DNA from: Candidatus Thorarchaeota archaeon
Lineage (GTDB): Archaea > Asgardarchaeota > Thorarchaeia > Thorarchaeales > Thorarchaeaceae
DNA length: 35,152 nucleotides
NCBI GenBank assembly: GCA_030669595.1
Contig: DAOVDG010000007.1
Location: 1-35,152, forward strand
Direction: 5' to 3'
In this document: in pieces, positions 1-35,152 of the stretch
How positions within the stretch are numbered: the stretch's first letter is position 1
Layout of the letters: each line of letters opens with the position of its first letter
Translations under genes and position numbers: made by a program
The notes under the pieces: model-generated
Told to the model about the DNA's origin: nothing
Database searches by the model: none
Seen by the model: only the letters and a program-made list of their open reading frames with translations

Positions 1-55
1 ACTCCACCGTCACCGTCAGTTGGCCGGGGACGTAAAATGCCCGTGGAGAGGACAT
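1..55 (-). CDS. 5' end of a leftward gene running off the window; possible beta-sandwich (DUF11-like) protein
   Basis: An ATG at 55-53 on the minus strand opens a frame that stays open to the window edge, giving 18 residues that begin MSSPRAFYVPGQ. The Tyr-x-Pro-Gly-Gln followed by alternating Thr/Val resembles the first strands of the beta-sandwich domains found in archaeal DUF11/CARDB-type proteins. There is no signal peptide in the visible part. The gene follows two other leftward genes, the nearest of which also consists of such domains, so they may be functionally related. The frame is open upstream as far as a stop at 121-119, but ATG55 is the first good start. Only a fragment is visible, so both the gene and the family are tentative. 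Confidence 0.4.
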   Translation of the reverse strand, partial: MSSPRAFYVPGQLTVTVE

Positions 56-65
56 AAGACTTTCA

Positions 66-85
66 GTTAATTCTTCAGAATTAAC
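66..85. promoter_or_regulatory. perfect 9-bp inverted repeat upstream of the leftward partial gene
   Basis: The arms 66-74 and 77-85 are exact reverse complements separated by 2 nt. The element is A/T-rich and lies 11-30 nt upstream of the ATG at 55, where an archaeal core promoter or operator would be expected for a short-leader transcript. It could be a repressor site or a weak hairpin. Between 86 and 195 I see nothing else. Confidence 0.4.
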
Positions 86-195
86 AAAAAGCAACCTCGA
101 TGAAGCAGGAACCGAACATCAGTCAAGGACATTGATGTCCAGGATTGTACAAGTTTCGGGCAACGGTTCTCGCAGGTAGATGCAAAATTGAAAGG

Positions 196-223
196 CAGGT
201 GGGGGAATCTGGCCCCCAACCTG
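196..223 (-). terminator. GC-rich hairpin just downstream of the DUF11-like gene
   Basis: Bases 196-205 pair with 213-223 through a ten-base-pair stem (CAGGT plus five G:C pairs) with one bulged A at 218 and a 7-nt loop. On the minus strand the stem is followed by a moderately T-rich stretch (195-182). It begins about 23 nt past the stop codon of the gene at 246-2036, which suits a transcript end. Archaeal termination relies mainly on U-tracts, so its role is uncertain. Confidence 0.45.
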
Positions 224-245
224 TTGATAAGATGCACGTGATCGA

Positions 246-2036
246 TTAGTCAGATGTCACTTGCGGCTCACGGCGTTCATATTCACCTTCACCGCTCACA
301 GATAATCTGATTCTCTTCTTCTCGCCCGGGTTCATCCGGGTGAAGGTCCATGCGACATTGCTGCCTTTGCGGGTTGGTTTTACCGTTGGCACTAGTTCCT
401 CAGGGTCCACTGACACATATTCAAAGCCAGGTGGTATCCAATCTGTTACGACAACATTCTCCGCAGTCACCTCGCCTCGGTTCTCAACAACGAGCACAAC
501 GACATACTCCCCGACGTCCGTACCCTTGTTTATTGCCTTCTTCGTCGAGATACTCCGCTTCTTGTATATGACCTCCAGCTTGTGATCTTCGCTAGCTACC
601 GTAGCTAGTAGTCCTGCGGGGTGTGTGTTGGCAGAGCATAGTATCGGACTGGGATACTCCTTCTCAGGTCTACTCTTCCATGCCATTATGGCATAATTGA
701 TCTTCACACTCTCGCCAGGCGCGAGTTCTCCTACGGAATCCTTGAGATTACTTATCCCAAATGTGAGCTTATGTGTGGTTTCCGGGTCTTGGTTATTCGG
801 TTCTTTGGTAAACTCGAATTCCCCAGTGTACTCCTTCCCGCGAATCCAGATGGAGATATGCTCCTTTAGAGGTGGCATGACATCATCAGGAAGGTTTTCC
901 TCCACAAGAATCTCGTTCAGCTTTGCAGAGCCATTGTTGGTGATTTCAATTGTGACCTCAACGGGCGTTTTATCAAAGCTGTCCACAGCAGGGGGTTCGA
1001 AGGCTTTCGTGTATCCAATTCGTGCTACGGGGATAATCTGGGCAGTCTTCTCGACCGTTCCTAGCACTCTTTTTGTGACAATTCTCATGGGGGTATAGAT
1101 GATATCTTGGCTGCATTTTGGCGGTGACTTGCTTTCAATGTCAAACTTTGCGCTCCAATCCTGACCGGGAGCCATTTCGAACGCAGGGCTCTCGTCTATC
1201 TTTTGTTCTTTCTTACCGCCGCCCTCTGGAACTAGAAACACGGCTGCCTTGTCAAGTCTTATCATTAAATCGCTCTCATTGGAGCACTCTAGTGTGCATT
1301 CCCAGTGATTTGGCTCGGTTTCAGCGTTCTCGATTCCGGTGAGAAATTCTGTCAAGGCGGTCAGATCCGGATCTAGTTCCGAGCGCTGTTGTCCCTCAGC
1401 TCTATAGGTTACAACTATTTCCCCCGCGACTTTCGACTTGACGTCGTCAACCTTACCAATCGCAGTCACAACCAAAGTGGCGCTTTCCTCAGGGTAGATC
1501 ACGAAGTCTTTCCACACAACCTGACTGGTCCCCTCATCTAACTCAGCCTCTCCTGATGACGCGCTCTCGATGGTGACCTCGGAGAGCTCTGGAGGAACAG
1601 TCTTGTTCAATAGGATGTTGTCAATCTGTCCGCCTGAGATATTCTTCAATTGGATTATCATCCTGATCGGATTATCCGCGCCAAAGACATAGGCCCAATG
1701 CGGCTCTTCGGTTCCAACACTGCTACACGTATCATAAGCCTCAGTGAGTGTGAGGAGCGGAGCTTTTACACCAACCGTGTAGTATGTCTCCCACTTTCCA
1801 GCAGCATCAATCTCTCCCCCAGGAAGCGTTTTCTTCCGGAGGCCAGTGCCTTTGCCAGTTTCACCTAGGTGGACCTTGACGTTCCATATCCTACATCGAT
1901 CCGATGGGTTGGTCACTCTTAGAACGCCTGAAACGTCTATATTGTCAAGGCCGCTTTTTCCGCCTAGGGTGATGTTTTCGCTTTCTTCCAAGTCAATGTT
2001 TACAGTTTTATGCTCGCTCAATCGCGGCTCACCCAC
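246..2036 (-). CDS. tandem DUF11/CARDB-like beta-sandwich protein without export signal
   Basis: This is a 596-residue protein starting at GTG 2036. It is made almost entirely of beta-sandwich domains of the DUF11/CARDB kind. The recurring pattern is a strand ending in an Asn-Gly or Asn-Arg-Gly turn, then an acidic 'D/E-x-(I/L)-P' segment, then a Pro-Gly-(E/K)-(S/K) turn before a final alternating strand. The clearest copies are at about residues 115-205, 335-455 and 490-590. Such domains are normally extracellular, yet the N-terminus (MGEPRLSEHK) is hydrophilic and I find no signal peptide, transmembrane helix or C-terminal anchor. It lies 60 nt downstream of the degenerate metallo-beta-lactamase-fold gene on the same strand, probably co-transcribed. 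It may be a cytoplasmic scaffold or leave by a non-classical route. The domain class is fairly clear; the function is unknown. Confidence 0.7.
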   Translation of the reverse strand: MGEPRLSEHKTVNIDLEESENITLGGKSGLDNIDVSGVLRVTNPSDRCRIWNVKVHLGETGKGTGLRKKTLPGGEIDAAGKWETYYTVGVKAPLLTLTEAYDTCSSVGTEEPHWAYVFGADNPIRMIIQLKNISGGQIDNILLNKTVPPELSEVTIESASSGEAELDEGTSQVVWKDFVIYPEESATLVVTAIGKVDDVKSKVAGEIVVTYRAEGQQRSELDPDLTALTEFLTGIENAETEPNHWECTLECSNESDLMIRLDKAAVFLVPEGGGKKEQKIDESPAFEMAPGQDWSAKFDIESKSPPKCSQDIIYTPMRIVTKRVLGTVEKTAQIIPVARIGYTKAFEPPAVDSFDKTPVEVTIEITNNGSAKLNEILVEENLPDDVMPPLKEHISIWIRGKEYTGEFEFTKEPNNQDPETTHKLTFGISNLKDSVGELAPGESVKINYAIMAWKSRPEKEYPSPILCSANTHPAGLLATVASEDHKLEVIYKKRSISTKKAINKGTDVGEYVVVLVVENRGEVTAENVVVTDWIPPGFEYVSVDPEELVPTVKPTRKGSNVAWTFTRMNPGEKKRIRLSVSGEGEYERREPQVTSD

Positions 2037-2096
2037 TTGTCTTTCTCTTAACCTCTCGAGTGCGTATTCCGCTCAAAGAGCAGCTCAGCGAATGGA

Positions 2097-2792
2097 TTAG
2101 GATAGTGTATGTCTAAACTCGTTGCCTGCGGCCCAGTGAATCTCTAGGACTTGATCGTGCTCCATGACTACGGGTATGACTCCCTGTCCGAATTGGGATA
2201 CATACTTCGCGAAATTCGATGGTTGATCTGGCGAAGTCCACCTTACAGGGATACCAATCCTAGGTTTGGCGTCCAGGCATAGGCTGACCGCGTCTTTCAC
2301 CTCGAACACCTCTCCGCCCCCTATGGGAACAATGAGAACATCCATCTCGAATTCACCGAATGGGCCTTGCACTGCACTATCACCAAGATAGCCGACTTTC
2401 ATGCCGCCCATCTCGATGTAGAGTCCAAGGTTCTCATACCTCTCACCAGACTTGGGGTCCTTCTTCTGAAGGGTGAAGGCACCAATCCTCAGACCAGGGG
2501 TTTCATAGGTTTCTTCAACCTTGAGTGTATGAAGCAACCAGGATTTCCCGCCCTGAGACCTGACCTTCTCGACTGTTTCCTCGTTTCCCAAGAACCAAGC
2601 CTTGGCGTTGGCCGCAATTTCAGCGGCATTTCCCACAGAGTCATCGTCACGGTTTGTCGCTACAATGATTCTCACGTCAATGTCTTCAGGCACAACGGGT
2701 TCGCCATTACAAATCCCTGGATTCAGCAGGAGTGTGATGTCCTTAGACTCCAGTACGAATGTAGTGTGGCCGAAGTATGTGAGTTTCAGCAA
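2097..2792 (-). CDS. metallo-beta-lactamase-fold protein (UlaG-like) with lost metal motif
   Basis: This 231-residue protein starts at TTG 2792; the codon immediately upstream is an in-frame stop, so no longer start exists. The layout is that of UlaG/L-ascorbate-6-phosphate lactonase-like MBL proteins: an opening strand with Phe-Gly-His-Thr-Thr-Phe, the strand preceding the metal loop (VRIIVATN), a Gly-Tyr-Leu-Gly-Asp-Ser segment equivalent to the HaGDT region, and a Val-Pro-Ile-Gly-Gly-Gly turn. The signature His-x-His-x-Asp-His is absent: the aligned loop reads ATNRDDDSVGN, and the late His is replaced in GIPVRW. It is therefore probably not a zinc hydrolase and may be a binding or structural derivative. 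It lies upstream of the DUF11-like gene in the same direction. Confidence 0.7.
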   Translation of the reverse strand: MLKLTYFGHTTFVLESKDITLLLNPGICNGEPVVPEDIDVRIIVATNRDDDSVGNAAEIAANAKAWFLGNEETVEKVRSQGGKSWLLHTLKVEETYETPGLRIGAFTLQKKDPKSGERYENLGLYIEMGGMKVGYLGDSAVQGPFGEFEMDVLIVPIGGGEVFEVKDAVSLCLDAKPRIGIPVRWTSPDQPSNFAKYVSQFGQGVIPVVMEHDQVLEIHWAAGNEFRHTLS

Positions 2793-2960
2793 TCAAGCAC
2801 TTCCCGTCGCTTCGCTAAGTTACCATTTAGCCAGAATACTTGCTACAGCTGAATTGTTGCGGTGTGTCCTTAAAAGATAATTCCGCACAAGCAGAATCTG
2901 GTATTGACTACTGGCGATATTACGCAGATATTGTCATCGTTGACTCATGCATTCCGAGTG

Positions 2961-2997
2961 CTATCTTTTTATGATTGCAGCCACACTCAACAGTGGC
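2961..2997 (+). promoter_or_regulatory. probable promoter of the nurA-herA-mre11-rad50 operon
   Basis: A TATA-like element (CTTTTTATG, about 2965-2973) lies about 70 nt before the nurA ATG, predicting a transcript start near 2995 and a leader of about 45 nt carrying the Shine-Dalgarno sequence. A small inverted repeat (GCCAC 2980-2984 with GTGGC 2993-2997) sits between TATA and the predicted start and could be an operator. The rest of 2793-2960 holds only a TATA-like stretch for the leftward gene (around 2868-2878). Confidence 0.4.
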
Positions 2998-3040
2998 AAT
3001 CGTTTGAATGCTCGTTTGCTAATCTGAAAAGAGGGGTTTG

Positions 3041-4333
3041 ATGCTCGAGAAGATCCTCACCGATAAGTTCAGGAAACTATTGAAAACGGTTCTTGAAGAC
3101 ATTCAGAACCAACAAGACCGTCGAGATGAGGAGGAGTTCGCCAAGGACGAGGTGAGAATCAAGGAGGACCTCCTTGATACCATGGAATCCTACTCGGCTG
3201 ATATTGTACTCGATGAGGACTTCCTCGTTGCAGCTGTTGACGGGTCTGGGACTGAGAACTTTGGCACGCTTGATGATATACGCATCCACCTGCTAAGCAC
3301 TGCAACCGTGATACTTGACACTAACACACAGAAAGGTCCCCCATTTTCGATAATGGAACGAGCGACCTTGGGAGATGAACTTGGAGCACAGCCCTCTCTC
3401 GATATGCATTGGCACTCCGGTGTACGTCACGATGCAAAGAACAAGATGGCCGACAGTCTGACGAACATCTATCCCAACAAGGATACAACTGACTTCGTAA
3501 CACAATTCTTCCGAGATGATTTGGGGCCTCAAGTGAAATCGTTCTCTGACTTGGATAACACTGACTTTGCCCGCTACAAATCCAAACTGGAGAACATGGT
3601 TTCCCTCATCTCAAGGGCCGGATACCTCACCAACCCCGTTGTCCATGACGAACTCAGAACGGTGTCAGAATATGCCGCTATCAGAAAAGTGCTGACTAGC
3701 AAGTTCAAGCCGAAGTTCATCCTTATCGATGGTGCAATGAGTATCTTCATGCACCATGTTCTCAAATATCCCTCGATGCCAAGCGGATTCATGCTGAGAG
3801 AGCTCTGCGCTATGGCCCGGGATAAAGAAGTCATTCTCTGTGCTGTGAGCAAGAATCACACAATACCATTTGCACACAGGATTGCGAAAATGGCAGAAGA
3901 CATATTCGGCGCGGAAGCGAAATGGTTCTGTTTGCTACCATCAACGAACGATCCGAATGGAGGTCTCCACATCATTAGTGACAGGACGTACCTACCGCCA
4001 AAGCTTGCGGTGCCATACCTGTTCAGCTTCTCACGAGACAATAGGCCTTCGCGAATCGATTTCGATCGAATTTGGTGGCTCAAGAACATCTTTGTACGAG
4101 GCGACCCCGCGGCAACAAGAGCGAATGAGAAACAGCTCTTTTGTGACCTAGAGTTCATGTCCAGGGACGCAAGATGGTATGGCTATCCTGTGGCATTAGC
4201 TCTCGCCCATGAGGCATGTAAGCTCAGTTATGAGGACCTTGGGCTGGCACGTGAAGTATACCGGGACGTACTGCGTGCAACTAATCACGACCCCCGGAGG
4301 GCACTTCCTCTTCGGGAAGACTACAACCTTTGA
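3041..4333 (+). CDS. nurA: NurA 5'-3' nuclease
   Basis: NurA is the archaeal nuclease that works with the HerA translocase and Mre11-Rad50 to resect DNA double-strand breaks for recombination. The protein is 430 residues from ATG 3041, chosen over the in-frame TTG at 3038 because GAGG at 3031-3034 gives a 6-nt spacing. The NurA/RNase H-like core is visible: an early acidic motif VAAVDGSG (Asp67), a second strand ILIDGAM (Asp230), a following AVSKNH segment, and a late His-Glu region near the C-terminus. These acidic residues are the expected metal ligands. An N-terminal helical region (1-60) precedes the core. It is the first gene of an operon with herA 13 nt downstream. Family assignment is strong because of motif and context together. 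Confidence 0.9.
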   Translation: MLEKILTDKFRKLLKTVLEDIQNQQDRRDEEEFAKDEVRIKEDLLDTMESYSADIVLDEDFLVAAVDGSGTENFGTLDDIRIHLLSTATVILDTNTQKGPPFSIMERATLGDELGAQPSLDMHWHSGVRHDAKNKMADSLTNIYPNKDTTDFVTQFFRDDLGPQVKSFSDLDNTDFARYKSKLENMVSLISRAGYLTNPVVHDELRTVSEYAAIRKVLTSKFKPKFILIDGAMSIFMHHVLKYPSMPSGFMLRELCAMARDKEVILCAVSKNHTIPFAHRIAKMAEDIFGAEAKWFCLLPSTNDPNGGLHIISDRTYLPPKLAVPYLFSFSRDNRPSRIDFDRIWWLKNIFVRGDPAATRANEKQLFCDLEFMSRDARWYGYPVALALAHEACKLSYEDLGLAREVYRDVLRATNHDPRRALPLREDYNL

Positions 4334-4346
4334 CATGAGATGATAG

Positions 4347-6119
4347 ATGATGGCGTTCAACAAAGACAACCTAGGCGAACTATTCGGAAAAGTCGGTATG
4401 GGCAACCAGACTAACCTAGAAATAATGGGAAACAATCGCGACATTAGTGTCGGCGAGATATTTATGATTACTTCGGAGCGTGATGGTCATGAGCGGGTCT
4501 TTTTCTTCCGAGTTTTAGGACTCCAAAACTATCTGAGACAAGTAGATGACATGAGCCGTGTTGCTGGCACCCTCATGGTGGAAGGCGACGCGTATCTCTC
4601 GGGAATCGAGCGCAACATGCTCTTGGACGTACAGGGCCGAATGCTTGGCTACGCAGAGCGTATTGACAAAAAGTGGGTGTTTCGTTCTCCACGCCGCTTG
4701 CCCGATCATCTTGCGTCTGTGTACAGACCCGTGCCAGGAATATCAGACTCCATCGTCTGCACGATGCTCGAATCTCAGACCGGCGGTGAGATGTATGTCG
4801 GAGACCTCCAAGTAGGCGAAGCAACCCTTGATGTGCCTGTGATGATTCCTTCTAAGTTCCTGCCCATGCACCTTGGGATATTTGGTTCAACAGGATCTGG
4901 AAAGAGCAATCTCATGATGGTTCTCATCAAGTCATTGATTGACACTAATATCACTGCAAGCACAAACCCTGATGGCAATATGCTTCGGATATCTGCCTTC
5001 TGTATCGACCCACATGATGAATTCGCTAAGGGTGTAGACAAATACGGAATCCACCACATAGTCGAAGCCATGAGTCCAACGATTAGGTTAGAGGTCTTGG
5101 GAAACTTCTACTACCTGACAACACATTTGAGAGCCACGCCGCGGGACGTAAAGAAGTACGCCAAGGAAATCAGAATTAAGTGGGATGAGATTCAACCACG
5201 GGATTTGTACTCTATCACTGAATTCACACCCCAGATGAATTCATTCATTGATGCCACGTATGCGCTCAAGCGCGAAGATTGGATTGCCGAGATACTTGAA
5301 ATGGAGAAAGAACCTGAGGGGATGTCTACACCCAAGGGGACAATGAGAGCAGTCCAGCGGAGGCTCCGGTTCCTGAAGCGTTCCCCGATATTCATCAAGG
5401 ATGGAACGTCAATTCTTGATGACATCTATGAGGCGATGGAATCCGGCCGTATTCTAGTTGTGAACACAAGCCTGATGAGTGACACAGAGCAATTCCTCCT
5501 GACAACCGTGGTTACCCGTACCTTGTCCGACATGAGGCGAGCTGTGAAGAGTAGTGGTACCCTGGGAGATTTCGAAAAGCAAGGGTATATGCGACTACCA
5601 AAATCCTTCTTCAATCGAGTCAAGAAAATGGCCCGGAGTTTCTATGGCCGTGGAGGGACAAGTGACTCTGCTGAGGTGAAAAATCCGCGTAATTTACCGG
5701 TCATCCAGATTACAGTAGAGGAGGCTCCTTCAATCCTCAATCCAGAACTTATGAAGGGACGGTCGGTATTCAAGGACATCTCAAGGCAAGGGCGGAAGTT
5801 CAATATCGGACTCCTAGTTGTAAGTCAACAAGTTAGCGTGCTTGACAATGTGATTCTTAGTCAGATGAATACGGAGATTAACCTGCGGATGGGAAATGAA
5901 CGTGAGATTAGGGCGTGCATCGATAATGCAAGTGTCAATATCTCTGGATTTGAGAACGAATTCCGAGTGATGTCACGAGGAGAGGCATTGCTGACTGCCT
6001 CATATCGAGAGCTGCCATTGCCTGTTAGGATTCCGTTGTTTGATACTATCTTCGAACGTGACAAGGACAAGTACAAGAGCAAGAGGTCCAGCAAGAAGAG
6101 TGAGAAGCACATTCTCTGA
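4347..6119 (+). CDS. herA: HerA bipolar DNA translocase/helicase
   Basis: HerA is a hexameric FtsK-like ATPase that threads DNA and drives NurA in end resection. The 590-residue length is within the family's range. An N-terminal HAS-barrel region occupies about residues 25-170. It is followed by a RecA-like core with Walker A GSTGSGKS at 180-187, a Walker B-like strand (FCIDPHDEF) about 45 residues later, a helical insertion, and a late segment with conserved Gln-Gly-Arg and Ser-Gln-Gln that fits the sensor region. The C-terminus is strongly basic (Lys/Ser-rich last 20 residues). The start is one of two adjacent ATGs (4347, 4350), 13 nt after nurA, and mre11 follows by 11 nt. This is the classic archaeal resection operon. 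Confidence 0.93.
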   Translation: MMAFNKDNLGELFGKVGMGNQTNLEIMGNNRDISVGEIFMITSERDGHERVFFFRVLGLQNYLRQVDDMSRVAGTLMVEGDAYLSGIERNMLLDVQGRMLGYAERIDKKWVFRSPRRLPDHLASVYRPVPGISDSIVCTMLESQTGGEMYVGDLQVGEATLDVPVMIPSKFLPMHLGIFGSTGSGKSNLMMVLIKSLIDTNITASTNPDGNMLRISAFCIDPHDEFAKGVDKYGIHHIVEAMSPTIRLEVLGNFYYLTTHLRATPRDVKKYAKEIRIKWDEIQPRDLYSITEFTPQMNSFIDATYALKREDWIAEILEMEKEPEGMSTPKGTMRAVQRRLRFLKRSPIFIKDGTSILDDIYEAMESGRILVVNTSLMSDTEQFLLTTVVTRTLSDMRRAVKSSGTLGDFEKQGYMRLPKSFFNRVKKMARSFYGRGGTSDSAEVKNPRNLPVIQITVEEAPSILNPELMKGRSVFKDISRQGRKFNIGLLVVSQQVSVLDNVILSQMNTEINLRMGNEREIRACIDNASVNISGFENEFRVMSRGEALLTASYRELPLPVRIPLFDTIFERDKDKYKSKRSSKKSEKHIL

Positions 6120-6130
6120 GGAGTAGAGCG

Positions 6131-7441
6131 ATGACTGTAAGAGTTGCGCATATTTCTGACACCCATCTTGGCACGAAGCCCCGGGAAGGTGTTAGGCATA
6201 ACATCTGGGCAGTTGAGATGCGCACCAGAGTCCTCGAGAACGACTTCTATGAGCGTTTCTCAGAGCTGTTTACCAGGATAGCCGAGCTCGATCCGCCGGT
6301 TGATATTGTGGTCCATTCTGGGGACCTCTATAATCAACCTTGGGAGGGCAACCCTACTCAGCCTCCTGTTGTTGCGAGAGAAACAGTCATTACCGTGCTG
6401 AAGAGATTCATTGAGAAAACTAACATACCTGTTCTGATACTGGACGGCAATCATGGCATATACAGGAATCTTGAGGTGTCATTTCTTGATAGCCTGAAGA
6501 TGGCAATTCCCGGTCTGGATGTGGCTACCCAACAGGATCTGAAACATGCATTTCGGGAAGGAAAACCCCTCGTGCGTTCATACGAGAAACTGAATGTCCA
6601 TTGTTTTCCTTTCATTGAGTACAGCGTTCTCGAATCTGCTGGCGCAGTAGTTGCCTTCAACGACTGGATCATAACCCACCAGCTTCCGAACTCTGACCGC
6701 CCATCTATAGCAGTGGCACACGGAATGGATATTGACCGTAGCCTTCACCCAGCCATCTTCAGCATGGGATATGACTACATTGCATTAGGTCACAACCACC
6801 ATCAGCACAAGCATGCAAAGAATGCGTGGTACGCTGGTTCTCCAGAGCGGTGGAGGTTTGATGAAATTAAACACGAGAAAGGATTCCTTGTAATCGACAT
6901 TGAGCGTGGAAAGGATCCGATAGTCACTCCTCAACACATTGTCTTTGCACGACCTGTTTACACCGAGAAGATTGCAATAGAAACCGATGATACGGTTGAA
7001 TCAATCGTTCAAAGGATAGAATCATTGTTCGACGAGAAGAATCTGAAGGGGCCGTGGGACTCGGTTACTGCCGCGCGAGTGCGACTAGTCTTCAAGGGTG
7101 GGTCATCGAGAATCAGTGGGTTCGACCTTAGCCTCGCAATGGAATCATTTCGCATGAAGGTCTTATCACAGGACTCTGAGTACAATATCGTGCAGCTCGT
7201 ATGGACAATAAGGCATCGTGAAATCGACCATGATGAAGCAGCATACCCTGAGATTGAATCCGAGTATCTAATCGAAGACCCCGAGGAGGATTTCCAGGCT
7301 TATTTAAAGACGCTATCACTCGACGAGAAGTACGACCCCAAAACACTAACTCGAATTGCAGTACGTGCTCTTGAGATTGCAGTTGGACGAAGTGGGGAGA
7401 AGCTCACTCTGGATACGATCTCAAAGGAGGAATCTGGGTGA
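6131..7441 (+). CDS. mre11: Mre11 nuclease
   Basis: This is the calcineurin-like phosphoesterase subunit of the Mre11-Rad50 break-processing complex. All phosphoesterase motifs are intact: DTHLG (Asp10, His12), SGDLYNQP (Asp65), DGNHG (Asn107, His108), the AHG motif (His197) and GHNHHQHK (His221, His223), so Mn-dependent nuclease activity is expected. A capping domain fills about 270-400, and the C-terminal helical segment should contact Rad50. The length (436) is typical for archaea. GAGGAG at 6118-6123 overlaps the herA stop and gives 7-nt spacing to ATG 6131. The last codons overlap the rad50 start by 4 nt (GTGA), indicating translational coupling and probably balanced stoichiometry. Confidence 0.95.
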   Translation: MTVRVAHISDTHLGTKPREGVRHNIWAVEMRTRVLENDFYERFSELFTRIAELDPPVDIVVHSGDLYNQPWEGNPTQPPVVARETVITVLKRFIEKTNIPVLILDGNHGIYRNLEVSFLDSLKMAIPGLDVATQQDLKHAFREGKPLVRSYEKLNVHCFPFIEYSVLESAGAVVAFNDWIITHQLPNSDRPSIAVAHGMDIDRSLHPAIFSMGYDYIALGHNHHQHKHAKNAWYAGSPERWRFDEIKHEKGFLVIDIERGKDPIVTPQHIVFARPVYTEKIAIETDDTVESIVQRIESLFDEKNLKGPWDSVTAARVRLVFKGGSSRISGFDLSLAMESFRMKVLSQDSEYNIVQLVWTIRHREIDHDEAAYPEIESEYLIEDPEEDFQAYLKTLSLDEKYDPKTLTRIAVRALEIAVGRSGEKLTLDTISKEESG

Positions 7442-9525
7442 AACTACTTCGTCTCGAATTGAAGAACTTCAAGCCATTTCGAAACCTCGAGCTCCCTGAG
7501 GGAGAGGGTGAATTGCCTGGTGGACTGATACTCATCCGGGGTCCGAACTCGACAGGGAAGTCTTCAATATTCGAAGGAATACTATGGGCTCTGTGGGGGC
7601 CTGATGCCGTACGTCTTACCAATGATGATATCATCAGTTTCACGTCAACTTGGTGCAAAGCGGTCTTGGTCTTTGAGGTTGCTGGGACTAGGTACAAAAT
7701 TGACCGGTCCTATAGTTCTGCAAAAGGAATGGCTGTTGTTTTGTACACGCGAATGGAGGACGCATGGAAGCGTATTGCTAACAAGAGCAAATCCGTGAGC
7801 AAGGAACTCGTGCAGATTCTGAATCTTGAATTAAAACAAGCCTTGGATACGTTGATGGTCCGTCAGGGGGAAGTGGCTGAAATCGCCGATGCCTCTGCCA
7901 CCGATCTAAGAAACCTCATAGTGAGGGTATACAACATCGGGCTATTGGACAAGATGTCAGACCATCTGAAGAACCTCGAATTGGACCTTGAAACACAGAA
8001 TAAAATCCTTCAAGATGACTACATTCGTCCTAAGCATATCGAGGAACAGATTGATGACACAAGGGAAAGAATCGAGGATTATGAACGTAGCCTTGAAAGC
8101 AACGAAGCAGAAGCCGGGGCGATCCAAGGCCATCTGAAGGAAATGCCTGATCCTGAAGGTCTTGAGGCAATACACGTATTAACTCAAGCAGTCGAGAGAA
8201 TGGAAGGAGAGCATAGCTCAAGCGTCCGTCATCGGGATTCTGATCTTGCAGATGCTGGTCTTTCATCGGCTGACGCTGAAGTTGTACGGGCACGTCTGAA
8301 AATTCTCAAGAAAGAAACCAAGCGATATGAATCCAATCGTGAGAAACTCGAGACCGAAACAACTGAAGTTGACCGCGAGCTAGGGGCAATCGCAGCAACC
8401 AAGACGGATCTCAGTGAGAAGATCGTGACTCTTGAAGGTGTTTCTGTAGATGGCGATTCAGGCGTCACTGAATGTCCAACCTGCGCAAAGCCCCTTTCCG
8501 CTGAAGAGCGCAAGAATCTACTAGTAGAATACCGCCAGACACTGAAACAGGACGAAGAAAAAGCCATGACACTCAAGGGTCGTCGTGTGGAGGTGTCGAA
8601 TGAGGTCCGTGGTTTCGAGGAGCACTTGTCTGATATTTCTAAGGCGTATGATGCAGTGTGCCGTATCAAAGAGAAACAGAAGGATGTTGATGCAGCCGAG
8701 AAACGCCTTGAGAAGCAGCGGGCGAAGCTCTTGGATGCCATCAAGAAAGCTGGGGTGACTGACATTGAGTCGCTCCTCAAGAAGCATGGAGCGAAGAGCG
8801 TCCTTGATCTTCAGCGAAGACTTGACGTACTCTCCACAAAGCTCGGTGAAATCGTGGGCCAATGCGACTCCTTCAGAAAATTCATCGATAGGGAGCAAGA
8901 CACCGTTAAGGAATTGGAAGCCAAATCCGTGAAGATGAGTGAGCTCGGTGCAGAGATAGACTCGTTGAAGAGTCTGAACGAGCATGCCAAGTATGTTAGA
9001 CTAAAGCTAGTCAGCGGCTTTGTGGCTGATTACGTGGTGCAAAAGCGATTGTTGGGCATTATCAAGGGTGCTACAAACGAATACGTTCGCGCGTTTACAA
9101 ACGATCAATATGCTGGAATTGACCTAGTTCCAACAGCTGCGCGAGGGCGTTCTGGCGCGGGATTGGCATTGAAGATACACGATCAGCGAGACAATGCCAT
9201 AAAGAAGACAACACAACTGAGCTTTGGTGACAGAACTGCCGTCAGTCTAGGGCTTCGTCTGGGCATTAGTAGGACGATGAGCTCTATTCGGCCGCTAAGG
9301 GACAGTCCTTCGCTTGCTCCTCGGATTCGATGTGTTATGCTTGACGAACCGCTTGGAGGCCTTGACACGAACCGCAGAGCCTCCGTTGTTAGTAACTTGG
9401 TGAACGACCAGAGCTTCGAACAAATTTTGCTGATAACGCACACAGACATTCAAGGCTGGGATAGTGTACCAGCCATCGAGGTTTCTAAGAGTGGATCATC
9501 TGCCACTGCGAAACTTCTCATGTAA
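7438..9525 (+). CDS. rad50: Rad50 SMC-like ATPase
   Basis: Rad50 is the ABC/SMC ATPase partner of Mre11. Seen in the protein: Walker A GPNSTGKSS (residues 35-43), coiled coil from about 165, a zinc hook Cys-Pro-Thr-Cys at 346-349, a return coiled coil to about 520, a signature motif LSFGD (594-598), Walker B VMLDEP with Asp636-Glu637, a D-loop Gly-Gly-Leu-Asp, and a switch His in LITHTD. All catalytic parts are present. At 695 residues it is shorter than most archaeal Rad50 proteins, the difference lying in the coiled-coil arms. GTG 7438 overlaps the mre11 stop and is preceded by AAGGAGG (7424-7430) at 7-nt spacing, the strongest ribosome site in the operon. Confidence 0.95.
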   Translation: MKLLRLELKNFKPFRNLELPEGEGELPGGLILIRGPNSTGKSSIFEGILWALWGPDAVRLTNDDIISFTSTWCKAVLVFEVAGTRYKIDRSYSSAKGMAVVLYTRMEDAWKRIANKSKSVSKELVQILNLELKQALDTLMVRQGEVAEIADASATDLRNLIVRVYNIGLLDKMSDHLKNLELDLETQNKILQDDYIRPKHIEEQIDDTRERIEDYERSLESNEAEAGAIQGHLKEMPDPEGLEAIHVLTQAVERMEGEHSSSVRHRDSDLADAGLSSADAEVVRARLKILKKETKRYESNREKLETETTEVDRELGAIAATKTDLSEKIVTLEGVSVDGDSGVTECPTCAKPLSAEERKNLLVEYRQTLKQDEEKAMTLKGRRVEVSNEVRGFEEHLSDISKAYDAVCRIKEKQKDVDAAEKRLEKQRAKLLDAIKKAGVTDIESLLKKHGAKSVLDLQRRLDVLSTKLGEIVGQCDSFRKFIDREQDTVKELEAKSVKMSELGAEIDSLKSLNEHAKYVRLKLVSGFVADYVVQKRLLGIIKGATNEYVRAFTNDQYAGIDLVPTAARGRSGAGLALKIHDQRDNAIKKTTQLSFGDRTAVSLGLRLGISRTMSSIRPLRDSPSLAPRIRCVMLDEPLGGLDTNRRASVVSNLVNDQSFEQILLITHTDIQGWDSVPAIEVSKSGSSATAKLLM

Positions 9526-9601
9526 CGACTCGCTTGATACAGGAGTCTGGTTCTTACTTCAATCACAAACATTATTCAGAGGTTCTGCAAGCCCTTACAA
9601 C

Positions 9602-11221
9602 ATGCGCATTGCCAAACGAGCCGAACGGTTTCTATTCTCATGGGCAGTGCGTGGACTACGTTTCTTGTTTGAGCATGTGGTCTTGATACTCATTCTTTGT
9701 TTTGCCGCTCTTGTTTGGAATCAGGTTTTTCATGCCGCAGTAGTTGACTTCACCAGCTCCACTTTCTGGAGGACTCGTGGTGTCTGGCTCGGAAACGGGG
9801 AGCTCGACCTTTTTGGCTACACTCTAGTATACCAATTCGAGGGCTACACGGACTATTCCTTCTACTACTTCCACTGGGGCAACAATATGCTCAGGGGTGT
9901 GATGCCCTATAGCCCCGGGTTCGGGTATATTGAACTAGATGGGTTTGTTAATGAGAATGGAGCTTACATCTTTCCTCCACTCACTGCCATTCTGTATGCT
10001 GTCGGTCTTATGATTCCGGTGGATGGTTGGGGAATTGGCCTTCTTCTCGCAGTCTTTGGATACCTCACTGCTTTGCCAGTATATGGAATTGCCAAGCAGC
10101 TATCAGGTAACAGACGAGTTGGCGAAGTCGCCGCTTTCACCTACCTCATGAATCCGAATGTTCTGTACCATACCACCTTTGCGTGGTTGAACACAGCACC
10201 GTTCATCTTCTTCTTTTTCTCAGGCTTCTACATGCTCACCAAGGGTAAGCGTGATGCTGCAACGCTACTCATTGTGACAGCAGCGTTATTCAAACAGACT
10301 GCGTGGTTCCTGGGCATTCCGCTTGTCATTTACTTGATCCTAAAGACGCAGTATCCCTCCAGGATAATAACATCTGCTGCAGAGAGAACGAAGGGATTCT
10401 TGGAACGCATTGCGGAACCCCTTGACATTCGTCAGTTCATGATTAGCGTCTTAATCGTATTCGCCTTTGCTGGAGCTATCATATTCCCATTCTTCATAGC
10501 GCAACCAAACATGTTGATCAATATGCGTTTGGCCATGGGAGGCTTTCCTCTCGTATCACTGACAGATCCTCCTGGCTATGGGAGTCCGATGCGGCTTCAA
10601 ATTCTAGCGGTAGTTGTGGGCATGCCCGTGCTTGCACAGATACTTGATGGGCTTGTATACTACGGCTTCTTACTCTGGTTCGGTGCGACTCTCATTGCCG
10701 GCTTCATGTTCATCCAAACGAAAGATGGTGACAAGAAGAGTTTCTATCTTCGTCGTCTACTGTTGCTCACAATGATAATGATGCTTTGGGTTCATCTAAC
10801 AGGTCCTCGTGGCGTTTACAAGTACTACTTTACTCTATTTGCTCCTTTCTTCTCAATATTCTCATCTGCGCAAATGGTCACAAGTCGTGACGAAACAGTA
10901 CCATTCTCACTGTCCATGCTTTGGCTGCCGATTGCTCTCAGTCTTATGATACTCATCCCTCCCCGAAACGTCTACCTCTTCAGCGTCATCCTGATTCTCG
11001 TTGGTTACGGCCTTGCCGATAAGATTGGCACGTTCTGGTCCTTCGTTAAGGCTCCTGGGAGGTACCTTGCTGCGCAGCTTAGTGGTCGACTACCGCGTGC
11101 TTCGTTTATTCTCAAAGACATCAAGACAAATCTCGCCGCAATCCACAGCGGAATATTCGCTACCTTTGATTACTATCTGAATGAAGATCTGACCAATACG
11201 CACTCCACAGACAACACGTGA
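9602..11221 (+). CDS. polytopic GT-C-type glycosyltransferase (GT87/PMT-like)
   Basis: This is a membrane protein of 539 residues from ATG 9602; the frame is open further upstream into rad50, but that extension is hydrophilic and overlaps another gene. I count about ten hydrophobic segments, the first at about residues 24-45. After it comes a long external loop containing Asp-Tyr-Ser-Phe-Tyr-Tyr-Phe-His-Trp and then 'LRGVMPYSPGF', the arrangement (acidic loop, then Gly-x-x-Pro-Tyr) seen in lipid-phosphate-sugar-dependent mannosyltransferases of the GT87/ArnT/PMT families. It would transfer a sugar from a polyprenyl carrier on the outer face of the membrane. It follows rad50 by 76 nt in the same direction, which may be chance. 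The exact family and substrate cannot be read. Confidence 0.7.
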   Translation: MRIAKRAERFLFSWAVRGLRFLFEHVVLILILCFAALVWNQVFHAAVVDFTSSTFWRTRGVWLGNGELDLFGYTLVYQFEGYTDYSFYYFHWGNNMLRGVMPYSPGFGYIELDGFVNENGAYIFPPLTAILYAVGLMIPVDGWGIGLLLAVFGYLTALPVYGIAKQLSGNRRVGEVAAFTYLMNPNVLYHTTFAWLNTAPFIFFFFSGFYMLTKGKRDAATLLIVTAALFKQTAWFLGIPLVIYLILKTQYPSRIITSAAERTKGFLERIAEPLDIRQFMISVLIVFAFAGAIIFPFFIAQPNMLINMRLAMGGFPLVSLTDPPGYGSPMRLQILAVVVGMPVLAQILDGLVYYGFLLWFGATLIAGFMFIQTKDGDKKSFYLRRLLLLTMIMMLWVHLTGPRGVYKYYFTLFAPFFSIFSSAQMVTSRDETVPFSLSMLWLPIALSLMILIPPRNVYLFSVILILVGYGLADKIGTFWSFVKAPGRYLAAQLSGRLPRASFILKDIKTNLAAIHSGIFATFDYYLNEDLTNTHSTDNT

Positions 11222-11224
11222 AAA

Positions 11225-12391
11225 CTACTGCCCGAGATCTTTGAGTTCTTTCTTCTTCACTTTTAGATGCTTCTTCAAGTTCTGCAGACGAGTATCGAGT
11301 TTCTTGACCTGTTCATCATAGGTTTCATTCGCCATTTTTCCTGAGGAGTGCCTTTGGTCGACGTGATCTTTCAGCTGTTGTATGGACTTGACTTCTTGCT
11401 GGAGTGCCTTGATGTCCGCCCGTAAATCTACTTCTTGATTCTCTTCTAGAGTCTTGAATTGCTTGGTTGGTATCATTACTCCAAGCTGCTGTTGTGTCTT
11501 CTCTGCAAAATCCTGGAACTGGTTGCGCAGCATCTCTACGTTGCCGTCGACTCCTCTGACTTGCTCTCCTACTTTTTCAATGTCTTTCTGAAGGTCAAAT
11601 ACCGCGTTGACGAGCCTTCGAAGAGTACCCTCCAGCTCGTCGAGCTTTGCAGGTGAAGCCTCTGTAGCGGGCGTACCTTTCTTGGACTTGGCCTTGGCAA
11701 CCTTGCTTGGTTTGGCCAATCTGACATCTCCACTGAGCCATTTTATTGCATTGATTGCAAATGTCTTATTTCCAGCATGCTTTAGCCCGCCCCCTTTTCG
11801 GAATATCTCGTAGCTGCCGGAGCAGATGACTCGCCCCTTCCCATATTCGGCGGCGGCAATTACGGGTTGATTTGCTGGGTCCGCCATTTCAGATGAAGAT
11901 GCCAATACCACTGCGCTCCCTGACACCTTCAGTGAGCACCCAGACGGGTATAGAAGGTCTTGAACATCTTCAGTGCACGGATTTGCAATAAGATTGCTGA
12001 CAAACGGCATTGTGGGCAAACCGGCGTTATTTCTCTCATCCTTTACAGCTGTATTGTCAAACTCAATGCCAAAGGTCTTGGACAGCTTGCTGAGATTGTT
12101 CATTAGGCCACGGTCTCCGCCCGACAGTGAGAGCAGGAACAGCCCACCGCCAGCTTTTACATAGTGCGTTAGAACATCTATCTCTGCAGGCCGCAGCTTG
12201 GAGCTGTTTGGACATCCAAAGACCAACACCTCTGCATCTTTGATTTTCTTGGCCAGTATCATGAACTCCGTATATGGTTCTGCGTCGAAGTCATTGTCTG
12301 TGAGAAGATTACCAAGTGTAGAATATGTGGTGTCTAGTCTTCCACGTTCGTTCTGTGTTTGGTCAAAGAAGACCCTTATTCTCCTGCTCAA
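11225..12391 (-). CDS. GIFT-like (IFT52 N-terminal-like) domain protein with coiled-coil tail
   Basis: The protein has 388 residues and starts at TTG 12391, preceded by AGGTGG at 6-nt spacing. Residues 1-225 form a glutamine-amidotransferase-like Rossmann domain of the DUF4350/GldG/GIFT type: opening RVFFDQTQNERGRL, an 'LVFGCPNSSKLRPAEID' strand-turn-helix, a 'YVKAGGGLFLLSLSGGDRG' glycine-rich turn, a 'FGIEFDNTAVKDE' segment and a late 'EYGKGRVICSGS'. This order matches the N-terminal GIFT domain of the ciliary protein IFT52 and related bacterial ABC-transport accessory proteins. A Lys/Ala/Ser-rich linker (about 226-255) leads to a long coiled coil (255-388) with heptad-like Leu/Val spacing. 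No catalytic Cys-His-Glu triad is apparent, so a binding role is likely. The gene is convergent with the glycosyltransferase (3-nt gap). Confidence 0.65.
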   Translation of the reverse strand: MSRRIRVFFDQTQNERGRLDTTYSTLGNLLTDNDFDAEPYTEFMILAKKIKDAEVLVFGCPNSSKLRPAEIDVLTHYVKAGGGLFLLSLSGGDRGLMNNLSKLSKTFGIEFDNTAVKDERNNAGLPTMPFVSNLIANPCTEDVQDLLYPSGCSLKVSGSAVVLASSSEMADPANQPVIAAAEYGKGRVICSGSYEIFRKGGGLKHAGNKTFAINAIKWLSGDVRLAKPSKVAKAKSKKGTPATEASPAKLDELEGTLRRLVNAVFDLQKDIEKVGEQVRGVDGNVEMLRNQFQDFAEKTQQQLGVMIPTKQFKTLEENQEVDLRADIKALQQEVKSIQQLKDHVDQRHSSGKMANETYDEQVKKLDTRLQNLKKHLKVKKKELKDLGQ

Positions 12392-12475
12392 CTGGAACCA
12401 CCTGTGAAGTCAAGTTGGGATTATGAGATGTGCGCTAATGAGGCTTGTGCGCGTGTCTTTGTACAAATTTCGAAC

Positions 12476-12483
12476 AATTTATC
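12476..12483 (+). promoter_or_regulatory. TATA-like element of the HIT gene
   Basis: AATTTATC at 12476-12483 lies about 30 nt before the ATG at 12510, the spacing expected if transcription begins within a few bases of the start codon. No Shine-Dalgarno sequence precedes that ATG, consistent with a short-leader or leaderless mRNA and with placing the start there rather than at an upstream in-frame ATG. Confidence 0.45.
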
Positions 12484-12509
12484 TCAAGCTCCCACAGTCA
12501 GTAGCCAAT

Positions 12510-12962
12510 ATGGGCGACAATGAATCCTGCCTTTTCTGCAAGATAGCCCGTGGTGATATACCCGCGTCTATTATTTTCGAAGATAAATTGACGATGGCCT
12601 TCATGGACATATTCCCCATTAGCAAAGGGCACTGCTTACTTATTCCAAAGCAGCACTATGAGAACATGCTGTACGTTGATACCAAAGTCGCTAAGCATCT
12701 TGCTGTGCGTCTGGCGGAGTTGACCCGCAAGGTGCACTCAGCATTTGAGCCAGATGGCATAATCAATGTGATTGCCAACGGGGTTGGCGCGGGACAAGAG
12801 GTTCCCCATCTACATATTCACGTGATACCTAGGAACGAAGGCGATAGATTTGGTTTCATGTTTCCAGACGACTACCGTGAGGAGATGGCTCCGCGCGATG
12901 AGCTTGACGGTGTTGCCGAAACCATCCGGGCACAAACTGACCTGCTTGGTTCGAAACAATGA
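12510..12962 (+). CDS. HIT-family nucleotide hydrolase/transferase
   Basis: Histidine-triad proteins of the Hint/HinT branch hydrolyse nucleoside phosphoramidates and related AMP-linked substrates. The 150-residue protein has the family plan: N-terminal Cys-Leu-Phe-Cys-Lys-Ile with Ile-Pro-Ala-x-Ile-Ile-Phe-Glu-Asp, the 'FMDIFPISKGHCLLIPKQH' strand pair, an Asn-Gly-x-Gly-Ala-Gly-Gln-Glu-Val loop, and the catalytic triad HLHIHVIPR. The Cys pair may bind zinc together with a downstream His, as in Hint-type members. An in-frame ATG at 12423 would add 29 basic residues, but the MGDNESC start at 12510 fits both the family length and the TATA spacing. It is convergent with the PPC-domain gene. Confidence 0.9.
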   Translation: MGDNESCLFCKIARGDIPASIIFEDKLTMAFMDIFPISKGHCLLIPKQHYENMLYVDTKVAKHLAVRLAELTRKVHSAFEPDGIINVIANGVGAGQEVPHLHIHVIPRNEGDRFGFMFPDDYREEMAPRDELDGVAETIRAQTDLLGSKQ

Positions 12963-12975
12963 ACAGCCTAGGAGT

Positions 12976-13470
12976 TTACTTGATATCAAGCAGATTCAGA
13001 CCGGTCGCTTCATCTCTGGCTCGCCTGACATCTTCGTCCATTTCCGTGATGATTAATTCTATTGTGACAGACACTTCGCACCCTGGCATGAGATGGCCTC
13101 CATAGCACCTACCGTCTTGATTTGCAACAACCATGTGAGCATGTACAATAAGCCCCCCCTCATGTGTGGATGCGATGTTTCCCATACAAGATACAACTTC
13201 AAGGTCTTCCTCCACAGTGAATGTCTTGTATTCCATGTTCCCTCTATCAAAAAACCCCAGGCTGGCCATTGATACTGCTCCTATCAAGGTCAGTTGACCT
13301 GCTCGAACGCCATGTTCCGAAGAAATGGCTTCAATCGTCCTTAGAATGTCTTCGCCGGGCTCCATGCGCGCGAAGATAACTCGTTTCGCTTTAGTAGTGA
13401 GTGAGCGCACCATGTGCCTGCAAAAGGGCGGCTTCTCATAAGAACTGCTCGGAATGTATTTCTGGTTCAT
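12976..13470 (-). CDS. PPC/DUF296-domain protein
   Basis: The protein has 164 residues. The PPC (DUF296) fold is recognisable by the opening 'VIFARMEPGEDILRTIE', the 'LIGAVSMASLGFFDR' segment and the late 'VHAHMVVANQDGRCYGGHLMPGCEV' region, whose three His residues are the usual trimer metal site. Archaeal and bacterial stand-alone PPC proteins are trimers of unknown biochemical role; in plants the domain is attached to AT-hook DNA-binding motifs, which are absent here. The start could be ATG 13470 or the internal ATG 13413 (residue 20), which would remove a short basic leader; neither has a clear Shine-Dalgarno. It is divergent from the polymerase gene with only 42 nt between them. Confidence 0.82.
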   Translation of the reverse strand: MNQKYIPSSSYEKPPFCRHMVRSLTTKAKRVIFARMEPGEDILRTIEAISSEHGVRAGQLTLIGAVSMASLGFFDRGNMEYKTFTVEEDLEVVSCMGNIASTHEGGLIVHAHMVVANQDGRCYGGHLMPGCEVSVTIELIITEMDEDVRRARDEATGLNLLDIK

Positions 13471-13512
13471 TGGAAGTGCTTATCAGGATTCAATAGCCCA
13501 CCTATGGAGTGA

Positions 13513-16323
13513 GTGACTTTGGTGAATGACGAGAGATCTGAGGATGAAAATCAGTCCACTTTGGATGATTACTTCGGTGGTCATGAAAATTCCGGTACAG
13601 AAGTAACGCCAGATGTTATTGTCAAGAACGCATCGCAACCCAGAAAAATCTCCGTCAATGCAAGTGTTGAACGCTCAAGCAACGTTAAGCACACTCCATC
13701 TAATGATGAAAAGGAAAAAGCACCGGCAGCTGTAGGCAAGGTCAAACAACTTCACGAAGTTAGCCACCGCGATATGCCAAAGGATCTTCCGCCCTCGTTC
13801 CTTCTTTCTATTGACTACGATCGGGACACGAACAAGGCCATTGCTAGCCTCTACAATCCCGAAACAAAGAAGATCCATTTCTGGACTGATAATAGCGGGC
13901 ACAAGCCGTATATGTACACAGACCTGTCACAACAGGAAGTCGAGAAGATAAATGGAATTCGACGTCATCCTGGTTTCATACGCACCGAAGCAGTCAAGCT
14001 CACTGATTTGCTCCGTGATAAGCAGGTCGCTATGACCAAGGTAATAGCTAATGATCCCCTCAGCATTGGTGGTCGCCCAGATTCGATGAGAGAGAGCTTG
14101 CGAATCAATGAAGTGAATCATGCCTGGGAAGCCAACATCCGATATCACCATACGTACACCTACGATACGAGATTTGTTTCCGGTCTCAGCTATCGGATTG
14201 AGAATGGAAATCTTGTGGCCAGCACCCGGGAGATCGATAAGAGCACCATGAAGGAGTTCAAGAGAACCATTCCGGGTTCGGAAGGTATTGAGAAACTCAT
14301 CGAAACCTACGCTCCCATGTTCTTTGGTGAGGTTCCTGACATTCGGCGGATTGCCCTAGATATCGAAGTCTATGCTCCTGTCAAAAACAGAATACCAGAC
14401 GCGCGGACGGCCCCCAGCAGGGTCACAGCAATCGGTCTCTCTGACAATGAAGGTTACAGCACGTGCTTCGTTCTCAAGAGAAAAGGACATCCCAAAGGCA
14501 AGAAGAGGGATGATTTTCCAAAGGGTCTTGAGATCGTGTATTTCGATGACGAGGCAGAGATGCTTGTAAAGGCATTCGAAGTCATTAATGATTATCCAAT
14601 CGTTCTGACTTTTGTGGGAGATGCCTTCGACCTGAATTACCTCTATCATCGGGCTCAGCGATTGAGGGTCGACTTGGAAACGTACTGCCCCATCAGAATG
14701 AATCGCGCAAATGACACCGCATTCCTTCGTAGCGGAATCCACGTGGATCTCTATAGGTTCCTCAAGAACCCCTCCATCCGACTCTATGCTATGTCAGGTG
14801 CTTATGATCGGTCGAACCTAGATACGATTGCACAAGGCCTTCTAGGCAAAGGAAAACTCGAACTCACCACTGACATCTCATCTCTTCCCTATTATGAGCT
14901 GGCACAGTACTGTTGGCGTGACGCTAACATAACATTGGACCTGACAAAATTCGATGAAAACCTACTCCTCCGATTGATTGTCTTATTGATGCGCATATCC
15001 CGCTTATCGATGGAGGATGTGACGCGTCTGGGCATTTCCTCTTGGATTCAGTCTCTATTCAGACAAGAACACCGTTCTCGGGGGGCTCTAATCCCTCGAC
15101 AGTCGGACATAGAGGCTGCCAAATCTGCGGAAGCACATACTGAGGCTATGATAAAGGACAAGGCCTTCAAGGGTGCAATTGTAATCGACCCGATTGCGGG
15201 AGTTCACTTCAATGCCACCGTGCTTGATTTCGCAAGTCTATATCCGACGATTATGAAGCGGCATAACATCAGCTATGAAACAGTCGATTGCCCGCATGAA
15301 GAATGCAGGGTTGCGACAGATAACAAAGTTCCTGAAACAGGTCATTGGACCTGCAAGAAGCGTACAGGCATGATTAGCGAAATCATTGGCTTCTTCAGAG
15401 ATACCAGAGTGATGTGGTTCAAGGCGAAGAGCAAGGATAAGTCATTGGATGAGAAAACCCGGACCTGGTATAGCGTCGTTGAGAAGGCTCTCAAGGTGTA
15501 TGTCAATGCTTCCTATGGTGTCACCGGAGCTCGGCACTTTGAGCTGTTTTGCATGCCAGCAGCTGAGAGCGTTACGGCCTATGGACGAAATGCCATCATA
15601 CGAGCAAAAGAAAAAGCTGAGTCCATGGGTGTAAGAGTACTATATGGGGACACAGACTCCGTATTTCTGGATAGTCCATCCAAGGAACAGCAAGAGGAGC
15701 TTGTGAAGTGGTCTCAGGAGGAGCTTGGAATCGATCTGGAAGTGGAGAAAACCTACAAGTACGTGGCTCTCTCTGAACGCAAGAAGAACTACATTGGCGT
15801 CTACTCCACTGGATACGTTGAGGTGAAAGGCCTAAGCGGCAAGAAGAGAAACACGCCTAGTTTCATCCAGGAAGCGTTTCAGGAGATGCTAACGGTACTT
15901 AGCAAGGTGGACAATCTCGAAGGATTTGAAGCAGCAAAAGACGAGATTCGTGCGATTGTAAACACAGTCATTGACCGGTTGGAGGGCAAAGCCGATTCCT
16001 TCACTCCAGATGACTTGGCATTCCGCGTCCAGTTGACCAAACGACTCAATCAATACGGGAAGACCACACCTCAGCATGTTCGCGCAGCCCACATGCTTGA
16101 AGATGCCGGATATGATGTACCACCTGGTACAATAGTTGAGTACATTAAGACCAAGGGCAATGGAGGCGTATTGCCGATTGAACTTGCAAAGGAAAAGAGC
16201 TACTGGCTGGATACGGACAAATACACCGACACACTGAGGTCAGTCTTCGGGCAGGTACTTGATTCGGTGGGCATCGATTTCGAGGAGCTTCTAGGATTCA
16301 CGACCCTTGACCAGTTCTTCTGA
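13513..16323 (+). CDS. polB: family B DNA polymerase (PolB1-like) with terminal PIP boxes
   Basis: A replicative-type B-family polymerase of 936 residues. Exonuclease motifs: Exo I Asp283-Ile-Glu285; Exo II with Asp373 but Val368 where Asn is usual; Exo III Tyr466-x3-Asp470. Polymerase motifs: A DFASLYPTI (Asp572), B KALKVYVNASYG, C YGDTDS (711-716), so synthesis should be intact. Between motifs A and B is a Cys-containing insertion ending in 'GHWTCKK', typical of B1-type enzymes. A canonical PCNA-interacting box QSTLDDYF lies at residues 14-21 in a disordered, charged N-terminal extension (1-90), and FTTLDQFF forms the extreme C-terminus. The start is uncertain: GGAG at 13506-13509 is too near GTG 13513 but suits TTG 13519 or GTG 13522; all three keep the PIP box. 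Confidence 0.93.
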   Translation: MTLVNDERSEDENQSTLDDYFGGHENSGTEVTPDVIVKNASQPRKISVNASVERSSNVKHTPSNDEKEKAPAAVGKVKQLHEVSHRDMPKDLPPSFLLSIDYDRDTNKAIASLYNPETKKIHFWTDNSGHKPYMYTDLSQQEVEKINGIRRHPGFIRTEAVKLTDLLRDKQVAMTKVIANDPLSIGGRPDSMRESLRINEVNHAWEANIRYHHTYTYDTRFVSGLSYRIENGNLVASTREIDKSTMKEFKRTIPGSEGIEKLIETYAPMFFGEVPDIRRIALDIEVYAPVKNRIPDARTAPSRVTAIGLSDNEGYSTCFVLKRKGHPKGKKRDDFPKGLEIVYFDDEAEMLVKAFEVINDYPIVLTFVGDAFDLNYLYHRAQRLRVDLETYCPIRMNRANDTAFLRSGIHVDLYRFLKNPSIRLYAMSGAYDRSNLDTIAQGLLGKGKLELTTDISSLPYYELAQYCWRDANITLDLTKFDENLLLRLIVLLMRISRLSMEDVTRLGISSWIQSLFRQEHRSRGALIPRQSDIEAAKSAEAHTEAMIKDKAFKGAIVIDPIAGVHFNATVLDFASLYPTIMKRHNISYETVDCPHEECRVATDNKVPETGHWTCKKRTGMISEIIGFFRDTRVMWFKAKSKDKSLDEKTRTWYSVVEKALKVYVNASYGVTGARHFELFCMPAAESVTAYGRNAIIRAKEKAESMGVRVLYGDTDSVFLDSPSKEQQEELVKWSQEELGIDLEVEKTYKYVALSERKKNYIGVYSTGYVEVKGLSGKKRNTPSFIQEAFQEMLTVLSKVDNLEGFEAAKDEIRAIVNTVIDRLEGKADSFTPDDLAFRVQLTKRLNQYGKTTPQHVRAAHMLEDAGYDVPPGTIVEYIKTKGNGGVLPIELAKEKSYWLDTDKYTDTLRSVFGQVLDSVGIDFEELLGFTTLDQFF

Positions 16324-16377
16324 TGACAACTCGATAGGAGCAGTTGTAGTTACATTAAATATCGTTCGAGAAGTGAG

Positions 16378-16424
16378 TATATAATAACACACGCGTTGAT
16401 AGTCCCTCTAGGAAATTCTTATAG
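16378..16424 (+). promoter_or_regulatory. TATA-like elements upstream of the TIM-barrel gene
   Basis: TATATAATA at 16378-16386 and TTCTTATAG at 16416-16424 are the two best TATA-like sequences in the 173-nt gap after polB. The second predicts a start near 16447 and a leader of about 50 nt. A small stem (AGCGG 16429-16433 with CCGCT 16438-16442) follows and may be incidental. Confidence 0.35.
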
Positions 16425-16496
16425 CGAGAGCGGACCACCGCTAGAGCGAGGAATCGACAATAGAAAGCCAGAGCATCATTGACGGGGTATACTAGC

Positions 16497-17534
16497 ATGA
16501 AACAAAATATCAGAGAATTCCTCATGCAAAAAGCACTGATACTATTCAGAGCTGAAGACATGGATGTTTCAGCAAGAGATTTCATGTCGACCTATGCTTC
16601 ATATATGAGGGAGGTTGGCATTGTCGGTAAAGAGCCCAACGGACACGTGGTGTTTCCCAGCAAGACGGCGCCAGTTGAGGAGGGACACGCGGAGTTCTTC
16701 GATGAATGGGTCACCCTTTCTGAAGCTCTCGAAATACACACTGCTGTGAGCATGGACCTTTACACCGATGCGTGGTTTGCACGTGACCCAAAGTACCAGA
16801 CCATGACTGCCAGCGGCCAGTCAATGCCACATCAGATATGCCCGAATCGTGAAGAGTTCTGGGAGTATGGTGCAGAACTCGTAAGGGAACTCGGGGCTTA
16901 TCCAATAGACGAGATTCTCCTCTTTGGTGTGGGTTTCATCAGAGACGAGTTTTGTTTCTGCGACAGGTGTCGGAAGGAATTTGCACCTCTTGTGGACCAA
17001 GAACCTGCACGACTCACTCATGGATATCTCACAGAGAATCCAGACTACCATGATAAGTGGCATGAATGGCGAACTCAAAAGGTTCTCCAAGGACTTCGCG
17101 TCTTGCAGAGCGCAGCAGATGACCTCATTGGGGGTGAGGGAAACCGTTTCAAACCACTAAAGATCTCTGTTGAGGTTCTGGTTGATCCAGAGAGCGGGCT
17201 AGCCGAGGGTGCCAAGAAGGCTTACGGGTATGACTACACCAAGATAAGGGAGATAACAGGCGGTCTTATGATCAACCTGTTTCCATGGTCCCCCGTTCTT
17301 CCAGCGCCTGGAACAGCCGATTATACTGATTTGGTCGAAAGCTTGTACTTCGTGAAGGAGTTCTCCCGACGCGGCGGCATCGTTTCTCTATTCCGTTGGG
17401 GTGTGAGCTCCGTAGAGCAACTCCGAGAACTGAAAACTCTGGGCAAAGATGTTGGCATAGACCGGTTTGTCACAAGCTTCGGGTATCCAAAGGATTACCC
17501 TGTGCGGCGTGAGAGTGCCATTGGTAACTACTAG
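16497..17534 (+). CDS. uncharacterised TIM-barrel-like protein (glycosidase-like)
   Basis: The protein has 345 residues from ATG 16497; a TTG at 16479 and an ATG at 16524 are alternatives. The alternation of hydrophobic strands (ALILFRAED, IHTAVSMDLYTDAWF, IDEILLFGVGF, LKISVEVLVD, GLMINLFPW, GIVSLFRWGV) with amphipathic helices is that of a (beta/alpha)8 barrel. The Asp-Glu-Phe-Cys-Phe-Cys-Asp-Arg-Cys segment after strand four is like the 'C-x-C-x2-C' loop next to the acid/base region in several glycoside-hydrolase-like families of unknown substrate. Possible catalytic acids are the Asp-Glu preceding that Cys cluster and Glu in the SVEVLVD strand. I cannot name a family. It is convergent with the zinc-ribbon gene (12-nt gap). 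Confidence 0.55.
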   Translation: MKQNIREFLMQKALILFRAEDMDVSARDFMSTYASYMREVGIVGKEPNGHVVFPSKTAPVEEGHAEFFDEWVTLSEALEIHTAVSMDLYTDAWFARDPKYQTMTASGQSMPHQICPNREEFWEYGAELVRELGAYPIDEILLFGVGFIRDEFCFCDRCRKEFAPLVDQEPARLTHGYLTENPDYHDKWHEWRTQKVLQGLRVLQSAADDLIGGEGNRFKPLKISVEVLVDPESGLAEGAKKAYGYDYTKIREITGGLMINLFPWSPVLPAPGTADYTDLVESLYFVKEFSRRGGIVSLFRWGVSSVEQLRELKTLGKDVGIDRFVTSFGYPKDYPVRRESAIGNY

Positions 17535-17546
17535 ATCCCATTCCTG

Positions 17547-18419
17547 TCACTGAGTCGCTCCACAATAGGGACAAACCTTGATTCCCATTCTTATCGTTCG
17601 ACCACAAGAGAAACAGAAGCTAGGTGACGAACTATCATCTCTGACATCATCATTGAAGGGACTTAGCTCTCCCTGCGTGAATAGCGCACCTAGACCTTCT
17701 ACCGCCTCATCTGTTCTGCAACCGCACGAGGACTGGGTTGAAACGTCACAGGAACTAGAGCGCATTTCATCCATCAGCTTGTCCTTACGATTGCCTTCAG
17801 AGTATGGAATTGCCGTGGTCAGGTCTGAGTAGGGATCAGATTGACTAGAGCTCCGATAGGACCTGTAGTCCCGTCTTGCAGCAGGCTCGACATCTCTTTG
17901 ATTGAGTGCGCTATCACGCCTGTCGAAGTCTCTTCGATAATCATCCGACCCGTATCCTCTGTCGACTGCCGGTCTGTTTGCAGCGATGCCTCGAACATCG
18001 TAGGGTCGCGCATCATCTGCCGATGTGAGGCCTCTAGCAGCGTCCAAAAATCTGCAATGAGCATCGCCTTTCAGGTTCTCATATTCTTCTGTGGTGAGGC
18101 CTAGGACTTCCAGAGCTCTATCTCTCTCAGCACATCGTTTTGACAACGGGCAGCAGAAAGCCAAGCTCCCATGACAGAGGGATGCCATAGCTCTATCCTT
18201 TGCAGATTTGAAGATGGGCGTGATCCGGTGGCGACCTAGCACCAAGGCATCCCCAACCGACCGAAGTTCTGTGTATCCGCTCTGAGCGAGTGCTTCAACA
18301 ATCTCTCGGGCTGGATAGGCTCTCCCTTCTATGATTACATGACCCTCAGTCCTGTCAAGTCGGACGGGCCTTTCAGTGCTCTTGTTTCCCTCGTATGTGG
18401 GATATCTCGTAGTGGCCAC
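17547..18419 (-). CDS. Cys-rich protein with Arg/Asp/Tyr-rich linker and C-terminal zinc ribbon
   Basis: This 290-residue protein of unknown function starts at GTG 18419; an in-frame stop lies two codons upstream, so nothing longer is possible. Three parts are visible. Residues 25-130 are a folded domain with Cys82, Cys89, Cys90, Cys96, His121 and Cys122, a possible metal or Fe-S site. Residues 135-215 are a low-complexity linker rich in Arg, Asp, Tyr and Ser with repeated YRR/DRR/DYR elements. Residues 265-290 form a zinc ribbon with Cys269/272 and Cys283/286; three more Cys (224, 232, 234) precede it. The linker resembles disordered, phase-separation-prone segments and the Tyr-rich linker of the protein at 27258-28832. 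No operon partner; divergent from the small membrane protein. Confidence 0.7.
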   Translation of the reverse strand: MATTRYPTYEGNKSTERPVRLDRTEGHVIIEGRAYPAREIVEALAQSGYTELRSVGDALVLGRHRITPIFKSAKDRAMASLCHGSLAFCCPLSKRCAERDRALEVLGLTTEEYENLKGDAHCRFLDAARGLTSADDARPYDVRGIAANRPAVDRGYGSDDYRRDFDRRDSALNQRDVEPAARRDYRSYRSSSQSDPYSDLTTAIPYSEGNRKDKLMDEMRSSSCDVSTQSSCGCRTDEAVEGLGALFTQGELSPFNDDVRDDSSSPSFCFSCGRTIRMGIKVCPYCGATQ

Positions 18420-18581
18420 CTCTTACGAATCAATAATGACGTCATACGAGCTTGGAACATCAGCAATACAATCCTATGTATTACAGGGAGGAATACGTCC
18501 AGCATTCATCCAAACGGTTTATGTACTGGGAATGTGGGCATTATTGGAAATGGGCGCACGCCCTGAGGAGACGAAACAGAT

Positions 18582-18950
18582 ATGGGTTGTAAGGCGGATG
18601 GCGCCGCACAGGGATACACAGTTCTTGGCGGCATAGTTCTGGCGTATTTTGCCATACAAATGATTATTGGCGGACTCAACACCTTTTCAGGCGGTGACAT
18701 AAACGGACTTGTAGTTCTCGTCCAAGGAATTGCTCTAATCCTGATGGTCGTTCTATCATTTGATGCTAGTGGCTTTGTGTCTTGGAAGGTGGGAAAATCC
18801 GGAGCCCTTGTTGCTCTTTTCGGGTTCCTATCAATCATCATAATCGTTGGCAATCTGACGTTCGACGTCATTGGGTGGTTGACGAATATAGGCACTCTTG
18901 CAGGATTCATGATTCTTCTCGCTGGGCTTCTGATGCTTTTCAGCAAGTAA
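18582..18950 (+). CDS. small four-helix membrane protein
   Basis: The protein has 122 residues with four predicted membrane helices (about 13-33, 42-60, 72-90, 97-120) and almost no soluble parts, ending Phe-Ser-Lys. ATG 18582 is preceded by GAGGAG about 11 nt upstream. The N-terminus carries one Cys and one Asp and is not a signal peptide. No family is recognised. It resembles the 109-residue protein at 20485-20814 in size and helix number but not clearly in sequence. A hairpin follows directly, so it is probably transcribed alone. Confidence 0.65.
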   Translation: MGCKADGAAQGYTVLGGIVLAYFAIQMIIGGLNTFSGGDINGLVVLVQGIALILMVVLSFDASGFVSWKVGKSGALVALFGFLSIIIIVGNLTFDVIGWLTNIGTLAGFMILLAGLLMLFSK

Positions 18951-18956
18951 AGTCGA

Positions 18957-18971
18957 AGGGCTCCTAGCCCT
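18957..18971 (+). terminator. short hairpin after the four-helix membrane protein
   Basis: AGGGCT (18957-18962) and AGCCCT (18966-18971) are perfect reverse complements with a 3-nt loop, 6 nt past the stop codon at 18950. There is no T-tract, so its role in ending transcription is only suggested by position. Confidence 0.3.
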
Positions 18972-19023
18972 CATCACAAACTAGATAATGGGGCGTCGCT
19001 AGATTTGATTCGTTTCTCCAAGG

Positions 19024-20385
19024 ATGGTTGTGGTAATGGATGAGAAGCATATTCAGATCATCAATGATCTAGGGTTCGACGATATATCGCGGGAAACAAT
19101 GACCAATGATTACTGGAAGAAGCGTGGCGCAGAGAGCCTAGCCCTCACCACACAGGATCGCGAGGTCTACGGTTGTCTTGACCACACTCGTGGTCATGGA
19201 ACAACAATCTACGATATCGAGGGTACGAAGTATCTTGATGTCACTGGAGGCGTAGCTGTTCGGGCTCTCGGGCTAAGATACAAGCCACTCCTTGATTTCG
19301 AAGCCAGCATTAATGATGTGGTTCGCGAATTTCCCGGCTGTGACTTTGACGGGATTCCACAGACTCTGCTTGCTGAGAAACTCGGCAAGATGGCGCCAGG
19401 CAAACAGAAGCGACACGTTGTCTTCACAACCTCTGGCGGACGTGCGGTCGAAGGTTGCATGAAGTCTGCAATGGACATAACAGGTAAACAGAGGTTCGTG
19501 GGCTTCAGGCCTGCTTTCCATGGACGGACTGGTTACGCATTGGCGCTCACAGCCTCCAACGCTAGGCACAAAACAGGCTATCCTCAAGGTGTCGATGTCA
19601 TTCGAGTCTTCTATCCTTACTGCTACCGATGTCCATATGGTCAGAATGTTGAGGACTGTAATCTGGAGTGTGTTGAAGCTCTTCGGTACGCACTACAATT
19701 GGAGGGTAATGACATCGCAGCCACTGTCATGGAGCCCCTTTGCGGCGAAGGCGGTCTCATAGTTCCCCCTGCGAAAGCAGTGAAGGGGATGTATGAGGTC
19801 ACAAGAGATGTTGGTGGTTTCTTCATATCGGACGAGGTTCAAGCGGGGATGGGTCGAACTGGAAAGATGTTCGCGATTGAGAACCAAGGTGTTGTCCCTG
19901 ATTACATATCGATGGGCAAAGCCCTGGGTGCAGGTTACCCGATGGGCGCCTCAATTGGCCCTGCACCGATGTTCTCAGGCCCAACTCGTCATTCTGAAAC
20001 TTTCTCTGCAGAACCCAAGATGGCGCTTCTATCGCTATGGGTCCTCAAACATCTGGAGGACGGAAATTTCCTCAAGAATAATGCCGAGAAGGGTGCCCAT
20101 CTGTTGAAGCGACTAGAGGAACTGAAGCACAAACACGAAGTCGTGGGAGACGTCCGTGGAATGGGTCTGATGGTTGGCGTGGAACTCGTAAAGGATAAGA
20201 AGTCCAAAGAGAAGGCTCCCAAGATTAGAAACAGGGTTGTCAAGAATGCAGTTCAAAAGCAAAAATTGTGGCTACTTGGTGCGGGCCAGAACACGCTACG
20301 ATTGACTCCAAGCTATGTCATCACGAACGAGGAGATAGATGACATAATCGACCGACTCGATAAGGCGATCTCTCAGAGCGCATGA
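19024..20385 (+). CDS. class-III PLP aminotransferase (4-aminobutyrate/ornithine type)
   Basis: A fold-type I, class-III aminotransferase of 453 residues that would move an omega-amino group (GABA, ornithine, acetylornithine or a related amine) to an oxo-acid. Seen: the glycine-rich PLP phosphate segment 'FTTSGGRAVEG', the 'FHGRTGYALA' motif, 'ISDEVQAGMGRTGKMFA' with the PLP-ring Asp, and the Schiff-base lysine Lys299 in SMGKALGAGYPMG. A loop with four cysteines (YCYRCPYG...DCNLEC) matches the Cys-containing insertion of archaeal 4-aminobutyrate aminotransferase-like enzymes and could hold a metal. Start: ATG 19024 or ATG 19036; AAGGATG at 19020-19026 favours the later one. Flanking small genes give no pathway clue, so the substrate is open. 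Confidence 0.88.
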   Translation: MVVVMDEKHIQIINDLGFDDISRETMTNDYWKKRGAESLALTTQDREVYGCLDHTRGHGTTIYDIEGTKYLDVTGGVAVRALGLRYKPLLDFEASINDVVREFPGCDFDGIPQTLLAEKLGKMAPGKQKRHVVFTTSGGRAVEGCMKSAMDITGKQRFVGFRPAFHGRTGYALALTASNARHKTGYPQGVDVIRVFYPYCYRCPYGQNVEDCNLECVEALRYALQLEGNDIAATVMEPLCGEGGLIVPPAKAVKGMYEVTRDVGGFFISDEVQAGMGRTGKMFAIENQGVVPDYISMGKALGAGYPMGASIGPAPMFSGPTRHSETFSAEPKMALLSLWVLKHLEDGNFLKNNAEKGAHLLKRLEELKHKHEVVGDVRGMGLMVGVELVKDKKSKEKAPKIRNRVVKNAVQKQKLWLLGAGQNTLRLTPSYVITNEEIDDIIDRLDKAISQSA

Positions 20386-20441
20386 AGCACGCGGCAACGG
20401 AAAATCATCTGGTCATTATGTAGATGAACCAAAAAAGAGAG

Positions 20442-20455
20442 GGGGCCCATGCCCC
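20442..20455. terminator. GC-rich hairpin between convergent genes
   Basis: GGGGC (20442-20446) pairs with GCCCC (20451-20455) across a 4-nt loop, midway between the aminotransferase stop (20385) and the stop of the leftward membrane protein (20485). It is preceded by an A-rich run (20431-20438), which reads as a T-run for leftward transcripts. Confidence 0.35.
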
Positions 20456-20484
20456 ATTCAGAACGCGGAGCATGAGCAACCTAC

Positions 20485-20814
20485 CTATTTGATTACTAGT
20501 AGTATTGCGCCGATTATGACAAAGATTGAGGCCAAGCCGCCGCTGAAGACCCACATCACGATGCCCAGAATCAACAAGATAATCCAGTTGTTATCAAATT
20601 TCAGCGCTGGAATTTTTACAACTCCGCTTGTAGCGAGTACAATCAGTGAAACAATAATAAGGATAATTCCCTCGATAAAGCCTTCTAGGGGGAGAAGCGG
20701 GAAACTAATAAATTCCCAGCCAGTTATTGACAGAGATTTCAGGATTCCGAAAGCTACGCCAAGGATGCCACCAAGCACTACAAAAAACTTGCTAACCTCT
20801 TTTAGGTCCGCCAT
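20485..20814 (-). CDS. small four-helix membrane protein
   Basis: The protein has 109 residues with four hydrophobic helices (about 9-28, 38-62, 74-92, 94-108) and an N-terminus MADLKEVSKF that is cytoplasmic by the positive-inside rule. On the minus strand ATG 20814 is preceded by AAAGGAGTG, a strong ribosome site. There are no motifs that name a function. It could be a stress- or envelope-associated integral membrane protein. A short C-terminus (VIK) ends right at the last helix. Confidence 0.65.
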   Translation of the reverse strand: MADLKEVSKFFVVLGGILGVAFGILKSLSITGWEFISFPLLPLEGFIEGIILIIVSLIVLATSGVVKIPALKFDNNWIILLILGIVMWVFSGGLASIFVIIGAILLVIK

Positions 20815-21122
20815 CTATACTTACACTCCTTTTGTTTGTTTTTTCTTCACCACCCTAAAAGCCGTCAATGATCGGTCGTTTGTAAGTGAAATCCTAACTC
20901 GTGGATCTCCTTATGTCAGTGAAAGGATAACAGCACCACGCCCTTACTCTCCCTGCATGACGCGTACCTTTTATGACTAGAAACTCCATCTCTTGGTGGC
21001 TCATAAGGATGAGTATGTGCTGATGGCGCCACTATATAACTGGTGTGAAGCCAAGGGCTCTTTCTTCGACACTTGCCGAATTATGCCTTGGGTCCACACA
21101 TAGTCAGCGCTAGACCGGGCCC
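20815..21122. other. 308-nt gene-free stretch with leftward promoter elements
   Basis: No convincing gene is present. It contains the ribosome site of the leftward membrane protein, a TATA-like CATAAAAGG on the minus strand (20967-20975), and an A/T-rich ACTATATAAC (21031-21040) that could act in either direction. The leader of the leftward transcript would be long (about 130 nt or more) if either is used. I looked for a tRNA or riboswitch fold and found none that holds. Confidence 0.4.
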
Positions 21123-21776
21123 CTAGAGAAACTGATTCACGGATGTTATGACCTTGCTCAATGCCTCAAGAGATCGATTCAGGTCACCTTGAATCTGAAG
21201 CCCATGATCACCATCTTCAATGAGGACCACACTTATCCTTGGATTGTCCTGCAATGAATACAAGACATCTACATTGTAGTGTGGGTCTGCTGTGCCTATG
21301 GCGATAAGATTCCCCGCCTCATGGCCTGCAATCTGCTCGCGTAAGTCTTGGCCTTTGATGAGTGGAGTAAGCCACACAACCTTCGCATTCCTCAACTCGG
21401 AGTGCTCTCTCAGCAGATACGCAATAGCTCTGGTCCCTAGGGACTTCCCGGCAAGAGTGACGATATTTGAGTATCCCTGATTCTGAGCGGCACGATATGA
21501 TGCTTCCACGTCGGCATGCAGCCGCCCAATCTGTTCTTCTTTTGATAGTGCGCGGAACTGGGCATCCTTTGAGTAATTGTACTCCACTGTCAGCACATTC
21601 AAACCCTTTTGCAGAAGCGCCTCTATTGAGTAGAAGAGCAATGGCATTTGACATGTGTACCCGAAACCTGGAAAGACAAGCGCCGTCTGTTCAGTTACAA
21701 TCTTCTGTCTGTAGAGCGTGTTGGGAACTGGTCTATCCGCGTAACTATTAATCTTCAGACTATCAAAGGAGTACAT
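21123..21776 (-). CDS. alpha/beta-hydrolase fold protein
   Basis: The protein has 217 residues. The serine hydrolase plan is complete: an oxyanion-side PGFGYTCQMPL segment after strand three, the nucleophile elbow Gly-Lys-Ser112-Leu-Gly-Thr, Asp164 in 'AIGTADPHY', and His191 in EDGDHGL. The compact size without a lid domain resembles the small KANL3/Tex30-like alpha/beta hydrolases, whose substrates are mostly unknown. There is no signal peptide, so it should be cytosolic. The ATG at 21776 is preceded by GAGGAAG on the minus strand. It is divergent from the winged-helix regulator at 21917, which could control it; that link is an inference from position only. Confidence 0.8.
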   Translation of the reverse strand: MYSFDSLKINSYADRPVPNTLYRQKIVTEQTALVFPGFGYTCQMPLLFYSIEALLQKGLNVLTVEYNYSKDAQFRALSKEEQIGRLHADVEASYRAAQNQGYSNIVTLAGKSLGTRAIAYLLREHSELRNAKVVWLTPLIKGQDLREQIAGHEAGNLIAIGTADPHYNVDVLYSLQDNPRISVVLIEDGDHGLQIQGDLNRSLEALSKVITSVNQFL

Positions 21777-21916
21777 GAAGCTCTTCCTCTTTACTAGGAC
21801 AGAATGAATGCTAAGGCTTATCTATGAATCCGTTCTGGCTGAGCAAAACAAAGAGGAGGTACAATACGATATGGCAACAACTCTAAGGTGGGATCACGTT
21901 TGCCAGACGCTCGTTC

Positions 21917-22129
21917 TTGTCACTGCCTCCTTCCGCGAAGTTTCTGTACGTGCTTCTTAAGGGTAAGCGCCGGATGTCCCGGCGAGACCTAATCAGTAGC
22001 ACTTTCTTGCCTCCGAGAACAGTCAACTATGGTTTGAGTCGACTGAAGGACCTAGGTCTCATTGAGGAGCAAGAGCATGAGAGGGACGCGCGGAAGAAGG
22101 TATTCGAGCTTGTTTCGGCGCCTATGTGA
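21917..22129 (+). CDS. winged-helix (MarR-like) DNA-binding protein, start uncertain
   Basis: The protein has 70 residues in this frame. It shows a compact winged helix: 'LPPSAKFLYVLL' helix one, 'MSRRDLISSTFLPPRTVNYGLSRLKDLGLI' as helix two-turn-recognition helix, and a short wing 'ARKKVFEL'. This is typical of small archaeal MarR/TrmB-like regulators. TTG 21917 is the only start in the frame before a stop at 21884, and it lacks a ribosome site. A strong AAGAGGAGGT (21851-21860) instead precedes an ATG at 21871 in another frame, which runs 29 codons to a stop at 21958-21960 and overlaps this gene. A lost or gained base near 21900-21916 would join the two. An intrinsic-type terminator follows. 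Confidence 0.65.
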   Translation: MSLPPSAKFLYVLLKGKRRMSRRDLISSTFLPPRTVNYGLSRLKDLGLIEEQEHERDARKKVFELVSAPM

Positions 22130-22140
22130 TTGACTACAGG

Positions 22141-22183
22141 AACGTGGACAACATTGTAGATGTTCACGTTTTCTCCTTTTTTT
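22141..22183 (+). terminator. hairpin plus T-tract terminator
   Basis: AACGTG (22141-22146) pairs with CACGTT (22165-22170); inside it AACAT (22150-22154) pairs with ATGTT (22160-22164) with a 3-nt bulge. The stem is followed at once by a pyrimidine run ending in seven T's (22169-22183). It lies 12 nt past the winged-helix gene and before aspS, and is the clearest terminator in the window. Confidence 0.6.
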
Positions 22184-22263
22184 GGCTTCGAAATACCTCT
22201 TCTCCAAAAGCCTCATAATGCTGCAGGGCCCGAGTTGGTAGACTGTAGAATGAGGCGAAATCG

Positions 22264-23622
22264 ATGGATTTCTACAAGAAAGCAGATGTCGAACCACTTG
22301 ATGATTGGACCAGAACCCACTACAGCAACCAGATTGGTCCAGATCTTGACGGACAAGACGTGACCCTGGTGGGTTGGATGCACATCCTCAGGGACAAGGG
22401 ACGAATCAAGTTCATCATCCTTCGAGATGAATCTGGCACAGTCCAGATTACACTTCCGCAGAAGAAGGTTTCAGAAGAGGTTTTTGAAACCTCTGGGACT
22501 CTCAAGCCAGAGTACGCCCTCGCAATCCGCGGTAAGGTCGTTGCAGCTAAACAGGTAGCGTCAGGCGCGGAGATTATTCCCACCGGAATTCGTATTATCA
22601 ACACTGCTCATCGTCTACCAATCGATGTTGTGGAAGGGAAGGTGGACATCGATTTAGATACACGATTGAACCATCGGATTCTCGACTTGCGGAAACCAAC
22701 GGTGAACGCGATATTTTGGATTCAACATTCTTTGGTGCGATTCGCTCGGGAGTATCTCGAAGACAATAGGTTTGTTGAGATTCATACACCCAAGCTTGTG
22801 GCCGAAGCTACCGAGGGCGGTGCCAACCTCTTCGAGGTCAAGTATTTCGAGAAAAAAGCGTACCTAGCTCAAAGTCCGCAGTTCTACAAGCAACTGATGC
22901 TACTAGCTGGTTTTGGTCGCGTCTTCGAGATTGCCCCGGTATTCCGGGCCGAGAAGCACAATACAAGACGCCACATCAACGAGTATACATCCTTCGACTT
23001 TGAGATGGCTTGGATTCGAGATGTAGACGATGTCATGAAGATGGAGGAGAACATGCTCCACCATTCATTCACAAAGACACGAAAAACCATGACTGAGCAA
23101 CTCGAAACTTTGGAAGTGGAGATTGAGGTACCAAAGCTCCCATTCAAACGAGTCAAGTATGCTGAAGCCGTTGACTTGCTTAATGAGGCTGGTAAAGACC
23201 TGTCCATCACGGATGATATTGATCCTGAGGCCGAACGTATTCTTGGTAAGGTGTTCCCAGAAAAGTTTGGTACTGACATGGTCTTCATTACCCACTATCC
23301 TCTGGAGCTTAGGCCCGCCTATACGATGCCCAGTATGACCGACGAGGGCATGACAGAGAGTTTCGACCTCACATACAAGGGCATGGAAATCACCACGGGT
23401 GGGCAGCGCATACATCTCTATGACTTACTTGTCGAGAGATTCAAGGCCAAAGGCTTCAACCCTGATGCATTCACATTCTATCTCGACCCGTTCAAGTATG
23501 GCGCTCCGCCTCATGGAGGTCTTGGGCTGGGAGTAGAACGTCTGACGATGCAGCTGCTTAGCATCCAGAACATAAGGGAGGCAACGCTCCTTCCACGGGA
23601 TCGTGATAGATTGACACCCTAG
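22264..23622 (+). CDS. aspS: aspartyl-tRNA synthetase (archaeal type, probably non-discriminating)
   Basis: A class IIb synthetase of 452 residues that charges tRNA(Asp), and possibly tRNA(Asn), with aspartate. Residues 20-110 form the OB-fold anticodon-binding domain; the catalytic core shows motif 2 'FRAEKHNTRRH' with the following 'EYTSFDFEM', and motif 3 'GGLGLGVERLTM'. The absence of the bacterial GAD insertion and the length mark the archaeal/eukaryotic type. In the OB fold the residue after Gly-Trp-Met is His, as in non-discriminating archaeal enzymes, where discriminating ones carry Trp; this suggests it also makes Asp-tRNA(Asn). GAGG about 8 nt before ATG 22264 supports the start. 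Confidence 0.95.
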   Translation: MDFYKKADVEPLDDWTRTHYSNQIGPDLDGQDVTLVGWMHILRDKGRIKFIILRDESGTVQITLPQKKVSEEVFETSGTLKPEYALAIRGKVVAAKQVASGAEIIPTGIRIINTAHRLPIDVVEGKVDIDLDTRLNHRILDLRKPTVNAIFWIQHSLVRFAREYLEDNRFVEIHTPKLVAEATEGGANLFEVKYFEKKAYLAQSPQFYKQLMLLAGFGRVFEIAPVFRAEKHNTRRHINEYTSFDFEMAWIRDVDDVMKMEENMLHHSFTKTRKTMTEQLETLEVEIEVPKLPFKRVKYAEAVDLLNEAGKDLSITDDIDPEAERILGKVFPEKFGTDMVFITHYPLELRPAYTMPSMTDEGMTESFDLTYKGMEITTGGQRIHLYDLLVERFKAKGFNPDAFTFYLDPFKYGAPPHGGLGLGVERLTMQLLSIQNIREATLLPRDRDRLTP

Positions 23623-23645
23623 CGATGCTTCGAATAATACTCCGT

Positions 23646-23674
23646 CTTAAAGCAAGTAGCGAGAGCTTAGCTCT
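23646..23674 (+). promoter_or_regulatory. TATA-like element and small inverted repeat before the Vps28-EAP30 gene
   Basis: CTTAAAG (23646-23652) is a TATA-like element predicting a start near 23675. AGAGC (23662-23666) and GCTCT (23670-23674) form a 5-bp inverted repeat next to that site; it could be an operator or the end of the aspS transcript. Confidence 0.35.
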
Positions 23675-23700
23675 GTCAGCCTAGTCAGCTATCTAAATGT

Positions 23701-24477
23701 ATGAAGGGATGCGAGCCGATGCAGGAGCGACTTCGAACTGAGATATTCGCCTCAATTGCAACGTTGGACCAGCTGAAGATGATATACGACCTAGGTGCTG
23801 TAGATATTCGAACATTCGAGCGAGAATCAGCGGCACTGGTTCAAGAAGTGAAGTCCAACATCGGTGAGCTGAAACGCCTCGGGACGGATATCTTTCGATT
23901 CCTTGACCACGAGAGAATCCCTGAAAGCTTTCCTAACGCAATGAGCATGTTGGACCTATCTGTGCAATCCATAAGGTCTGTTCCGCAAGGTCTGACCCTT
24001 GACGAATTCTATGACTACATTGGGCTGGCAATTCTTGACGTAGCCACAGTCCACGCTTCGAAGGGTCTCATGGGTCTCGCAGAGCTGATTGTCGAGGTGG
24101 TCAAACGACTTCCTCAGTTTAAGTCAGTAAGCTACAGTGATGTTATCGAGGCAGTGAACCGAGTCGCCGAACACGGTCTAATACCCGGCATACGAACTCT
24201 GAGAGGAGGCGTTAAGGTCGTGGAGCTTCGTCCCCTTGAACTTCGTCGAGACCAATCTGATGTAATTAACTTGGCGGCTTTGAAGGGGTACGTTTCGATT
24301 GAAGAGGTTATGATGAACCTGAAGTGGTCAGAAGACCACGCTCGTCAGGTTCTCACTAGTCTAGTGGATGCAGGCATGGCTGTTGCCGATATCAGATTCA
24401 GCACTGGTGGACGATATTACTTCCCGGGCTTGAGATCAAGAGATGATTCAGAAACTGGAGGCACTTCCGAAGCCTGA
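23701..24477 (+). CDS. ESCRT-I/II fusion: Vps28-like N-terminal domain plus EAP30 (Vps22/36-like) domain
   Basis: The protein has 258 residues. Residues 10-85 match the Vps28 N-terminal helical domain: 'EIFASIATLDQLKMIYD', an Asp-Ile-Arg-Thr-Phe-Glu-Arg-Glu turn like the 'y-t-x-e' of Vps28, then a long helix and 'FLDHERIPESFPNAMSML', equivalent to the 'F-x-x-Y-x-x-x-C-p-x-A' helix. Residues 95-245 match the C-terminal tandem winged helices of EAP30 proteins: 'SKGLMGLAELIVEVVKR', 'NRVAEHGLIPGIRTLRGGVKVVEL', and the closing 'GRYYFPGL' that ends the last wing in Vps22/Vps36. In eukaryotes these sit in ESCRT-I and ESCRT-II; here one chain would bridge them. Start: ATG 23701, or ATG 23719, which has AAGGGA upstream. 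Convergent with the Vps25-like gene (12-nt gap). Confidence 0.88.
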   Translation: MKGCEPMQERLRTEIFASIATLDQLKMIYDLGAVDIRTFERESAALVQEVKSNIGELKRLGTDIFRFLDHERIPESFPNAMSMLDLSVQSIRSVPQGLTLDEFYDYIGLAILDVATVHASKGLMGLAELIVEVVKRLPQFKSVSYSDVIEAVNRVAEHGLIPGIRTLRGGVKVVELRPLELRRDQSDVINLAALKGYVSIEEVMMNLKWSEDHARQVLTSLVDAGMAVADIRFSTGGRYYFPGLRSRDDSETGGTSEA

Positions 24478-24489
24478 ATCGATAATCGA

Positions 24490-25218
24490 CTAGACATTTA
24501 CAACAATAGCCCCAGCTTTCTTATCAACCCACTTGGCAAATCCCCGCTCAACAAGTATAGCCATTATCCCGTGGATGTCCTCTTCCGGAAGTCTCGAAAA
24601 ATCCTGTTCTGCTTCTTGGATGACTAGTGACTTCACATCGAGACGAAGTATGCCTGTGTCCAGAGCCCATCTGTAGACCAAATCCGCCCACTCCCCCAGT
24701 GGTCTCCAGTATACTCTGAGTTGTTCTCTATTCCGATCAAGCCATGCAGCAACGTCTTTCCCAACTAACGAGTCTCCGATTGATCTAAAGGCTTTGACTT
24801 TCCCAAGTATGTCCTTGAATGGGGGTTTCGAAATGAATGCTGAAACAGAGAGAACATGAATCTTCTCAAATTCTGCCCATTCAAGCAGGAAGTCTCCCCA
24901 TTCTTCAGTCCAGAGAACCAAGTCCTGCGACCTCGTGGGAATGTTGTACATCCACTCAGCTTCTCCAATGTTTCCCCATCGCGGCACGATTTCGGTTACG
25001 GCGGCCGCTTCAGTGGCCATCATTTGTTCTGGTTCAACGACAGCAGCTTCCATAGTGTCAGTTGTATAGGGTCCTTCTTCCACCTTGACGACAATCTCTG
25101 GTATGTGTGCGGAATCATCACTAGCAGTAGTCTGCTCCATAACCACCGGGGACTCGGCCGCATCTTTGACAGGTTTTTCTGTCTTTTTCTTCTCTCGCTG
25201 TCGCTCCTTGACACCCAC
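24490..25218 (-). CDS. ESCRT-II Vps25-like protein with disordered N-terminal tail
   Basis: The protein has 242 residues from GTG 25218. Residues 1-80 are low-complexity (a Lys/Glu-rich start, then acidic, Ala/Val/Thr/Met-rich) and probably disordered. Residues 85-165 and 170-242 form two winged helices. The first carries 'NIPTRSQDLVLWTEEW' and a 'KPPF' turn, like the Vps25 Pro-Pro-Phe-Phe region and TRQ-x-QL-x-x-W helix. The second begins 'WRPLGEWADLVYRWALDTG', very close to the human Vps25 segment WRRPEEWGKLIYQWVSRSG, and ends with a helix-wing pair. In eukaryotes Vps25 links ESCRT-II to the ESCRT-III subunit Vps20. The gene starts 3 nt after the vps4 stop on the same strand, so the two are surely co-transcribed and translationally coupled. 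Confidence 0.88.
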   Translation of the reverse strand: MGVKERQREKKKTEKPVKDAAESPVVMEQTTASDDSAHIPEIVVKVEEGPYTTDTMEAAVVEPEQMMATEAAAVTEIVPRWGNIGEAEWMYNIPTRSQDLVLWTEEWGDFLLEWAEFEKIHVLSVSAFISKPPFKDILGKVKAFRSIGDSLVGKDVAAWLDRNREQLRVYWRPLGEWADLVYRWALDTGILRLDVKSLVIQEAEQDFSRLPEEDIHGIMAILVERGFAKWVDKKAGAIVVNV

Positions 25219-25221
25219 GCC

Positions 25222-26451
25222 CTACGACCCCTCCGCCCAGTCAATGTACTTCTTGATATCTTCTGGGGATGTCGCTGGCCTGATATTCTCAATGGCTCCG
25301 AGAAAGTCCTCTCTTGAAACAGGGCGAAGGTTCAGTATCTTCGCTTCCTCTTCCATTCTTCCTGTCTTTTGAAGGTCTCTTATGGGCTCCATTGCTGCCT
25401 CTCTACAGACCACACCGATGTCCCTTCCACTATATCCCTCACTAAGGCTCGCAAGCTCCTCAAAGTCCACTTCTGATGCTAACTCTACATCATCGATATG
25501 GATTTTGAAAATCCCTTTTCGACCTCTTTTGTCTGGCAGTGGTACATGGATTCGCTTCTCGAAACGGGACCTCAAAGCAAAGTCTAATTCCCACGGGAGA
25601 TTGGTTGCTCCAATTAGCGTAATTCTCTCATTCTGGTCGCTTGCGAGACCCTGCAACTCTGTTAACAACTGAGTCTTTAGCCGCCTTTCGCCTCCGACAT
25701 CATCCCCGGACCTTGAAACGCCAATCGAGTCCAGCTCATCCATGAAGATGATTGCCGGTTGGTTCTTTCTTGCCATCTCAAAGAGGCTCATGACTAGACG
25801 TTCAGATTCGCCAAGCCATTTACTCACTATATTGGCGGCTGATACGTTGAAGAATGTGGCGTTGACCTCCGCTGCAACTGCTTTCGCTATCAATGTCTTC
25901 CCACAGCCCGCAGGACCGTACAACAGGATGCCCCTCCACGGCTGCCTCGCTTTTCCTTTGAATAACTCTGGATGTTTCATCGGTGCCAGTATCGCATCGT
26001 AGATGGCTTGTTTTGCATCGTCGAGACCGGCGACCTCAGACAGATTGACGTTGGGGCGCTCTGTGACAATTGTATCCGCAATCATCTCTTGGAGCCTTTT
26101 GGTATCCTCGTCTGGCTCGGGAGTGGCATCAGGTCGCTTACTAACAGCAGACTCCGTGATTGCTCCTATATCGCTCTTCAGAGGAGTCCGAAGGCCATCA
26201 ACTGGTCCACGGGCTTTCTTCTTGATTCCCGAGAGATATCGGACTCTATCAACGCACTCCTGGGCTCGTGCGAAGTAATGCTTTCGAACAGAAGGGAGGG
26301 ACGTAGACTTTGAGAGCTTGATGAGGATCTTGCTGGCTCGCAGATAGCGTTGGCAAGCCTCCTTCTTCATCCCTCTATTGTCCAATTCTATCGCTTTGTC
26401 GAGTAGCTTCTTGAGTCCAATGTCTAGTCTGTCGCTGCCTGATCCTGACAT
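25222..26451 (-). CDS. vps4: Vps4/CdvC-like AAA ATPase with MIT domain
   Basis: Vps4 disassembles ESCRT-III polymers by pulling single subunits through its hexameric pore, powering membrane scission. The 409-residue protein has an MIT three-helix domain (about 8-80), a linker (80-135), and the AAA cassette with Walker A GPAGCGKT (179-186), a pore loop 'VSKWLGESERL', Walker B IIFMDE (234-239), and the 'LRSRFEKRIHVPLP' arginine-finger region. The tail 'RPATSPEDIKKYIDWAEGS' is the Vps4-type C-terminal helix (RP-x-(V/T)-S-x-x-D-(L/I)-x-x-Y-x-x-W), which separates it from Cdc48 or proteasomal ATPases. The leader from the predicted promoter is short. First gene of a two-gene unit with the Vps25-like gene; divergent from the ESCRT-III gene. 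Confidence 0.95.
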   Translation of the reverse strand: MSGSGSDRLDIGLKKLLDKAIELDNRGMKKEACQRYLRASKILIKLSKSTSLPSVRKHYFARAQECVDRVRYLSGIKKKARGPVDGLRTPLKSDIGAITESAVSKRPDATPEPDEDTKRLQEMIADTIVTERPNVNLSEVAGLDDAKQAIYDAILAPMKHPELFKGKARQPWRGILLYGPAGCGKTLIAKAVAAEVNATFFNVSAANIVSKWLGESERLVMSLFEMARKNQPAIIFMDELDSIGVSRSGDDVGGERRLKTQLLTELQGLASDQNERITLIGATNLPWELDFALRSRFEKRIHVPLPDKRGRKGIFKIHIDDVELASEVDFEELASLSEGYSGRDIGVVCREAAMEPIRDLQKTGRMEEEAKILNLRPVSREDFLGAIENIRPATSPEDIKKYIDWAEGS

Positions 26452-26519
26452 GGGAATTCAAGTGTGAGATGTGCTGTAAGCTATTAAGAATGTCTGTGTT
26501 TTGTCTTCGTTGTTGACCA
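26452..26519. promoter_or_regulatory. 68-nt bidirectional promoter between vps4 and the ESCRT-III gene
   Basis: The only good TATA-like element is CTATTAAG (26481-26488), which reads CTTAATAG on the minus strand. Its centre is about 35 nt from the ESCRT-III ATG and about 34 nt from the vps4 ATG. With the usual TATA-to-start distance of about 25 nt, both transcripts would have leaders of less than about 12 nt, and neither start has a Shine-Dalgarno sequence. One site would thus coordinate the ATPase and its polymer substrate. Confidence 0.5.
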
Positions 26520-27257
26520 ATGGAAAATCAACCATTCCCCCAAGGTTTCTCTCTTCGGTTCGGTACTACGCCGGGGCTACGAAAGTTTAAACGCGGATTT
26601 GCATCTCCGGTTGTTGGGTCACAACCTGCGGACTTGGTGAGGCACTTGGGTACAATAAGAAAGGCTTTCTCTTGGGGTCGGAAGAAACCCGACATTGGAG
26701 AAGTCAAGAGCGAGCTGCGAATATTAGCGAAGCAGCTGGAACGACAACGGAACAAGCTCGAGAATGAGGAGCGGGGGACTAGGAGCAGGGCTGTGCGTGC
26801 ACGCAAGGCCGGTCAGGCGGACGCATTTCGAACCTATGCGACCGAGATGGTCAGGTTTCGTAGGTATGCGCTTTCTGTTGATAGGTCACGGCTCAACATC
26901 CTCAAGATTCTGGCCCATATCAACCGTGCGCAGACAGCTGCCAAGACGAATCGCGCCATGGATGAGGTCGCTAAGATCCTTGGGTTGCTGGGCAATGCAA
27001 CCGATGCCACGAAGGTAGTCGCGAATGTTGATGAGATAGCTCATCGCTTAGAAGAATTCGAAATCGAGAGTGGTATCGCCGATGATGCATTTCATGCCAC
27101 GATGCCGGAGATCACAACCGATGACTTGGCTGCTGCCATGCATGAGATAGACAAAGAGGCAGGATTAGCAGAAGCCTTGACTGACACTAGGCCTGCTAGC
27201 CAGACCGATAAACTCGAAGAAGCTATCAAATCCCTGGAGAGCGAGCTTGGTATCTAA
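26520..27257 (+). CDS. ESCRT-III (Snf7/CHMP/CdvB-like) protein
   Basis: The 245-residue protein would polymerise on membranes to drive constriction or scission. After a basic, Pro/Phe-rich N-terminal segment (1-55) comes the ESCRT-III core: a long helical hairpin at about 58-130 rich in Lys/Arg with the pattern 'LRILAKQLERQRNKLENEER' then 'FRTYATEMVRFRRYALSVDRSRL', followed by shorter helices (130-175). The rest is acidic, as in autoinhibitory C-termini. The end, 'LEEAIKSLESELGI', is a MIM1-like amphipathic helix (L-x-x-x-I-x-x-L-x-x-x-L) suited to the Vps4 MIT domain encoded next door. I cannot assign it to the Vps2/24/46 or Vps20/32/60 branch. The stop abuts the stop of the next, convergent gene without a spare base. 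Confidence 0.88.
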   Translation: MENQPFPQGFSLRFGTTPGLRKFKRGFASPVVGSQPADLVRHLGTIRKAFSWGRKKPDIGEVKSELRILAKQLERQRNKLENEERGTRSRAVRARKAGQADAFRTYATEMVRFRRYALSVDRSRLNILKILAHINRAQTAAKTNRAMDEVAKILGLLGNATDATKVVANVDEIAHRLEEFEIESGIADDAFHATMPEITTDDLAAAMHEIDKEAGLAEALTDTRPASQTDKLEEAIKSLESELGI

Positions 27258-28832
27258 TTACCAGTAGTAGCCTGCGTCTCTTGAAGATTTTCTTTCAATT
27301 TCCTTTCTTGTGTAGTATGAGTCACGCATCAGTCCCTTGTACCGTCTGATGAAATCCTCTGGAACGAGCCGTCCCCCCCTGAAGAGATGAACAGTATCAC
27401 GTATTGCGTTGTCCAAAGAAGATGCATTTCTCCTGAGTGTTTCAATCTCTGCCGCCATCTCGCCTCTTACACCTGGATACTGCTGATATGCCCCTCTATC
27501 CATTGTTCTCCCCGGATTGTCCTTGAATTGAGCCCCTTGACGATAGCTTCCGTAATCGTAGTGGGCATATCTGGGTTGGGGACTTGATGGCTCAGCATAG
27601 TACGCTCCAGCCGGCGGATTCGGATATGTCATCCTGGATCTCGATCTATTTCCTCCCGTATTCAAAGAATAGATTAGATCTTCAATCCTGAGTCTGACAT
27701 CGCTAACGCTAACACTTGCCTGTTCTAGTTTCCGTACCTTCTGCAGGTCTGTTTGCATATACCTGTCAAACTTCTTGGCAATCTCAACGTAATCCGGTAG
27801 TACTTTCTTCGTCTGCTCGCTGCAGGAAACCTTCACTTCGCCTTGTTTCATCTTCAGGACCATTCTCTTCCTGAATCTACCATCCTCCTCGATTGAGGTC
27901 AGGTAGAGAAGTGGGAAATCGAAGATAATCTCGGTCTTCTTGCGAACAACTCCTGTCTGCGCAATGAAGACGAGCCTCCTGTTCGTGATGAAGAGCGTAC
28001 CAGTTGCCTTGTCATGCTTGAGGAAATCGCTCCCTGTGACTTTGATTTTAGGTAGCGCACAGACGGGCAGTTCGTTGATTGAGAGTTCTGCATGCTTATA
28101 GAAACTCGAGAACTGTGACCGGTAATAGTTCAATCCGTCCAGCTGCTTCACGATGTCCTTCACGGTAAGATCGGCTTCACTCAATGCTTCATCCACAGAG
28201 TGCTTGTATTGGTTGACCAGATGCGTCACCCTGTTTGTAACACCTTCAATGAACGGAAACTGGGAGGTGGACCAAGTAGTAGTGTTCATCAAACCCTTTG
28301 TTTCAGCTGCGATTTGCCTGGCTAACATGTCTGCTTGGTTACCTATCCGATTCTTGATCGCAGGCAGCTCCTCCTGTATGTTCTGAATCTTGTCATCCAA
28401 CCACCTGTAGTGTAGGAAGTTAGCCATCCTCAATGAAACTAGCAGGCGCTTTGCTCCAATTAGTCTATTATTGAGTTCTCTCAGTTTTGTGTGTCCATAC
28501 TGCAAGCTGTTGATTGCCTGCCTGAGTTCTTGTGCGATGCTCCTTTGCTTAACATCCACCAAGATGGTGCGGGTAGAGTGACACTCGGGACATATCTCCT
28601 CCATCCGCCTACCTACACTCAAATTCTCAGACCCACAGTCACTGCATTCCTCAAATCTTTGCCCGGGCAGAGGAGTGCCCAGTATACTATGGCAATCCTT
28701 GCACACGTATGACGATGAAAACTTTGTTTCGAGACAATCCGAGCAGAGCACTGCTCCACAATCTTCACACAGGTGAGTAGCACCTTTACTCTTGCATGCT
28801 CTGCATATGCGATTTGAGGAATCCTCAGTCAA
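27258..28832 (-). CDS. multidomain ESCRT-associated protein: FYVE/B-box-like finger, zinc ribbon, GRAM/PH-like domain, steadiness box
   Basis: The protein has 524 residues from TTG 28832, chosen because GGAGGT lies exactly 6 nt upstream; an upstream TTG (28871) lacks a ribosome site. Order of parts: eight Cys at 10/13, 22/25, 30/33 and 44/47, with the C-x2-C...C-x2-C-x4-C-x2-C...C-x2-C pattern of FYVE/B-box fingers; a zinc ribbon (63/66, 81/84); helical, coil-prone region 95-245; a GRAM/PH-like domain (about 260-360, with 'GTLFITNRRLVFIAQ'); a Pro/Tyr/Arg/Gln-rich linker (392-457); and a C-terminal helical hairpin (458-515) with 'LDNAIRDTV', an RGG turn, 'EDFIRRYKGLMRD' and a basic end. That hairpin parallels the Tsg101 steadiness box (NAIEDTI, RRG turn, DVFLKHVRLLSRK). 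It could bind membranes and nucleate ESCRT-I. No UEV domain. Confidence 0.7.
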   Translation of the reverse strand: MTEDSSNRICRACKSKGATHLCEDCGAVLCSDCLETKFSSSYVCKDCHSILGTPLPGQRFEECSDCGSENLSVGRRMEEICPECHSTRTILVDVKQRSIAQELRQAINSLQYGHTKLRELNNRLIGAKRLLVSLRMANFLHYRWLDDKIQNIQEELPAIKNRIGNQADMLARQIAAETKGLMNTTTWSTSQFPFIEGVTNRVTHLVNQYKHSVDEALSEADLTVKDIVKQLDGLNYYRSQFSSFYKHAELSINELPVCALPKIKVTGSDFLKHDKATGTLFITNRRLVFIAQTGVVRKKTEIIFDFPLLYLTSIEEDGRFRKRMVLKMKQGEVKVSCSEQTKKVLPDYVEIAKKFDRYMQTDLQKVRKLEQASVSVSDVRLRIEDLIYSLNTGGNRSRSRMTYPNPPAGAYYAEPSSPQPRYAHYDYGSYRQGAQFKDNPGRTMDRGAYQQYPGVRGEMAAEIETLRRNASSLDNAIRDTVHLFRGGRLVPEDFIRRYKGLMRDSYYTRKEIERKSSRDAGYYW

Positions 28833-29080
28833 CTGGGTACCTCCGGTCAATGGCCCATCTCCCTTGTCCAAGCGGTCCAGAAAGACCCGTGTATTATCCC
28901 CAAAACACCAGCAACAGCTGCAAGAAACTTGACACTCCCAGACATATTAACCAACATTCGACTGTAGGTCCACAGTCATTCATGATTCGGTGTGAGAGCG
29001 TCTCGAATAGTGCAAGTTCCGTATCCGAAACTAGTTAAACCGCAATACTACGCCTGAGCAAAGACCCAGGGGCGATTACT

Positions 29081-30466
29081 ATGGAAGATGCGGCCAAGGC
29101 TGCCATTGAAGCAGTGCTCAAGGTTGGCGCCAAGTTTGCTGACGTTCGAATCGAGAATACCACGACTACAATCATTGAGATAAGCGATGGCGTTACAAAG
29201 CGTTCGCTCGCTTCGAGGTTAAAAGGCGCTGGAATTAGGGCATTCATTGATGGTGCTTGGGCCTTTGGACAAGCAACTGATCTGACACCCAAAGGCATGC
29301 GAAAAACCGGGGAGTCTGTTGCGCGCCTGGCGCTAGCTACACGTAGTAGGGTGGCAAAGCGATTCAAGATTGATGGGCCATCTTTCCAAGACAAGGTCAG
29401 ACTGAAAGTCAAGAGGCCAGTTCAGGATGTCACGTTTGAGGAGAAGATTGCTTTCGCAAAAATGATTGATGATCAAGCACGTGACTTTGATGGCAGGGTT
29501 CACAACACTCGAACTGTCTACGGGGACCTATGGACTGAGCTTTACATTGCAAACTCCCTTGGCACAAGCATCCACCTAGAGAACTCATTACCAAGAATAA
29601 TCTCAGTCACAACGGCGAAAGATGGTGCTAATCGACAACGTGGTATCAAGTCAGTGGGCACAAGAGGGGGATTCGAAGAGTTGGAAACGGAGCGGTCTCA
29701 ACACATTGGCGAGGAGTCTGCAAAGCTTGCTGTAGACCTTCTCTCATCTCAAGCGGCCAAGGGTGGTACCTACGACGTAGTTATGGATCCTATTCTCAAC
29801 GGTGTGATGGTTCACGAGGCCTTTGGTCATGCATCTGAAGCTGATAACTGGCCAGCACACACGACAATTCTTGAGGACAAGGTGGGAGAAAAGGTGGGCC
29901 CAGAGCACTTGAACTTGACAGACGATCCAACAATGCCTGGCAAGCGGGGGTCCTTTGAATACGATTGGGAAGGCACCAAGACAAGAAAACGAACCTTAGT
30001 GAAGGATGGAATCCTGACAGAGTTGATGCATAGTTTGGAGACCGCTGTTCTTCTTGACATGGAACCAAATGGGTCCGCCCGAGCTCAATCATTCATGCAT
30101 CCTCCCCTTCCTCGAATGAGCAATACCTTCATGGAACCTGGTGACTGGAACGCCGAGGAACTAATCTCGGACACAAATGGAGGAATTCTGCTGTGCGGTT
30201 ACAACTACGGCTATACAGACCCTTCTAAGGGTCAGTTCATGTTCCAAGCCAACTATGGATACCTGATAGAAAACGGTGAGCTCACAGAGCTTGTCCGCGA
30301 TGTATCAATGGCCGGACAGATTCTTGAAGTGCTAGCAAAGATAGACGCCGTCGGCAATGATTTCTCAATGGAAGCTGGCACCTGCGGAAAATCAGGACAG
30401 GCCGTGCCAGAAATGTCCGGTGGGCCTCATGCTCGGATTAGAGAAATTCCAGTGGGAGGTGCGTGA
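29081..30466 (+). CDS. tldD: TldD metalloprotease subunit
   Basis: TldD pairs with TldE to form a zinc protease that cuts unfolded or small modified peptides inside a closed heterodimeric cage. The protein has 461 residues. The catalytic HExxxH motif is intact at 245-250 (HEAFGH, followed by ASEAD), and the third zinc ligand is the Cys of 'GTCGKSGQAVPEMSGGP' near the C-terminus. The N-terminal alpha/beta domain contains the usual 'GAGIRAFIDGAWAFG' sheet segment. ATG 29081 follows AGGGG. tldE begins 1 nt after the stop, so the two are coupled. The upstream 248 nt is shared with the divergent ESCRT-associated gene and contains weak TATA-like elements only. Confidence 0.94.
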   Translation: MEDAAKAAIEAVLKVGAKFADVRIENTTTTIIEISDGVTKRSLASRLKGAGIRAFIDGAWAFGQATDLTPKGMRKTGESVARLALATRSRVAKRFKIDGPSFQDKVRLKVKRPVQDVTFEEKIAFAKMIDDQARDFDGRVHNTRTVYGDLWTELYIANSLGTSIHLENSLPRIISVTTAKDGANRQRGIKSVGTRGGFEELETERSQHIGEESAKLAVDLLSSQAAKGGTYDVVMDPILNGVMVHEAFGHASEADNWPAHTTILEDKVGEKVGPEHLNLTDDPTMPGKRGSFEYDWEGTKTRKRTLVKDGILTELMHSLETAVLLDMEPNGSARAQSFMHPPLPRMSNTFMEPGDWNAEELISDTNGGILLCGYNYGYTDPSKGQFMFQANYGYLIENGELTELVRDVSMAGQILEVLAKIDAVGNDFSMEAGTCGKSGQAVPEMSGGPHARIREIPVGGA

Positions 30467-30467
30467 G

Positions 30468-31820
30468 TTGGACCGCGAGCTTCTTGAGATTGGGGAGATG
30501 GTCGTCAAAAGGGCAGAAGAACTTGGTGCAAGTCAAGCCGAAGCCTATGTAGCAGCATCACGGTCATTCACAATCAATGTTGAGAATAGTGCAATCAAGA
30601 GTGCATCTGAGAAGAGGGACGCAGGGTGTGGTATCCGTTCAGTGATCAAGAATGGCGGGATAGGCTTCGCATATGTCACAACGATTCAAGATGGGGATTT
30701 GCTCGAGGCCGCTGCAAAATCTGTCGAACTCGCAAGAGCATCAGTGCCCGACCCGGACTTCTTTGCATTGCCATCCCATGACGGGACCTACCCCGCCGTG
30801 AAGGGACTTTTCGATCCTGCAATCCAAAAGCTCTCGTCTGAAAAAGCCGCAGAATTGATTATGCGGACAGTTGATGCCACGAATGAAGCAGCTGGCTCCA
30901 AGCAAACTGCTGTGGAAGCACAGTTGAATACATCCGCTGGGACCAATGCAATAGTCAACTCCCTTGGCGTTTCCGGTTCCGTGGAAACCGCATCCATGTT
31001 CATCTACAGTTCTCCCACAGTCAAGGACGATAATGACCAGACTTCTAGCTTCGAGTTCCAGGTATCTAGAAACCTCAAAAACATAGATCCTGAATGGGTT
31101 GGTTCTACTGCTGGGCGGAACGCAGTGAACAATCTCGGCGGTCGAACAATTGAGGGTGGCGATATGCCTGTCATTCTCACACCTCTCGCGGTGAGCACTA
31201 TCATCGGAGGCGGTTTTGGAGGCGCCATCAATGCTGAAGAGATTCAATACGGGCGCTCATACATAGCAGACGCACTGGGCAAGTCGATTGCTTCGGAAGA
31301 GATTAGTATCATGGACGACTCTCATATAGCTGGTGGGATTGGCTCTCGACCGTTTGATGCTGAAGGGGTTCCAACACAGCGTACACAGATTCTGCATCGT
31401 GGGGTACTGAAGAGCATCCTGCATAACTCCTACACTGCCAACAAGGATCAAGTGGATAACACTGGAAACGCAAGTCGGCCCTCCTACTCTGGACTCCCCT
31501 CAATTTCGCCTTCTAACCTTGTCATAGAGCCTAGAAAGGGGGCCCTTGATGACTTAGTTTCCGAGATTAAGAAAGGCATCCTGTTCAGGTATACTGGAGA
31601 CCGTCCAAACATGACAACGGGCGATTTGAGCGCCATGGTGATGGAAGGCCATTACATTGAGGATGGGGCGATTGAACATTCGGTGAAGAACACGCTCGTG
31701 GGCATCAACATGCGTGACCTGCTTCAAAGAGTGCATCGAGTTGGGGCTGACGTTAGGGTGACATCAACTGTTGTGACGCCCTCGATTGTGGTCGAATCAG
31801 CCAGAGTTACTTCGGGATAG
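30468..31820 (+). CDS. tldE: TldE (PmbA-like) metalloprotease partner
   Basis: This is the non-catalytic or regulatory half of the TldD/TldE protease. I start it at TTG 30468, giving 450 residues: GGAGGTG (30455-30461) lies 6 nt upstream and inside the end of tldD, the best ribosome site available; upstream in-frame codons would run back into tldD. The protein shows the family's N-terminal domain ('GCGIRSVIKNGGIGFAYVT', 'AAAKSVELARAS') and the C-terminal half with 'GGGFGGAINAEEIQYGRS' where TldD carries HExxxH, so zinc is not bound here. It ends one base before the stop of the convergent argS. Confidence 0.93.
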   Translation: MDRELLEIGEMVVKRAEELGASQAEAYVAASRSFTINVENSAIKSASEKRDAGCGIRSVIKNGGIGFAYVTTIQDGDLLEAAAKSVELARASVPDPDFFALPSHDGTYPAVKGLFDPAIQKLSSEKAAELIMRTVDATNEAAGSKQTAVEAQLNTSAGTNAIVNSLGVSGSVETASMFIYSSPTVKDDNDQTSSFEFQVSRNLKNIDPEWVGSTAGRNAVNNLGGRTIEGGDMPVILTPLAVSTIIGGGFGGAINAEEIQYGRSYIADALGKSIASEEISIMDDSHIAGGIGSRPFDAEGVPTQRTQILHRGVLKSILHNSYTANKDQVDNTGNASRPSYSGLPSISPSNLVIEPRKGALDDLVSEIKKGILFRYTGDRPNMTTGDLSAMVMEGHYIEDGAIEHSVKNTLVGINMRDLLQRVHRVGADVRVTSTVVTPSIVVESARVTSG

Positions 31821-31821
31821 T

Positions 31822-33741
31822 CTACATTCTCTCGACAACTGGAATACCCAGAATTCGTAGACAATTACCCATAGTTATCCTGAATGCAGTCACTAGCTCC
31901 AAGCGTGCCGCCCTAGTTGCGGGCTCAGCTTTCAATACAGGACAGGAATCGTAGAACTTGCTAAACAATGTGGCCAACTCGTAGCAGTATTCTGCAATCC
32001 TGTTGGAGCTAAAGCTGGTTCCCCACACATCCTTCTTCAGTCCCCTCACTACTTCGAGCATCTCCTCTGGGAACCTCGCTATTGCCTTCACCAGCGCGAA
32101 CTCAGCCTCAGAGGACAACAATGTCAACTCTGCCGCTTCGGCAGGTTCCATCTCAGCCTTTTCGAGAATCCTCTCTGCTCTTGCGAATGAATACTGAAGA
32201 TAGGGAGCAGCATCCCCATTGAAGTCTAGCGCCTCTTCCCATCTGAACGTAACTTTTCTGTCGGGTGATGCCTTCAGCATGAAGTACCTGACTGCACCAG
32301 TGCCCACCTTTGCACCTACGATTTCCTTGAACTCGTCACTTTCATCGGGATTGCGTTTCGCCACCTCTTCCTTTGCGAGTTCGGTTGCCTTATCCAAGAC
32401 GTCATCTGTCGAGTACCCGATCCAGGTCCCCTTTCTCCCCGAGAAGTCTGCATCCTCAAGACCAACGAATTCGTAGGCAATATGGTGGGAGTTAAGGCTC
32501 TGTTCGTGGTATCCGAGTAAATCCAGGATGGTGTAGATTAGTTTCTGTGGGTGTGCTTGATCAGATGCAATCACGTTGTAGACAACATCGAATCTCCCTA
32601 GGCTGCGATTTGACCCATCCAAGGCTGTCCTATACACGTCCTCACCGTTCGCTTGCTCCTCGAACACGGCATAATGAAATGGGTCCTTGATGATACCGAA
32701 CTTCCACATCTGGAATGCAACGTCCGCTCCTGTGTATGTCCGTGTTCCATCTGACCTGAACAGGACCTTGTGGGGGTCCATCATATCCTTGAACTCCTCA
32801 ATTGCGGCCAGGTTCGCAACGATGCAGCCCTTCTTCTCTCCCTCCGTCAGCATCAGGATGTTCTCTGCCTGCAACATTAGATCCTTGGCAGTCTGCAAGA
32901 GCCCGCTGTGTGCAATCGAGCTCTCCCAGACCTGATAGTTCTTGTAGATACCCAGACGATATGCTGTCTGACACTGTGCTTTGAGACACAGGGTGACCAT
33001 CTCAGCGCTCCGCCTTGCCTCTTCTGAGTTCAGGTCTTCCAGCCTGCGGGTGATCTCTCGAATCTCGTCTTCTACGCCACTGCTGTTCTCTACGACTTTC
33101 TGAACTTCAACATAGAGGTGGCCCAGGAAGTGGTCCATCTTCTCTGAGACCTCTGCCAGATCTATGTCATCATGCATTATCTTCCATATGAGCTGGGCAA
33201 TCTGTAGCCCAAGGTTGTTGATGTAGTCGATTCTCACAACTTCGTAACCTACGGCCTCAAGGATGTTCGCGAGTGTATCGCCCAGTATTGCGTTGCGTGC
33301 GTGACCTATGTGCCAAGGTTTGGAGGGATTCACGGCAGGGGATTCGATAAGTGCCCGAGTGCCCTTGAATTCCTCAGTCATGCCGTATCTATCATCAAGT
33401 TTACCTACTGTGCTCACAACTAGCCTTGCGAATTCCCCGCTATCAAAGAAGAAATTAATGTAGGGCCCCTTTGTTTCCACCCGATCCAGCATGGGTTCTT
33501 TCTTTGCCCCTTTCTCAAGGCTTTGGGCAATCTCGGTAGCTATGTCAGCAGGGCTCTTCTTCAGTTCCTTCGCCAGTCGGAATGATACTGTGCTGGCAAT
33601 GTCACCAAGATCCGGGTCTGGAGGGATTTCGATGTGTTTTCGAACTGTTTCAGAGTCGATTGAAGCCGCTTTGGCCAACAACTGGATAACCAGCTCTGTT
33701 GCGGCATTCCAAGGGTTGTTGGTCGGAGGATTTGGACTCAC
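31822..33741 (-). CDS. argS: arginyl-tRNA synthetase
   Basis: A class I synthetase charging tRNA(Arg), 639 residues from GTG 33741. The N-terminal Add1-like domain (about 10-110) contains 'IEIPPDPDLGDIAST' and 'SPADIATEIAQSL'. The catalytic Rossmann domain has the HIGH signature in 'PWHIGHARNAILGDTLA', and the later segment 'SGRKGTWIGYSTDDVLDKA' replaces KMSKS, as is usual for ArgRS. The C-terminal helical DALR anticodon-binding domain begins with 'LQYSFARAERILEKA' and ends 'GNCLRILGIPVVERM'. A TATA-like CTTTATG on the minus strand (about 33786-33792) gives a leader of about 20 nt. Confidence 0.95.
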   Translation of the reverse strand: MSPNPPTNNPWNAATELVIQLLAKAASIDSETVRKHIEIPPDPDLGDIASTVSFRLAKELKKSPADIATEIAQSLEKGAKKEPMLDRVETKGPYINFFFDSGEFARLVVSTVGKLDDRYGMTEEFKGTRALIESPAVNPSKPWHIGHARNAILGDTLANILEAVGYEVVRIDYINNLGLQIAQLIWKIMHDDIDLAEVSEKMDHFLGHLYVEVQKVVENSSGVEDEIREITRRLEDLNSEEARRSAEMVTLCLKAQCQTAYRLGIYKNYQVWESSIAHSGLLQTAKDLMLQAENILMLTEGEKKGCIVANLAAIEEFKDMMDPHKVLFRSDGTRTYTGADVAFQMWKFGIIKDPFHYAVFEEQANGEDVYRTALDGSNRSLGRFDVVYNVIASDQAHPQKLIYTILDLLGYHEQSLNSHHIAYEFVGLEDADFSGRKGTWIGYSTDDVLDKATELAKEEVAKRNPDESDEFKEIVGAKVGTGAVRYFMLKASPDRKVTFRWEEALDFNGDAAPYLQYSFARAERILEKAEMEPAEAAELTLLSSEAEFALVKAIARFPEEMLEVVRGLKKDVWGTSFSSNRIAEYCYELATLFSKFYDSCPVLKAEPATRAARLELVTAFRITMGNCLRILGIPVVERM

Positions 33742-34063
33742 TTCATGTGTCGCCTCTTGATGTGTAGGGCAGGCCCATGTTTCTTCATAAAGTAAACGCT
33801 ACTCGTGACTGTAACCATTGTGTTACTTGGGGTTACCGTATGTCCGTTCATGTTGATTCTGGGTTACTTTTTGGTCGATTACGACCATCCATTGGTCAGA
33901 GGCTTATGGCTTTGCGCAGACACCAAAGACAAAATAACAAGCAAAAAACAATTATATATTTGAGTAATCCGTAAACAGACTTATATTCATTTTCATCTCG
34001 GCATAGATGCTCGTTCTCAATGAGAACGATTCACTAGTCCCGCGTCCCAACTAGCGTTCCTCC
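33742..34063. promoter_or_regulatory. 322-nt divergent control region between argS and tfb
   Basis: No gene is seen here. On the argS side there is a TATA-like element near 33786-33792. Between 33811 and 33867 lie GGTTAC-like hexamers: GTAACC 33811, TGTTAC 33821, GGTTAC 33831 and GGTTAC 33862, spaced 10, 10 and 31 nt. A 6-bp inverted repeat TGGTCG/CGACCA occupies 33872-33887. The tfb side is very A/T-rich, with TATA elements TTATATA (33952-33958) and CTTATATTC (33980-33988). A 9-bp palindrome at 34011-34029 is listed separately. Confidence 0.45.
34011..34029. promoter_or_regulatory. 9-bp perfect palindrome at the predicted tfb transcription start
   Basis: The arms 34011-34019 (TCGTTCTCA) and 34021-34029 (TGAGAACGA) are exact reverse complements around one central base. 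The TATA-like element at 33980-33988 predicts a transcript start at about 34010, so a protein bound here would block initiation; an operator is the simplest reading. It lies 35 nt before the annotated tfb ATG. Confidence 0.55.
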
Positions 34064-35113
34064 ATGCGCCGTGGAAGAACATACCGCATAGGTATCACCG
34101 ATAGCTCTAATGGCGGCATCTCCTTGAACGGTGGTTGCCGCAGGGAGATGATTCGACTGGCCAGTAAACAGCAGAAGACTAGGAAATCGCGTGAGCACCG
34201 AATTAGTACGGCCAACAGAATTTGTTCTGCCTGCAGTTCTGACAGAATCTACATTGACAAAGCTCGTGGTGAAATCATCTGTTCCAGCTGCGGACTCGTT
34301 CTTTCCGATCGTTCGATTGACACAGGACCTGAGTGGCGGGCATTCACTGCTGATGAACAAAACAGTCGTCAGCGTGTGGGTGGCCCAACTGATTGGAGCA
34401 AGTTCGATCAGGGTCTCACGACCATAATCGGTCGTCAGAATGTTGACGCATCCGGACGGAAGCTGACCTCAACACGCAGAGCAGAGATTCACAGGCTGCG
34501 AAAGTGGCAAATCCGTACTAAGGTTCACTCCTCTGACAAACGAAATCTAGCGGTTGCTATGACGGAACTACATCGGATAAGCTCTCAGCTGAGTATCCCC
34601 TACTCAATTCGAGAGACCGCCGCTGTACTCTACAGGAAAGCTCTGCGGAAGCGATTGACCCGAGGTCGTACAATCCTCGGAATGATTGCGGCTTCGCTGT
34701 ATTTGGCTTGCAGAATCCATACGGTCCCGAGACCCTTGGAGGAAGTATGCGACCAAATACACATCACTCGCAAGGAGCTAAGCCTGTGCGTACGCCTCAT
34801 CTTGCGATACCTTAACCTCAAGGTCCCATTCAGTAAACCAGCTGAGTTCGTCCATAGATTTGGCACTGAGCTCAATCTTCCTGGCGCAGCCAAGAAGAAG
34901 GCGATTGACATCCTTGAACAGGCTCGCGAACAGAGGCTCACAATTGGTAAGGACCCGAAAGGGATGGCTGCAGCTGCAATCTATGTCGCAAGCATCCTCA
35001 CAGGCTCACGTCGTACGCAATTGGAGATTGCTCGTACTGCACGGGTCACTGAAGTTACCGTAAGAAATCGCTACAAAGAAATGGTTGAGAAATTAGGAAT
35101 CTCAACCTCGTAA
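34064..35113 (+). CDS. tfb: transcription factor B (TFIIB homologue)
   Basis: TFB bridges TBP-bound TATA/BRE DNA to RNA polymerase in archaeal initiation. The protein has 349 residues. A zinc ribbon is formed by Cys54/Cys57 and Cys73/Cys76, followed by the B-reader region 'DTGPEWRAFTADEQNSRQRVGGP' (about 87-109). Two cyclin-fold repeats follow at about 150-245 and 255-345, with the recognition helix of the second near 'TVRNRYKEMVEKLGI'. The first 50 residues are unusually long and basic for TFB; an in-frame ATG at 34148 would shorten them by 28 residues, and neither start has a well-placed ribosome site. The upstream palindrome suggests regulated expression, so this may be one of several TFB variants. 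Nothing further is seen to 35152. Confidence 0.93.
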   Translation: MRRGRTYRIGITDSSNGGISLNGGCRREMIRLASKQQKTRKSREHRISTANRICSACSSDRIYIDKARGEIICSSCGLVLSDRSIDTGPEWRAFTADEQNSRQRVGGPTDWSKFDQGLTTIIGRQNVDASGRKLTSTRRAEIHRLRKWQIRTKVHSSDKRNLAVAMTELHRISSQLSIPYSIRETAAVLYRKALRKRLTRGRTILGMIAASLYLACRIHTVPRPLEEVCDQIHITRKELSLCVRLILRYLNLKVPFSKPAEFVHRFGTELNLPGAAKKKAIDILEQAREQRLTIGKDPKGMAAAAIYVASILTGSRRTQLEIARTARVTEVTVRNRYKEMVEKLGISTS

Positions 35114-35152
35114 CAACTCTATAACAAGTGGGGTTCGGCTTAACCGTCGAGT

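Follow-up and report, generated by a model that had tools for sequence, protein, structure and literature searches.

A standing question in eukaryote origins is how ESCRT-I and ESCRT-II were recruited before sorting made use of ubiquitin tags. The window analyzed here, a stretch of 35,152 nucleotides from a Candidatus Thorarchaeota archaeon, raises this question at a single gene beside a set of ESCRT genes, and we asked what the product of that gene does there. Our answer is that it is probably an ESCRT-I-like membrane adaptor of the Asgard Znr_CC_PH_SB family, whose PH domain would sit on lipid and whose steadiness box would sit on a Vps28-type hairpin of a Vps22 protein encoded nearby. Comparisons were made with the 47 genomes (13 genera) of the window's class and with 181 other Asgard genomes.

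The longest open reading frame of the gene covers 27258-28871 on the minus strand, and residues are numbered from 28871 throughout (13 are subtracted for the 524-aa form). The start is most likely the TTG at 28832, as TTG, GTG or ATG occupies the same position in 37/37 Thorarchaeota homologues and a GGAGG-type motif lies about 6 nt 5′ of it in 32 of the 37. The TTG at 28871 was rejected in favor of the one at 28832 because the conserved upstream "GG" is the translated GGAGG site, and a plus-strand reading of 27258-28832 runs into many stops. The coordinates 27258-28832 of the preliminary description are therefore correct, start codon included, and the strand, which it left unstated, is minus. 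The 37 relatives of the gene reach 93% identity and are labeled Thorarchaeota (35), Lokiarchaeota (1) and "archaeon" (1). The gene has the following features.

27258..28832 (-): coding sequence for zinc fingers, coiled coil, PH domain and steadiness box, 524 aa from TTG
28839..28844 (-): ribosome-binding site GGAGGT, 6 nt 5′ of the TTG, with a GGAGG-type motif kept across the class
28689..28805 (-): FYVE/B-box-type cross-brace finger with eight Cys (C23-C60, plus H61), without RRHHCR
28581..28646 (-): zinc ribbon C76/C79...C94/C97, invariant in 21 members
28092..28559 (-): long coiled-coil helices, residues 105-260 (AlphaFold2)
27762..28076 (-): PH/GLUE/GRAM-like domain, residues 266-370, net positive (AlphaFold2, Foldseek, Pfam)
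27468..27656 (-): disordered Tyr/Pro-rich linker, residues 406-468 (AlphaFold2)
27273..27467 (-): C-terminal helical hairpin, putative Vps23/Tsg101-type steadiness box, residues 469-533

Twelve Cys are invariant among the 21 aligned class members, eight in the cross-brace (Cys23/26/35/38/43/46/57/60) and four in the ribbon (Cys76/79/94/97). The cross-brace pattern C-x2-C-x8-C-x2-C-x4-C-x2-C-x10-C-x2-C, with variable spacing allowed, is present in 73/74 family members and the RRHHCR-type phosphoinositide motif in 0/74, so both the eight Cys in FYVE/B-box order without that motif and the zinc ribbon are as first described. The finger shares with FYVE proteins (EEA1, Hrs/Vps27, ZFYVE19/ANCHR) the C-x2-C-x4-C-x2-C core and the cross-brace spacing but lacks the RRHHCR motif by which they bind PI3P. 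In Pfam, zf-B_box matched the window protein at E 1.2e-4, under its cut-off, and FYVE at E 3.6, and the best PDB sequence match of the family profile, which is not strongly significant, was ZFYVE19 (E 0.0083). Because the phosphoinositide motif is missing, PI3P binding in the manner of FYVE was rejected, and the PH domain is left as the only credible membrane reader. The finger could instead be the RING/B-box part of an E3, with the protein acting as a ligase at ESCRT. The family profile has weak matches to RING domains, e.g., CBL and RNF4 (E 0.13-0.6), but the finger is an all-Cys cross-brace of FYVE-type spacing (a loose RING pattern also occurs in 4/74 members) and ubiquitin was detected in 0/47 genomes of the class, and we give the ligase reading hardly any credence.

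Beyond the fingers, AlphaFold2 predicted long helices at 105-253 and a complete PH fold at 269-368, with seven strands and a C-terminal helix (mean pLDDT 75). Foldseek matched this fold in the PDB to the human EAP45 GLUE domain (2hth, TMt 0.58), the Vps36 PH domain (2cay, 0.52-0.54) and the MTMR2 PH-GRAM domain (5gnh), with Lam6 also among the PH-type matches, which bears out the GRAM/PH-like segment of the preliminary description. Pfam matches were all weak, with bPH_3 in 17/21 class members (0.02 in the window protein) and GRAM in 9/21. The net charge of the domain is +7 in the window protein (class mean +5.5), and the domain may bind lipid. Vps36/EAP45 of ESCRT-II shares the PH/GLUE-like fold, and yeast Vps36 likewise joins PH and zinc fingers, but there the fingers are inserted into the PH domain, whereas in the Thorarchaeota protein they are N-terminal; the latter also has a steadiness box in place of winged helices. 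The segment that follows is predicted to be disordered at 407-468 and is Tyr/Pro-rich as reported: these two residues make up 27% of it but 8% of the full chain. A PTAP-like late motif in this linker was considered and rejected, as its PSSP is confined to the window's genus and is not conserved.

This architecture is known. Makarova et al. 2024 (PMC10936438) described it as Znr_CC_PH_SB / Znr_PH_CC_SB (Asgard cog.011556), regarded it as a likely part of ESCRT-I and expected membrane association of the PH domain, so that both the architecture and the proposal of an ESCRT-I role at membranes were already published. As in cog.011556, a single chain carries the zinc fingers, coiled coil, PH domain and steadiness box, the spread is Asgard-wide and ESCRT genes adjoin; the identity rests on architecture, and no essential difference was seen. 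Those authors count three zinc ribbons, two of which make up the one FYVE/B-box-type cross-brace of the Thorarchaeota protein. Our additions are the counts of synteny and of absences over the class, the choice of start codon and, for the partner, a structural match. The gene and domain order of the preliminary description are confirmed and its interpretation as a whole is partly supported; none of the contrary outcomes that it named, as far as these could be looked for by computation, was obtained.

The ESCRT-I assignment depends on the C-terminus, which AlphaFold2 folds into a hairpin of two helices (469-498 and 504-533) with the conserved core E-x-F-x-R-R-Y-x-x-L. When compared with the PDB, a profile of 28 Asgard C-termini of the family aligned over the whole hairpin with yeast Vps23 chains at E 9e-8 to 8e-7 and with human TSG101 at E 1e-4, a value that phycobilisome (ApcE) matches in the same search mark as unsafe alone. 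The ApcE matches are short, cover part of the hairpin only and were taken as noise, whereas those to Vps23 are about three orders stronger and span it entirely. Pfam Vps23_core matched 24 of the 28 C-termini (best 3.8e-7). Whole-genome searches with PF09454 exceeded the curated cut-off at homologue C-termini in three genomes (G117, G118 and G128) and gave no match on the window's own genome, so the steadiness-box assignment needs the family profile. A profile limited to Thorarchaeota C-termini ranked Vps23 third at E 0.71, and the assignment therefore needs Asgard relatives as well. A profile of non-Thorarchaeota C-termini matched the window protein in register at 475-529 (whole-protein E 4e-4, best domain 0.009; hhalign E 2e-6), and the similarity of this hairpin is more than chance. 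The Tsg101-like steadiness box proposed in the preliminary description thus holds as a probable assignment, good at the level of the family and indirect for the window sequence. Vps23/TSG101 likewise ends, after a coiled coil, in a steadiness box matching Vps23_core, but carries a UEV domain that reads ubiquitin and PTAP, in place of which the Thorarchaeota protein has the PH domain and zinc fingers; Pfam found no UEV domain in it, as had been noted from the letters.

A hairpin of this kind also brings in the main rival explanation, a CdvA-like division anchor, in which the PH domain would hold the membrane in place of the PRC barrel and the hairpin would contact ESCRT-III directly, with no ESCRT-I/II step. 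CdvA is laid out alike, with a domain that binds membrane, a coiled coil and a steadiness-box-related hairpin (PMC10936438), and the gene described here abuts that of ESCRT-III. The N-terminus of CdvA is a PRC barrel, whereas the Thorarchaeota protein has a PH fold and no PRC match in Pfam. Pfam CdvA matched 2/28 C-termini (best 4e-4), against 24/28 for Vps23_core, and the conserved block also includes ESCRT-II genes, so that an ESCRT-II step is available. We consider the division anchor unlikely and retain the ESCRT-I-like adaptor, for which the neighboring genes are the next line of evidence.

26520..27257 (+): ESCRT-III (Snf7), convergent neighbor (PF03357, 7.6e-12)
25222..26451 (-): Vps4 (MIT-AAA-Vps4_C; Pfam)
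24490..25218 (-): Vps25 of ESCRT-II (PF05871, 1.5e-12)
23938..24390 (+): EAP30/Vps22 winged-helix part of the gene 23701-24477 (Pfam EAP30, 2.6e-13)
23701..23877 (+): Vps28-headpiece-like N-terminal hairpin of the same Vps22-like protein, candidate partner of the steadiness box

The preliminary description called the gene abutting. It does meet the ESCRT-III gene base-to-base at their ends, but the two are convergent and not co-directed, and hence are neighbors and not one transcript or operon. The order Znr, ESCRT-III, Vps4-Vps25, Vps22 recurs in the same orientation at 31 of 37 loci of the class; of the six exceptions, five are truncated at contig ends. Homologues in other Asgard families also lie near ESCRT genes, e.g., at L105, L107, L113 and L115, and near ESCRT-III alone at L100, L102, L103 and L119-L121, so the expectation that homologues would stand beside ESCRT genes was supported for Thorarchaeota and some other Asgard families. 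At the loci checked of one large family (f20), single-sequence phmmer searches detected no ESCRT neighbors. That result fits another reading, a membrane scaffold or cargo receptor tied to ESCRT by gene order only, with fingers for cargo or other factors and a hairpin that homodimerizes, as do the weak resemblance of the hairpin to the steadiness box within Thorarchaeota alone and the many other helical hairpins with weak scores. The conserved hairpin core, the family-level homology to Vps23 and the synteny kept in the class and several other families argue against a scaffold of this kind, which strikes us as quite improbable.

For the ESCRT-I-like adaptor, the candidate partner is the protein encoded at 23701, which the preliminary description called Vps28-like. 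It is an EAP30/Vps22 protein, with the EAP30 match above and no VPS28 Pfam match over the cut-off, and not Vps28 itself; the part of the claim that stands is a Vps28-type N-terminal hairpin, seen by structure. A structure search with its model found human ESCRT-II Vps22 (6e-9). Chains from the human ESCRT-I headpiece were matched too, with 82-87 residues aligned (TMt 0.65-0.73, rmsd 1.7-1.8, E 0.05-0.1), and were identified by length: at 100-105 residues they agree with the VPS28 construct (122 aa), whereas those of TSG101 (81) and VPS37B (71) are too short. By sequence the Vps28-type hairpin is suggestive (E 0.21-0.40). It is plausible that this hairpin is the partner of the steadiness box, and a Vps22 with a Vps28-type hairpin is in line with the Asgard Vps22 fused to a steadiness box that has been published (PMC10936438). 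Hairpins with weak matches to the profile are common in the Thorarchaeota genomes examined, and therefore other partners exist.

We suggest that the PH/GLUE-like domain would dock on acidic lipid headgroups, while the coiled coil and flexible linker would keep the C-terminal Vps23-type steadiness box off the membrane. The steadiness box would pair with the N-terminal Vps28-type hairpin of the Vps22-like protein, which would bring in Vps25; Vps25 would start ESCRT-III (26520), and Vps4 would recycle the ESCRT-III polymer. The N-terminal zinc fingers may bind protein, either cargo or in dimerization, and in Thorarchaeota the recruitment would proceed without ubiquitin.

The distribution of the gene bears on this last point. 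It is present in 46 of the 47 class genomes, and the family in 152/228 Asgard genomes and 43/62 genera. Ubiquitin, which Pfam failed to detect in the class, was found in 165/181 other Asgard genomes, and its absence from Thorarchaeota was already noted by Hatano et al. (PMC9192718). Pfam likewise found UEV in 0/47 Thorarchaeota genomes vs 53/181 others, and stand-alone VPS28 over its cut-off in 0/47 vs 142/181; these absences are provisional, because diverged members escape Pfam, as is suggested by how few of the other genomes show UEV. Sub-threshold PF03997 "VPS28" matches in three Thorarchaeota genomes are coiled-coil proteins of 417-434 aa and not Vps28. Hatano et al. also described a freestanding Thorarchaeota steadiness-box protein that may bind Vps28 (PMC9192718), so the set of ESCRT-I parts may exceed what Pfam sees. 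Small Thorarchaeota proteins (118-200 aa) that contain a single steadiness-box-like hairpin or a pair of them (L155:681-1283 and L156:438-794) are candidate freestanding partners. The recruitment route was first described as simpler than the eukaryotic one, and this fits Thorarchaeota only: elsewhere in Asgard the PH-steadiness box protein and UEV occur together in 22 genomes, and the protein is therefore no general substitute for UEV. A wider and more tentative possibility is that Thorarchaeota have a lipid-addressed ESCRT without ubiquitin, UEV or stand-alone Vps28, in which ESCRT-I would consist of one PH-steadiness box protein and connect directly with ESCRT-II by way of the Vps28 headpiece that Vps22 carries as a fusion, a compact ESCRT-I/II that could be derived or ancestral. 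An Asgard class with ESCRT-I, -II, -III and Vps4-type genes, and with none detected of ubiquitin, UEV or a separate Vps28, offers a direct test of lipid-only recruitment with few recombinant proteins.

Several other genes in the window were noted. About 15-20 kb from the ESCRT block, 11225-12391 (-) encodes 388 aa whose N-terminal part is an IFT52 GIFT domain (Pfam 5.8e-16, over the cut-off) and whose C-terminal part is a coiled coil; in the literature searched we found no mention of IFT52 together with Asgard. The hairpin of this coiled coil matches the steadiness-box profile weakly (E 0.035), and matches lying about as far from the gene in relatives reach 2.5e-5. The gene at 17547-18419 (-) encodes 290 aa with a C-terminal zinc ribbon and a methanogenesis marker 9 domain match (7.7e-7, under the cut-off), and that at 246-2036 (-) encodes 596 aa in which a DUF11 domain and, weakly (0.0021), an adaptor-complex medium subunit were matched. 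Judged by open reading frame translations only, 3038-9525 (+) resembles an archaeal NurA/HerA/Mre11/Rad50 repair operon.
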